This document shows, piece after piece, positions 1 to 48,316 of a stretch of 48,316 bases of DNA (the first letter of the stretch is position 1; every line of letters begins with the position of its first letter). A program made the translations under genes and the position numbers. This DNA is from a virus: positions 1-48,316 of the IMG/VR virus record IMGVR_UViG_3300024344_002083. One strand, given 5' to 3'. The notes under the pieces were generated by a model that saw only the letters and a list, made by a program, of their open reading frames with translations, was not told where the DNA came from and did not search any database.

Positions 1-1
1 A

Positions 2-259
2 AACAAATCTAGAAGAATCAAAATAGACATGCCTCTTGAGTTTTCTAACGCATCTACCCCAGATGACTTTTTGGAACTATTAGAAATAAAAGACGTAATG
101 GAAAAGATAGATAAAAATTCTCAGAAGATAATTTATCAAAGATTTTTCCAAAGGATGACAATGAAGGAAATAGCCAAGGAGAATGGCTATAGCAGAGAAA
201 CGGCTAGGAGAAACATAATTTGTTCTATAGATAAAATTAAAAAATGCTTACAGAATTAG
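2..259 (+). CDS. Sigma-70-like factor, C-terminal part (5' end cut by window edge)
   Basis: The frame is open from base 2, so the gene probably begins upstream; the first ATG in the window is at 29. The C-terminal half looks like sigma-70 region 4: helices around ELLEIKDVMEKI and DKNSQKIIYQRFF, then a helix-turn-helix MTMKEIAKENGYSRETARR with a basic tail. Region 4 of this family binds the -35 promoter element and the RNA polymerase flap; the polymerase-binding region 2 would lie outside the window. The stop at 257-259 overlaps the next start by 16 bases. A generic HTH regulator is the alternative. Another sigma-like gene lies at 28211. Confidence 0.6.
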   Translation, partial: NKSRRIKIDMPLEFSNASTPDDFLELLEIKDVMEKIDKNSQKIIYQRFFQRMTMKEIAKENGYSRETARRNIICSIDKIKKCLQN

Positions 260-876
260 CTTGCTATAATCAAGACGCAACATTTCAAGAGTTGCTAGAA
301 ACAATATTCATATCTTGCCAAAAAGAAATAGATTCAGTGGCAATCCCATCTGGCTTTATGAATAGAGTAAATGACTTTCTAAAAGACCAAAAATTTTCAG
401 CAGCGATAGACTTTCCCTATGGTGTCAACGGAACTCAAGTTAGAGTCCACGAAATAATATTAGCTATAAGACAAGGGGCATCTTATATAGATCTAGTATT
501 AAATGGCGGGTTAATTAAAGATAAAAACTGGTATAAAATAAAAGAAGACCTAAAGGCTTGCATGACAGTTTGCAAAAGCAATGATGTCGAATTGAGAATA
601 ATCACTGAGTATAGATTGTTTGATACAAGAACGCTGCTTTTATTGTGCGATCTGGTGTACGGGTTTGGTGTCTACAATATGATTAACTCTACCGGCTTTA
701 TAGCCGATGATCTTTCTGATAACGCACTAATTTCCCATGAAATACAGTCAAAGACGGGTATAAACGTGACTGCATGTGGAAGATTCACAAGCGAAAAGCA
801 TTTTAAGATGCTTGAAGATGCGAATATATACGGTCTTAGACTAATGTCTCCTAGAATCGCACAAGACCTGCTCTAA
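244..876 (+). CDS. DeoC/aldolase-fold protein lacking the Schiff-base lysines
   Basis: The 210 residues follow the deoxyribose-phosphate aldolase pattern: FPYGVNGTQVRVHE near 57-70, GASYIDLVLNGG at 78-89 (D83 matches the conserved Asp of EIDxVxN), and an STGF strand at 149-152. In active DeoC the catalytic lysine sits four residues before the G of KTSTG; here that position is I147. The second conserved lysine (VKxxGG) is T176. The fold therefore looks kept while the known Schiff-base chemistry should be lost. It overlaps the sigma-like gene by 16 bases and precedes a probable virion gene. A sugar-phosphate binding or structural role is possible; I cannot assign one. Confidence 0.6.
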   Translation: MLTELACYNQDATFQELLETIFISCQKEIDSVAIPSGFMNRVNDFLKDQKFSAAIDFPYGVNGTQVRVHEIILAIRQGASYIDLVLNGGLIKDKNWYKIKEDLKACMTVCKSNDVELRIITEYRLFDTRTLLLLCDLVYGFGVYNMINSTGFIADDLSDNALISHEIQSKTGINVTACGRFTSEKHFKMLEDANIYGLRLMSPRIAQDLL

Positions 877-960
877 TAAGTGTATATTATATTAGGACTT
901 GGATCTATATCATAGGAACTTTCGGACTTGTGCAATATAGTCATATGAAAGGTTAATATC

Positions 961-1596
961 ATGACTGTAAGCACACATAAATCTACTGCTCAGGGAAGCG
1001 GAAGCTTCAAAGATGACGGTGGAACAATTTTGAATGGTGGGAATATTAGTGGAAGTAAATTCCAAGCTAAGACTCCTATCGAAATAGTACAGGGTCGTAA
1101 AGTTTCTGGTTCTAAAGTGGTTGCTAAATCTGGAGATGCCTACAATGCAGGTATCACCACAGCTAACTCCGGTGGAACTTTAGCTTTTAACCCAAGTGGA
1201 AGATCAGTTACTCGTTCTGCTACTGACACGGGCTTCTTGATTAGAGGCGGTGTTGCGAACAACATTTCTGGTATTTCCAGTTTGAACCCAATCTTGAGTG
1301 GCGCTTCCGATACGACAAGTCGTCGTGGTGGAAACATTCACCCAATGAAGAAGTACCGTCAGAATGGTACTTGGGCAACTGCTATCTTCGATATCTTCGG
1401 TGGAGGACTATTGCAGAGCGATGGTACAGCCAAAGATGGTATCACTGACAGAGGAACTGCTATCACACTTGGTGTTGACCATGCAGCAGAACCTGTTGGT
1501 GGCGTAAGAGCAATTCCGGGTGAATTTGTAATTCTGTTTGACTTTGCTACGTTTACTAATAACTACAAAGACTACAGTGCAATCACTGGTGCTTAA
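961..1596 (+). CDS. Gly/Ser-rich probable virion protein
   Basis: This 211-residue protein is rich in Gly, Ser, Thr and Asn in its first 120 residues (repeated GGxI/SGSK-type turns), followed by a more hydrophobic segment around FDIFGGGLLQSD and a C-terminal stretch IPGEFVILFDFATF. There is no signal peptide or membrane segment. It stands alone between an 84-base and a 22-base spacer, with AAAGG nine bases before the ATG. This composition suits a beta-rich structural or head-decoration protein, but I recognise no family. Its codon choice (many GGT, GCT, ACT) looks different from its neighbours and would fit high expression. Confidence 0.55.
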   Translation: MTVSTHKSTAQGSGSFKDDGGTILNGGNISGSKFQAKTPIEIVQGRKVSGSKVVAKSGDAYNAGITTANSGGTLAFNPSGRSVTRSATDTGFLIRGGVANNISGISSLNPILSGASDTTSRRGGNIHPMKKYRQNGTWATAIFDIFGGGLLQSDGTAKDGITDRGTAITLGVDHAAEPVGGVRAIPGEFVILFDFATFTNNYKDYSAITGA

Positions 1597-1618
1597 TCGT
1601 TTTTCTTAGAGGTGTATC

Positions 1619-1930
1619 ATGAGTTCATTAGAAATGCCAGCACTAGCTGCTGTAATTGCAATTACTATGGGATTGATAAAGGTTATTGAAATGTTGATTT
1701 CTAAAAAGTCTTCTAAAGATTCTTGTTTGAATCAGGAAGAAAGAAATTGGTTACAAGGACTGCATGATTTACACGAGAAGTGTGATACCGATGGAACCCC
1801 CTTGGTCTATGTTCCTAGAAGTTGGGCTGAAATTCAGCGCAATATGCAACATATTATGACCAAGATAGTTAATGACCAACGGAGGATCGCAGATATTCTA
1901 GAAAGAATTGATAAGAAGATAGATAAGTAG
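1619..1930 (+). CDS. Small membrane protein with C-terminal coiled coil
   Basis: The 103 residues start with a hydrophobic segment (about 6-27: MPALAAVIAITMGLIKVIEM), then a Lys/Ser-rich turn, a soluble stretch with two Cys (NQEERNWLQGLHDLHEKC) and a C-terminal helix (IVNDQRRIADILERIDKKIDK) with heptad-like spacing. A single N-terminal membrane helix plus coiled coil is the layout of several phage lysis or holin-associated proteins such as the XhlA type, but I see no diagnostic motif. GAGGTG lies seven bases before the ATG. A strong hairpin follows the stop codon. Confidence 0.6.
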   Translation: MSSLEMPALAAVIAITMGLIKVIEMLISKKSSKDSCLNQEERNWLQGLHDLHEKCDTDGTPLVYVPRSWAEIQRNMQHIMTKIVNDQRRIADILERIDKKIDK

Positions 1931-1938
1931 TAACTAAT

Positions 1939-1976
1939 GGGGGTATGGGGTACTTACTCCTTACCCCCTATTTTAT
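1939..1976 (+). terminator. Probable rho-independent terminator
   Basis: GGGGGTATGG (1939-1948) pairs with CCTTACCCCC (1959-1968): nine of ten pairs, one T-T mismatch, ten-base loop, followed by TATTTTAT. It lies directly after the stop at 1930 and just before the Shine-Dalgarno (TGGAG) of the gene at 1988, so it would end or attenuate transcription between the two. Confidence 0.65.
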
Positions 1977-1987
1977 GGAGAAGCAAA

Positions 1988-2230
1988 ATGAAAAACCCAA
2001 TGAAGAATAAAAAAAGTATAGCCGCAATAGTATCAATACTTATTGCTCTATTTATAGCTGTATGGCAAAACGGAGGACTTGATGGAATTGTTATAGATGT
2101 ACCCGGAGCTGATCCGATTGAAGTAAATATTCCAGAAAGTTGTGAAGATTGTGAAGAGGCTTGTAAGTGCGATATTGATGATGGCGATTGTGTCTGTGAC
2201 ACTGACTGCGCCTGTCCTGTCTGCGCCTGA
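1988..2230 (+). CDS. Small membrane protein with Cys-rich acidic tail
   Basis: The start at 1988 is chosen over a GTG-type start at 1937 because TGGAG lies just upstream and the 1937 start would begin inside the terminator hairpin. The 80 residues have a basic N-terminus (MKNPMKNKKS), one membrane helix (about 11-27, IAAIVSILIALFIAVW), an acidic linker and a tail with nine Cys in the last 30 residues, in CxxC and CxC spacing with many Asp/Glu. The tail could bind metal or form disulfides outside the membrane. The last 89 bases also encode the signal peptide of the next gene in another frame. Function unknown. Confidence 0.5.
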   Translation: MKNPMKNKKSIAAIVSILIALFIAVWQNGGLDGIVIDVPGADPIEVNIPESCEDCEEACKCDIDDGDCVCDTDCACPVCA

Positions 2231-2660
2231 TAATTATGAAGTAGAAGTAGTTGAATACTGTGACTATGTAGAAATTAATCATGTGTACAGATACGATGAG
2301 ATAGATGAGAGAGTGGTCTGCTATATGAAGCAGGCCATTTTCTGGTCTTTCAGAGAAGAGGTTTTACTTCCAGTAATGGACTCACAAGGTAAACCAACTG
2401 ATGAATACAGAATGACTTCTGACTTCGTGGTTCGAGACTACGTTGTATTAAAGACGGGCTGGAGTAATAAACAAAATACAAGATGGAATCTTATTAATGG
2501 GAAATGGCACTTTACTTTTTATGATATGAACAGTGATACATACACACGAGTCATATGTAAAAGTATTAAAGTCAGCCACACAGACTATGATGTTGAGCGT
2601 AGAAATCTTAAGCTAATAAAAAAAGAACATAGATACGAATTTATGGAGCGAAGAGAATGA
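2142..2660 (+). CDS. Secreted protein with signal peptide, unknown function
   Basis: The frame starts at GTG 2142, inside the Cys-rich gene. It gives a good signal peptide: basic KIVKR, hydrophobic core LVSAILMMAIVSVTLT, and cleavage-like PVLSA near residue 28. The mature part (about 144 residues) contains VEINHVYR, QAIFWSF, WHFTFYD and a charged end. From memory it resembles a small-protein family I have seen in Planctomycetes (EVNHFYD...QxIFY...WHD...YD). If the signal peptide were spurious, the next in-frame Met would be near 2325. The stop overlaps the next ATG (ATGA). Confidence 0.55.
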   Translation: MKIVKRLVSAILMMAIVSVTLTAPVLSAPDNYEVEVVEYCDYVEINHVYRYDEIDERVVCYMKQAIFWSFREEVLLPVMDSQGKPTDEYRMTSDFVVRDYVVLKTGWSNKQNTRWNLINGKWHFTFYDMNSDTYTRVICKSIKVSHTDYDVERRNLKLIKKEHRYEFMERRE

Positions 2661-3049
2661 AATATCCAAAAATTAGAGCAGAGTGGCAACCAATAAATAA
2701 TCCTGAGATTGATATAAAAAGACAAGAGCTAAAGATATACAAGAACTCAGAACTTCTTCAAGAGTATTCACTGAACCGTTGGGAAGGGGCATTAGAATTT
2801 TTTATCCCTGCTTGGGACGAGAAGGGACATCTAATACAAGAGCCAACCAGAATATACTACACTGTGGAAGCTATCACAGATAACTTTTCATCTGAAGTTG
2901 TAGCTTCAAATGTCGTAGAACTACAAAGTATTGCTATTGATGAAAAACCAACGGACTTGAAGGTGTCCGTAATGCCCTTTCCAGAAGTTTATCAAGAATA
3001 CGATTCGTCAAATCCAAACATTTCTATTATGGGTAGTGGGGTTATTTAA
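2657..3049 (+). CDS. Hypothetical protein, probable beta-sandwich
   Basis: The 130 residues have alternating hydrophobic strands (IDIKRQELKIYKNSELL, RIYYTVEAITDNFSSEVVASNVVEL) that resemble a single fibronectin-III or Ig-like domain with a C-terminal linker. There is no signal peptide, Cys or catalytic motif. It is coupled to the secreted-protein gene by ATGA overlap, and the following dipeptidase gene begins at the very next base after its stop. It may be an accessory or binding module working with those two, but that is inference from position only. Confidence 0.5.
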   Translation: MKYPKIRAEWQPINNPEIDIKRQELKIYKNSELLQEYSLNRWEGALEFFIPAWDEKGHLIQEPTRIYYTVEAITDNFSSEVVASNVVELQSIAIDEKPTDLKVSVMPFPEVYQEYDSSNPNISIMGSGVI

Positions 3050-4300
3050 ATGAACTGGCAAGATATTCACGACCAAGCTATTGTATTTGATTGGCACAAT
3101 CACGGAACGCTTAAAAATTTCTTATTCGACCGTTCTCTTGACGGTAAAGATTCTAGGTTCTTAACTAAGTTATTTAAAAGAACCTTCTGGCCTCTAAGTG
3201 AAAGAAATACTCTCCCCAAAATGGAACAAGGGGGATTAAATGTAATCCTTTCTACTTCTTATATACCAGAGATAGAATGGGTAGACGATCAAAAGTTAAT
3301 TAAATTTTTGAAGTGGATTTATCCTTCGGTAAATAAGAGGGTGTTTGAGCCAACTTATTTTGATGCAACTAATGCAATGATGAATCGCATGGAAAAAGAA
3401 GTGGAATTGTACAATGATATTTCTCTTTCTGATAATAAATTCAAATTTGTAAAGAGTCTAAAAGAATTAGAAGATTCCATTGTCGAACACGATATAGCAA
3501 TGATTCACTCTGTTGAAGGAGGCCATTCTCTTAATGGTGAGTTAGCAAAGAAGCGTGTTGATGAGGTAACTGCTTTAAAACCACTTATTGAAAATGAACT
3601 AATAGAAAATCTTGAACACTTTTATAACAGAGGTGTTGCTTATCTTACTCTTGCTCATTTTTACCCAAACCATTTAGTGTCTCCTGTTTTTCCATATCCA
3701 GAGTATGGCATCAAGAGTAGTAACTGGAAGAACTTAATGGCTGGCTGGGATATGAATAAAGGTCTTACATCAACTGGTAAAAAGGTTGTGCAGACCATGA
3801 AAGAGATGGGTATGATTATAGATATAAGTCATTGTACCCCGACAGCAAGACAAGAAGTTTATGAAATTGTTGGAGATGACTTATCGAGGATAGTTGCGAG
3901 TCACGTTGGTGCATTTTCTATTAACCCAGACCCTTATAACTTAGAGGACTGGGAAATTAAATGGTTAGCAGATCATAATTGTTTAATAGGTTTAATTTTT
4001 ATGAACTATTGGTTAAGTCCAATAGATTCAGGTCTTGGACTAAAACACCTAGAAAGAACAATAGATCATATAATTAATATAGCCGGAGACGAAGTCTTGG
4101 CTATAGGGACTGATTTCGACGGGTTTACTGATCCTCCAGACGAGATAACTGATATTTCAGAATTGCCTAGATTTACTAGATATTTATCTTCATTAAAGAG
4201 TGGGATTGATAAGGACAAGTATTCAAACAGCACAATTACTAATATACTTGGTAGAAACTCACTTAGATTTATCCTAGAAGGCTGGGGCAAAAAGAAATGA
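3050..4300 (+). CDS. M19-family (membrane dipeptidase-like) metallopeptidase
   Basis: The 416 residues carry the landmarks of peptidase M19, an amidohydrolase-fold zinc dipeptidase: DWHNH (14-18), VEGGHS with bridging Glu156, DISH (His261), ASHVGA (His285), GTDFDG (Asp355) and a C-terminal GRNSLR. Length matches the family. In the enzymes I know the first motif is HxD (renal dipeptidase His16/Asp18); here it is HxH (His16/His18), as in other amidohydrolases. No signal peptide is visible. M19 enzymes cleave dipeptides, including D-amino-acid ones. In a phage it might trim peptidoglycan peptides or recycle amino acids; neither is shown. Confidence 0.85.
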   Translation: MNWQDIHDQAIVFDWHNHGTLKNFLFDRSLDGKDSRFLTKLFKRTFWPLSERNTLPKMEQGGLNVILSTSYIPEIEWVDDQKLIKFLKWIYPSVNKRVFEPTYFDATNAMMNRMEKEVELYNDISLSDNKFKFVKSLKELEDSIVEHDIAMIHSVEGGHSLNGELAKKRVDEVTALKPLIENELIENLEHFYNRGVAYLTLAHFYPNHLVSPVFPYPEYGIKSSNWKNLMAGWDMNKGLTSTGKKVVQTMKEMGMIIDISHCTPTARQEVYEIVGDDLSRIVASHVGAFSINPDPYNLEDWEIKWLADHNCLIGLIFMNYWLSPIDSGLGLKHLERTIDHIINIAGDEVLAIGTDFDGFTDPPDEITDISELPRFTRYLSSLKSGIDKDKYSNSTITNILGRNSLRFILEGWGKKK

Positions 4301-4809
4301 AAAAATATATAGAAGCATTAAAACAATACTCGGAAGATGCAACTACTAGTGATGCAAAAACTGGAGCTTGCTGGGAAGGCTACGAAAGAGTGCCTAACAC
4401 TAAAAAAGGTGAACCCGGAAGTTGCAGAAAGATTGGATCAACTACAGCAGATTATAAGTATGAAAACCCAAAGACTGGCGAAGTATTTATATACACGCGA
4501 AAGGGAACTTATAAAAAGGGTAACACAATATTAGTTTATAAAGGCGTAGCAGAAGAAGCAGAAGCTTCTGAATATCAAGGAAGAAAAGTTACTCTTAACA
4601 AACCTTTCTTAACACCAGACGGGCCAAAGAAACGTTCTGTATATGTAAAAAATGAGAAGGGTAATGTAGTGAAGGTTAACTTCGGAGACCCTAACATGAG
4701 AATAAAAAAGAACGACCCAGAAAGACGTAAGAGTTTTAGGGCTAGACATAATTGTGATAACCCCGGACCTAAATGGAAGGCAAGATATTGGTCTTGTAAA
4801 ATGTGGTAA
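4297..4809 (+). CDS. Modular basic phage protein with two Cys motifs
   Basis: The 170 residues hold three pieces: an N-terminal motif CWEGYERVPNTKKGEPGSC (25-43), a central beta-like segment (KTGEVFIYTRKGTYKKG), and a very basic C-terminus with VNFGDPNMRIKK, RRKSFRARHNCDNPGP and YWSCKMW. I recall the last motif as a recurrent tail on head-maturation or other phage proteins of marine myoviruses; its role is not known to me. The paired Cys could bind zinc. It overlaps the dipeptidase stop by four bases (ATGA). Confidence 0.6.
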   Translation: MKKYIEALKQYSEDATTSDAKTGACWEGYERVPNTKKGEPGSCRKIGSTTADYKYENPKTGEVFIYTRKGTYKKGNTILVYKGVAEEAEASEYQGRKVTLNKPFLTPDGPKKRSVYVKNEKGNVVKVNFGDPNMRIKKNDPERRKSFRARHNCDNPGPKWKARYWSCKMW

Positions 4810-4810
4810 C

Positions 4811-5101
4811 ATGCCGAATAATAGTAATAGATTACAGAGTATCTTAGAAAAACGTCGTCAAAAACATCAGATCAAATCTGACAAGAAAGACGATAAGGAA
4901 GAAAAAAAAGAAACCAAAAGAAATTACAGGCTTGAGAAAATCAATGCCGTAAAAGAAAAAATCTACGCTGTTGCAGCCAAAAGGAAGTGGTTGTTTCTTA
5001 TTATAGCAGCTGCGATAGTAGCCTACTTAGTCATTTTCAAAGGCGGGTTTAGCTTTGGTGGCGGAGGAGGCATTTTAGAGAAGATTAAAAGCTTCTTTTA
5101 A
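4811..5101 (+). CDS. Small membrane protein with basic cytoplasmic head
   Basis: The start at 4811, one base after the preceding stop, avoids a long overlap that an upstream start at 4754 would need. The 96 residues have a highly charged first half (Lys/Glu-rich, MPNNSNRLQSILEKRR onward), one membrane helix near 60-75 (WLFLIIAAAIVAYLVIF), a Gly run (FGGGGG) and an amphipathic end ILEKIKSFF. This could be a spanin- or holin-like lysis protein or a membrane anchor; no family is recognised. Confidence 0.55.
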   Translation: MPNNSNRLQSILEKRRQKHQIKSDKKDDKEEKKETKRNYRLEKINAVKEKIYAVAAKRKWLFLIIAAAIVAYLVIFKGGFSFGGGGGILEKIKSFF

Positions 5102-5106
5102 TTTTT
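5084..5106 (+). terminator. AT-rich hairpin with T-run, weak terminator candidate
   Basis: ATTAAAAG (5084-5091) and CTTTTAAT (5095-5102) form a perfect 8-bp stem with a three-base loop, followed by TTTT. Only one G-C pair is present, so termination would be weak. It overlaps the stop codon of the membrane-protein gene. Confidence 0.3.
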
Positions 5107-5122
5107 ATTAAGGAAAAGAACT

Positions 5123-5302
5123 ATGGAAAAGGTAAAAGCCTTATTCAAAAGTCGTCGTTTTTGGACTGCTGTTGGTGGAGTTGTTGTAGTAGTCGCTCAG
5201 GAAACACTTGGGCTAGATCCAGCTACAACAAATTCAGTAGTAGCTATAGCTATAGCTTGGATTCTTGGTGACTCTTTGAGAGTTACTTCTGACGAAGCGT
5301 AA
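5123..5302 (+). CDS. Small two-helix membrane protein, holin-like
   Basis: This 59-residue ORF starts MEKVKALFKSRRFW, then has a hydrophobic segment TAVGGVVVVVAQETL, a short turn LGLDPATTNS and a second hydrophobic segment VVAIAIAWILG, ending in a polar tail. AAGGAA precedes the ATG by eight bases. A basic N-terminus plus two short membrane spans around a Pro/Asp turn is common in very small phage holins and in small membrane proteins of cyanophage-type viruses. It ends a run of small membrane proteins from 1619. The gene is likely real; the holin role is a guess. Confidence 0.6.
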   Translation: MEKVKALFKSRRFWTAVGGVVVVVAQETLGLDPATTNSVVAIAIAWILGDSLRVTSDEA

Positions 5303-5306
5303 TAGT

Positions 5307-5365
5307 GCTATTTGAAATAGCGGCTCACCCGAATCTTATGACCCTCGCACCCGCAGGGTGAGCTG
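5307..5365 (+). other. Two hairpins in the spacer before the thioredoxin genes
   Basis: The 85-base spacer contains GCTATTTGAAATAGC (5307-5321), which is self-complementary, and then CGGCTCACCC (5321-5330) pairing with GGGTGAGCTG (5356-5365) over ten pairs with one G-T wobble and a 25-base loop. No T-run follows; the T-run-like CTGTTTCCTTTAGGG contains the Shine-Dalgarno of 5388. It could be an RNA processing or translational control element. The two stems compete for base 5321. Confidence 0.35.
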
Positions 5366-5387
5366 CTGTTTCCTTTAGGGAAGAAAT

Positions 5388-5675
5388 ATGGAAAACAAAA
5401 ATAATCATTTGTTGGTTTTTTCTGCTGCATGGTGTGGCCCATGTAGAATGATGAAGGCTATAGTATGGCCTGATTCTAGTGTTCAACAAGCTCTTTCTGG
5501 CTTCAAGTCTCATAAGTTTATAGATATAGACGACGTTCAAGGTCAAGCCTTAGCAAGAATGTATCATGTTAGATCTGTTCCAACTATTGTAGTCACCGAC
5601 AAAGAAGGTCAACCTCTAAAGGTTGCCAATACAATGGATGCAAAACAAACTGTGAGGTTTTTAGAAAATGCTTAA
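5388..5675 (+). CDS. Thioredoxin-like protein (WCGPC)
   Basis: The 95 residues form a compact thioredoxin fold: strand LLVFSA, active site WCGPC (residues 16-20), IDIDD strand, a cis-proline motif VRSVPTIVV (P around 64) and a C-terminal helix. The length is that of a minimal thioredoxin. Such proteins reduce disulfides, and class I ribonucleotide reductase (encoded here at 9194-12775) needs a reductant of this type. TAGGG lies 10 bases before the ATG. It overlaps the second thioredoxin-like gene by eight bases. Confidence 0.9.
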   Translation: MENKNNHLLVFSAAWCGPCRMMKAIVWPDSSVQQALSGFKSHKFIDIDDVQGQALARMYHVRSVPTIVVTDKEGQPLKVANTMDAKQTVRFLENA

Positions 5676-5967
5676 ATCAAAATATCAAGTGGTTGTTTTT
5701 ATGGCTGAATGGTGTCCTCATTGTACACACATGAAGAACAATGTTTGGACTGACCAAAAAGTATCAGAAAGCGTCTCAAAATATCATGGAGGCAAAGCAG
5801 CTTTCATTCTTTGTTCTAAACCCCAGAACAGACATTTAGTAGACGAATTCAATATAGAAAAATATCCCACTGTTGTGATTATGGATGAAGATCACAATAT
5901 AAAAAGACAAGCTAATAACATGACTAGTGATGAAGTCGTAAGTTTTTTAGAGGATTTTAATGGTTAA
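5668..5967 (+). CDS. Thioredoxin-like protein (WCPHC)
   Basis: The 99 residues repeat the thioredoxin layout of the upstream gene: VVVFMAEWCPHC (active site residues 15-19), a strand KAAFILCS with an extra Cys, cis-Pro motif IEKYPTVVIM, and a last helix. The CPHC active site is the DsbA-type dipeptide and normally raises the redox potential compared with CGPC, so this paralogue may be a better oxidant or isomerase, but there is no signal peptide, so it should be cytoplasmic. It overlaps both neighbours by eight bases. Confidence 0.85.
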   Translation: MLKSKYQVVVFMAEWCPHCTHMKNNVWTDQKVSESVSKYHGGKAAFILCSKPQNRHLVDEFNIEKYPTVVIMDEDHNIKRQANNMTSDEVVSFLEDFNG

Positions 5968-6937
5968 TCACGATAGCCGCATACTAATCACGGGTGGCGA
6001 CGGCTTTATTGGTTCACACTTAGCTTTATATCTACAGGGACTTGGCTACAAAAATATTTTTCCATGTCCTAAAACAGCAGAAGCTAACTTAAATGTTAGT
6101 GCCGCAGTAGGATATGCTTTCGAGTGGGCAGACCCTGACTGCGTTATTCATTTAGCCTCTAAAAATTCTGGGCTTCACAATAACATTAAATACCCTGCTG
6201 GAATCATGCACGAAAATCTTGATATGGGATTAAAAGTGTTTGAAGAGGCTAGGCTATACAATGTGAAAAAGTTCATTATGGCTGGGGATATGTCGTGCTA
6301 CTCTCCACAATCACCTGTGCCATTCAAAGAAGAAGATATGTGGATGGGAGAAGCTCATATCTCAAAAAGATTCTACTCGCACGCAAAAAGGATCTTGATG
6401 GAATACAATGGCGCGATGTCGAGCCAGTTTGAGTGGTGTGGAATAAATCTAATATTTAGTGACGTTTACGGCGTTGGCAACAAATGGAACCCTCTTGCTG
6501 GAAACATAATTCCAGTAGCAATAAGTCAAGTAGCATTAGCACAAGATGAGAACAGACCTTTAGAGCTTAGTGGAGATAAAAATTTAACTAGAGACTTCAT
6601 ACATATAAATGATGTCTGTAGAGCGATAGAAATTTGTGTTTCAAAACAAAATGAACCTATAGGATTTAATGTTGGTTCAGGTGTAGGAACTACTCTGGAA
6701 CAACTTCACGAAAAAATAGCCTATCTGATGGGGTATACAGGAATTACTTGGAACGAACACGAAAGTTACCTGCCTAAGAAAGCAGTTCTGTCTAATAAGC
6801 TAATCAATAAAACTCTTGGATGGAAACCAATAATGAACATAGACAATGGTTTAAAGGAATTAGTTTTACACCAAAGAACTCACATGAGCGTCGGAAGATT
6901 CTCAAGAGATAGCTTGGGTATAAACCATCTAATATGA
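5960..6937 (+). CDS. SDR epimerase/reductase, GDP-L-fucose synthase-like
   Basis: The 325 residues show an extended SDR sugar-nucleotide enzyme: Rossmann motif ITGGDGFIGSHLA (10-22), IHLASKNSGLHNN, and the active-site YSHAK (Tyr and Lys of YxxxK, near 139-143), then GDKNLTRDFIHINDV, typical of the substrate-binding half. The pattern IHLA...GG/SGLHNN and the short insertions resemble GDP-4-keto-6-deoxymannose epimerase-reductase (fucose synthase). I see no GDP-mannose 4,6-dehydratase in the window, so the precursor would come from elsewhere. It overlaps the thioredoxin-like gene by eight bases. Confidence 0.85.
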   Translation: MVNHDSRILITGGDGFIGSHLALYLQGLGYKNIFPCPKTAEANLNVSAAVGYAFEWADPDCVIHLASKNSGLHNNIKYPAGIMHENLDMGLKVFEEARLYNVKKFIMAGDMSCYSPQSPVPFKEEDMWMGEAHISKRFYSHAKRILMEYNGAMSSQFEWCGINLIFSDVYGVGNKWNPLAGNIIPVAISQVALAQDENRPLELSGDKNLTRDFIHINDVCRAIEICVSKQNEPIGFNVGSGVGTTLEQLHEKIAYLMGYTGITWNEHESYLPKKAVLSNKLINKTLGWKPIMNIDNGLKELVLHQRTHMSVGRFSRDSLGINHLI

Positions 6938-7818
6938 TTACAACAGTAGTAATATCAAAAGATAAACCAGCGCAACTTCATTTGCTGCTAGAAAGCCTGT
7001 ACAAATATGGAGGAAATTTATTTGATATCCATGTTTTGTACGAAGCTACCTCTACCGTCATAGAAGAGGGTTATTTAAAAACAAAACTTGCCTTTTACAA
7101 TAAATCTAAATTTGGCCTAAACTTTCCAGTACGGTGGTACGCCAGAAAAAATGATAACCTTTGCGAAGACATCCTAAGTTTATTAGAAGAGCCTAGATAT
7201 TTATCGTGCTTATTCAATGATGAAAACATACTTTTTGAAAGGGTGTCATCATATAAAACTATAAAGGAATTATTTTTAGAGTTCAGTCTTGCAAGTCTTT
7301 CTTTGAGGCTTGGCAACAACACCGTCATACAAAATCCTTATGATGCACAAAACTATTTCGCAGAACTACCTGAAGATGGCAAGTTTGTGATGGATAGATT
7401 TTTAGTTTGGAACGCTGCACAAATTAAACCGTTCACTAACTTTGGTATGCCCATATCAATAAACGGCCATATATACACCTCTAATCTACTGAAAAAAGTT
7501 TTAGAGAGATCCAAAACTGAAGATAGGGATACATTTGAAACTGACATACAAAAAAGTTTGTACATAGGCAATTTTCTAGGGAATATGCCTCCATTGATGG
7601 CATGTACAGAATATAGTTGTGTTATAAATAACAGCGCAACAAGAATATCCGATGATCAAACTAACGACTTAGGTATATCTGATATAGAGTTAAACGAAAG
7701 ATATATCAATGGCAAAATAATAGACTTTAATTTTTTCAACTTTAGTCATGTATCAAAACCATTTCAAGATTTTATAGTGCGCTTTAAGAATGAAAATTAT
7801 ATGTACCACGGTGGTTAG
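6934..7818 (+). CDS. Putative glycosyltransferase-like protein
   Basis: The 294 residues begin ITTVVISKDKPAQLHLLLESLYKYG, a GT-A-like opening strand and helix as in GT2 enzymes, then FDIHVLYEA and a later LSCLFNDENILFE, where the metal-binding Asp motif of GT-A enzymes is expected (NDEN). No membrane segment. It overlaps the epimerase by ATGA and the beta-propeller gene by 29 bases, so it probably acts with them on a sugar modification. The GT assignment is weak; the acceptor and donor are unknown. Confidence 0.5.
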   Translation: MITTVVISKDKPAQLHLLLESLYKYGGNLFDIHVLYEATSTVIEEGYLKTKLAFYNKSKFGLNFPVRWYARKNDNLCEDILSLLEEPRYLSCLFNDENILFERVSSYKTIKELFLEFSLASLSLRLGNNTVIQNPYDAQNYFAELPEDGKFVMDRFLVWNAAQIKPFTNFGMPISINGHIYTSNLLKKVLERSKTEDRDTFETDIQKSLYIGNFLGNMPPLMACTEYSCVINNSATRISDDQTNDLGISDIELNERYINGKIIDFNFFNFSHVSKPFQDFIVRFKNENYMYHGG

Positions 7819-8710
7819 AGCCGCTAAACAAGGTGATATACATGGAGGTCTTTATGTAATAGACCTCGAAACAGAAGAAGTAATTCATCATGCTCCTTAT
7901 GAAAAAGATTTTGTCAATGATAATGAACGTGGAGGAGAAAGAGGTCTACGTGGCATTGTTGTTCTCCCTGACCGTATTGTCGTTGCTGATTCTGCTGGCT
8001 TTATTGAATTAGACAAGAAAACATACGAGATACTACGGACACATCAGGATAGAGATTATTTTAAGAGCATACATGAAATTGCTTTTTACGATAATCATAT
8101 ATGGGTTACATCTACAGCTTACGATGCTATCGTTAAGGTAGACCCTAATGATTTTAGCGTAAAAGGTTTTTGGGAGATATTAGGAAAGGACGTTGAGGAC
8201 TATAAGGTTTTAACCGGCAAGAAAGAGATTACTCCAGACACTCGGTCTGAAGAAGACAGGTATCACATAAACTCGATATTTGTCTCTGGTGACAAACTTC
8301 TTTTTTCCGGCTTGATAACTCCTCTATATGACTTCAACACTATAGAAAAAGTTTGTGACATTCCAACGCTTCAGAATGGAGCGAAAAGTTTTGTTCACAA
8401 CTTCTATCAGTACGACGATCTTTACGCTTCAAATCTGACATCATTTTCTTCTCTTGGGTTATCTGATGGGGAATCTTTCATTCCTATTGAAATACCAAGA
8501 ATGAAGAAGGCAAAGTTTCACGTTGACGACATAGCTTCTAATAACTGGAACAGAGGCTTAGCTCGCTATGGAAACAGGTTGGTAATTGGTTCTTCGCCAG
8601 CAAGGATACTGGTTTATAACCTTGAGACTCAGGAATTTGAAAAGGAAATAAAATTAGAACAGGACATCAGACACGCCATACATGGATTGGAAATATTAGA
8701 TGAAGTTTAA
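7790..8710 (+). CDS. Beta-propeller-like protein
   Basis: The 306 residues consist of repeated blades with motifs such as GGLYVIDLETEEVIH, GIVVLPDRIVVADSAGFIELD, IHEIAFYDNHIWVTSTAYDAIVKVD (only parts quoted where long), NSIFVSGDKLLFSGL and RYGNRLVIGSSPARILVYNL. The alternation of short strands with xxVxxDxxT turns suggests a five- or six-bladed propeller of the SMP-30/NHL kind. It has no signal peptide. It may be a binding scaffold or a lactonase-like enzyme; no metal-site pattern is clear. It lies between a putative glycosyltransferase and small basic ORFs. Confidence 0.6.
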   Translation: MKIICTTVVRAAKQGDIHGGLYVIDLETEEVIHHAPYEKDFVNDNERGGERGLRGIVVLPDRIVVADSAGFIELDKKTYEILRTHQDRDYFKSIHEIAFYDNHIWVTSTAYDAIVKVDPNDFSVKGFWEILGKDVEDYKVLTGKKEITPDTRSEEDRYHINSIFVSGDKLLFSGLITPLYDFNTIEKVCDIPTLQNGAKSFVHNFYQYDDLYASNLTSFSSLGLSDGESFIPIEIPRMKKAKFHVDDIASNNWNRGLARYGNRLVIGSSPARILVYNLETQEFEKEIKLEQDIRHAIHGLEILDEV

Positions 8711-8888
8711 TGAGCAGCTGGCTCTAAAAAATGGGGCAGAAAAAGTTAAAAACGGCAAAGTTTTCTGGGCTTGGCTATTGCCAGAGACGGATGGCTTTCG
8801 TAAGATGGTAGCCTACGCCCGAAAAAATGATATTTTTTGGATTCATCCAGAGTACCAAAATGGGCAAAACGATAAGAAGAAAAAGTAA
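8700..8888 (+). CDS. Small hypothetical protein
   Basis: This 62-residue ORF (MKFNEQLALKNGAEKVKNGKV at the start, ending with a Lys run) has a central Trp/aromatic segment VFWAWLLPETDG and no membrane helix or Cys. The start ATG overlaps the preceding stop by eleven bases in the style of this genome. It overlaps the next tiny ORF by 29 bases. I recognise no family. Confidence 0.5.
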   Translation: MKFNEQLALKNGAEKVKNGKVFWAWLLPETDGFRKMVAYARKNDIFWIHPEYQNGQNDKKKK

Positions 8889-8964
8889 GCAAGACAAAAA
8901 ACGCTTAAAAGAGCAGCGTAAGGTGCGAAATAAAAAACGAGATGGTCTGGTTCACCCCAAGTAG
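8860..8964 (+). CDS. Very small Lys/Arg-rich protein
   Basis: A 34-residue ORF starts MGKTIRRKSKQDKKRLKE and is almost half Lys/Arg, ending GLVHPK. It overlaps the preceding ORF by 29 bases in another frame. Small basic ORFs beginning MGKxxRR occur in phages, where they may bind nucleic acid, but this short length leaves real doubt that it is translated. Confidence 0.4.
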   Translation: MGKTIRRKSKQDKKRLKEQRKVRNKKRDGLVHPK

Positions 8965-9026
8965 GTCTTACTCAAACAAAACTACACGACTTTTCAAAAA
9001 TAAATCAAGCCATTTTCTGATTCGTG

Positions 9027-9032
9027 TATAAT
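9027..9032 (+). promoter_or_regulatory. Candidate -10 element before nrdA leader
   Basis: A perfect TATAAT stands in the 229-base gene-free stretch. At the usual 17-base spacing I see no TTGACA-like -35 box, so it would need an activator, a phage sigma factor, or a late-type mechanism (TATAATAC is near the T4 late TATAAATA). It would start a transcript near 9039. Confidence 0.45.
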
Positions 9033-9038
9033 ACTTTG

Positions 9039-9176
9039 TTGGGCAATAAAAGAGCCTCCTTGAGAGAGCTAGAGCGACACAAGCTCAACATGCCTTGTTG
9101 CACCAAGCAAAAAGTTTTTAATCGTGTTTTACTATCCTCTAACATTGTTTGGTAAACAAGTGTCGCTCTTTTTTTT
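9039..9176 (+). ncRNA. Candidate structured leader or small RNA ending in a T-run
   Basis: AGAGCGACAC (9071-9080) is perfectly complementary to GTGTCGCTCT (9160-9169), which runs into eight T's (9169-9176). This long-range stem would close a multiloop with hairpins CAACA/TGTTG (9086-9100, five-base loop) and TTGTTT/AAACAA (9145-9159, three-base loop, directly stacked on the closing stem). The 3' arm plus T-run looks like an intrinsic terminator whose other arm is 80 bases away. The nrdA ATG is only 18 bases after the T-run, so an attenuator or riboswitch-like leader is as likely as a free small RNA. No known family is recognised. Confidence 0.45.
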
Positions 9177-9193
9177 GATAACTAGGAAACAAT

Positions 9194-11650
9194 ATGGCAT
9201 CAGATATTAAAGTTAAGAAAAGAAACGGTCGTCTTGAAGATATAAACTTAGACAAAATTAACAAATGCGTAGAAAGAGCTTGTGAAAACCTTGAGGATGT
9301 AAATGCAAGCGAAGTTGTATTAGATGCGAGTCTTCAGCTATATAACAAAATAACAACATCTGAAATAGACTCAGCACTCGTGATGTCTGCTCGCTCTAAA
9401 ATAGAACAAGAGCCAAACTATAATTATGTAGCAGCTAATTTACTCTTAACTTCTCTCTACAAAGAAGTGTTTGGCAAGAGTGTAAATGGTGACTTTGAAG
9501 AAGAATATAGATCTTGCTTTATAAAAAACATCAAAGCGCTAGTAAAAGAAGATAGACTTAGTGAAGAGATGCTATCTTATGACTTAAATATGCTTAGCGA
9601 AAATCTGCGCATAGAAAGAGACAAAAATTTCAAGTATCTTGGAATTCAAACTCTTTATGACAGATACTTCATACATAAAGAAGGCAGGAGGATGGAAAAT
9701 CCTCAAGCTTTTTATATGAGAGTTGCGATGGGTCTTTGTTTGAAGGAAGATAACAAAGAAGAAAGAGCCATCGAGATATACAACATGATGTCTGAATTTA
9801 GGTATTCACCATCAACACCAACACTCTTTAATAGTGGAACCTGTCATTCCCAGTTATCTTCTTGTTATTTAAGCACTGTTGATGATTCGATTGATGGAAT
9901 CTTTGGCACTATACATGGCCAAGCTAGACTATCCAAATACGCAGGAGGTCTTGGTGTAGATTGGAGTGCTGTCCGTTCTACTGGATCTTATATCAAAGGA
10001 ACGAATGGCCAGTCGTCTGGGTTAATTCCTTGGTTAAAGATTTTTAATGATACACTCGTTGGTGTAAATCAAGGTGGTAAACGAAAAGGTGCTGGCTGTG
10101 CCTACCTAGAGGTTTGGCATCTTGACGTAGAAGATTTTCTAGACCTACGAAAGAACACTGGAGATGACCGTAGAAGATGTCATGACATGAATACAGCCTT
10201 GTGGGTTTGCGATGAATTTATGATTTCTGCACAAAAAGGAAGAGATTGGTATTTATTTGACCCATCTGAGTGTCCTGACTTGCATGAAACATACGGTGGC
10301 AAATTTACTAGAGCGTACAAGAAGTACAAAAAATTGGCGAAAGACGGAGAGATCAAAAACTTCCGTGTTATAAACGCCAAAGACCTATGGAAGAAAATGT
10401 TGAAATCTCTCTACGAGACAGGACATCCGTGGATTACTTTTAAAGACCCTTCTAACATTCGTTATAGCAATAAGCATGAAGGTGTAGTTCATTCTTCCAA
10501 TCTATGTACAGAAATACTTCTTCATACAAAACCAACAGTGTATGAAGATGGTGAAGTTGTTGAAGTAGGAGAGACTGCTGTTTGTAACTTAGCTTCTATC
10601 AATCTTGAAAACCATGTTAAGGTTCGCAGTATTGACTGGAAGAAATTACAGCAAACAGTGGAGGTGGCAATCAGAGGTTTGGATAATGTGATTGACCTCA
10701 ATTTTTATCCAACTAAAGAAGCGGCCAAGTCTAATCTACGAAATCGTCCTATTGGTTTAGGTATTATGGGTACTCACGGCTTGCTACATAAGCTAGGGGT
10801 TGTTTACAATTCCCAAGATGCTGTTGTTCTCTGTGGCAAGATACAAGAATTCATCTCTTACCATGCTATTCTTACTTCTTCTAAGCTAGCGAAGGAGCGA
10901 GGACACTACGAATCTTATGAAGGTTCTGAGTGGAGCTTTGGTAATTTGCCTATCGACACTTATTGTCGATTGATGAACGAGAGATATCCAGAACACTTAA
11001 AGAGTGGTAATGATAATCATTACAAACCTTCTGACTTTGAAAAAATGGACTGGAACAAAGTTAGAAGTCATATAGCTGAATATGGAATGAGAAATTCAAA
11101 TGTTATGGCTATCGCTCCTACTGCAACAATTTCTTACATACAAGGATGCTCACAGTCTATTGAACCTGATTATTCCGTGCTTTTTGTCTACTCAACATTA
11201 AGCGGAGAGTTCACAATGATTAATGAGCATTTTGTAGAAGTCGCCAAGAAAAATGGAATATGGGGAAAAGATCTCATCGAAGCGCTAAAAGCCGCCGATG
11301 GAGATGTCATGTCCATTAATCTAGATGAAGAAATACAACGAGAATTTAAAACCGCTTTTGATATCGAAGCAAACATATTGGTAGACGCTGCGGCTGAAAG
11401 ACAAAAATGGATTGATATGGGAGAGTCCCTCAATCTATACAACAAAGGCACAAGCCTCAAATATCTCAACGACATGTATATGCACGCTTGGGAACAAGGC
11501 TTGAAGACTACATATTATTTAAGAAGTAAAGCCGCAACTAGACTTGAGAAGTCTACTGTTGCAGTTGCAAAAGAAGAAGTACCTGAAGAAGATTTAAGTC
11601 AAGTAAAGGCTTGTTCTTTAGAAGACCCAGACTGTGAAAGCTGTCAATGA
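9194..11650 (+). CDS. nrdA: Ribonucleotide reductase class I, alpha subunit
   Basis: The 818 residues hold an N-terminal ATP-cone (about 5-95, KVKKRNGRLEDINLDKINK), then the 10-stranded barrel with the catalytic set: Cys224 (SSCYL), Asn436/Cys438/Glu440 (NLCTE), Cys464 (VCNLAS), the radical-transfer tyrosines Tyr774/Tyr775 (TTYYLRSKA), and C-terminal redox cysteines Cys814/Cys817 (CESC). Spacing is close to E. coli NrdA. It reduces ribonucleoside diphosphates with NrdB. The ATP-cone suggests allosteric control of overall activity. It follows the candidate RNA leader and overlaps a 44-residue ORF by four bases. Confidence 0.97.
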   Translation: MASDIKVKKRNGRLEDINLDKINKCVERACENLEDVNASEVVLDASLQLYNKITTSEIDSALVMSARSKIEQEPNYNYVAANLLLTSLYKEVFGKSVNGDFEEEYRSCFIKNIKALVKEDRLSEEMLSYDLNMLSENLRIERDKNFKYLGIQTLYDRYFIHKEGRRMENPQAFYMRVAMGLCLKEDNKEERAIEIYNMMSEFRYSPSTPTLFNSGTCHSQLSSCYLSTVDDSIDGIFGTIHGQARLSKYAGGLGVDWSAVRSTGSYIKGTNGQSSGLIPWLKIFNDTLVGVNQGGKRKGAGCAYLEVWHLDVEDFLDLRKNTGDDRRRCHDMNTALWVCDEFMISAQKGRDWYLFDPSECPDLHETYGGKFTRAYKKYKKLAKDGEIKNFRVINAKDLWKKMLKSLYETGHPWITFKDPSNIRYSNKHEGVVHSSNLCTEILLHTKPTVYEDGEVVEVGETAVCNLASINLENHVKVRSIDWKKLQQTVEVAIRGLDNVIDLNFYPTKEAAKSNLRNRPIGLGIMGTHGLLHKLGVVYNSQDAVVLCGKIQEFISYHAILTSSKLAKERGHYESYEGSEWSFGNLPIDTYCRLMNERYPEHLKSGNDNHYKPSDFEKMDWNKVRSHIAEYGMRNSNVMAIAPTATISYIQGCSQSIEPDYSVLFVYSTLSGEFTMINEHFVEVAKKNGIWGKDLIEALKAADGDVMSINLDEEIQREFKTAFDIEANILVDAAAERQKWIDMGESLNLYNKGTSLKYLNDMYMHAWEQGLKTTYYLRSKAATRLEKSTVAVAKEEVPEEDLSQVKACSLEDPDCESCQ

Positions 11651-11781
11651 GATTTATAGAAATAAAACAATCTAACACATCTCCAACAAGATACTCTCTA
11701 GAACTAAGACTAGAGGAAGCAGAAAAGGTAAAAGACCTTCTTCAAAAAATCATTGAAAGATTAGAAAATGAAAAAGACTAA
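11647..11781 (+). CDS. Small ORF coupled between nrdA and nrdB
   Basis: The 44-residue ORF (MRFIEIKQSNTSPTRYSLEL at the start) overlaps the nrdA stop as ATGA and the nrdB start by 14 bases. The second half is a charged amphipathic helix (LRLEEAEKVKDLLQKIIERL). The tight coupling on both sides argues that it is translated, perhaps only to carry ribosomes to nrdB, perhaps as a small partner of the reductase. No family is recognised. Confidence 0.5.
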   Translation: MRFIEIKQSNTSPTRYSLELRLEEAEKVKDLLQKIIERLENEKD

Positions 11782-12775
11782 GGAAATTATTTCGGACAAA
11801 GTTGCAGTAGTCAATCAAATACTTCCACATACTAATAAATGGGCGTGGGATTTGTTTATTGACGGGGCTGCGAATAATTGGATGCCAACAGAAATTTCAA
11901 TGGCAAAAGATATTGAGCAATGGAGATCAGACTCATTGACTAATGACGAAAAGCTAGTCGTCAAAAGGTCTCTTGGGTTTTTTGCGGGTTCAGAATCTTT
12001 AGTTGCAAACAACCTTCTGCTTAGCATTTTCAAATATGTTACTGATCCTGAATGTCGCCAATACATTCTAAGGCAAGCATACGAAGAGAGCCTACATAAT
12101 CTTACAGTAGTCTATTGCTGTGACTCTCTTGGGTTAAAGATAGAAGAAGTATATCAAGCTTATAACTCAATCCCTAGTATCAAATCTAAGGATCAGTTTC
12201 TGATGAATATCTGCACAGACATTAATAGGCCAGATTTCAATATTAATACCCTAGAAGGAAAAAGAGAATTTCTTCGCAATATAATTACATACTATGTGAT
12301 CTGCGAAGGTATCTTTTTCTTCTCTGGTTTTGCAATGCTACTTTCTTTTAATAGACAGAATAAGCTACCGGGAATAGGTGAGCAAATCCAATATACTTTG
12401 CGAGATGAAAGTCTTCATATAAAATTTGGAACTACACTGATTAATAGAATCAGAGAAGACAATCCTAAAGTTTGGACTAAAGCTTTTGAAAAAGAAACTC
12501 TAGAACATATAGACAAGGCTATGGAGCTTGAACTTTCTTACGCGAGAGATGTTTTGCCAAATGGTATTCTTGGACTTAACTCAGATATGTTTATTGATTA
12601 TGTCCAATACATAGCCAATCGTAGACTGGAGGACTTAAGTCTTCCAAGCCCTTATGAAGATACTAAAAATCCATTCCCTTGGCTGAGTGAAATAATTGAC
12701 TTAGAAAAGTGCAAGAACTTTTTTGAAACCCGTGTTACTGAATATGCAGTCGGTAATATAGAAGATGACTTTTAA
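11768..12775 (+). CDS. nrdB: Ribonucleotide reductase class I, beta subunit without radical tyrosine
   Basis: The 335 residues are ferritin-like NrdB. Metal ligands are Glu76 (GSES), Glu107 and His110 (EESLH), Glu180 (ICEG), Glu214 and His217 (RDESLH). The residue four after His110, where E. coli has the radical Tyr122, is Val114. All ligand positions sit exactly 13 below those I remember for Chlamydia trachomatis class Ic R2 (E89, E120, H123, F127, E193, E227, H230). The C-terminus has TEYAVG with the transfer tyrosine and an acidic tail for NrdA binding. The protein should store its oxidant on the metals (Mn/Fe or Mn/Mn) and not on tyrosine; this is inferred. Confidence 0.95.
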   Translation: MKKTKEIISDKVAVVNQILPHTNKWAWDLFIDGAANNWMPTEISMAKDIEQWRSDSLTNDEKLVVKRSLGFFAGSESLVANNLLLSIFKYVTDPECRQYILRQAYEESLHNLTVVYCCDSLGLKIEEVYQAYNSIPSIKSKDQFLMNICTDINRPDFNINTLEGKREFLRNIITYYVICEGIFFFSGFAMLLSFNRQNKLPGIGEQIQYTLRDESLHIKFGTTLINRIREDNPKVWTKAFEKETLEHIDKAMELELSYARDVLPNGILGLNSDMFIDYVQYIANRRLEDLSLPSPYEDTKNPFPWLSEIIDLEKCKNFFETRVTEYAVGNIEDDF

Positions 12776-12933
12776 TGCTCAGAAATATAACAATAGACAA
12801 TGACATGCTTAAATGGGTTGCCAAAGAACTGAACAAGCATATCGAACAAGGTGAAAATATAACCAGAGGAACTTTGTCTAAATTACTTTGGCGGTATGAG
12901 ACAAATGGAAGATTTGAAAAGGAAGAAGAATGA
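12775..12933 (+). CDS. Small helical ORF between nrdB and dut
   Basis: A 52-residue ORF (MLRNITIDNDMLKWVAKEL at the start) begins on the last base of the nrdB stop (TAATG) and ends as ATGA with the dUTPase start. The text after residue 25, GENITRGTLSKLLWRYETNG, could form a small helix-turn-helix-like pair, but it is too short to claim DNA binding. Coupling on both sides supports translation. Confidence 0.55.
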   Translation: MLRNITIDNDMLKWVAKELNKHIEQGENITRGTLSKLLWRYETNGRFEKEEE

Positions 12934-13364
12934 TTTGCGGTTATAAACACTTTGAAACTAAACTACTATACGAATCTGCTAAACCCCCAGCTAAAGGCCA
13001 TCTTGATGATGCTGGCTGGGACTTATACGCTTTTGAAACAATTTCTATACCCTCTGGAGCTACCGTACTGATTTCTACTGGCATTGCTTTGGCCGTTCCC
13101 AAAGGCTATGTAGCTCTGATATGGGATAGGTCTTCAATGGGCGTAAAAGGTTTACATAGACATGCAGGAGTAATAGATAGTGGTTATAGAGGAGAAGTAA
13201 AAGTTTGTCTGCATAATACGACAAAAGAACCGTATCATATAAAAAGAGGCGATAGAATCGCACAAATGTTAATACAAGAATCCCCAAACTTTATACAACA
13301 TGTAGTCCAAGAACTAGACTCAACAAACAGGGGTGATGGAGGGTTTGGTTCAACAGGTAAGTAG
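12930..13364 (+). CDS. dut: dUTP diphosphatase (trimeric dUTPase)
   Basis: The 144 residues contain the five motifs of trimeric dUTPases in order: AGWDLYA (motif 1), WDRSSMGVKG (motif 2), GVIDSGYRGEVKV (motif 3, with the catalytic Asp and the Tyr that lies under deoxyribose), RGDRIAQMLI (motif 4) and the C-terminal RGDGGFGSTG (motif 5, phosphate loop). Length is typical. It hydrolyses dUTP to dUMP, keeping uracil out of DNA and feeding dTMP synthesis. It is coupled to the 52-residue ORF by ATGA and ends one base before phoH. Confidence 0.97.
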   Translation: MICGYKHFETKLLYESAKPPAKGHLDDAGWDLYAFETISIPSGATVLISTGIALAVPKGYVALIWDRSSMGVKGLHRHAGVIDSGYRGEVKVCLHNTTKEPYHIKRGDRIAQMLIQESPNFIQHVVQELDSTNRGDGGFGSTGK

Positions 13365-13365
13365 T

Positions 13366-14052
13366 ATGGCTAGAAAAAAGAACAATGAGTCAGGATATAC
13401 TACAAGACGGAAGGCTTTAAAGCCTAAAACGGAAAACCAAACAGAATACATTGACATCATAAATAATAATGATGTTACTTTTTGTACAGGCCCAGCAGGT
13501 ACTGGCAAAACAGCAGTCGCAGTAGGTCTAGCTTGTGACTATCTACTAGATAAAAGAGTGGAAAAAATTGTAGTAACTAGACCTGTAATAGAATCTGGAA
13601 GAGGTTTAGGCTTCTTACCCGGAACCTTTGAAGAAAAGATACACCCATATCTTGTGCCTGTATTAGAAGAGATGGAATACAGGTTAAACACTAACAGGGT
13701 TCAAGCATATAGAGAAGAAGGCAAGATTGAAGTAGTGCCTTTAGAATATATGCGAGGGCGAAATTTTCATAATTGCTTTATGATATTAGATGAAGCTCAG
13801 AACGCTACGTTTGAACAGCTAAAGATGTTCATTACACGAATAGGCTGGGATTCAAAAGCTGTCATAAATGGCGATATTGACCAAACAGACCTTGTCAAAA
13901 AAGAGAGAGGTGGTCTTGAAGAGTTTCTTGATCGACTTGAACTTGTAGAAGGCGTGGGTATTGCAGAATTGACAGAAGATGATATAATTAGAAATAAGAT
14001 TATTTCCAAGATCTTAGAAGCTCTTTACGACGACACGGTGAAATACTCCTAA
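13366..14052 (+). CDS. phoH: PhoH-like ATPase
   Basis: The start at 13366 fits the spacing after the dut stop at 13364; an earlier start at 13333 would overlap it. The 228 residues form the PhoH P-loop domain: Walker A GPAGTGKT (42-49), VTRPVIESG, GFLPG, EYMRGRNF and Walker B MILDEAQN, then NGDIDQTDL. PhoH-like proteins are common in marine phages; their role is unsettled, with RNA helicase or phosphate-starvation links proposed. It carries no PIN nuclease domain. It overlaps the next gene by one base. Confidence 0.93.
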   Translation: MARKKNNESGYTTRRKALKPKTENQTEYIDIINNNDVTFCTGPAGTGKTAVAVGLACDYLLDKRVEKIVVTRPVIESGRGLGFLPGTFEEKIHPYLVPVLEEMEYRLNTNRVQAYREEGKIEVVPLEYMRGRNFHNCFMILDEAQNATFEQLKMFITRIGWDSKAVINGDIDQTDLVKKERGGLEEFLDRLELVEGVGIAELTEDDIIRNKIISKILEALYDDTVKYS

Positions 14053-14405
14053 TGCCAACTTATGATTACTTGTGTAACAAATGCGGTTGTGAATTTGAAC
14101 AATTCCACGGTTTCAACCAAACTCCCGAACCGTGCGAGTGTGGAAGTTCAGATATTAAAATAGTCATTAATCAGCCTCCTGCTGCGTTTGTAAAAGGCGA
14201 ACCTACAACTCTTGGTCAACTAGCTGAATCCAACACTAAGAATATGGGTAGGTATGAACTAGAGGATAGAAGGGCTTATCAAAACGAAGGAAAACAAAAA
14301 CCCAAAAAAGATTGGTGGCAAAAGTCTGGATCTGCCAGTAAAGATGAGATAGGTAAGATGTCAAAGTCTCAAAAGGCTAAGTACATCAAGGATGGAAAAA
14401 AATGA
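14052..14405 (+). CDS. FmdB-type zinc-ribbon protein
   Basis: The 117 residues start MPTYDYLCNKCGCEFEQF, with a second knuckle CECGSSD, the hallmark of the small FmdB/CxxC zinc-ribbon family. The rest is Lys/Gly-rich and probably disordered, with DDWW-like aromatics (KKDWWQKSG). Such proteins are frequent in phages next to replication genes; their role is unknown to me, perhaps regulatory or nucleic-acid binding. It overlaps phoH by one base and the next gene by four. Confidence 0.8.
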   Translation: MPTYDYLCNKCGCEFEQFHGFNQTPEPCECGSSDIKIVINQPPAAFVKGEPTTLGQLAESNTKNMGRYELEDRRAYQNEGKQKPKKDWWQKSGSASKDEIGKMSKSQKAKYIKDGKK

Positions 14406-14695
14406 GCGAAGAACCTGAGATAATTGATATCAATGACATGCAAGACCATGTTATTAAATGCTCAGACTGCGGCAAGCCTTTACTGCAAGTTGTTAAGGTT
14501 AGAGACTCGGACAAATCCAATAGAATAATTGTTAATTGCTACTCTAAAAAATGCGGTGGTTCCAGCTTTCTCAAAGAAATCGAAGGCGATTTGTTTTTTG
14601 CTCCAGCCGTCCATGTTTACGAAGTTACTGATATGGACTATGATGAGGATGACAACTTAATGACTATTCAGGTCAGAAAGAAAAAAGGTTCCTAA
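14402..14695 (+). CDS. Small zinc-ribbon-like protein
   Basis: The 97 residues have a CSDCGKPLLQVVKV knuckle (about 20-23) and a second pair NCYSKKCGG (about 46-51), which would close a zinc ribbon, then an acidic C-terminal beta segment (VYEVTDMDYDEDDNLM). There is no catalytic motif. It is coupled to both neighbours (ATGA at the start, one-base overlap at the end), so it is probably co-expressed with the FmdB-type protein. Function unknown. Confidence 0.6.
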   Translation: MSEEPEIIDINDMQDHVIKCSDCGKPLLQVVKVRDSDKSNRIIVNCYSKKCGGSSFLKEIEGDLFFAPAVHVYEVTDMDYDEDDNLMTIQVRKKKGS

Positions 14696-15009
14696 TGGAA
14701 GACATTTCAGAATTTATTAGCAATGACGCTAAGAACCACACATTTTACGATAGCAACGCGCATGTCGTTGATGAAGTAGACAGATCGTGTGCTTATATTG
14801 TTTCGCAAAAGTCTAAAGAATCGTACTATGTAAAATTCTTTCGTGGGACTTTGTTTGACCCATCAGGCATAGATGCAAACAAAATAAATGCAATCAATAC
14901 GGAATTTAAAAAAGTAACCGCTGAAACATTCCATCACTACATCAACTACTTGCAGTCAAAGAAAAACAATTTTTTGAGATGGGCTGAGAGGAGTAATATT
15001 GATGTCTAA
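14695..15009 (+). CDS. Hypothetical protein
   Basis: The 104 residues contain an N-terminal acidic part, a strand-rich middle (CAYIVSQKSKESYYVKFFRG) and a C-terminal helical part (HYINYLQSKKNNFLRWAERS). No Cys pairs, membrane helix or nucleotide-binding motif. It starts on the last base of the preceding stop (TAATG) and overlaps the next gene by eight bases. I do not recognise it; position suggests a minor replication or regulatory role. Confidence 0.5.
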   Translation: MEDISEFISNDAKNHTFYDSNAHVVDEVDRSCAYIVSQKSKESYYVKFFRGTLFDPSGIDANKINAINTEFKKVTAETFHHYINYLQSKKNNFLRWAERSNIDV

Positions 15010-15328
15010 AAAAACCGGAAAGCTAACCAAGGTAGAAAAATTCTATATCGACAACAACTCAGAAAAAACAGTTGAAGAAATCGCTTCTGATTTGAACCGT
15101 ACTGCAAACGCAGTAAAAAAACATATAGAAAAGACCACAGGTCATGTTGACTCTGCACAAGACGACAAAGCCGATATTAGCGATTTGTTTGGTCACAAAG
15201 AAGGCAGAGGTGTTACTGTCATGACTCAGGCCGCATCTGAAGTTGCGGATGATTCTCGAAAAGGCAGAGTGAACATCTCTAAAAAACATCAACAAGCAAT
15301 ACACATCATAAACCCAGATAAAAAGTAA
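15002..15328 (+). CDS. Small helix-turn-helix-like protein
   Basis: The start at 15002 is taken over TTG at 14999 because AGGAG lies about eight bases upstream and ATG is available. The first 45 of 108 residues read LTKVEKFYIDNNSEKTVEEI...DLNRTANAVKKHIEK, the shape of a short HTH like those that judge repeats of bases in sigma or SANT-like domains. The remainder is polar, with SDLFGHKEGRG and a Lys-rich end. A DNA-binding regulator or a sigma or coactivator accessory is plausible. Confidence 0.5.
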   Translation: MSKKTGKLTKVEKFYIDNNSEKTVEEIASDLNRTANAVKKHIEKTTGHVDSAQDDKADISDLFGHKEGRGVTVMTQAASEVADDSRKGRVNISKKHQQAIHIINPDKK

Positions 15329-15810
15329 TGACGGTATTTGTATCAAAGGAATATGATTCGTATATAAATATATACGCCGATAACAATCCAATTTGGATTG
15401 CTACGCTTTCTAATGGCGATACGGTTTATCAAGACGATGGAAGGCCAGAAGCAGAACCAGAAAGTGCTTGGGCTAGACTAAAAATTTACTGTGAAGAAAA
15501 CAGTCTTCATATAACAAACATTAAAGTCAAAAATAGATCACATCTAGAGGACGTTGGTTCAGACTATGATGGCTATTTTTTCTGCAAGGGTGTAGGCGCT
15601 GTGATGTTTGGTGACTTCACCTTACACACTTTTAATATTGGAATTATTGAAAATGGAAAACTCAGGGTTAGAACTTGGAGACTCCCTGAACTTATTCCAG
15701 AAAGATTTGAAGATAGAGAGCTAGAAGGTTCTCATGAATTTATTATTGCTAAAGAGGGTGTTTTAGATGGACAAAAATTACAAGCATCAGACGACGGGTC
15801 AAGAGTGTAA
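15328..15810 (+). CDS. Hypothetical protein, beta-rich
   Basis: The 160 residues have mixed strands (NPIWIATLSNGDTVYQDD, GDFTLHTFNIGIIENGKLRV, RTWRLPELIPE) and one Cys in FFCKGVGAVMFG. I see no catalytic set or membrane segment. It overlaps the next gene by 44 bases, long for this window but with both frames showing sensible proteins. Unknown; it lies in the block leading to the recombinase. Confidence 0.5.
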   Translation: MTVFVSKEYDSYINIYADNNPIWIATLSNGDTVYQDDGRPEAEPESAWARLKIYCEENSLHITNIKVKNRSHLEDVGSDYDGYFFCKGVGAVMFGDFTLHTFNIGIIENGKLRVRTWRLPELIPERFEDRELEGSHEFIIAKEGVLDGQKLQASDDGSRV

Positions 15811-16192
15811 TGCGGCTCAATTCATAGCCGAGATGGTGTCTATAAGAAAAGCTGAAGTCGAAAATGTAGGAAGGCCAGCTTACGCTTTATGGAATACCAA
15901 AAAGTGGAAAAACTATTTCAAAAGCCAAGTCACTATGGCTTATAAACTTCTCAAAAAGTATAGTGACAAAGCTGTTATCAATGCGCTTAATACTTACAAA
16001 TGTCGAAGGGTCTATTCTTTGCGCGTTGCGTTTCTTGAACCTGTTATAAAACAGGAACAGAAGAAGTTAGATAATATCAATAGCCGAGAAATAAAAGAAA
16101 AAGAATACAAAGACTCTACCAAGTCTGCTCCAGCAAAGCCTTTTGGTAAGCAAGGACGGTTTTCAAGATTAAGGAACTTAGAAGATGAATGA
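15767..16192 (+). CDS. Hypothetical basic helical protein upstream of the recombinase
   Basis: The 141 residues are mostly helical and basic: AAQFIAEMVSIRKAE, RPAYALWNTKKWKNYF, TMAYKLLKKYSDKAVINAL, then a charged linker and a basic end GKQGRFSRLRNLEDE. It overlaps the preceding gene by 44 bases and the recombinase by eight. The composition and place would fit a recombination mediator or helicase-loader-like accessory that binds single-stranded DNA partners, but no family motif supports this. Confidence 0.5.
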   Translation: MDKNYKHQTTGQECNAAQFIAEMVSIRKAEVENVGRPAYALWNTKKWKNYFKSQVTMAYKLLKKYSDKAVINALNTYKCRRVYSLRVAFLEPVIKQEQKKLDNINSREIKEKEYKDSTKSAPAKPFGKQGRFSRLRNLEDE

Positions 16193-17252
16193 TGCAGCAT
16201 TAAAAAACATAAGCAAGAAGTACGGAAACATTTTGGTCAACGGCGCTGAAGTTTTTGAAGAACTGCGCGATATGCAAGTTATTCCTGTTAGTCCTTCTTT
16301 AGACTATGCTCTTGGAGGTGGGTTTCGTGAAGGAACTTGGATTCAAATGATTGGAGATCCAAAGTCTGGAAAAACTACAACCGCTTTGCAATTCGCAGCG
16401 AATTGTCAGAAAAAAGAATATGGCGAAAGACCTATCTTTTATGTGAATGTAGAAGGCAGACTAAGCACAAAAAACTTTGAAGGAGTTCATGGTTTAGATG
16501 CTAGCAAGATCACCGTTGTTCAATCTGAGGGAGAGACTCTTAGTGCAGAAAAGTATTTAGGGGCTGTGGAAAAGTTAGTCAAAGCCCATCCTAATTGCGT
16601 GGTTATTATTGATTCAATATCTAGCTTTATAGCACAGAAAGATTTAGATGAAGAAGTAAGAGGCGACTATAGACCGGGAGTTCCTAAGATACTTTCTAAC
16701 TTCTGTAAAAAGATGAGTAGTGTAGTTCCTAAACAAAAAGCTATTATTATAATGATTACCCACTTCATTGCTAACACTGGCGGTATGGGTAAAAAGAAAG
16801 TTGCAGATGGAGGCGTAAAGGTTCGCTATCAAGCAGACACTATTTTAGAGATTGCTTGGATTCAAGCGTGGAAAGAAAAAACTGACGGCAGGCAGATCGG
16901 ACAGGCTTTGCATTGGAAAGTTGTCACTTCTGCTTTGGGTGGCTTTGTAGGCGCTGAGGCTATTGGCTGGCTTCGTTATGGAGTTGGTATTGATTACAAG
17001 CAAGAACTTTTTGACCAAGCAAATGACTTTGATTTAATCTCTGCTGCTGGAGCTTGGTATACTTGCGACTTTTTACTAGACAATACAAAACCCATCAAAA
17101 AACTTTTGGAAACAGAAGGCATAGACCCAGAAGACGAAGAGAAGCTTACAAAGTTCGTTAAGTTTCAAGGACAACAACGACTAAAAGACTTCTTAGACCA
17201 AAACGATCTTTGGCCTGCACTGCAAGAGTCTTTGAAGGAGATGTTGTTTTGA
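16185..17252 (+). CDS. uvsX: RecA/UvsX-like recombinase
   Basis: The 355 residues have a RecA-type core: Walker A GDPKSGKTT (57-65), a Glu after the next strand (VNVEGR), Walker B VVIIDSISS, and a later strand IIIMITHF in place of the RecA motif, followed by GGVKVRYQADTI. This places it in the UvsX/RecA superfamily that forms filaments on single-stranded DNA for strand exchange. It could also be a Sak4-like single-domain form, but the C-terminal third argues for a full recombinase. It sits with nuclease, helicase and primase genes and overlaps the nuclease gene by four bases. Confidence 0.88.
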   Translation: MNDAALKNISKKYGNILVNGAEVFEELRDMQVIPVSPSLDYALGGGFREGTWIQMIGDPKSGKTTTALQFAANCQKKEYGERPIFYVNVEGRLSTKNFEGVHGLDASKITVVQSEGETLSAEKYLGAVEKLVKAHPNCVVIIDSISSFIAQKDLDEEVRGDYRPGVPKILSNFCKKMSSVVPKQKAIIIMITHFIANTGGMGKKKVADGGVKVRYQADTILEIAWIQAWKEKTDGRQIGQALHWKVVTSALGGFVGAEAIGWLRYGVGIDYKQELFDQANDFDLISAAGAWYTCDFLLDNTKPIKKLLETEGIDPEDEEKLTKFVKFQGQQRLKDFLDQNDLWPALQESLKEMLF

Positions 17253-17671
17253 AGGTGTTAGGTTTTGATGGTCGTGAAAGAAATTGGAGCCTAACAAAAT
17301 GTGTTGTTATGGGGGATCAAAAAAGACCTCGAAGTAAATTGCATATTTTGGCAAGAAAGTTACTCCGTGAACAGTTCCCTTATGATACAATCCTTGAGGA
17401 AGTTCCACTTCCCGGCTCTCATAAGCCATCTAGGAAATCTACTTTGTATGTTGATTTCTTTGTACCTTCCTACTCTCTCGCCGTAGAGGTTCATGGTAGG
17501 CAGCATTTTGAGTTCGTCGCTCACTTTCATGGCAACAGGCAAGGATTCAGAAAATCCAAAGCTAGAGATCGTGACAAATTAAATTGGCTCAAAAATAATG
17601 ACATAGACTTAATCGTTTTAAGTTATTCAGGAACTGAAGATGAATGGAGAGAATCAATTATCAATAGATAA
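17249..17671 (+). CDS. PD-(D/E)XK or Vsr-like endonuclease, TTG start
   Basis: The start is TTG at 17249, which overlaps the recombinase stop (TTGA) and has GGAG at 17237-17240, eight bases upstream; an upstream ATG-free extension would overlap the recombinase gene more. The 140 residues have the compact nuclease pattern LYVDFFVPSYSLAVEVHGRQHF followed by a basic helix and DKLNWLKNNDIDLIVL, as in Vsr and DUF559-type enzymes (Asp, ExH/Q core). It may resolve recombination intermediates. Its DNA specificity cannot be read from the sequence. Confidence 0.65.
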   Translation: MKVLGFDGRERNWSLTKCVVMGDQKRPRSKLHILARKLLREQFPYDTILEEVPLPGSHKPSRKSTLYVDFFVPSYSLAVEVHGRQHFEFVAHFHGNRQGFRKSKARDRDKLNWLKNNDIDLIVLSYSGTEDEWRESIINR

Positions 17672-18119
17672 ACTGGAAGAGTTTATTGAAAACATTGATA
17701 ATTACATGTCGGACGTTATTTCCGTAGAACCAAACACAGAGGTAGAGAAGATACTGAATCTATCCTCCTTTGAGTTGAAGAGTTTAACTTCGGAAGAATG
17801 TTGCGAAAAAGCGTATGCGATATTCAATTACTGCAACTTCTTACAGAAGAAGCACAACAAAGAATTAGCTAGGCTTAAATGGTGTGATGAATTCATATCA
17901 CATATAGTTGCAAGTAAATCTCATCACTTTGACAAATTCACGAAATGGGAAGTCAAGGTAAATTGTGTAATAAGAGAAGATGAATTTACACAGAAAGTTT
18001 GGAGAGTAAAGCGAATAGTTGAAGGAAATGTTACGGCTTCTACAGACATCATCAGAGATGTTAGAAGACAAGCCGATACACTTCTTGAATTGAGTAGAAA
18101 GAAATATAGTAGAGGATAA
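17640..18119 (+). CDS. Hypothetical helical protein in the recombination block
   Basis: The 159 residues are predicted mostly helical by eye: acidic N-terminus (KLEEFIENIDNYMSDV), a Cys-containing helix (SEECCEKAYAIFNYC), a long basic helix and a C-terminal VRRQADTLLELSRKKYSRG. No nucleotide motif or membrane helix is present. It overlaps the nuclease gene by 32 bases and ends one base before the next ATG. It might be a coupling or scaffold protein for the replisome; unrecognised. Confidence 0.5.
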   Translation: MNGENQLSIDKLEEFIENIDNYMSDVISVEPNTEVEKILNLSSFELKSLTSEECCEKAYAIFNYCNFLQKKHNKELARLKWCDEFISHIVASKSHHFDKFTKWEVKVNCVIREDEFTQKVWRVKRIVEGNVTASTDIIRDVRRQADTLLELSRKKYSRG

Positions 18120-18120
18120 A

Positions 18121-18579
18121 ATGTCACCACTAGAACTTATAAAGAATGGAATTTTAGAAAATGATTTTAAAAAAGTTATTCAAGGTTATGAAGCGCTCAC
18201 AGGAGAAAACCTCTCCTCAGCCAGAGGAGCAGAACCAGCAACCTCAAGAGAAGAAAGCACCAGCGACCAATCAGAAGAAGTGCGGAGGCCACAAGTGCCG
18301 GTGCGGTCGTCGGAGTTAGACTTTACAGTTCAAAGAGATGAACTCCCGATTGGTAAGTTTGGAAAAAAAGAATCAATACAAGTAGGTGCAAATCAATTTG
18401 TGGACGATGGATCTGAGGCACAGGGGCAAGAGTTTGATACTCCAAATGTTGCACCAACCCCAAGACGAAGCCCAGTACAAATGATTGAAGTTGTTTGCAA
18501 CGCATGTGGAGCTAAGGAAAAGATAAACCCAAAATATAAAACTGGTAGCTATCATCGTTGCGGAAAGTGTGTAGGTTAA
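18121..18579 (+). CDS. Disordered protein with C-terminal zinc ribbon
   Basis: The 152 residues start MSPLELIKNGILEND and FKKVIQGYEALTGENL, a short helical motif I recall from phage small proteins of this kind. A low-complexity polar middle (about 35-65) is followed by KFGKKESIQVGANQFVDDG and a C-terminal zinc ribbon: VCNACG and RCGKCVG. A DNA- or protein-binding adaptor is plausible. The 18190-18319 stretch is locally richer in G and C than its surroundings, and a second frame is open there. It overlaps the helicase start by one base (TAATG). Confidence 0.6.
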   Translation: MSPLELIKNGILENDFKKVIQGYEALTGENLSSARGAEPATSREESTSDQSEEVRRPQVPVRSSELDFTVQRDELPIGKFGKKESIQVGANQFVDDGSEAQGQEFDTPNVAPTPRRSPVQMIEVVCNACGAKEKINPKYKTGSYHRCGKCVG

Positions 18580-20057
18580 TGCAAGATTTAAAAGATTTAG
18601 TAGCAGAAAAGTCTGTTTTGGCTGGAGTAATTCAGCATGGCGAAGAAGTATATTACGATATAAAGCATGTTGTCAATGTGACATCTTTTACAGAGGAAGA
18701 TAATATCATATTATGGACAACATTAGAGAGGCTGTTTGATTCATCTGAAGCGGTTGACTATCCAACTCTGTGTACAAATACTCCATCTCTTGAGATGTTT
18801 AGCAAGTATGTACCAAAGGAAAAGTACAACAAACTACGGAATACGGAAATAACCCCTAAGAATACAAAGCTGGCAGCGGCTAGAGTTTTTAAGTTTGAAG
18901 CCGCTAGGCAAGCATACGCTGCCACTATTGAAATGCAAAGAAAGCTAAAATCTATCGAGGGAAAAGAATCTGTTAGTGAGATAGTTGGACTTGTTGAGCG
19001 TGAAGCTTTTTCAATTTCCGATAAGCTCGATGATAAACTAGATTCAAAACCAGAGCTAATTGGTGATGATGTTATGGAACATATCCAGCATCTAAGAGAC
19101 AATCCGTCTGAAATGATTGGTATCAGTAGTGGCTTCACTAGATTTGATGATGCCATTGGCGGTGGTTTTCGCACTGGTAATGTTGACTTGATAGCCGCAA
19201 GGACAAAAGTTGGTAAGAGTATGTTTGCTGACGCAGTAGCTTTGCATGTAGCTGGAGTGCTAAAAATACCAGTACTGTACTTAGATACTGAGATGCAGAA
19301 AAAAGACCACCAAAGAAGAATGCTTGCAAGCTTGAGTAACATTAAAACTAAGGATATTGAAAACTCCAAGTTTAATGAGTCTCAAGGTATGAATGAAAGA
19401 ATTGATAAAGCAGGTCTCAAAATAAAGGACATGCCTTATCACTTTAAGAATATTGCCGGAAAAAAGTTTGAAGAAACAGAGTCTTTGATAAGAAGATGGA
19501 TCATCAAAGATGTCGGCTTTAACGAACAAGGTGAAACAAATCCTTGCTTAGTTATATACGATTACTTCAAACTCACCACTTCTTCAGACATGGACAATCT
19601 AAAAGAGTTTCAAGCTCTTGGCTACCAAATGCAAGATATGGTTAACCTTACGATTGAATACAATTTTCCTTGCTTGAGCTTTGTTCAAACCAATAGAGAT
19701 GGCGAGACTAAAGAAACTCTAGAGACTATTAGTCAATCAGATAGGCTCTCATGGTTTGCGAGTAGTATTACAATCTTCAAGAAAAAATCATCTGACGAAA
19801 TGGCTGAAGATGCAGGCGCTAGTGGAAACAGAAAGTTAATACCAGTTGCTTCAAGGTATGGTGGTGGACTGGAAGACTTTGATTACATCAATGTAAACCT
19901 TTTTGGGGATTACTCTAGAGTTGAAGAGGGGCTGACTAAAAATGAATTAGTCCTAGCCACTAAAAAACAAAAAGAGGGATTTGAAAATACAGTTGGCGAT
20001 GAACAACAAGAGTTCAAGCCAGAAAAAGAAATTGAAGACGAAGGAAAACCGTTTTGA
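18579..20057 (+). CDS. dnaB: DnaB-like replicative helicase
   Basis: The start at 18579 follows the zinc-ribbon stop (TAATG). The 492 residues have an N-terminal helical domain, then the RecA-like helicase core: GFTRFDDAIGGGFRTGN, Walker A ARTKVGKS (around 206-213), a Walker-B-like strand LVIYDYFKL and a later LSFVQTNRD. Fit to the DnaB/gp41 family is good, and the length is typical. It unwinds DNA ahead of the polymerase as a hexamer. It is followed immediately by the primase, as in many phages. The C-terminal 60 residues are acidic and probably flexible. Confidence 0.9.
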   Translation: MQDLKDLVAEKSVLAGVIQHGEEVYYDIKHVVNVTSFTEEDNIILWTTLERLFDSSEAVDYPTLCTNTPSLEMFSKYVPKEKYNKLRNTEITPKNTKLAAARVFKFEAARQAYAATIEMQRKLKSIEGKESVSEIVGLVEREAFSISDKLDDKLDSKPELIGDDVMEHIQHLRDNPSEMIGISSGFTRFDDAIGGGFRTGNVDLIAARTKVGKSMFADAVALHVAGVLKIPVLYLDTEMQKKDHQRRMLASLSNIKTKDIENSKFNESQGMNERIDKAGLKIKDMPYHFKNIAGKKFEETESLIRRWIIKDVGFNEQGETNPCLVIYDYFKLTTSSDMDNLKEFQALGYQMQDMVNLTIEYNFPCLSFVQTNRDGETKETLETISQSDRLSWFASSITIFKKKSSDEMAEDAGASGNRKLIPVASRYGGGLEDFDYINVNLFGDYSRVEEGLTKNELVLATKKQKEGFENTVGDEQQEFKPEKEIEDEGKPF

Positions 20058-21133
20058 TGGCAAAAAAGAGAACTAATGAACAGTTAAAAAGACTGTCTGA
20101 CGAATTAGCTCTTAAACCGGAAAAGTTGCACCCTATTGGAATATTCATCTCTGAGACTGGGCATTTGCCTTGCCCAATTCATGGAGGTGATAATCCTCAA
20201 GGTTGTTCAGTGGTTTTAGATCCAGACAGCCCTTACTTTGGTACTTATACTTGTTGGACTGGAAACAAAGAGACTGGTCACAAGTGTCACGAAGTTTATA
20301 GGAATTCAATGATTGGATTGGTCAGAGGAAAATTATCATATGATGCTGGTCATGATGTTGGCTTCAATAAAGCTTTTGAAGTATGTTTGAAACTTGTAGA
20401 CTTGGACGAAGACTACCTAAGAAAAAATGCAACTAAGTTCAAAGCTCTTAGCGAACAAGAAAAGATTAACAGGATAAAAGAAAAAAAAGAAGAAAGGCTC
20501 AAACAAGCAAATCATAGAGAGCTGGTTAGAAAGAGCTTAAAGATGCCTTCAAAATATTTTGTTGGCAGAGGGTACTCAGAAAAGGTCTTAGACTATTTCG
20601 ACATAGGGATATCTAATCATCCTAAAAGCACCATGAAAGGACGCTCGATTGTACCTGTGTATGACGATGATGAACCTTTGATGGTAGGTTTTTTAGGAAG
20701 ATGGAATGGTGATGATTATGACGAAAGGGGAGTTCCAAAATGGAAAAACAATTATGGGTTTGCTAAGAGTCAATATCTTTATGGGTTTTATCAGAACAAA
20801 GAAGATATAATAAGAACAAAGACAGTAGTTTTAGTTGAGGGTCAAGGCGACGTATGGAGGTTGTGGGAAGCTGGTATCAAAAATGCAGTTGGGCTGTTTG
20901 GAACTAGCTTATCAGCTGCTCAGTTATTCACATTGAGAACTGCATGTATAGTTAACCTAGTCGTTATACTTGATAACGATCCAGCAGGAATCATCGCTAG
21001 AGAAAAAATCAACACAACCTGTAGTGATATATTCAATATTATCAATATCGAAACAAGCAGTAACGACATTGGCGATATGACAATCCAAGAAATCAACGAA
21101 CAAATAAAACCTAATCTTGAAGGACTCATTTAA
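20057..21133 (+). CDS. DnaG-type primase (zinc finger plus TOPRIM)
   Basis: Start at 20057 (TGATG with the helicase stop). The 358 residues show a zinc-binding N-terminus (CPIHGGDNPQGC, then CW...HKCHE), a middle RNA-polymerase-like part with GRSIVPVYDDD, and the TOPRIM domain: VLVEGQGDVWRLW (catalytic Glu in EGQGD) and VVILDNDPAG (DxD). It makes RNA primers for lagging-strand synthesis and probably binds the neighbouring helicase. The next gene starts on the last base of its stop. Confidence 0.88.
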   Translation: MAKKRTNEQLKRLSDELALKPEKLHPIGIFISETGHLPCPIHGGDNPQGCSVVLDPDSPYFGTYTCWTGNKETGHKCHEVYRNSMIGLVRGKLSYDAGHDVGFNKAFEVCLKLVDLDEDYLRKNATKFKALSEQEKINRIKEKKEERLKQANHRELVRKSLKMPSKYFVGRGYSEKVLDYFDIGISNHPKSTMKGRSIVPVYDDDEPLMVGFLGRWNGDDYDERGVPKWKNNYGFAKSQYLYGFYQNKEDIIRTKTVVLVEGQGDVWRLWEAGIKNAVGLFGTSLSAAQLFTLRTACIVNLVVILDNDPAGIIAREKINTTCSDIFNIINIETSSNDIGDMTIQEINEQIKPNLEGLI

Positions 21134-21891
21134 TGACTAATATACTTGGACTATCTGGTCATAAACAAAGCGGTAAAAGCACATGTGCAAAATTTTTGCA
21201 TGGCTATCAATTACGATTCAATGACGTAGTTGAGAAATTCTTAATGGACGAAGATGGAAATTTAATAGTCAATGCTACCCAGTTAAATGAACGAGGAGAA
21301 GAAGTAGAAGGTTTTGGATTCTTGGACATTGAACGTAGAGATGAAGAATTTATTGAGTACGCCAGTCGAACTGTCTGGCCTTTTGTTCGCTCTTTTAGTT
21401 TTGCCGACCCTCTGAAATCAATCTCAATACAATTATTTGGGTTGTCAGATGAACAATGCTTTGGCTCTGACGAGGATAAAAACACACCCATTAATGTTAA
21501 GTGGGAAAACATGCCGGACGCAGGAGATAAGTCTGGGTTTATGACCGCTAGAGAATTTTTACAGCATTTTGGCACTGATATTTGCCGAAAAATAAAAGAT
21601 GACATCTGGACAAGTTCTTGTATCCGTAGGATACTTTCTAGTGGGACTGATCTAGCAATCATACCTGATGTCAGATTTCCAAACGAAGTGGAAGAAATTC
21701 AAAAAGCTGGCGGCAAGGTAATCAGGTTAACACGGAAGCCACACGAAGATTGTCATCCTAGCGAAACAGCTCTGGACGATTATGACGGTTTTGATCGTGT
21801 TGTAAACAACGAAGAATTAGATATTGACCAAACTAACATAGAATTGATGAACGTGCTAAGGGAGTGGCAATGGCTACAAACAAAATCATAA
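21133..21891 (+). CDS. Deoxynucleoside monophosphate kinase
   Basis: The 252 residues begin ILGLSGHKQSGKSTCAKFL (Walker A GHKQSGKS, 9-16), followed by the dNMP-kinase landmarks SFADPLKS, REFLQHFGTDICRK, and IIPDVRFPNEVEEI, as in T4 gene 1. This enzyme phosphorylates dNMPs to dNDPs and works with the reductase and dUTPase in nucleotide supply. An insertion of about 40 residues after the Walker A (VEKFLMDEDGNLIVNATQLN) is longer than I expect in the T4 protein. It overlaps the next gene by 22 bases. Confidence 0.88.
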   Translation: MTNILGLSGHKQSGKSTCAKFLHGYQLRFNDVVEKFLMDEDGNLIVNATQLNERGEEVEGFGFLDIERRDEEFIEYASRTVWPFVRSFSFADPLKSISIQLFGLSDEQCFGSDEDKNTPINVKWENMPDAGDKSGFMTAREFLQHFGTDICRKIKDDIWTSSCIRRILSSGTDLAIIPDVRFPNEVEEIQKAGGKVIRLTRKPHEDCHPSETALDDYDGFDRVVNNEELDIDQTNIELMNVLREWQWLQTKS

Positions 21892-22475
21892 GATTGAACT
21901 GTAAACACTGGGGTTCTAAAAAAGTAGATCGCGCTCGAAAAAAAGCTGAGAAATTAGGCCAAATAAAAAACTCGATATTAAAAGGCGGCGGAAATGTTGC
22001 AGGATATTTGGGTGAAGAAGCTGTAGCATCTTACATAGACGCAAAGATAACTAGCTGTAACAAAGGCACTGATAAATATGACTATGACATCACAACTCAA
22101 GATGATCGTAGGATAGAAATCAAAACAAAAAGAAGAACTGTCTCTTGTATTGATAGAGACGGAAATGATCGAGATCACTACGAAGTGTCAGTTGCCAAGA
22201 CTAGCGTGCATCAGAGACCAGATCTATATATTTTTGTAAGTATTCAGTTTAACAAAGTCAAAACAGATCCTGATGGCAAGAAGCTATACTATGGTATAGA
22301 AAATATTGAAATTTTAGGACAGATGAAACCCGAAGACTATTTTGCAGAAGCTTGGCTAGTGCAAAAAGGTGACCATGATGCTAGTAATGATTTTACAGCA
22401 CACACAGACATGTATAATCTTCATATAAAAGACTTGGAACCATTAGATGATAGTTTGTTACCACAGGAGCAGTAG
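21870..22475 (+). CDS. PD-(D/E)XK nuclease-like protein
   Basis: ATG 21870 is preferred over GTG 21864 because AAGGGAG lies upstream at good distance. The 201 residues carry the core GEEAVASYIDAKI, then DKYDYDITTQDDRRIEIKTK: Asp, then ExK in strand IEIKTK, as in PD-(D/E)XK restriction-like nucleases. The N-terminal 35 residues are basic and could bind DNA. The role (resolvase-like or end processing) is not visible. It overlaps the RecB-like gene by 29 bases. Confidence 0.65.
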   Translation: MATNKIIRLNCKHWGSKKVDRARKKAEKLGQIKNSILKGGGNVAGYLGEEAVASYIDAKITSCNKGTDKYDYDITTQDDRRIEIKTKRRTVSCIDRDGNDRDHYEVSVAKTSVHQRPDLYIFVSIQFNKVKTDPDGKKLYYGIENIEILGQMKPEDYFAEAWLVQKGDHDASNDFTAHTDMYNLHIKDLEPLDDSLLPQEQ

Positions 22476-23469
22476 TCTTGGAACATTAGAGTTCTGTCAG
22501 CAAAAATACTTTTTGCAGTATAACCTTTCGTTTAAAGACAAGACCAATCCAAAAGCCTTAATGGGTACGATTACCCATAAGGTGATGCAGACTCTTGGAG
22601 ACAAGAAAGTTGCAATGAACAAAGGTCTTGAAATCGTAGAAGATGAAGAAACAGGAAGGAATCTAACGCTAGAAGAATGTGACGACCTTGAACTTCTCAA
22701 CAATATAGCGTTTGACTATTACACTAACGCCTTTCCAGAAGTAAAGATTGGTGACAAAGAAAGAAGGCAATGCCTTCGCTGGGCTGAAAAAGCGGTAGCT
22801 TTTAAGGATGGGATGCTAGATCCTAGAAACCAAGATGTATTCGCTACTGAACTCTTTTTTGATTTTGAAATAAAGAAACCTTGGGCTAAATATAAATATG
22901 AGTTTGAAGACCAAACAATCGAAGGTTATTTATCTATCAAGGGAACTGTTGACCTTATATTAGATCAGGGTAATGGCTTCTTTGAAATACTTGATTATAA
23001 AACTGGAAAGAGAATAGATTGGGCAACAGGCGAAGAAAAAACTTACGAGAAGTTACAAAAGGATACACAATTATTACTTTACTATTACGCTCTTAAAAAT
23101 ATGTATCCTGAAAGGGAATTTTCAGTAAGCATATACTATATAAACAGTGGAGGCTTATTCTCAATGGTCTTTGACGAAGAAGACTATCAATTAGCAGAGT
23201 CTATCCTTCGTAAAAAATTTGAACAAATAAGAAGCATACAGCAGCCAAGACTATTATCAAACGAACATGCTCATTGGAAGTGTCAAAAGCTATGCCTATT
23301 TAGTAGCGAGTATGAAGATAGCGGAAAAAGTATATGCCAACATATACGAGACGAAGTCAAAGAAAAGGGTGTAGTCAAAGTAGTTGAAGAATACGGCAAA
23401 ATTGATAAGATCGCCACGTATGGAGATGGCGGCGGAAGATTGGCAGACGATAGCGATAGCAAAAAATGA
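22447..23469 (+). CDS. RecB/Cas4-like PD-(D/E)XK exonuclease
   Basis: The 340 residues start with the RecB-type SSLGTLEFCQQKYFLQY, then the nuclease core GTVDLILD (Asp near 170) and FFEILDYKTGK (ExxDYK), and QLLLYYYAL. Four Cys, C17, C279, C283 and C297, are placed as in the iron-sulfur Cas4/AddB/Exo5 nucleases: one near the N-terminus and three near the end. The spacing is looser than in classical Cas4. It probably digests DNA ends for recombination or repair. It is coupled to the polymerase gene by ATGA at its end. Confidence 0.85.
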   Translation: MIVCYHRSSSLGTLEFCQQKYFLQYNLSFKDKTNPKALMGTITHKVMQTLGDKKVAMNKGLEIVEDEETGRNLTLEECDDLELLNNIAFDYYTNAFPEVKIGDKERRQCLRWAEKAVAFKDGMLDPRNQDVFATELFFDFEIKKPWAKYKYEFEDQTIEGYLSIKGTVDLILDQGNGFFEILDYKTGKRIDWATGEEKTYEKLQKDTQLLLYYYALKNMYPEREFSVSIYYINSGGLFSMVFDEEDYQLAESILRKKFEQIRSIQQPRLLSNEHAHWKCQKLCLFSSEYEDSGKSICQHIRDEVKEKGVVKVVEEYGKIDKIATYGDGGGRLADDSDSKK

Positions 23470-25388
23470 ATTGGACACCTTTACACCTGCATAGCCATTA
23501 CAGCCTCCTAGATGGCCTCTCAAAGCCTTCTCAGATAGCTTCTCGGTGTGCGAGCCTTGGTTTTGAATCTTGCGCTCTGACGGATCACGGGACGATCTCT
23601 GGCGCTGTTGCATTTTCTAAAGCAATGAGGCAAAAGAATATCAAACCAATACTCGGTTGTGAGTTCTACCTAAGCCAGCAAGATTGCACAGTTAAGTCTG
23701 AAGAAAATAGAAAACTAAGTCATCTTTGTGTTATTGCAAAGAATAAGAAAGGTTGGGGTCAGCTCATACAGGCGACTTCAAGAAGTAATGACGAAGAAAA
23801 TTTTTATTATAAGCCTCGTCTTGATCTTGATACTCTAGGTCAATATACAGATGGAAACTTGATAGCTTTTAGCGGTCATCTTGGAAGTGATTTAGCAAAT
23901 GTGATTTTCACTGATATTAAATCTGGTTATCGGGCTACAACTTTAGATGAGTTCAAAAGGTATGCTCATGCTGACTGGCCTGAGAGGGTTTCCAAGTTAG
24001 CTCATAGGTATCGAGATATATTTGGTAAAGATAATTTCTTTCTTGAAGTGCAATCAATAGATCAAGAGAATTCCATTGCGGCTAAGATGGTCGCTGAGGG
24101 AATGAGATACGTAGCGAATAAATATGACTTTAGAACTGTAGCTACCGCTGATTCTCACTATCCTGAACAAAAAGACGCAGGAGATCAGCTTCTACTTCTC
24201 TGCTCAGCGATGAGAACAACTCTTAGGGGCGTGAAAAAGAAAATTCAAGCCAATGAAGATGTGGCATTTTCTGGCTTTATGAAATCAACAAATTTTCACA
24301 TTCCAACATTAGAAGAAATACAATCAGTCAATTCGTCGAAAGAGATTGACACTTCTATGGAAATAGCGAGCATGTGCGAAGACTACGACATACTCGGCCA
24401 ACCTATGCTTCCAGAATTTGAATGTCCTGAGAGTAAATCAGAAGAAGACCATTTAAGGCAACTATGCCGTGACGGTTGGCGTGATAAGCTGTCTGGAATT
24501 TTGACAGAAAATCAAAAGCAAGAATACACTGAAAGAATTAAGAAAGAACTTGATGTCATAAGCGGCGCCAAACTGTCTGGCTACTTCCTTATTGTTAGAG
24601 ATATAGTCAACAGTGTCAGATCTAAAAATCATATACCCGGTCCGGGAAGAGGTTCTGCTGCTGGATGCTTAGTTTCTTATCTTGTTGGTATTACACAATT
24701 AGACCCTATTAGATACGGTTTAATCTTTGAACGTTTCTATAACGCAGGAAGAAATACAGGTGGATATGTGTCACTTCCAGATATTGATATTGACGTTCCA
24801 GCTACTAAACGAGACGAAACTATAGACTATATTAGAACCAAATATGGAAATGATCGTGTTGGTCAAATGGTTACGTTTGGAAGGCTTCAAGGTAGAAGCG
24901 CGTTAAAAGAAGTTCTTAGAATGAATGATGCTTGTAGTTATGACGAAATGAACGCTATTACCAAGAGTCTTCCTCATGAACATGAAGTATCTGATCAATT
25001 AGCTGAAATGGATGAACCGTCTGTAATTCAATGGACGTTGATGAATCAGCCGGATTCACTCAAGGATTATTGCCGATTAAATGACGATGGCAATCTTGAA
25101 GGCGACTATGCCAAATTATTCGCGCAGGCCATGCGTATAGAAGGTACATTTAAATCACAAGGAAAACACGCTGCTGGAGTCGTGATCTCTTCCCACAAAC
25201 TAGATGAAGTTTGCCCAATGGTTAGAGATAAGAAAGGCGCTGAGAAGATAGCAGGGCTTGAAATGAACGACCTAGAAGCAATGGGGCATGTAAAGTTTGA
25301 CATTTTAGGAATTTCCCTAATGGACAAAATCATGGGGATCAGAGATAAATTGGAGGAGGACGATGACCAAGAAAACTTGGAAAGATAA
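23466..25388 (+). CDS. dnaE: DNA polymerase III alpha subunit, N-terminal part (PHP and palm)
   Basis: The 640 residues start with a PHP domain having intact metal motifs (HLHSHYS with His7 and His9, LTDHG near 39-42), continue to the thumb and palm: GPGRGSAAGCLVSYL, PDIDIDV with catalytic Asp439 and Asp441, and VKFDILG with Asp612, matching E. coli D401, D403 and D555. The protein then ends 28 residues after Asp612, before the region that continues with VFQLES in bacterial DnaE. That continuation is encoded at 26242. The PHP may have phosphatase or proofreading-associated activity, since its ligands look kept. No intein-like end is present. Confidence 0.93.
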   Translation: MNWTPLHLHSHYSLLDGLSKPSQIASRCASLGFESCALTDHGTISGAVAFSKAMRQKNIKPILGCEFYLSQQDCTVKSEENRKLSHLCVIAKNKKGWGQLIQATSRSNDEENFYYKPRLDLDTLGQYTDGNLIAFSGHLGSDLANVIFTDIKSGYRATTLDEFKRYAHADWPERVSKLAHRYRDIFGKDNFFLEVQSIDQENSIAAKMVAEGMRYVANKYDFRTVATADSHYPEQKDAGDQLLLLCSAMRTTLRGVKKKIQANEDVAFSGFMKSTNFHIPTLEEIQSVNSSKEIDTSMEIASMCEDYDILGQPMLPEFECPESKSEEDHLRQLCRDGWRDKLSGILTENQKQEYTERIKKELDVISGAKLSGYFLIVRDIVNSVRSKNHIPGPGRGSAAGCLVSYLVGITQLDPIRYGLIFERFYNAGRNTGGYVSLPDIDIDVPATKRDETIDYIRTKYGNDRVGQMVTFGRLQGRSALKEVLRMNDACSYDEMNAITKSLPHEHEVSDQLAEMDEPSVIQWTLMNQPDSLKDYCRLNDDGNLEGDYAKLFAQAMRIEGTFKSQGKHAAGVVISSHKLDEVCPMVRDKKGAEKIAGLEMNDLEAMGHVKFDILGISLMDKIMGIRDKLEEDDDQENLER

Positions 25389-25581
25389 AATTCGGGACAA
25401 AATTCAAAACGGAAGGTACGAAGAATACAAAGGTCTTTCCATTTGCAAAATAAATGATTTCTACCAGCCAATGAACCGGAAGGTAAGATACCAAGTCCAC
25501 TCATATCGTTTCAGCGGACTTTTTGAAGATATTGAAGAAGCATTGGATAAATTTTTTGAGATTAAGAGGAAAATAAGATGA
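25363..25581 (+). CDS. Small basic ORF between the polymerase halves
   Basis: The 72 residues (MTKKTWKDKIRDKIQNGRY at the start) are basic and mixed alpha/beta (VRYQVHSYRFSGLFEDI), with no Cys or known motif. It overlaps the end of the polymerase N-part by 26 bases and the exonuclease start by four (ATGA). It could be a docking factor for the split polymerase, or unrelated and only lodged there. Confidence 0.5.
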   Translation: MTKKTWKDKIRDKIQNGRYEEYKGLSICKINDFYQPMNRKVRYQVHSYRFSGLFEDIEEALDKFFEIKRKIR

Positions 25582-26258
25582 ATTACAAAGACATTATTGT
25601 TTTTGATTTTGAAACAGGTTCTAGGAATCCGCACAAGACACAACCAGTCCAGATCGCAGCTGTAGCGATTCACGGAAGAAAGCTAACCATTCAGCCTGAT
25701 GGAGAGTTTAATAGCCTTATTAGGCCGGTGTTGGACGATGAAGAGGCCATAAAGCTAGGACTAGATCCTATTGAAGACGAAGCCTTGGCTGTAAATGGAA
25801 AGACTAGAGAAGAGCTTGCTAAAGCCCCTCAACCAAAAGTGGTTTGGGATAAGTTTGCGAACTTTGTAAACAGATACAATTTCAAAAAAACACCTTATTA
25901 TGCCCCAATCGCCGCTGGGTACAACATAATTGGCTTTGATCTGCCGATAGTACAAAGGATGTGTGAAAAATATGGGCCGGTTGACAAGAAAACTGGTCAG
26001 CAAACACTCTTTAATAAAATTCACAAAGTTGATATGCTTGATATTGTTTGGATGTGGATGGAGAATAATGCCGATGTTAAATCTTTGAGCATGGATTCGA
26101 TGCGTGATTTACTAGGCATGTCTAAAGAAAATGCGCATGACGCTTTGCAGGACGTTAAGGATACAGCTTTGATGATGATATCCTTCATGAAGTTCCACCG
26201 AAAAATTGCACCAAAAGTAAAATTTGAGAAAGCCTTTGCAGATGGCCGAGACTTTTAA
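25578..26258 (+). CDS. DEDDh 3'-5' exonuclease, proofreading-subunit-like
   Basis: The 226 residues have the DnaQ-family motifs: ExoI FDFETG (Asp10, Glu12), ExoII GYNIIGFDLPIV, and ExoIII HDALQDVKD (His187, Asp192), which makes it DEDDh. Length is near bacterial epsilon (about 240) but shorter at the C-terminus, and the usual clamp-binding motif is not obvious. It probably proofreads for the polymerase encoded on both sides. It overlaps the small ORF by four bases and the polymerase C-part by 17, a layout that suggests coordinated translation of all four genes. Confidence 0.9.
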   Translation: MNYKDIIVFDFETGSRNPHKTQPVQIAAVAIHGRKLTIQPDGEFNSLIRPVLDDEEAIKLGLDPIEDEALAVNGKTREELAKAPQPKVVWDKFANFVNRYNFKKTPYYAPIAAGYNIIGFDLPIVQRMCEKYGPVDKKTGQQTLFNKIHKVDMLDIVWMWMENNADVKSLSMDSMRDLLGMSKENAHDALQDVKDTALMMISFMKFHRKIAPKVKFEKAFADGRDF

Positions 26259-27834
26259 TTTAATTGAAGATGATAGCTTCGCTGACCAAGCCACTTGGGA
26301 CTTAATATGCTCAGGAAAAACTAAAGGTGTTTTCCAACTGGAAAGCAACTTGGGTAAATCTTGGGCAAAAAGAGTCAAGCCAAGAGACATCGAAGAACTA
26401 GCAGCCCTACTATCAATAATAAGACCCGGAACATTGAAAGCTATACAAGATGGCAAGTCAATGACCCAAAGGTTTGTTGACAGGAAAAATGGGTCTGAAA
26501 AGATTACTTATCCACACTCATCTTTAGAGCCTATACTCAAAACAACCCAAGGGGTTCTTGTGTATCAAGAACAGTCTATGCAGATTGCTCAAATGCTTGC
26601 TGGTTTTGATCTTCAAGAGGCAGATAATCTTCGTAAAGCAATCGGTAAGAAAAAAGCCGACCTAATGGCAAAAGTCAAAAAGGCATTTCTAGCTGGGGCT
26701 ATTAAAGAGGGGATTGTTGATAAAGACACTGCTGAGGAAATCTTCAGTTGGATTGAGAAGTCCAGTCGTTACGCATTTAACAAATCTCATGCGGTCTCGT
26801 ATGCAGTATGTGCTTATTGGAGCGCTTTTTGCAAGGCTCATCATCAACTGGAATTTTACTGTAATTATTTGATCTATTCTTCAGGCAAGCCAGACCCTCA
26901 CCAAGAAGTCAGAGAGCTTGTCAACGACGCAAAGAATAACGAAATCTATATCAGTCCTCCATCAATAAAGAGCTTGAATGTTAAGACTGACATAATTGAT
27001 GGTCGTATCCACTTCGGTATGTCTAATGTTAAGTCTATTGGCGTAAAGCATATAGAAAAATTCAAATCAGTAATCAAAGAAGTGGAAGAGAAGATAAACA
27101 AGCCGTTTATTGAATGGTCTTGGTATGATTTTTTGGTCTTGGCTTCGCAAAAGGTCAATAGGCCGGTGGTGATCGCTTTATGCTCGATTGGATTCTTTTC
27201 GCATTTGCCGGAGACTAGAACAGAAATGTTGGACAGGTTCCATACTTGGAGTCAACTTACTAAAAAAGAACAAGAATGGGCGGTCGAAAACCATTCCAAA
27301 TTTACTTGTATTGAAAAGATATTAAGCAAAATGGTTCCCGTCAAAAAAGAAGGCGGAGCTACGTTCAATAAAAAACGCTCTGACATGCTGCGTGATCTTT
27401 TGAATGAAATGCAGAATCCATCAAGTCCAATGTCTGACTCTAGGCGGTGGGTTATACAAGAAGAAGAAAGGTACTTAGGAGTAGCTTTAACATACTCTAG
27501 GATTGAAGCCTGTAACACGAACCTAGCCAATACTACGATTAAAGAGTTTTTAGATGGCAAACGAGGCGACATTAAGATGGCTGTGACTATTTCTGATGTT
27601 AAGAAGTGGGTAACTAAAAACGGCAAGATGAAAGGTTCTGAAATGGCGTTTCTTTGTGTAGAAGACACCACTGGAACTTTAGACACAGTAACCGTATTTT
27701 CTCAACAGTGGGAAGAAAACAAAGGCATACTATATACTGGTAATAATGTTATAATTTCTGGTACATCATCAAAAGACAAAAGACGACAAATTGACGATGG
27801 CTTCATTGTCAATAGTGTCATAGAATTAAGTTGA
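26242..27834 (+). CDS. dnaE: DNA polymerase III alpha subunit, C-terminal part (fingers to OB fold)
   Basis: Start at ATG 26242 is preferred to TTG 26224. The 530 residues resume bacterial DnaE after the palm: GVFQLES, LSIIRPGTLKA, ILKTTQGVLVYQEQSMQIAQ, AIGKKKADLMAK and YAFNKSHAVSYA, then the little finger and a C-terminal OB-like part (GSEMAFLCVEDTTGTLDTV). No catalytic Asp lies in this half; all three are in the upstream gene. 640 plus 530 residues is close to the 1160 of E. coli DnaE. It must assemble with the N-part, probably without covalent joining. Confidence 0.93.
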   Translation: MAETFNLIEDDSFADQATWDLICSGKTKGVFQLESNLGKSWAKRVKPRDIEELAALLSIIRPGTLKAIQDGKSMTQRFVDRKNGSEKITYPHSSLEPILKTTQGVLVYQEQSMQIAQMLAGFDLQEADNLRKAIGKKKADLMAKVKKAFLAGAIKEGIVDKDTAEEIFSWIEKSSRYAFNKSHAVSYAVCAYWSAFCKAHHQLEFYCNYLIYSSGKPDPHQEVRELVNDAKNNEIYISPPSIKSLNVKTDIIDGRIHFGMSNVKSIGVKHIEKFKSVIKEVEEKINKPFIEWSWYDFLVLASQKVNRPVVIALCSIGFFSHLPETRTEMLDRFHTWSQLTKKEQEWAVENHSKFTCIEKILSKMVPVKKEGGATFNKKRSDMLRDLLNEMQNPSSPMSDSRRWVIQEEERYLGVALTYSRIEACNTNLANTTIKEFLDGKRGDIKMAVTISDVKKWVTKNGKMKGSEMAFLCVEDTTGTLDTVTVFSQQWEENKGILYTGNNVIISGTSSKDKRRQIDDGFIVNSVIELS

Positions 27835-27859
27835 CGAAAATCAAAAAGAGCAGTATGAT
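27831..27859 (+). promoter_or_regulatory. Sigma-70-like promoter for ssb
   Basis: TTGACG (27831-27836) and TATGAT (27854-27859) are 17 bases apart, each one base off the consensus. The -35 box includes the polymerase stop codon. A transcript would start near 27866, 26 bases before the ssb ATG at 27892; AGAGGGAAAGC gives the ribosome site. It would let the host or early polymerase make SSB separately from the upstream operon. Confidence 0.7.
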
Positions 27860-27891
27860 ATTTGTATCGTATTGCAATTTAGAGGGAAAGC

Positions 27892-28248
27892 ATGAATACA
27901 ATTTCTAATTATTGCCGCTTCATAGGACGGTTAGTTCAAGACCCAAAGACTGTAAAATTCGATAACACAGAGCTTTGCACTTTTACGTTAGCTGTCACTG
28001 AGTATAGAAGAGAAAAAGATGGCAACAAAAAAAAGAATGTTAACTTTTTTGACTTTGAAGCATGGGATTCTGGCGGATCAACTATTCAAAAACACTGTAA
28101 CAAAGGTGACATAATTGATTTGGTAGCATCTGCTAGAAACAATTCTTGGACAGATAAGGATGGTAAAAAAAGATTCTCAACAAAATTCAGAGTTAAGGAA
28201 TTCAAACTCTTTGGAAATCAGCAAAAACAAGAAACTGAAAAAAGCTGA
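27892..28248 (+). CDS. ssb: Single-stranded DNA-binding protein
   Basis: The 118 residues form one OB fold of the bacterial SSB type: FIGRLVQDPKTVKF at the start, LCTFTLAVTEYRRE, NFFDFEAWDSGGSTIQKHCNKGDIIDLVASARNNSWTDKDG (quoted in parts: FFDFEAWDSG and KGDIIDLVASA), and STKFRVKEFKLFG. The acidic C-terminal DDDIPF-type tip of bacterial SSB is absent; the end is QQKQETEKS. It coats single-stranded DNA at the fork. It has its own promoter and overlaps a sigma-like gene. Confidence 0.88.
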   Translation: MNTISNYCRFIGRLVQDPKTVKFDNTELCTFTLAVTEYRREKDGNKKKNVNFFDFEAWDSGGSTIQKHCNKGDIIDLVASARNNSWTDKDGKKRFSTKFRVKEFKLFGNQQKQETEKS

Positions 28249-28738
28249 AAAAGAAAAACTAAAAACGCAAGAAGAGCTTGAAGAAGAGCTAGTTCATGAA
28301 AATTATGGATTAGTTGTGTCTCAGGCTCTTTCTTTTTTTTATAGCTCATACTTTGATGACTATATTCAAGCCGGTCTAATAGGGCTGCTCAAAGCCATAA
28401 GAAACTACAATAGCGATAAATCAAAGTTTAGCACCTTTGCAACAGTTTGTATACGCAACGAAATGGTGACTTTTGATAGAAAAATAAAAAAGAAAAGCTT
28501 TAACAATATAGTCTTTGACACAGAAAACATTGAAATCTTTGTAAAAGACAAAAACAAAGAACCTTTACCAAAAGACTGGCTTCCTAATTCACTTACAGAG
28601 GAAGACAGGTTTATAATAGAATTAAAGCTGCAAAATTATACTAACAAAGAAATATGTAGTTTTTTGAGTTGCTCAAAGTATGTACTTTCTAACAAGATAA
28701 AAAATATTTCAGCAAAAGTAAAAGAGCATAATAAATGA
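28211..28738 (+). CDS. Small sigma-70 family factor (regions 2 and 4)
   Basis: The start is uncertain: TTG 28211 has AAGGA upstream with an 11-base gap; ATG 28160 is possible but would overlap ssb by 89 bases. The product of about 175 residues shows region 2 (ELEEELVHENYGLVVSQAL, DDYIQAGLIGLLKAIRNY, FSTFATVCIRNEMVTF) and a shorter region 4-like end (LTEEDRFIIELKLQNYTNKE). Region 2 carries the polymerase and -10 contacts. It could direct a phage gene class, perhaps the following sugar cluster, whose first gene it overlaps by four bases. Confidence 0.8.
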   Translation: MEISKNKKLKKAEKEKLKTQEELEEELVHENYGLVVSQALSFFYSSYFDDYIQAGLIGLLKAIRNYNSDKSKFSTFATVCIRNEMVTFDRKIKKKSFNNIVFDTENIEIFVKDKNKEPLPKDWLPNSLTEEDRFIIELKLQNYTNKEICSFLSCSKYVLSNKIKNISAKVKEHNK

Positions 28739-30369
28739 GAAAGAAGAGAATACTTTTTTGCGGAGAGGCTACATATCTAAATACTGGATATGCTACCTAT
28801 GGTAGAGAAGTTCTCAAGAGACTTCATTCTACTGGCAAATATGAGATAGCAGAATTTGCTAGTTATGGTTCAGAAAAAGATCCTAGATGCTCTACCATTC
28901 CGTGGACTTTCTATGGCAATATGCCAGACCCTAACGACAAGGCTCAAATGGAAGAGTATGAGTCTATACCAACAAATCAATTTGGTGAATGGAGGTTTGA
29001 GGCTGTCTTGTTAGATTTCCTTCCTGATATTGTTTTTGACATCAGGGACTTTTGGATGTTTGACTACCAAAATAGGTCTCCATTTAGAAATTACTTTAAT
29101 TGGACTATTATGCCAACTGTTGATGCAGCTCCACAAAACGAGCAATGGCTGGATACTTTTATAAGTGCCGATGCTGTATTCAATTATTCAGATTGGGGTT
29201 GGGATGTAATAGACAAAGAGTCGAATGGAAAAATAAACTGTTTAGGATCAGCGCCTCCTTCTGCTGACTCTGCTTATCAACCAGTAGAGAACAAGGTCGA
29301 ACATAAAGAATCTATGGGATTCACAGAAGACACCAAGATAATTGGTACTGTGATGAGGAACCAAAGAAGAAAGCTGTTTCCAGATTTGTTTGAAGCGTTT
29401 AGAAAATTTCTAGACAACTCTGGAAGAACAGATGTTCTGCTTTATTGTCACACAAGTTATCCTGATTTGGGATGGGATATACCAAAACTGCTTTTGAAAC
29501 ATAAGCTTTCATCAAAAGTCTTGTTCACTTACGTTTGTAACAACTGCGGACATACTTTTCCGTCGTTCTTCTCAGACGCAAGAAGAAAATGTCCAAAATG
29601 CGGACAATTTGCAGCTGGCCTTTCAAGCGTGCAAAAGGGAGCATCTTACGAATACTTATCAAGCATAATGAACCTATTTGACTTGTACGTCCAATACGCA
29701 AATAGCGAAGGGTTCGGTCTTCCTCAAGTCGAAGCTGCGGCCTGTGGAGTTCCCGTGATGAGCGTTGACTACTCAGCCATGAGTAGTGTTGTAAGAAAGT
29801 TAGACGGCTTTCCAGTAAAGCCTAAAGCTCTTTACAACGAGGTTGAAACTGGTTGCAATAGAGCCGTTCCAGATAACGACCATGCGGCTGAACAAATGCA
29901 AAAGTTTTTTGACATGACGGATGCAGAGCAACAAACGTTGTCAAAAAATACTAGACTGAACTTTGAAAAATATTACCAGTGGGACAAGACTGCCAAAAAA
30001 TGGGAAGACTATTTTGATTCAGTAGAAATCAAACCTATTGAACAAACATGGAAGTCTCCCCCAAAAATACACCAGCCTTCGGCCACAATACCTCAAAACC
30101 TTTCGCCAGCACAATTTGCTAAGTGGCTTATAACAGATGTCTTAGGCGAGCCAGAAAGATTGAATACATATTTTGAGTCCAGACTGTTAAGAGACTTAAA
30201 TTATGGAATGTACATTCAAGGTACAGGAGAGATGTATTTGAACGAGGATTCTTATAAGTTTATAAAGCCCGTGTATGAAAAGTTTGAAAAGCAAGAAGCT
30301 TACAACATGATGGTAGGATTATGCAATCGGCGCAATCAATGGGAAGCAGCTAGGAGCAAACTTCAATGA
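28735..30369 (+). CDS. GT4-type glycosyltransferase with inserted zinc ribbon
   Basis: The 544 residues look like a GT-B glycosyltransferase: N-terminal CGEATYLNTGYATYGREVL, a middle KIIGTVMRNQRRKLF, and the GT4 donor site ANSEGFGLPQVEAAACGVPV. Between the expected strands at about 267-289 a zinc ribbon is inserted: VCNNCGHTF and CPKCGQF. A C-terminal part of about 110 residues (after residue 430) has no GT signature. It begins the long sugar cluster and is coupled at both ends. Donor and acceptor unknown. Confidence 0.8.
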   Translation: MRKKRILFCGEATYLNTGYATYGREVLKRLHSTGKYEIAEFASYGSEKDPRCSTIPWTFYGNMPDPNDKAQMEEYESIPTNQFGEWRFEAVLLDFLPDIVFDIRDFWMFDYQNRSPFRNYFNWTIMPTVDAAPQNEQWLDTFISADAVFNYSDWGWDVIDKESNGKINCLGSAPPSADSAYQPVENKVEHKESMGFTEDTKIIGTVMRNQRRKLFPDLFEAFRKFLDNSGRTDVLLYCHTSYPDLGWDIPKLLLKHKLSSKVLFTYVCNNCGHTFPSFFSDARRKCPKCGQFAAGLSSVQKGASYEYLSSIMNLFDLYVQYANSEGFGLPQVEAAACGVPVMSVDYSAMSSVVRKLDGFPVKPKALYNEVETGCNRAVPDNDHAAEQMQKFFDMTDAEQQTLSKNTRLNFEKYYQWDKTAKKWEDYFDSVEIKPIEQTWKSPPKIHQPSATIPQNLSPAQFAKWLITDVLGEPERLNTYFESRLLRDLNYGMYIQGTGEMYLNEDSYKFIKPVYEKFEKQEAYNMMVGLCNRRNQWEAARSKLQ

Positions 30370-31487
30370 AAGTCTTATACATAGGCTGTTATAGAGATGG
30401 TACTGGTTGGGGTCAAGCGGCTACTGACTACATATTGTCATTAGATAGTATTGGCATACAAGTAGTGCCTCGTCCAGTAAAATTGAACTCTAATCTAGTT
30501 GAACTTCACCCTAGAATAGCTCAACTCGAAAATAGAGATTCCAGTGGTTGTGATATTTGTATTCAACATGTTCTTCCTCATATGATGGATCACAATCCTA
30601 GATTTAAAAAGAATATAGCTTTATACGCTACAGAAACAAGCAATTTCAAAAAATCTGGCTGGTCTAGAAGAATTAATTTTATGGATGAGGCTTGGGTCAT
30701 CAACAATCAAATGGTTGAAGCCTCAAGAAATAGCGGCGTAGAAATACCCATAAAGGTTGTCCCGCACGCAACTAACTTTGGAAAATTTGATACTAATTAC
30801 AGCAAAATAGAATTTCTAGACAACGACACTTTCAAATTTTATTTTATTGGTGAACTAAACGAAAGAAAAAATCTAAGAGCATTTTTAAAAGCTTTTCACT
30901 CTGAGTTTAGAAAATCTGATAATGTTTCAATAGTTATCAAAACAAGTAAGCATGGAGTATCACCAGAACAGTGCGCATCTGAAGTTCGAGATGTATGCAA
31001 TGAAGTTAAGGTTGGTCTGAAACTATACTCTAATCTTAATGACTACAAAGAAGATTTAATAATTACAGACAGACTAAGCGAAGTAGACATGATGAGACTT
31101 CATGCAAGCTGTGACTGTTTTGTAATGCCAAGTTATGGAGAGGCTTGGTCTATACCTTGTTTTGACGCTATGGGATTTGGAAAAACCCCAATATGCACAA
31201 ACATTGGAGGGATGTCTGATTTTATTGGTAACGCAGGATTTCTAATAGAAGGAAGACAAGAACCTGTGTACGGCATGTTGAATACGTTTCCGTACTTATT
31301 TACCGCAGAAGAAGAATGGTGTTCTATAGACATTAGTGAGTTAAAGAAAGTCATGCGGCATGTGTATGAGAATAGAGAATCTTTAGAAGAAATGCGAAAC
31401 TTGGGTGCTAAAAACGCTTATGATTATTCATACCCTAAGATTGGAGCATTGATGAAGAAGTTAATAGAGGAGAGCAATGATGATTAG
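30366..31487 (+). CDS. GT4-type glycosyltransferase
   Basis: The 373 residues are a GT-B enzyme: N-terminal MKVLYIGCYRDGTGWGQAA, a middle FYFIGELNERKNLRAFLKAF, and donor-binding VMPSYGEAWSIPCFDAMGFGKTP with a Glu in place of the first Glu of the EX7E motif (GEAWSIPCFD, Asp at the second). This fits GT4, with a slightly unusual second position. No membrane segment is seen. It overlaps both neighbours by four and eleven bases. Confidence 0.8.
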   Translation: MKVLYIGCYRDGTGWGQAATDYILSLDSIGIQVVPRPVKLNSNLVELHPRIAQLENRDSSGCDICIQHVLPHMMDHNPRFKKNIALYATETSNFKKSGWSRRINFMDEAWVINNQMVEASRNSGVEIPIKVVPHATNFGKFDTNYSKIEFLDNDTFKFYFIGELNERKNLRAFLKAFHSEFRKSDNVSIVIKTSKHGVSPEQCASEVRDVCNEVKVGLKLYSNLNDYKEDLIITDRLSEVDMMRLHASCDCFVMPSYGEAWSIPCFDAMGFGKTPICTNIGGMSDFIGNAGFLIEGRQEPVYGMLNTFPYLFTAEEEWCSIDISELKKVMRHVYENRESLEEMRNLGAKNAYDYSYPKIGALMKKLIEESNDD

Positions 31488-32496
31488 TCCTGTTACTTCC
31501 ATCACAAGAGCTGCGACCAGAAAGATAAAAGAACCTCTCAACATACTTACATTTCCCACGCATGAGAGATATGAAAGTATGCTCGCTAAATGCGGACATA
31601 ACTTCTATGCGTATAGGGCGCAGGGTATAAAAGATTGGAATACTAATTATGCTGATATACCTGACAATTATTTCTTATTAGATCCAGATTTAGGCGAAGA
31701 ACAAATACCAGAATATGTAGACTTCGATCTTGTTTTGTCTCAAAATAAATTTGGACAATTTCAAATAGCTAAAAAATTAGCTGGAATGTTACATCTGCCT
31801 CTTGTAAGCCTTGAACACACACTTCCAATCCCAACTTGGGGCGAAGACGTATTAGAATCTACAAGACAAATGAGAGGTCATCTAAATCTATTCATATCTA
31901 GATACAGTATAGATGCTTGGGGATGGCAAGAAGGCAAAGATACATTGGTAATAACGCATGGTGTTGATACCGATTTGTTTAAACCGAATAATGAAGTAGA
32001 GAGAGAAGACCATATCCTATCTGTGGTGAACGACTGGATTAATAGAGACTGGTGCTGTGGTTTTGGTATTTGGCAAAACGTCATAAAGGGGCTTCCCTTT
32101 AAGGTGGTAGGCGACACTCCGGGCTTGTCAGAGCCAGCGTCTTCTACGGAAGAGCTTGTCGCCTCCTACCAAAACAGCAGAATTTTTCTCAACACTTCTA
32201 CTATTTCTCCGGTTCCAACAGCACTGCTAGAGGCTATGTCTTGTGGTTGTGCTATTGTGACTACTGCCACATGTATGATTCCTGAAATAGTGGAAAACGG
32301 AGTAAATGGTTTTATCAGTAATGATATGGATGAACTCAAAGAATATTTAGTCATGCTTCTAAACGATGAAGATCTTGCTGAAAAAATGGGAAAAGCAGCG
32401 AGAAAGACTATAGTAGATAGGTTTTCTGTAGAACGATTTGCTTCAAAGTGGGACTTTATATTAAACACTGCTTCTAAAAAGGTTTTTGTGGGATGA
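31477..32496 (+). CDS. GT4-type glycosyltransferase
   Basis: The 339 residues carry LNILTFPTHERYESMLAKCG at the start, a nucleotide-binding-half start VVGDTPGLSEP, and the donor site IFLNTSTISPVPTALLEAMSCGCAIV with GNGFISN-like VNGFISND. This is a GT-B/GT4 enzyme of near-minimal length. GAGGAG before the start supports ATG 31477; an adjacent ATG is at 31480. It overlaps the methyltransferase-like gene by four bases. Confidence 0.75.
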   Translation: MMISPVTSITRAATRKIKEPLNILTFPTHERYESMLAKCGHNFYAYRAQGIKDWNTNYADIPDNYFLLDPDLGEEQIPEYVDFDLVLSQNKFGQFQIAKKLAGMLHLPLVSLEHTLPIPTWGEDVLESTRQMRGHLNLFISRYSIDAWGWQEGKDTLVITHGVDTDLFKPNNEVEREDHILSVVNDWINRDWCCGFGIWQNVIKGLPFKVVGDTPGLSEPASSTEELVASYQNSRIFLNTSTISPVPTALLEAMSCGCAIVTTATCMIPEIVENGVNGFISNDMDELKEYLVMLLNDEDLAEKMGKAARKTIVDRFSVERFASKWDFILNTASKKVFVG

Positions 32497-32957
32497 AAGT
32501 AAGAATAACAGTAGGCGAAGAAAACAAACTAAACGGATATCTCAATATAGATCCTATTACTAAGTTTGACGACGTTGCTGTAGATATTAGAAATATCGAC
32601 GAAGTCGTAGAAAACGCTTCTTGTAAAGAACTCATATCCGATCATATATTAGGTTTTTTAGAAAAAGATGAAGCGATTAGAGTGTTAAAGGGGTATATGA
32701 AAAAAATACGCCACAATGGTACTATAATAGTGTCGGAAATAGACTCTTACGAAGTGGCAAGATCTTTCTACAGGAAAGAAATAGACTCTGACTTTTTTAA
32801 CAAGGCTGTGCATGGAAATTTTTCTCATCCTTGGGATGTAAAAATGAGCAGTTACACTTTAGAGGAATTAGCTAATATTCTTGCTTCCGGCGGTTTTAAA
32901 ATAATTAAAAAAAGATTAAATGGTATTAGACTAACAATAGAGGCCCAAAGACCATGA
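32493..32957 (+). CDS. Small SAM-methyltransferase-like protein
   Basis: The 154 residues resemble the short class I methyltransferases found in sugar loci: KLNGYLNIDPI at the start (as in GWINID-type), AVDIRNIDEVVEN, ELISDHILGFLEKDEAIRVL and TIIVSEIDSYE. The glycine-rich SAM loop is degraded (VGEEN). It may methylate sugars, or be an inactive relative. It overlaps neighbours by four bases each. Confidence in the fold is moderate. Confidence 0.6.
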   Translation: MKVRITVGEENKLNGYLNIDPITKFDDVAVDIRNIDEVVENASCKELISDHILGFLEKDEAIRVLKGYMKKIRHNGTIIVSEIDSYEVARSFYRKEIDSDFFNKAVHGNFSHPWDVKMSSYTLEELANILASGGFKIIKKRLNGIRLTIEAQRP

Positions 32958-33763
32958 CTCAAGCATCCGATATAGCTTCATTTGAACAAGGACAAATCGA
33001 AGAAGAAAATCAGGTACTACACACAACCTGTAAAAATTGCGTCTTTTCAGTTGTAGAAGGCAGAACTCAAACTGGATGCAAACTGAAAAGAATAGAAGCC
33101 TATAAAAAGTTAGGCATTAGTGTAATCGAAGCAGAAGATTTAGAAGAAAATGAATTTTTTGTTATCGAGTCTTGGTGTAATGGTTACAGAGAAAAAGAGT
33201 GGCTTCTCACTCTTCCAGAAGATACAGACGATTTAGAGGCTGTAAGAAAAGAGATCCTTCCAAGACTTGGATTTTTTGTTTTAGTAAATGAAGAAAATTC
33301 TGATGTCAAAAAGACGATAGAGTCGGTAATAAAAGCAAAAGCAGACTACGTAGTTGTCGTTAACAATAGTAAAAAGGATTATGTTGACCTGATTGAAGAA
33401 TGTCAGAGTTATATAGAAGGCTCTGATTTGACTCTTAAAGTCATGAATCTAATTGAAGAGGTCAATGAATACGAAGCTATAGACGAAGCTTTTGGTAATG
33501 CTCAAAGTGGTTATTACTCAGTGATTGTTTCTGGCGAAGAAGCTAGAGAAGATATTTTGGAACGACTAGACGTAGCCATCAACGAAAATCTAACTCGTGT
33601 TGGATATGTAAAACCATACGATAGTGTGAATGGGATGACTGTTCTTTCGTTAATACACAAACATTTAAACGGAAATGTAAATGGCTTCTTAGAAGAAAAA
33701 GTCATAGGAGCTTCAAAAATGGACAATTCGTCTAACCTTGTACAAAGTTGGGAAACCATCTAA
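32954..33763 (+). CDS. Cys-motif protein with degenerate GT-A-like domain
   Basis: The 269 residues start with a four-Cys region (C26, C29, C42, C75; TCKNCVF and SWCNGYRE) that could bind zinc or an iron-sulfur centre. From about 98 a GT2-like fold is hinted at: LGFFVLVNEENSDVKKTIES, then ADYVVVVNNSKKDYVDL, but the DxD motif is not obvious. It may be an inactive glycosyltransferase relative used as adaptor. It is followed by a true GT2 gene starting on its stop codon. Confidence 0.5.
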   Translation: MTQASDIASFEQGQIEEENQVLHTTCKNCVFSVVEGRTQTGCKLKRIEAYKKLGISVIEAEDLEENEFFVIESWCNGYREKEWLLTLPEDTDDLEAVRKEILPRLGFFVLVNEENSDVKKTIESVIKAKADYVVVVNNSKKDYVDLIEECQSYIEGSDLTLKVMNLIEEVNEYEAIDEAFGNAQSGYYSVIVSGEEAREDILERLDVAINENLTRVGYVKPYDSVNGMTVLSLIHKHLNGNVNGFLEEKVIGASKMDNSSNLVQSWETI

Positions 33764-34527
33764 TGCTACCAAAAGTCACTATTCTTATAGCAAACTATAA
33801 CGATGAAGAATATATAGACAATGCGATAGAAAGTGCGGTTAATCAAGATTATCCGGGTCCTATAACTATATGTATAGTAGATGATGGGTCAAAAGATGAT
33901 TCTTGGGAAATCATAAGTTCTTATTTTGATGACAAAGATGGTGATGTTCTTACCAAGAAGAATTCTGGAAGGTTTGGACATACAAATCTTGTAGCTATAA
34001 AAAACGTAAATTCCGGCCCAAGCGAAGCAAGAAATGTAGGGATTGAATACACTTTAGAAAATACTGATATATATGCAATACTAGATTCTGATGATGAAAT
34101 GTATGAAAACAAAATCAGTTCTTGTGTTACTGTATTTGAGCAGGGTAATGGTTTAGTAGGCGTTGTCTATGGAGATTATGACACGTTACATGTTGAATCA
34201 GGAAAAATTATCAGAGAATTTAAAGAACCTTACAGTAGAAAAAGGTTAGTACAAGAGTGTATTGTTCATAGCGGGTCTCTCATTTCTAAAGAAGCTTTGT
34301 TGTCAGTAAAAGAAGACACTGGATTTTATGACAAAACAATGAGAACCTGCGAAGACTATGATCTTTGGATGAGAATAAGCGAAAAATATATAATTGCTCA
34401 CGTACCTAAATCTTTAACAAAAGTAAGAGTAACTGGTGATAACTCTTCTTTTATTGTTAACCAAGAAATTTGGCAAAAAAACTGGTTAAGAGTAATGGAA
34501 AAAATGCAACAAAGAATAAATGAGTAG
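33763..34527 (+). CDS. GT2-type glycosyltransferase
   Basis: ATG 33763 overlaps the preceding stop (TAATG). The 254 residues are a classical GT2: VTILIANYNDEEYIDNAIES, CIVDDGSKDDS, EARNVGIEY and the metal-binding AILDSDDEMY (DxD), then CEDYDLWMR, where the second Asp pair of the acceptor site sits. No membrane segment is present. It transfers one sugar from a nucleotide donor; which is unknown. It overlaps the nucleotidyltransferase gene by eight bases. Confidence 0.88.
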   Translation: MLPKVTILIANYNDEEYIDNAIESAVNQDYPGPITICIVDDGSKDDSWEIISSYFDDKDGDVLTKKNSGRFGHTNLVAIKNVNSGPSEARNVGIEYTLENTDIYAILDSDDEMYENKISSCVTVFEQGNGLVGVVYGDYDTLHVESGKIIREFKEPYSRKRLVQECIVHSGSLISKEALLSVKEDTGFYDKTMRTCEDYDLWMRISEKYIIAHVPKSLTKVRVTGDNSSFIVNQEIWQKNWLRVMEKMQQRINE

Positions 34528-35224
34528 ATTTACCTCCGCCATAAAGAAAAATGGTGCTGGTCAATACAATGGTGAAAAACTGAGTATTGTAATACCAGCG
34601 GCAGGAATGGGTCACAGGATGAAATCCTATGGCCCTAAATGCTTATTGGCAGCAAACAGCAGAGACACTATTCTTCAGAAAATAATAAAGAACGCAAAAA
34701 GAGAATATCCAAACTCAGATATAGTAGTAGTAACTGGCTTTGAGTCAGAAAAAGTCATAAAGTCACTTCCACAAGAAATAAGAATTGTAGAAAACGCAAA
34801 CTACGAAACAACCAACACCGTAGAAAGCCTAAGAATAGGAATTAACGCCTGCGCGACAAGAAATGTTCTAATTATATATGGCGATCTTATCTTTAATACA
34901 TATTCTATACGCGACTTAACAAGCGATGGCTCATCCATAGTTTATGATAAAAAAGAACAATTTAAGAGCGATGAAATTGGCGTAACAATAGTAGATAGTT
35001 ATGCAACCAGATTTGCTTACGGTCTAGAAAACAAATGGTCTCAAATAGCTTTTTTTGAAAACGAAGACTTTGACTTATTGAAACAATTTTGTTCTGATAA
35101 GAGAAAAAGTAAACTTTATCCATTTGAAATATTTAATTATATGATTAACAAAGGGTGTAATATAAAAGCCATAACACCAAAAGGGATGATCATAAGAGAA
35201 GTAGATTCTTTGAAGGATTTGTGA
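34520..35224 (+). CDS. Sugar or choline nucleotidyltransferase
   Basis: The 234 residues show the NTP-transferase fold: LSIVIPAAGMGHRMKSYGPKCLL (nucleotide-binding GxGxR and PKxL), VVVTGFESEKV, TNTVESLR and IIYGDLIF (metal Asp). The TNTVESL/YGD pattern is that of small sugar-1-phosphate or phosphocholine nucleotidyltransferases. It would activate a precursor for the glycosyltransferases beside it. The next ORF starts on the last base of its stop. Confidence 0.82.
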   Translation: MSRFTSAIKKNGAGQYNGEKLSIVIPAAGMGHRMKSYGPKCLLAANSRDTILQKIIKNAKREYPNSDIVVVTGFESEKVIKSLPQEIRIVENANYETTNTVESLRIGINACATRNVLIIYGDLIFNTYSIRDLTSDGSSIVYDKKEQFKSDEIGVTIVDSYATRFAYGLENKWSQIAFFENEDFDLLKQFCSDKRKSKLYPFEIFNYMINKGCNIKAITPKGMIIREVDSLKDL

Positions 35225-35373
35225 TGGGAAATTATTGGGGTTGGATTAAAAATAATTATAAATGGTACGCTTGGAAATATGTAGAACATGAGGTCGAAGT
35301 TAAGCTTGGACCATTTTATACTATAGAAGAAGCTCAAGAAGCGGCAGAAAAATATGAAGATTCTAATAAGTAG
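35224..35373 (+). CDS. Small Trp/Tyr-rich ORF
   Basis: A 49-residue ORF (MGNYWGWIKNNYKWYAWKYV at the start) with five Trp in the first 17 residues, then VEVKLGPFYTIEEAQEAAE. The last part resembles the GPF-xx-xEEA segment of short SPOR-like or DUF-type modules. It starts at ATG 35224 on the preceding stop (GTGATG) and overlaps the next gene by 20 bases, so it is likely translated. Function unknown. Confidence 0.55.
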   Translation: MGNYWGWIKNNYKWYAWKYVEHEVEVKLGPFYTIEEAQEAAEKYEDSNK

Positions 35374-36400
35374 CGATGGGCCTCATGCTCATTATTATAT
35401 AAGAATGGCTTGGGCTAGAGTTTTTAGCTCAATGGGTCACGACGTTGAATTATGGGATAAAGATAACATCCCAGCATATGATGTTTTTGATGAATATGAA
35501 CCAGACATATTTATGGGACAAACCTACAATATCACTGAGTCTTTAATTAATTGTATTAAAGAAAGACCTCATATGAAGGTTGTGATGAGGGGTTCTGACT
35601 GGGGAGACTTCCAAGAAAATATTAATACGCAAGAGTATCCTGTCTTAGTCGCTTCGGAAGAAGAGAAGAAGATGATGGAAAGGCTTAAGGAAGAAACGGG
35701 AAAGCCTGACTTCGTACACAATCATTACACTCAAAACTGGATTGATGTAACCCACAACAAATGGAAAGACATAGGAATACGCCCAGTATCATTAATACAT
35801 GCTGGCGATATATTTGAGTACAGTCTACAGACAAAATCTAACTTACTTAGCTGTGACGTTGGTTTTGTTGGTGGTTATTGGCCTTATAAAGCAAAGAGTT
35901 TAGATAAGTTTTTAATTCCTCTTTGTCACCCTGTAGGAAAATACAAGGTAAAGATTTTTGGAAACTCCGATTGGCCTGTAGTTCAATATCTAGGAACAAT
36001 AAAATCTAAAAATGTTTCTTCGTTTTTTCAGTCTGCAACTGTATGTCCAAACATCAGCGAACCTCATTCTCAGGACTTTGGTTATGATATTATCGAGCGT
36101 CCTTTCAAAATTCTCATGTCGGGAGGTTTTTGCATATCAGATTATGTAGAGTCTATGGCAAATGATGTTTTTACAAACGAGGAAATTATTTTTGCAAAAA
36201 CACCAGAAGAGTTTGAAACTCTAATTGAATATTATGTTAATAATCCTGACGAGAGAATGAAGCATATAGAAGCAGGCTATAATTCTGTCATGTCTAAACA
36301 CACCTACTACCATAGAATGGCAAAGGTATTTGAAGAGTTAGGAATACCAGAAGAAGCTGAGAAGTGCATGGAAACTCTCAAGAATTACGTTGGAGAATAA
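35354..36400 (+). CDS. CgeB-like GT-B glycosyltransferase
   Basis: The 348 residues begin KILISSDGPHAHYYIRMAWA and show a late donor-site part FGYDIIERPFKILMSGGFCISDYVES followed by FTNEEIIFAKTPEEFE, the layout of the CgeB/Glyco_trans_1_2 family. PHSQDFGYDIIERPFKIL holds the Glu expected in the motif. It has no membrane helix and overlaps the Trp-rich ORF by 20 bases. Acceptor unknown. Confidence 0.72.
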   Translation: MKILISSDGPHAHYYIRMAWARVFSSMGHDVELWDKDNIPAYDVFDEYEPDIFMGQTYNITESLINCIKERPHMKVVMRGSDWGDFQENINTQEYPVLVASEEEKKMMERLKEETGKPDFVHNHYTQNWIDVTHNKWKDIGIRPVSLIHAGDIFEYSLQTKSNLLSCDVGFVGGYWPYKAKSLDKFLIPLCHPVGKYKVKIFGNSDWPVVQYLGTIKSKNVSSFFQSATVCPNISEPHSQDFGYDIIERPFKILMSGGFCISDYVESMANDVFTNEEIIFAKTPEEFETLIEYYVNNPDERMKHIEAGYNSVMSKHTYYHRMAKVFEELGIPEEAEKCMETLKNYVGE

Positions 36401-36401
36401 T

Positions 36402-37334
36402 ATGACGGTTTTAGTAACTGGAGCTAGTGGGTTTGTTGGCAAAAATCTAATTCAAAAACTTAGGTCTCAGAAGTCTCTTTTTGGAGATATTATTTCTGTA
36501 ACGAGGAGTAACTTTGTTTCACCTTTTGTCACTAAAAGCTACAGTATTGACTTAGGCTACTCTGATGTAACCAAGCCTACTTTCTACGATTTTAAAAAAA
36601 TATTAGATAGACATAAGCCCGATATTATCTTTCATTTAGCAAGTAAAGCTACAGTAAAGATGGAAGGCGACGAAGCTTTTCAGATACTGCAAGATAATGT
36701 ACTAAGCACACAGAAGATTTGCGAATGGGCGCCTTTAGGCGCTAAAGTTGTGTTAGCATCCTCAGTGATTGTCTATGGAGACTGGATGTTTAACACAGAA
36801 AACCCTTCTGCATACACCGAATTAGATAGAACAGAACCAACTTCTATATACGGTATGACTAAGAGAGCTTCTGAAAGTATATTAAGGTACTACACCAGTA
36901 CGGGACAAATAGATGGCGTTTCGGCTCGTATGTGTGCTACTGTTGGGCGTGGTTTAACACACGGTGTTGTTTATGATTTTATTCGTAAAATCCAAAACAA
37001 CCCTACGCTGCAAGCTATCGGAAGCAAGCCGGGTTCAAGAAAACCTTATTGTTATATAGATGACTTAACAAGTGCTTTGGTGTTGCTAGGTCTTTCAAAA
37101 CAAACAGGAGAATTTAATGTTACTCCAGACGATACAGCTAGTATAGAAGATGTAGCTTATGCCGTCATGGAGGGTTTAGGTGTTGAAAAACCTTTAGAGT
37201 GGTTAGGAGATGGAGCTAACTGGAAAGGTGACAATAAACTAATAACTGCAAGTAATCAAAAACTAAAAGACCTTGGATGGGAACCTAAATACAGTTCTCG
37301 ACAAGCAATCGTTGAAGCCGTAAAAAACAGGTAG
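36402..37334 (+). CDS. SDR sugar-nucleotide epimerase/dehydratase
   Basis: ATG 36402 is chosen over TTG 36390 because GGAG is at the right spacing. The 310 residues show VLVTGASGFVGKNLI (3-17), IIFHLASKA, SSVIVYG, the active-site YGMTK (Tyr, Lys) and a C-terminal domain KPYCYIDDLTSALVLLG, as in extended SDR enzymes (GDP-mannose 4,6-dehydratase or UDP-epimerase kind). Which nucleotide sugar is used is not readable. A second SDR follows at 47779. Confidence 0.85.
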   Translation: MTVLVTGASGFVGKNLIQKLRSQKSLFGDIISVTRSNFVSPFVTKSYSIDLGYSDVTKPTFYDFKKILDRHKPDIIFHLASKATVKMEGDEAFQILQDNVLSTQKICEWAPLGAKVVLASSVIVYGDWMFNTENPSAYTELDRTEPTSIYGMTKRASESILRYYTSTGQIDGVSARMCATVGRGLTHGVVYDFIRKIQNNPTLQAIGSKPGSRKPYCYIDDLTSALVLLGLSKQTGEFNVTPDDTASIEDVAYAVMEGLGVEKPLEWLGDGANWKGDNKLITASNQKLKDLGWEPKYSSRQAIVEAVKNR

Positions 37335-37336
37335 CT

Positions 37337-38350
37337 ATGAAAATTCTATACAACCCATTAATGCCATCGGATATTAATCAAGCAGACATGGTGTCTGACT
37401 ATCAAGCAGACATGGTCTTTCATGGTTTGGTTAAAAAGCTTGGGAAAGATGTTCACACATTCTTTGATATGTGGTGGCATCGAAAGAAAATAAAAGAAGA
37501 TAGACCTAGCTTATTTAACAAAATATGGGGCAAAGGCTTTACGATGTATGGTCTTCTAGATGAACAAGACTATACCGTGCTAGACAGAAACGAGCATGTA
37601 GGCGAATACGATGCAGTCGTTGTTCCTATTCATCACACAATGACCAGACAAGACGGGCATTTGAATTCAATCATAGACTTCTTTGTAGACCGAGGATATG
37701 GAAGAAATAGAATAATCGTAGTTGATGGATGGGATAGAGACTACATATGTGAAGATGCAGCGAATAAATGTACATACTACAAAAGAGAAATGCTCGACTC
37801 ACAAGAAGAAATAGCAAATCCTATATCTTTTGCATTTCCCGAAGAAAAAATAAGAGAGGTAGATGACTCAAACAGGTCAGTTCCTTTTGCTCCATTAGTT
37901 CCAGTTAATCAGTCTATCGACCCTTCTTACATGTCTACGTATATATACGAAGAAGAAGAAAGTTATTACGACATGTATCAAACAGCTTATTTCTCATACA
38001 CATCAAAAAAGGGTGGATGGGATACGCTTAGGCATTATGAGATAATCGCAAACGGTTCAATTCCATTCTTTGTAGATATTGAAAATTGTCCAAAAAATAC
38101 ATTGTGGAATTTGCCTAAAGAAAAACTAATAGAAGCTAAAAATACGCTAGGTGGAATACCGAACCTAAAAGAAGGCGAATGGAAAAATGAGACTTTACCA
38201 CATTGTGGAGTAATAGAAAAAGAAAACCCCGGAAAGCTAGAAAACTTTAACCTTGAAAAATGGATCGAATATAGAAAATTTTTCTATGACTGGTTAAAAG
38301 AAAAAAATACAACTACAGCGCTGGCAGATTACATATTAGGAAAAATATAA
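37337..38350 (+). CDS. Putative glycosyltransferase of exostosin-like or GT-B type
   Basis: The 337 residues carry YDAVVVPIHHTM, IIVVDGWDRDY and a late conserved-looking segment SKKGGWDTLRHYEIIANGSIPFF with DIENCP, resembling the WxxLRxxEIxxxGxIPxF motif of exostosin-like glycosyltransferases. The first half has no known motif. It lies between an epimerase and a GT25-like gene and is probably part of the same pathway. Confidence in the exact class is low. Confidence 0.55.
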   Translation: MKILYNPLMPSDINQADMVSDYQADMVFHGLVKKLGKDVHTFFDMWWHRKKIKEDRPSLFNKIWGKGFTMYGLLDEQDYTVLDRNEHVGEYDAVVVPIHHTMTRQDGHLNSIIDFFVDRGYGRNRIIVVDGWDRDYICEDAANKCTYYKREMLDSQEEIANPISFAFPEEKIREVDDSNRSVPFAPLVPVNQSIDPSYMSTYIYEEEESYYDMYQTAYFSYTSKKGGWDTLRHYEIIANGSIPFFVDIENCPKNTLWNLPKEKLIEAKNTLGGIPNLKEGEWKNETLPHCGVIEKENPGKLENFNLEKWIEYRKFFYDWLKEKNTTTALADYILGKI

Positions 38351-39063
38351 TGCTTGGAATTAAGAAAGCTTACTGTCTGTGTTTAGACAAACGAGAAGAA
38401 CACTGGCTTGATTTGAAGAAACAAGTTGAATCAAAGGGCTTAGAATTCAACAGATTTCTAGTTGGTTCAGGTGAAATCTTTCCAAAAGAAGAATATTCTC
38501 ATATAGATAAAGATAATCCTGTTGTTGATATGTGGGGTTATGGAGGTCATCAAACAGACGCAGATGAAACTGTGACAAAGAAAAAGCAAAATCATTACAA
38601 GGCATTTTTATCCCATCAAGCGATGGCTAGAAAAGCTTTGGAAGATGGCGATGAAAAGGTTTTGTTTTTAGAGGATGACGCTTATTTTACCGACAGGTTT
38701 GATGAGGTTGTGTCCAAAGCCGAAAAACACATTGGTGAAATAGAATATGATATGCTCTATTTAGGCTGGTGGATTGGCGATGAGGGAGACGAACTAAACG
38801 AACAAATAGAGGGTATTTGGCGTGATACTAAACGTATAGGAATATCTAGAATCAAGAGAGTCGGTGGTTTACACGGAGTAATACTTAGTAGAGATATTCT
38901 TGATGTAATCACTAGACTAGACCCTGTTGACCCTATAGATGCTCAGTTTAACAAGTATTTTCATCACTATGTGAAGTCTTATTTTATAGCTCCTAAAATT
39001 ATCCATGACAAGGGTATATATAGCGAGTGCGAACTAAACGTAGTAGAAAGAACTAAGCTGTAA
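38350..39063 (+). CDS. GT25-type glycosyltransferase
   Basis: The 237 residues show the family-25 pattern: KAYCLCLDKREEHWLDLKKQ, a middle FLSHQAMARKALEDGDEKVLFLEDDAYFT (metal EDDA), and LHGVILSRDIL. The EDD strand is the donor-metal site of the LPS-type glycosyltransferases. It starts on the last base of the preceding stop and the next gene starts on its own stop. Confidence 0.85.
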   Translation: MLGIKKAYCLCLDKREEHWLDLKKQVESKGLEFNRFLVGSGEIFPKEEYSHIDKDNPVVDMWGYGGHQTDADETVTKKKQNHYKAFLSHQAMARKALEDGDEKVLFLEDDAYFTDRFDEVVSKAEKHIGEIEYDMLYLGWWIGDEGDELNEQIEGIWRDTKRIGISRIKRVGGLHGVILSRDILDVITRLDPVDPIDAQFNKYFHHYVKSYFIAPKIIHDKGIYSECELNVVERTKL

Positions 39064-40433
39064 TGATTAAATTAGTTGTTTTTGATTTAGACGGTGTTCT
39101 GGTAGAAGCAAGAGATATCCATTATGAAGCTTTGAACTTAGCTTTGGCTGAAGTAGGTGAGCAGTATATTATTGGACGAGCAGAACATTTATCATCTTAC
39201 GATGGCTTATCAACAACTAAAAAGCTTAAAAAACTAACTGTAGAAAAAGGTCTTCCTGAGCATTTTCATGATCAAATATGGGAAGGCAAACAAAAACACA
39301 CTCACGATGTCATCTCAAACACTGTAAATCCAGACTGGTCTATAATATCAGTTTTAAGAAGGCTGAAGCATGAGGGTTATACCGTTTATTGCGCCTCTAA
39401 TTCTATTAGATCTAGCGTAAAGCTTATGCTCTTAAAAGCACAATACATGGAATATATAGATGAGTATTTTTCTAATCAAGACGTTGAAAACCCAAAGCCT
39501 CATTCTGAAATCTATTTAAAGTGTATGGTAAAGGCTAAGGTCAATCCTGACGAATGTCTAATAGTTGAAGATTCTCATATAGGACGAAAAGCTGCGGTTA
39601 AATCTGGAGCGAATGTTTTAGGCGTGGCAGGATTACAAGACGTAAATGTTAAGAACGTGTTTTCTGCCATAGAAAGAGCAGATAGAAAAACTAAAGACGT
39701 AAATCCAAAATGGCAAGGTGGAAAGATGAAAGTTTTAATACCAATGGCTGGTGCTGGGTCAAGATTTGAGAAGGCTGGATACACATTTCCAAAGCCTTTA
39801 ATTGAGGTCAATGGAAAGCCAATGATACAACTAGTAGTTGAAAATTTAAACATTGATGCTGAGCATATTTTCATCGTGCAAAAAGAACACTATGAAAGGT
39901 ACAACCTTCAATATTTATTAAATTTAATATCACCAAATTGCAAAATAGTTCAGGTTGATGGAGTCACCGAAGGCGCAGCATGTACAACTCTATTGGCAAA
40001 AGAGTATATAAATAATGATGAACCTTTGCTAACAGCAAACTCAGACCAGTTTATTGATTGGAATAGCAACGAATTTCTTTATTCAATGCAGGCTGAAGGT
40101 GTTGATGGTGGAATATTGACTTTTGAGTCAATGCACCCAAAGTGGAGTTTTGCAAAACTAGACGATCAAGGTTTTGTTTCTGAAGTAGCCGAAAAGAAAC
40201 CAATCAGCAATAAAGCTACGGTTGGAGTCTACTATTGGGCAAAAGGAAGTGACTATGTTAAATATGCAGAACGAATGATTTGTCTTAACAAGAGGGTAAA
40301 CAACGAATTTTATGTTTGTCCAGTTTTCAACGAAGCTATTGAAGACAAGAAGAAAATAAAGACTTTTGATATAGAAAAAATGTGGGGTCTTGGCACTCCA
40401 GAAGACTTGGAGGTATTTTTAAATGACACTTAA
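39063..40433 (+). CDS. Fusion of HAD phosphatase and sugar nucleotidyltransferase
   Basis: Residues 1-210 are a HAD-superfamily phosphatase: FDLDGVL (nucleophile Asp8, Asp10), CASNS, ENPKPHSE, IVEDSHIG. Residues 222-456, from an internal Met, are an NTP transferase: KVLIPMAGAGSRF, PKPLIEVNGKPM, LTANSDQFI (metal Asp). The internal ATG at 39726 has GGTGGAAAG before it, so a separate nucleotidyltransferase might also be made. The pair would dephosphorylate or isomerise a sugar phosphate and then activate it, as in heptose or hexose pathways; the substrate is unknown. Confidence 0.88.
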   Translation: MIKLVVFDLDGVLVEARDIHYEALNLALAEVGEQYIIGRAEHLSSYDGLSTTKKLKKLTVEKGLPEHFHDQIWEGKQKHTHDVISNTVNPDWSIISVLRRLKHEGYTVYCASNSIRSSVKLMLLKAQYMEYIDEYFSNQDVENPKPHSEIYLKCMVKAKVNPDECLIVEDSHIGRKAAVKSGANVLGVAGLQDVNVKNVFSAIERADRKTKDVNPKWQGGKMKVLIPMAGAGSRFEKAGYTFPKPLIEVNGKPMIQLVVENLNIDAEHIFIVQKEHYERYNLQYLLNLISPNCKIVQVDGVTEGAACTTLLAKEYINNDEPLLTANSDQFIDWNSNEFLYSMQAEGVDGGILTFESMHPKWSFAKLDDQGFVSEVAEKKPISNKATVGVYYWAKGSDYVKYAERMICLNKRVNNEFYVCPVFNEAIEDKKKIKTFDIEKMWGLGTPEDLEVFLNDT

Positions 40434-41085
40434 AATTTTTATTGGTTGGGATAGTAGAGAAACAGACGCTTACCAAGTTTGTATTGATTCTCTACAAAAA
40501 CACTCATCTCAAAAACTTGACATTACACCAATAGTTAAAGATACGCTCATTGACACTGGCGAGTATTATAGACCACAACCAGAAGCTGGGTCTGTTGAGT
40601 TTACTTATACTAGATTCTTAACTCCATACTTAGCAGAGTTTAATGATTGGGCTTTGTTCATAGATTGTGACTTTTTGTTTACTAGGGATGTGGCTGAATT
40701 ATTTGCTATGGCAGATGATAAATACGCATTAATGTGCGCTAAGCATGATTATATTCCTAAAAATGCAGTAAAGATGGATGGTCAAAAACAAGTTTCCTAC
40801 CCAAGAAAAAATTGGTCTAGCTGTATATTGTGGAACTGTGGACATCCTGCAAATGCAATACTAAATCCAGATGTGGTTAGTAAGGAGTCTGGAGCGTTTT
40901 TACATAGATTTTATTGGCTACCAGATGAATTAATTGGAAGCATTCCTATTGAATGGAATTGGCTAGAAGGAGAATACGATAAGCCTGACGTTCCTCCTGC
41001 GGCAATTCACTTTACAAATGGAGGTCCTTGGTTTGATGAGTGGCAAGACGTAGACTATGCTGATTTGTGGAGAAGCTACTTATGA
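40423..41085 (+). CDS. GT8-like glycosyltransferase
   Basis: The 220 residues begin LKIFIGWDSRETDAYQVC and have the metal site LFIDCDFLFTRDV (DxD), then SSCILWNCGHPAN and a His near the end (AIHFTNGGPW), the layout of family-8-like enzymes that use UDP sugars. It overlaps the fusion gene by eleven bases and the next by four. No membrane segment. Confidence 0.8.
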   Translation: MTLKIFIGWDSRETDAYQVCIDSLQKHSSQKLDITPIVKDTLIDTGEYYRPQPEAGSVEFTYTRFLTPYLAEFNDWALFIDCDFLFTRDVAELFAMADDKYALMCAKHDYIPKNAVKMDGQKQVSYPRKNWSSCILWNCGHPANAILNPDVVSKESGAFLHRFYWLPDELIGSIPIEWNWLEGEYDKPDVPPAAIHFTNGGPWFDEWQDVDYADLWRSYL

Positions 41086-42017
41086 AAATTGCAATATGTA
41101 TGTCAGGCGCTTTAAGACAATTTGTCACATGCTACCCTAACCTACAAGAAAGTGTACTTAAAAGCTTAGACCAAAACGGAGTTGAATATGATTTCTTTTT
41201 AAGCACTTGGAAAGATGAATATGGCTATGAAAAAGTTAATTTTGAAGATGAAGAAACATTTGAACACGCCCTGAATTTGTACAAACCAAAAAAATATAAT
41301 CGTGAAGTTTACACTAAAGAAAATCAATATAGACTAGCTAAAGAATCAGGATTAAATAAGCATCAAAAAAAATATAAAAATCAAAGAGAAAACGGCTCCT
41401 ACAAAGAGCCGGTCACGGGAGGAAAGTACGCCAACAATCAGGTGGGACAGCTTTACAATATATACAAAGCAAATGAAATAAAAAAAGAATATGAACAAGA
41501 AAATGATTTTGTATATGACTACGTAATGAGGTATAGGTTTGATAACATAATAACAAACCACCCTGAGATTACTTTTTTTGATTTTTTAAAAACGATAGAG
41601 AAAAACCACTTATATTTTGCTAAAACTAGATGGTATTATCCGCGAAAAGATGATCGACAAGGCTTTAATGACAAAGAGGAGCGTAAAGAAGTAAAAAAAC
41701 TACAAATGTCACCTCCTTGTCCAGATGACAAATTCGCTATAGGACATTCTGAAGAAATGGATATATATTCTTCTATGTATCTTAATATGCCTAAAATAAC
41801 CGAAGTGGGTATAGAAAAATATGGAGTTTACCCTAGCGTTCATTACGCAGCTTACTTTACATGTAAAGAAAACAAATTCCAATTAACTCGATCTCCTTAT
41901 ATTATCAATGTTTACTATAAATGTGCAGATTTTTTAGCAGGAGTAGACAGGGATGAGATTTGGAAAGAAGGAAACAAAAGGTCGCTAACATACTTAAGAA
42001 AGAAGGGAAAGAAATGA
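41082..42017 (+). CDS. Glycosyltransferase-like protein of unknown family
   Basis: ATG 41082 is preferred to TTG 41067. The 311 residues start IAICMSGALRQFVTCYPNL, with FFLSTWKDEYG and later VMRYRFDNIITNHPEI, motifs of the glycan-locus proteins that open with SGxxRxF and have a YRFDN (RxD) site. It may be a GT-A-type transferase. The C-terminal part is basic. It overlaps the next gene by four bases. Confidence 0.6.
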   Translation: MKIAICMSGALRQFVTCYPNLQESVLKSLDQNGVEYDFFLSTWKDEYGYEKVNFEDEETFEHALNLYKPKKYNREVYTKENQYRLAKESGLNKHQKKYKNQRENGSYKEPVTGGKYANNQVGQLYNIYKANEIKKEYEQENDFVYDYVMRYRFDNIITNHPEITFFDFLKTIEKNHLYFAKTRWYYPRKDDRQGFNDKEERKEVKKLQMSPPCPDDKFAIGHSEEMDIYSSMYLNMPKITEVGIEKYGVYPSVHYAAYFTCKENKFQLTRSPYIINVYYKCADFLAGVDRDEIWKEGNKRSLTYLRKKGKK

Positions 42018-42757
42018 TTCTGTACGTAACGTCTTTTAATAAAAATCTCTATCAAGCTACTGGTAGAGGTATGATAGAGTCTTTCGTAAAATGGAAAACC
42101 GAAGGAGATCTACTCATAACATTTGAAGACGGTATAGACTCAGAGATACCAAAGCATAGAAAATTTTTATTTCATGATTTAGACAAAGATGAGTTTCTAA
42201 AAAACTGGTTAAAAGAAAATGAGGACATAATTCCTATAGCTTACGGTGGTAAATTTGTTGGAACTTTTGAAAACAAGTTTAATAGAAGGGCTGCTTGTTG
42301 GTTTAGAAAAATAGTCGCTGTTAAAGCTTCGTTAGACTTGGGTTACGACAAGGTAATATTTGTAGACAGCGATAGCGTCTTTAAGAAGAAAATAACCGAA
42401 GAATATGTTGATGAAGTTTTAGAAGGAAATTCCATGTTTTACCACTTAGGTAAACTTAGGGTCGAAAGAAACATGGGTATAGAGTCTGGTTTTATTGGAT
42501 GGGATCTAAAAAACGGTGGAAGAGAATATCTTGATATTGTAATTGAATCATTCAAAAGTGGGGACTTTAGAAAATATATAAGATGGGATGACGGATACGT
42601 ATTCAGAATGATAGTTGAAGAGAATCCACAAATCAAAACTAAAGATGTGACAGAAGGTTTGCAGCTTTTAGAAGTAGTTCCAAATGGCCCTTTTAGAAAC
42701 TTTGTTAGACACGATAAAGGTATACACGGAAGAGAGTTTGGTGAAATGATATGGTAA
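42014..42757 (+). CDS. GT-A type glycosyltransferase with DSDS motif
   Basis: Start at 42014 is chosen for the GAAGGGA ahead of ATG and to avoid overlapping 58 bases of the previous gene. The 247 residues have an N-terminal LYVTSFNKNLYQATG, the metal site KVIFVDSDSVFKKK (DxD), GFIGWDLKNGG and a histidine near the end (VRHDKGIHG). This agrees with a GT8- or GT-A-like transferase. The donor is unknown. Confidence 0.7.
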   Translation: MILYVTSFNKNLYQATGRGMIESFVKWKTEGDLLITFEDGIDSEIPKHRKFLFHDLDKDEFLKNWLKENEDIIPIAYGGKFVGTFENKFNRRAACWFRKIVAVKASLDLGYDKVIFVDSDSVFKKKITEEYVDEVLEGNSMFYHLGKLRVERNMGIESGFIGWDLKNGGREYLDIVIESFKSGDFRKYIRWDDGYVFRMIVEENPQIKTKDVTEGLQLLEVVPNGPFRNFVRHDKGIHGREFGEMIW

Positions 42758-43659
42758 AAGTGGCGGTTTGTTACACAAAAGACAATGAGTCTGGAAATGG
42801 TATTTGCGATGCTTTTGCAAAAGGTGTAGCTGCTAACGGAGACACTCCAGTACGAATTAAAAACTTAGTAGAGTTAGATTCAATGGAGGGGTGTGATGTG
42901 TCTTTTCAAGTTTGCGAACATCCAGATTTTGCATGGCTCAAAGCAGACGGCTTCAGAGCTTCGTGTCAAAAAAAATCGAAAGAATTAGGAATACCAAGAA
43001 TAGTTGCAGACGCTGGTTTTGTAAAACACGAAAGAGCAAATTATAAAAAGAAGTTTGGTATTGGAACTCATTACTCAGTAGGTCTAAACGGTGTGAAGAA
43101 CCACGCTGAATTTTTTAATCAAGACTCTCCGAGTAAACGGTGGGAAAAACTAAAAATAGAAATGAAACCTTGGCAAACGAATGACAAAGGCCACATATTA
43201 GTTTTAGGTCAAAACAACAAAGGTATAGGCACAACAAATATTAGAAAGATTAACCCAGATCCAGAAAAGTGGTTTAGGCACGAAGTTGAAAAATTGAAAT
43301 CGTTTGGAAAGCCCATTGTCTTTAGACCCCATCCTACAGAAAAACATCGTAGGTTTATAGACGATAAAAGTGGGATGGGCGTTAATATTAGCCAATATAG
43401 CAATCTTGAAAACGATCTCAAAGATTGTTTTGCCGTATTTTCTCCAACATCAAACGCTGCGGTGGATGCAATCATTAGAGGCATACCTGTTATTACCAAT
43501 GACTCTTTATCTATTGTGAGAGAGGTAGCTAGTCCAAGCATAGAAGATATAAGAAGACCAGACAGGACTCAATGGGCATACAATTTAGCTTATGCTCAAT
43601 GGAACATCAGTGAAATGAATATTGGTGTTTGCTGGAAGCATATAAAACAAAACCTATGA
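42751..43659 (+). CDS. GT-B-like transferase, capsule/KpsC-like
   Basis: The 302 residues show in the C-terminal half the pattern of capsule or CDP-glycerol-type transferases: GHILVLGQNNKGIG, KPIVFRPHPTEKHR, and FSPTSNAAVDAIIRGIPVI. The FRPHP and S-N-A-x-x-D-A-x-x-xG-xP motifs are the nucleotide-binding side. It resembles the following gene in layout. It starts in the previous gene's last seven bases. Confidence 0.65.
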   Translation: MVKVAVCYTKDNESGNGICDAFAKGVAANGDTPVRIKNLVELDSMEGCDVSFQVCEHPDFAWLKADGFRASCQKKSKELGIPRIVADAGFVKHERANYKKKFGIGTHYSVGLNGVKNHAEFFNQDSPSKRWEKLKIEMKPWQTNDKGHILVLGQNNKGIGTTNIRKINPDPEKWFRHEVEKLKSFGKPIVFRPHPTEKHRRFIDDKSGMGVNISQYSNLENDLKDCFAVFSPTSNAAVDAIIRGIPVITNDSLSIVREVASPSIEDIRRPDRTQWAYNLAYAQWNISEMNIGVCWKHIKQNL

Positions 43660-44537
43660 ATATCTTATATGCATACAGAAACAAACTAACTCCTCTGATA
43701 CACAAGGCGATAATTCAAGGGTTTTCTATACCACCATCGTCAGCAGTTGAAATAAGCCAAATAAAAAACTTGGATCTTTCAGTTTATGACTTTGTAATTA
43801 TTTTTGGAGTCATATCAAGAAAAGCAAAAGTAGCAGCTGAGAAGGCCGGTGTCAAAATTATTTTTATTGACAAAAGTCATATAAGACTTTCTCAGTTTAG
43901 ACATATAGACGAAGAAAGTTTTTTTAGAATCACAATAGATTCTTGGAACCCTTTCCGTCACTACAAAACTTTTGAAGACAGGCAAGATAGAGGAAAAACA
44001 ATAAGGACTTACAATGGAAATTTTCCTGACGAGATAAAGCCTTTCAATCAAGGCTCTAAAATTCTTTTTGCTGGAAGCTCTGAGAAGTATCACAAATACC
44101 ATAATCTCCCTCATCCAACTGAATATGCTAGATCAGTTATGAAAGAAGTAAAAAAATACACCGATATGGAAATTGTGTACAGACCCAAAAGAACTTGGAG
44201 AGGAAAAGAAAGGATATGCGGCTCTGAATGGGAAGGAGACAAAAGATTTTTTTCTCAAGTTTTAGAGAAGGTGCATCCTTATTGCGTAATTACACATGGA
44301 AGCAATTGCTGCATAGACTCATTGTATTCTGGGTATCCTACTTTGATTTTAGGTGATGCTGCAACAAAACCAATATCGTCAACAAAAATTGAAGACATAA
44401 ATAGTTTGTATCTAGCTACTAAAGAAGAAAAACATAAATTGTCAAATAGCATCGGATGTTTTAATTGGAAATTAAAAGAAATGTCTAGTGGTGAAATGCT
44501 TACTACTCTAAACCCAATACTGGAAAAGGAACTATAA
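43656..44537 (+). CDS. Second GT-B-like transferase, capsule-type
   Basis: The start ATG 43656 overlaps the previous stop (ATGA). The 293 residues have IIFIDKSHIRLSQF, KILFAGSSEKYHKY, MEIVYRPKRTWRG and ITHGSNCCIDSLYSGYPTLIL, a variation of the same C-terminal pattern as the previous gene, so the two may be diverged duplicates. The RPHP motif is RPKR here. It may act on the same donor or a different acceptor. Confidence 0.6.
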   Translation: MNILYAYRNKLTPLIHKAIIQGFSIPPSSAVEISQIKNLDLSVYDFVIIFGVISRKAKVAAEKAGVKIIFIDKSHIRLSQFRHIDEESFFRITIDSWNPFRHYKTFEDRQDRGKTIRTYNGNFPDEIKPFNQGSKILFAGSSEKYHKYHNLPHPTEYARSVMKEVKKYTDMEIVYRPKRTWRGKERICGSEWEGDKRFFSQVLEKVHPYCVITHGSNCCIDSLYSGYPTLILGDAATKPISSTKIEDINSLYLATKEEKHKLSNSIGCFNWKLKEMSSGEMLTTLNPILEKEL

Positions 44538-44538
44538 A

Positions 44539-45672
44539 GTGTCTAAATATCAATATCAGCCACATTGGGTTAAAGGTGAAATAGTAAAAGAGGGGTTAAG
44601 AGGCTCTGAGGATAGGTATAAGGAAATAAGCAAATTTTGCAACACTTACAACCGTCCATTTTCAGTACTAGACTTAGGTGCAAATTTTGGTTACTTTTCT
44701 CTTCGCCTTGCAGCAGAATTCGATTGTCATGTAACAATGATTGAGAAAGCAAAGGGCATAACGCCAGAGCTTCAAAACTTGTGTGTTAAAAACGAAGCTA
44801 ACAACGTAACACTTTTAAAGCACAACGCATCAATAGAAAGTTTAAAAGCTTTAAGTAAAGTTGAAAAATTTGACGTTATCTTAGCTATGAGTGTTATACA
44901 TTACTTTGAAGATGCCAATGAAGCCATTAAGATTTTAAGGAGTATGTGTGACCATTTATTAATTGAGCTTCCAGTCTCAGAAGATGCTGCACATCCAGAT
45001 GTGGTAAAAAAAATCATTGTGCCTGATGATGCAATTTTGTTATCTAGATTTCGTACTCATATAGATTCAGTTAGACCTTTTTATTTGATGAGTAGTCCAA
45101 GAACGGAGGACATCATAGAAGGTTGGAGCGGTAAATACCTTGGAGAATTCATGAAAAAAGAGTCCATCTTCAAGATGTATTCAAACTTCGATGAAAAATA
45201 TATAATCTACACTAACAGGTTAAAATCAAGAACTGAAGAAATTAAAAGCGTAAAGGATAAAGATGGTCATCCTGCATCAGTTAGGCTGGCTAAAATATTA
45301 AAGAATGAATTAAAAAATACTCGACAAGGGCCAACAAAATTTTCTTATCGAGATTTTATTCCCGGAATTAACCTTATGACTTATTTTAATATGGGTGGTC
45401 AATACCCAACAAAACAATCTATATTAGATGATGTGTCAGGTTATGACGAACCGCATGGAGATATAAGACCTTGGAATATTATACTCACAAATGATGGCGC
45501 AAAAATTTTTGATAAAAAGTCTCAAGAGTTTTTCAATATCACAAAAGAATTAGACGAGTATAATTTGCAAAAAACCATCGAGTGGATTGAAAACACCAAA
45601 ATACAAGATGATCCAATTAGACCAATTGATATACGCATCGAAAATCACTATACAACAGCGAGAAAAAAATGA
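44539..45672 (+). CDS. SAM-methyltransferase with a kinase-like C-terminal loop
   Basis: GTG 44539 is the start, with AGGA about nine bases upstream. Residues 45-130 of 377 are a class I methyltransferase: SVLDLGANFGYFSLRLA (SAM loop), MIEKAKG, FDVILAMSVIHYF. Residues 300-330 contain HGDIRPWNIILTNDGAKIFD, the catalytic loop and DFD-like motif of protein- or APH-type kinases (His306, Asp308, Asn313). I see no N-lobe with a glycine loop or Lys, so the kinase part may be truncated or a degenerate remnant. Confidence 0.65.
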   Translation: MSKYQYQPHWVKGEIVKEGLRGSEDRYKEISKFCNTYNRPFSVLDLGANFGYFSLRLAAEFDCHVTMIEKAKGITPELQNLCVKNEANNVTLLKHNASIESLKALSKVEKFDVILAMSVIHYFEDANEAIKILRSMCDHLLIELPVSEDAAHPDVVKKIIVPDDAILLSRFRTHIDSVRPFYLMSSPRTEDIIEGWSGKYLGEFMKKESIFKMYSNFDEKYIIYTNRLKSRTEEIKSVKDKDGHPASVRLAKILKNELKNTRQGPTKFSYRDFIPGINLMTYFNMGGQYPTKQSILDDVSGYDEPHGDIRPWNIILTNDGAKIFDKKSQEFFNITKELDEYNLQKTIEWIENTKIQDDPIRPIDIRIENHYTTARKK

Positions 45673-46034
45673 GCCATAAGACACTTACAGGAGCAATACA
45701 GGGAAAATTTTGGGGAACCACGCAATGTTTCTTTGAAAATTCTACAAGCGAAGTCCATTATATAGAAGCTAAAAAGGGTGGTTATTGCTCTAGACATCAT
45801 CACGAAAATAAATGGAATAGATTTATTGTGTTAGAAGGTGCTTTAAAGGTTATAATATATAAGCAGGATAGTGAGGATGAGACAATACTAACTGATGGCA
45901 TGTTCTCAGATGTACCTCCCGGAGTTGACCATAGGTTTGAAGCTTTAAAAAATACAAAAGCACTAGAAGTCTACTGGATTGATGGACTAGATCCTAATGA
46001 TATCGTTAGAAAAGATAGTGGCGGAACTAAATAA
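45669..46034 (+). CDS. Cupin-fold protein
   Basis: The 121 residues hold one cupin: GYCSRHHHENKWNRFIVLEGAL (metal His-x-His-His and Glu-like positions) and SDVPPGVDHRFEALK (second His). This is the pattern of the small sugar-phosphate isomerase or epimerase-related cupins near mannose-6-phosphate isomerase type II. It may isomerise or epimerise a sugar precursor. It overlaps the next gene by 38 bases. Confidence 0.75.
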   Translation: MSHKTLTGAIQGKFWGTTQCFFENSTSEVHYIEAKKGGYCSRHHHENKWNRFIVLEGALKVIIYKQDSEDETILTDGMFSDVPPGVDHRFEALKNTKALEVYWIDGLDPNDIVRKDSGGTK

Positions 46035-46701
46035 ACCCGCATTGATCGTAGGATCAGCTCCATCTGTTGAAATGGAAATTGATCTAAGCGATTTCTTTGT
46101 ATGCTCAACTGGCAAGGCTTTATACGCATTAGATAAAGCCCATGTAGTAGCATCGTTAGATTTAGTAAGAATAGTTCATAACATATCAAACTTCAAAAGA
46201 AGATGGGATAAGTATTTAATACCCAGCTTTATAACTAACAACGAGTGGTGTAGTAATAAAAGCGAGCTAAATGAAATTTTTTGCAGAGGCTATCATCAAT
46301 ACCTTTACAAGAAAGCTCCTCTCTATTCCAGAATGTTTTTTAATGAATTTGACTTTTTGAGTTGTACTAAACCTTCTTCCGAAGAAACCGCTGACTATCC
46401 CAATGTTTCATACGAAGACGCAGACGATATCATAGACTTTAAGAAGTTTAACTGCGAAAAGTTTGACAGGTGTGACGTAAAATACCCTTTAGATTTTCTA
46501 AAGATAGAAAACAAAACCAAATTAAAGAATATATCTAGCAGCCTACATATCTTAATAAACTGGCTTAATGACAGAGGCGTTAAAAAAGTATACACTCTTG
46601 GGGTGACTGAGACTCATGAAAGCTGGAAAAATACTAAAAGAATATTAACACTCTATCAAATGGAATATGAAAGGCTAGAAGATGATACTAATATCTCATA
46701 G
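45997..46701 (+). CDS. Rossmann-like sugar-locus protein, DUF115-like
   Basis: The 234 residues begin with a nucleotide-fold loop ALIVGSAPSVEMEIDLS, then VASLDLVRIVHNIS and late ILINWLNDRGVKKVYTLGVTET. The GSAPS loop recalls DUF115/MptE-like and some sialyltransferase-like proteins from surface-glycan loci. No catalytic set is clear. The ATG at 45997 overlaps the cupin end by 38 bases; a GTG at 46018 could be an alternative start. Confidence 0.5.
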   Translation: MISLEKIVAELNKPALIVGSAPSVEMEIDLSDFFVCSTGKALYALDKAHVVASLDLVRIVHNISNFKRRWDKYLIPSFITNNEWCSNKSELNEIFCRGYHQYLYKKAPLYSRMFFNEFDFLSCTKPSSEETADYPNVSYEDADDIIDFKKFNCEKFDRCDVKYPLDFLKIENKTKLKNISSSLHILINWLNDRGVKKVYTLGVTETHESWKNTKRILTLYQMEYERLEDDTNIS

Positions 46702-47155
46702 AGGAAACGTCTACGGTCCAAAACCTGAGTTAGAGAATAACCCAAGATATATTCAATCAGCTCTTGACGCAGGCTATCAAGTAGAAATAGATGTTTGGAA
46801 GCTAAAAGATTCTTGGCTTCTAGGACACGACGAGCCATACTACGAAACATACACAGACTTTTTAAAGAAAAAAGGTTTGCTCTTACACGCTAAAAACTTA
46901 GAAGCGTTAAAAGGCTTGCTTGAATTAGATGTTCATTGCTTCTGGCATCAAGAAGACCATTACACAATCACAAGTAGAGGTCTGATAATTAGTTATCCGG
47001 GATATGCTTCTGGCGCTGGTGTTATTTGCATGAAACCAGAACTGTTGTCAATGGATACAATTTCAGATTGTAACGCAATATGCTCAGATTATGTTGGTGT
47101 TTACAGGGACGTTACTCCTCCAGAAGAAAGAATAGATTTCAGTGCCACACGATGA
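46682..47155 (+). CDS. GDPD-like glycerophosphodiesterase domain protein
   Basis: The 157 residues are a short form of the GDPD barrel: LISHRGNVYGP (His6 and Arg), then GYQVEIDVWKLKDSW (metal Glu and Asp) and LLGHDEPYYE (second His). A typical GDPD is about 240 residues; this lacks the C-terminal third, so it may be partial or a compact version. In a glycan cluster it might work on glycerol-phosphate decorations. It overlaps the next gene by 14 bases. Confidence 0.65.
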   Translation: MILISHRGNVYGPKPELENNPRYIQSALDAGYQVEIDVWKLKDSWLLGHDEPYYETYTDFLKKKGLLLHAKNLEALKGLLELDVHCFWHQEDHYTITSRGLIISYPGYASGAGVICMKPELLSMDTISDCNAICSDYVGVYRDVTPPEERIDFSATR

Positions 47156-47822
47156 TGTCACATTAATAATACAAGGACCAGTTTCACACAACGGAAAATT
47201 GGGTAAGGGAATACTTAATATTCCAACATACAAAAAGTTCGTCGGTAAAATAATAATATCGACTTGGATTTTACCAGAAATAAAACCATCAAAAAGATTC
47301 CTAATAAACAATGATGTGACTTACTTGGAAGATAGCCCTTCAAAGTATGAGTCTTTTTTCAATTGGCACAACGTAAACTATCAAACAGTCACATCCTTAA
47401 ACGGTGTAAATAAAACAAAAACTGAGTATGTTATAAAAAGCAGGTCAGATGAGTATTATACTGATCTTTCCTCTTTTATTGAAAAAATGAAATTCTACGG
47501 TGAATGTTTGATCACTTCAGAACCTTTTTATAGAGAAGCGCGAACCCCAAGAAGTATATCAGACCATTTAATGGGAGGAAGAACCTCAAAAATAAAATCA
47601 ATGTTTACTGCGGTTTATGAAAAATGTAAAAACAATGAAGTGCAATTAATTAGTCCTACTTACGCTCCAGAGGATTTGTATAGAGATAATTTTGATGGAG
47701 CAAACGTAACAATAAAAATGAATCAACTTGGACAATTTTGGTCTAAAGTTGGAAATAACAGGATAACTAGGAAGCAATATGACGAAAATTTTAGTGACGG
47801 GCGGAGGCGGGTACGTAGGTAA
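47142..47822 (+). CDS. WavE-like glycan biosynthesis protein
   Basis: The only convenient start is GTG 47142. The 226 residues contain DDVTLIIQGPVSHNG, IIISTWILPEIKPSK and later YVIKSRSDEYYTDLSS, the pattern of the WavE lipopolysaccharide family (IQGP, STW and KxRxDE). These are considered glycosyltransferases of uncertain donor. The basic C-terminus, GRRRVRR, comes from the part overlapping the next gene by 44 bases and may be a by-product of it. Confidence 0.7.
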   Translation: MPHDDVTLIIQGPVSHNGKLGKGILNIPTYKKFVGKIIISTWILPEIKPSKRFLINNDVTYLEDSPSKYESFFNWHNVNYQTVTSLNGVNKTKTEYVIKSRSDEYYTDLSSFIEKMKFYGECLITSEPFYREARTPRSISDHLMGGRTSKIKSMFTAVYEKCKNNEVQLISPTYAPEDLYRDNFDGANVTIKMNQLGQFWSKVGNNRITRKQYDENFSDGRRRVRR

Positions 47823-48316
47823 TGTCCTATGCCGTCATCTGCTAGACAACGGATATCAAGTAAAATGCATCGACAATTTCCATAAAGGGCAATGCGATGC
47901 AATAATCCCATTAGCAACAAACCCTAATTTTGAGTTTGAATATGGTGATGTAACAGTATTAGAACAAATGAAGGAGGCCGTAATTGGGTGTGACGCTATT
48001 ATTCATCTCGCTGCTATTGTTGGCTTTCCGGCTTGCAAATCCCAACCTGCGTTGGCTACGGAAGTAAATGTAGAAGGCACTAGAAATATGCTTTTTGCAA
48101 GAGAATCTTACAATCCAAAAATGCCTTTCGTCTATGCGTCCACAGGAAGCGTCTACGGCAAAGTAGAAGGGGATTGCACAGAAGAGTCCCCGTTAAACGC
48201 TGTGTCTCTCTACGGCGTTAATAAGCGCGTTGCAGAGGAAATGGTAGCCACTCAAGACAATACCGTATCTTTTCGGTTCGCTACTGGGTTTGGTGTCAGC
48301 CCATGTATGCGGGTGA
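47779..48316 (+). CDS. SDR sugar-nucleotide epimerase, C-terminus cut by window edge
   Basis: The ATG at 47779 with AGGA before it opens a frame that runs off the right edge. The visible 179 residues show KILVTGGGGYVGNVLC (Rossmann), DAIIHLAAIVG, STGSVYG and YGVNKRVAEE (YxxxK), as in UDP-glucose 4-epimerase-like enzymes. It overlaps the WavE-like gene by 44 bases. It is the third SDR in the window, after 5960 and 36402. The right end of the sugar cluster is not reached here. Confidence 0.88.
   Translation, partial: MTKILVTGGGGYVGNVLCRHLLDNGYQVKCIDNFHKGQCDAIIPLATNPNFEFEYGDVTVLEQMKEAVIGCDAIIHLAAIVGFPACKSQPALATEVNVEGTRNMLFARESYNPKMPFVYASTGSVYGKVEGDCTEESPLNAVSLYGVNKRVAEEMVATQDNTVSFRFATGFGVSPCMRV

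What the first reader, a model, noticed from the sequence alone, without database searches (positions are those of the whole stretch)
23466..27834. DNA polymerase III alpha subunit split in two with an exonuclease gene between the halves
The upstream gene holds the PHP domain and all three catalytic Asp (439, 441, 612) and stops just after the palm. The downstream gene resumes with GVFQLES and ends in the OB part. The two products total 1170 residues against about 1160 in E. coli DnaE. A DEDDh exonuclease gene and a 72-residue ORF sit inside the break, and all overlaps are short, suggesting coupled expression. The cyanobacterial split DnaE that I know breaks elsewhere (at the FNKSHS region) and is rejoined by an intein; here I see no intein end. 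This points to a polymerase assembled noncovalently with its proofreader.
Basis: partly seen in the sequence, partly recalled or inferred. Interest (0 to 1): 0.9.

Follow-up and report, generated by a model that had tools for sequence, protein, structure and literature searches.

The report
Phage replicase made in two pieces
A group of uncultivated phages appears to make its DNA-copying enzyme as two separate proteins, with the gene for a likely proofreading nuclease lying between them, so the enzyme probably snaps together from parts instead of being one chain.

Summary
Confirmed. The window holds a complete DnaE-type polymerase in two genes: PHP + palm (23466-25388) and fingers to OB region (ATG 26242-27834). 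A DEDDh exonuclease and a 72-aa ORF fill the gap. The break falls in the palm-fingers linker and no conserved segment is missing. It is no artefact: of 252 distinct informative relatives, 250 have the same break with exo between the halves, C halves 38-98% identical. In a 64-row tree the 32 split rows form one side of one branch. No intein, intron match or fixed frameshift explains it, and inteins at another site in the same family are recognisable. In 19 large contigs no other A-, B- or C-family polymerase was found. One lineage (L398, and identical DNA in L469) carries palm and fingers in one frame with exo moved upstream. It probably nests inside the split clade, which suggests natural re-fusion and that the halves form one enzyme. 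Best reading: a two-chain alpha subunit assembled non-covalently, with exo as proofreader. Physical assembly is inferred, not shown. Split phage polymerases are known, so this is a new variant.

The parts
23466..25388 (+). DnaE N half, 640 aa: PHP domain plus palm with catalytic D439, D441, D612; ends just after the palm
   Evidence: Pfam PHP 2.4e-39 and DNA_pol3_alpha 1.1e-70; AlphaFold model mean pLDDT 90.3, pTM 0.88; best PDB match Pol III alpha 2hpi, E 5e-47, TM 0.75 by query length
25352..25360 (+). Shine-Dalgarno-like GGAGGAGGA before the 72-aa ORF
   Evidence: sequence read directly
25363..25581 (+). 72-aa ORF of unknown function, directly before exo; an 83-aa homologue (34% over 61 aa) keeps that place in L398, where exo lies outside dnaE
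   Evidence: no Pfam or PHROG match; detectable by tblastn in 62 of 130 distinct split loci; L398 homologue by blastp
25578..26258 (+). DEDDh 3'-5' exonuclease (RNase_T/DnaQ-like), 226 aa; D10, E12, D121, H187, D192
   Evidence: Pfam RNase_T 1.9e-14; the five residues are invariant in 21 aligned members
26242..27834 (+). DnaE C half, 530 aa from ATG 26242: fingers, HhH and OB region; overlaps the 3' end of exo by 17 bases
   Evidence: Pfam DNA_pol3_finger 1.2e-47 and HHH_6 1.8e-6, no OB model matched; AlphaFold model of 26233-27831 mean pLDDT 89.5, pTM 0.81; Foldseek to Pol III alpha 4iqj E 5e-23 over 537 columns, and weak OB-fold matches at E 0.03 or worse
27892..28248 (+). single-strand binding protein, next gene downstream
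   Evidence: Pfam SSB 8.5e-16
18558..20057 (+). DnaB-like helicase upstream in the same run of genes
   Evidence: Pfam DnaB_C 1.7e-20
20054..21133 (+). DNA primase (Toprim) upstream in the same run of genes
   Evidence: PHROG 47 DNA primase 8.4e-36; Pfam Toprim_4 6.3e-9

Best explanation
This is the phage's replicative C-family DNA polymerase, made constitutively as two polypeptides. The N chain carries the PHP domain and the palm with all three catalytic aspartates. The C chain carries the fingers, HhH and OB region, which in known Pol III (recalled) hold the incoming nucleotide and the template. Neither chain alone should be a polymerase, so the two associate non-covalently across the palm-fingers boundary to rebuild one alpha subunit. 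The DEDDh exonuclease encoded between them acts as the epsilon-like proofreader. Shown here: the genes, their conservation, no sign of a re-joining element, no other detectable A-, B- or C-family polymerase in 19 large contigs, and one lineage in which palm and fingers are in one frame. Inferred: physical association, polymerase activity, and exo as a bound subunit.
For: Active sites are kept: PDxDxD in 245 of 245 complete N halves, the third-Asp motif in 236 of 245 by a strict pattern, exo H-x-A-x-x-D in 250 of 250 and the middle Asp in 249 of 250. The break leaves no gap: N residue 619 matches E. coli alpha 562 and C residue 17 (of the 26233-27831 translation) matches 592. Each half alone gives a confident model, with low confidence at both ends of the break. 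250 of 252 distinct informative loci are N-exo-C on one strand. N, exo and C distances run in parallel over 148 non-redundant loci: r 0.87 (N-C), 0.78 (N-exo), 0.82 (C-exo); permutations reach at most 0.09. 19 of 19 contigs of 93-238 kb have one PF07733 and one PF17657 match; PolB 0 of 19, PolA 0 of 19. L398 has palm and fingers in one frame, identical DNA is in L469, and it nests among split rows. In 147 of 241 C genes the ATG nearest to the exo stop lies inside exo. The PHP motif TDHG survives in only 106 of 245 N halves while exo is kept, as expected if exo proofreads. Precedent: the split 43A and 43B products of phage 25 co-purify and have polymerase activity (passage of PMC2988022).
Against: Parallel distances may only reflect shared ancestry of neighbouring genes. 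None of the 19 contigs is known to be complete, and a polymerase too divergent for these Pfam models would be missed. Nesting of L398 is not beyond doubt: AU p 0.07 in the 54-row set, 0.03 after 9 divergent or long rows were dropped. In 43 of 241 loci the nearest C start lies more than 30 bases from exo, and 8 have no ATG before the first motif, so tight exo-C coupling is not universal. Other genes also sit in the gap in some loci.
Confidence: 0.75

Rival explanations
1. The halves are rejoined covalently after translation or at the RNA level (split intein, trans-splicing, programmed frameshift or bypass), so the working enzyme is an ordinary single chain.
For: Split inteins do occur in this family at another site (7 loci with intein tails; L051, L398), and one contiguous mini-intein (L117).
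Against: At the palm-fingers break the N chain ends 12-40 residues after its last conserved motif and the C chain begins 16-67 residues before TKGxFQLE, too little for an N-intein of about 100 aa as seen at the other site. No intein model matches the window genes at E 0.001, whereas Hint and Intein_splicing models match L117, L051 and L398 at 1e-5 to 1e-7, mostly below the curated cut-offs. The frame from exo to C varies: offset 1 in 89, 2 in 29, 0 in 12 of 130 loci. No Rfam match in six sources, and the window gap is wholly covered by genes.
Confidence: 0.05
2. The two halves are relics or accessory proteins; replication uses the host polymerase and the products do something else.
For: No contig is known to be complete, and no activity has been shown.
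Against: Catalytic residues are kept across sequences down to about 40% identity; the genes lie in a run with DnaB helicase, primase and SSB; a version in one frame exists; each of 19 large contigs has one match to each half.
Confidence: 0.07
3. The halves form the polymerase, but exo between them is a separate repair or recombination nuclease that merely shares the gap.
For: Other genes also sit in the gap in some loci: a methyltransferase by Pfam, and HNH-like and uracil-DNA-glycosylase-like ORFs by my reading of sequences.
Against: Exo is in the gap in 250 of 250 distinct split loci, whereas the largest family of other inserts has 20 members. In L398, where palm and fingers are in one frame, exo overlaps the start of that gene. 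A DnaQ-like exo gene lies directly upstream of intact dnaE in Pseudomonas F8 and Escherichia WFC.
Confidence: 0.12
4. Sequencing or assembly artefact.
For: The window is an assembled environmental contig.
Against: 250 distinct loci have it, among them a contig of 99.9 kb whose N half is 98% identical.
Confidence: 0.01

Closest known systems
Split gp43A/gp43B DNA polymerase of T4-like Aeromonas phages 25 and 44RR
   Same: A replicative phage polymerase made as two chains; for phage 25 they co-purify and have polymerase activity (passage of PMC2988022).
   Different: B-family, unrelated fold; the gap holds a seg-like homing endonuclease (25) or an untranslated stretch (44RR), not an exonuclease gene.
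Split minimal Pol III alpha of group 2.2 jumbo phages (Iyer et al. 2021, PMC7824862, passages seen)
   Same: A C-family alpha homologue in two proteins, predicted to reconstitute one enzyme.
   Different: There the genes are far apart, only the core domains remain, the cut separates NTP-binding from Mg/template-binding parts, and a B-family polymerase is present. Here PHP and the OB region remain, the three catalytic Asp are on one chain, exo sits in the gap, and no PolB was found (0 of 19). I did not compare sequences with theirs.
Cyanobacterial split DnaE with split intein (mentioned in a passage of PMC3919608)
   Same: dnaE in two genes.
   Different: Different break (recalled: just before CFNKSHS) and rejoined by protein splicing; no intein was found at the palm-fingers break here.
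Corynebacterium phage P1201 gp59/gp58 (DQ499600)
   Same: dnaE annotated in two overlapping genes, broken at the same palm-fingers linker.
   Different: Elsewhere in the tree and no gene between; its relative Zion (60% identical in gp58) has one intact gene, so it may be a recent break or a sequencing frameshift.
Fractured genes (Dassa et al. 2009; content recalled, only the reference was seen)
   Same: Resembles the secondary break at FNK/SHA in L051, L398 and five others: split intein with an insert between its halves.
   Different: Does not describe the main break, which lacks an intein.

Membership tests
C-family DNA polymerase (DnaE) | palm domain PF07733 with catalytic DxD and a third Asp | tested here: met
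   (1.1e-70); D439, D441, D612 invariant in 26 rows
C-family DNA polymerase (DnaE) | fingers domain PF17657, HhH and OB parts | tested here: met
   fingers and HHH_6 by Pfam; the OB part by model and Foldseek only, no OB Pfam model matched the window protein
C-family DNA polymerase (DnaE) | single polypeptide | tested here: not met
   two genes here and in 250 of 252 distinct loci
C-family DNA polymerase (DnaE) | polymerase activity | not testable with these tools
   needs purified proteins
Split-intein DnaE (cyanobacterial type) | intein fragments at the ends of the two halves | tested here: not met
   no intein model; N tails 12-40 aa, C heads 16-67 aa; positive controls
Split minimal Pol III alpha of jumbo phages | lacks PHP and other accessory domains; PolB also present; genes distant | tested here: not met
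   PHP present; PolB 0 of 19; genes clustered
DnaQ-like DEDDh exonuclease | D, E, D, H, D active-site residues | tested here: met
   invariant in 21 rows; best match among solved structures by sequence is a PolC-type chain, 2p1j, 3.5e-12
Epsilon-type proofreading subunit | physical binding to alpha | not testable with these tools
   gene order and conservation only

The most novel reading that the evidence does not exclude
The gap is functional: exo is an obligatory third subunit that is made between the halves and docks at the palm-fingers seam, so the proofreader organises assembly of its own polymerase, a three-chain core enzyme that replaced the single-chain alpha in a large phage clade.
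Probability: 0.25. Interest if true: 0.9.

Novelty: new variant of a known kind. Interest (0 to 1): 0.72.

Why it matters
Replicative C-family polymerases are normally one chain. Here a phage group seen in 250 distinct loci uses a two-chain version as the only A-, B- or C-family polymerase found in its large contigs, keeps an exonuclease gene in the gap, and has probably re-joined palm and fingers once. That gives a natural series (intact outgroups, split, re-fused, split plus intein) for asking how an enzyme tolerates being cut beside its active site, and a ready-made split Pol III for biochemistry.

Tried and rejected
Rejected: assembly artefact; intron match (six sources only); fixed frameshift; intein at the main break. 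P1201 was considered as the prototype: it branches elsewhere and its relative Zion is intact. L278 looked split without exo, but its two open frames are in the same frame and separated by one stop codon. L369 shows a further break in the C gene without intein signs, perhaps a frameshift; not followed. A T4-type clamp search (PF02916) gave 0 of 20, but its control also found nothing, so it says nothing. The bacterial clamp PF02768 gave 0 of 19 with a working control. One search used a mistaken accession (DUF7211) and bears on nothing. AU test of whether the split rows exclude L398: p 0.07 with 54 rows, p 0.03 with 45 rows after I dropped L117, L484, L497, L162, L519, L488, L041, L246 and L419; four rows named for the first of these trees (L476, L523, L536, L526) were missing because they were not in the table of distinct loci. 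Literature: the listings of searches named no paper that I recognised as describing this arrangement, Iyer 2021 being the nearest; of five papers I saw passages only (PMC7824862, PMC3919608, PMC12926913, PMC2988022, PMC3229294). The library lacks most subscription papers; Kazlauskas 2011 and Dassa 2009 were not held. Habitat and host of the contigs were not examined.

Full report
What is there. The window is an IMG/VR virus record of 48,316 bases. On the + strand lie, in order, RNR, PhoH, a UvsX-like recombinase, DnaB helicase, primase, dNMP kinase, a PD-(D/E)XK nuclease, the DnaE N half, a 72-aa ORF, a DEDDh exonuclease, the DnaE C half, SSB and a sigma-like factor. The N half has PHP and palm, the C half fingers, HhH and an OB region. 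D439, D441 and D612 are invariant in 26 aligned N halves. The 72-aa ORF, exo and the C gene each follow a Shine-Dalgarno-like stretch and overlap the gene before them.

Where the break is. By phmmer, N residue 619 aligns to E. coli alpha 562 and C residue 17 (of the 26233-27831 translation) to 592. The break is therefore in the palm-fingers linker; the window has about as many residues there (about 34) as E. coli (29). AlphaFold models of the single chains have mean pLDDT 90.3 (N) and 89.5 (C). Stretches of three or more residues under 50 are 635-640 in N and 1-8 and 517-519 in C. Both match Pol III alpha structures best: N to 2hpi (TM 0.75 by query length), C to 4iqj (0.54) and 7pu7 (0.68).

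How widespread. Searches with N, C, exo, their profiles and L398, together with two loci from the cellular-genome scan (L246, L247), gave 440 loci for one count. I removed 164 duplicates and 24 without N or fingers in the stretch. Of the remaining 252, 250 are split and all 250 have the order N-exo-C on one strand. One (L120, 23-32% identical) is an unbroken DnaE without this exo; one (L398) is described below. Best-piece identity to the window over the 250: N 40-98%, exo 34-100%, C 38-98%. Of the 80 loci kept from the cellular-genome scan, 76 are intact without this exo, 2 are split with exo (L246, L247, in MAGs; probably phage contigs), 1 (L278) is interrupted by one in-frame stop, and 1 (L311) lacks the N part. 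In the GenBank phage collection the top listed N match is 34.5% identical and no record reaches 60%; exo has 6 matching records at 25-27%. The tool warns that records very near the window may be left out. Of 18 phage records I fetched for this comparison, 17 have palm and fingers in one open frame; P1201 is the exception. In AnnaSerena and Candle the PHP-like match lies in a separate frame.

One origin, one likely reversal. In a quick 64-row tree the 32 split rows, window included, form one side of a branch with SH-aLRT 100, and P1201 lies elsewhere. L398 was not yet in that tree. In L398 (contig of 40.6 kb) a homologue of the 72-aa ORF and exo lie upstream of a frame that holds PHP, palm and fingers without a break. 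The same DNA is present exactly in L469, from a separate 158.5-kb contig. In the careful 45-row tree L398 sits inside a starred 23-row set (100/99), and in 0 of 200 bootstrap trees do the split rows exclude it; AU p is 0.03 there but 0.07 in the wider 54-row set. I read L398 as re-fusion with exo moved upstream; an ancestral unsplit state is less likely but not excluded.

What does not rejoin the halves. The frame from exo to C varies (89, 29, 12 over 130 loci). No Rfam family matches in six sources. N ends 12-40 residues past its last motif, and C starts 16-67 residues before TKGxFQLE. Where inteins are present they are plain to see: 7 loci have an N-intein tail after FNK or FNR and a C-intein head before SHA, SHS or SHG, and L117 has a contiguous mini-intein; Hint models detect the ones I scanned (L117, L051, L398).

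No other polymerase found. In 19 contigs of 93-238 kb: PF07733 19 of 19 and PF17657 19 of 19, one match each; PolB 0 of 19, PolA 0 of 19, bacterial clamp 0 of 19, each with a working control. None of the contigs is known to be complete.

Exo as proofreader. Exo residues are kept (H-x-A-x-x-D 250 of 250; middle Asp 249 of 250; D-x-E 244 of 250 by a strict pattern), while the PHP motif TDHG remains in 106 of 245 complete N halves. A profile of exo finds one match in each of 20 large contigs. N, exo and C distances run together over 148 loci, which neighbours of shared history would also show. A DnaQ-like exo gene sits directly upstream of intact dnaE in F8 and WFC, so the pairing of exo and dnaE is not new; its place inside dnaE is.

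Verdict. A two-chain C-family polymerase with exo in the gap, most likely assembled non-covalently. Split polymerases are known in phages (gp43A/B; minimal Pol III alpha of jumbo phages), so the kind is known. The cut position, the resident exonuclease, the lack of another detectable polymerase and the lineage with palm and fingers re-joined make it a new variant.

Noticed in passing
L051 11130-13962; L398 7198-11884; also L419, L484, L497, L507, L532: dnaE C part broken again at FNK/SHA by a split intein with 856-898 bases between the two frames; in L051 and L398 this holds an ORF of about 300 aa with weak DUF559/NUMOD3 (endonuclease-like) matches. Resembles the fractured-gene arrangement and lies close to the cyanobacterial DnaE intein site (both recalled).
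   Followed up: partly
L117 7965-9947: Contiguous mini-intein of roughly 135 aa at nearly the same FN/SHA site.
   Followed up: partly
C halves of 62 of 241 loci, e.g. L103, L106, L111: Short N-terminal extension with an F-x-C-G-C-like motif, absent from the window's own C half; possible contact element at the break.
   Followed up: no
exo C-terminus; e.g. window about 26210-26258: Short tail resembling K-x-K-F-E-x-A-F after the exonuclease domain, found by a loose pattern in 207 of 250 loci; candidate docking peptide.
   Followed up: no
window 25363-25581; L398 6261-6512: 72-aa ORF lies directly upstream of exo even where exo sits outside dnaE; function unknown.
   Followed up: partly
gap between N, exo and C in other loci, e.g. 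L234, L241, L088, L010, L084: 121 further ORFs of 80 aa or more sit in the gap in some loci, so the gap seems to accept extra genes.
   Followed up: partly
DQ499600.1 44915-48275 (L159): Corynebacterium phage P1201 dnaE annotated in two overlapping genes at the same linker; its relative Zion has one gene.
   Followed up: yes
L209 4331-6305; L235 3564-6334: N half itself lies in two open frames in these two loci.
   Followed up: no
L246, L247: Split dnaE with exo on contigs binned as Lokiarchaeota and Flavobacteriales MAGs; probably phage contigs.
   Followed up: no
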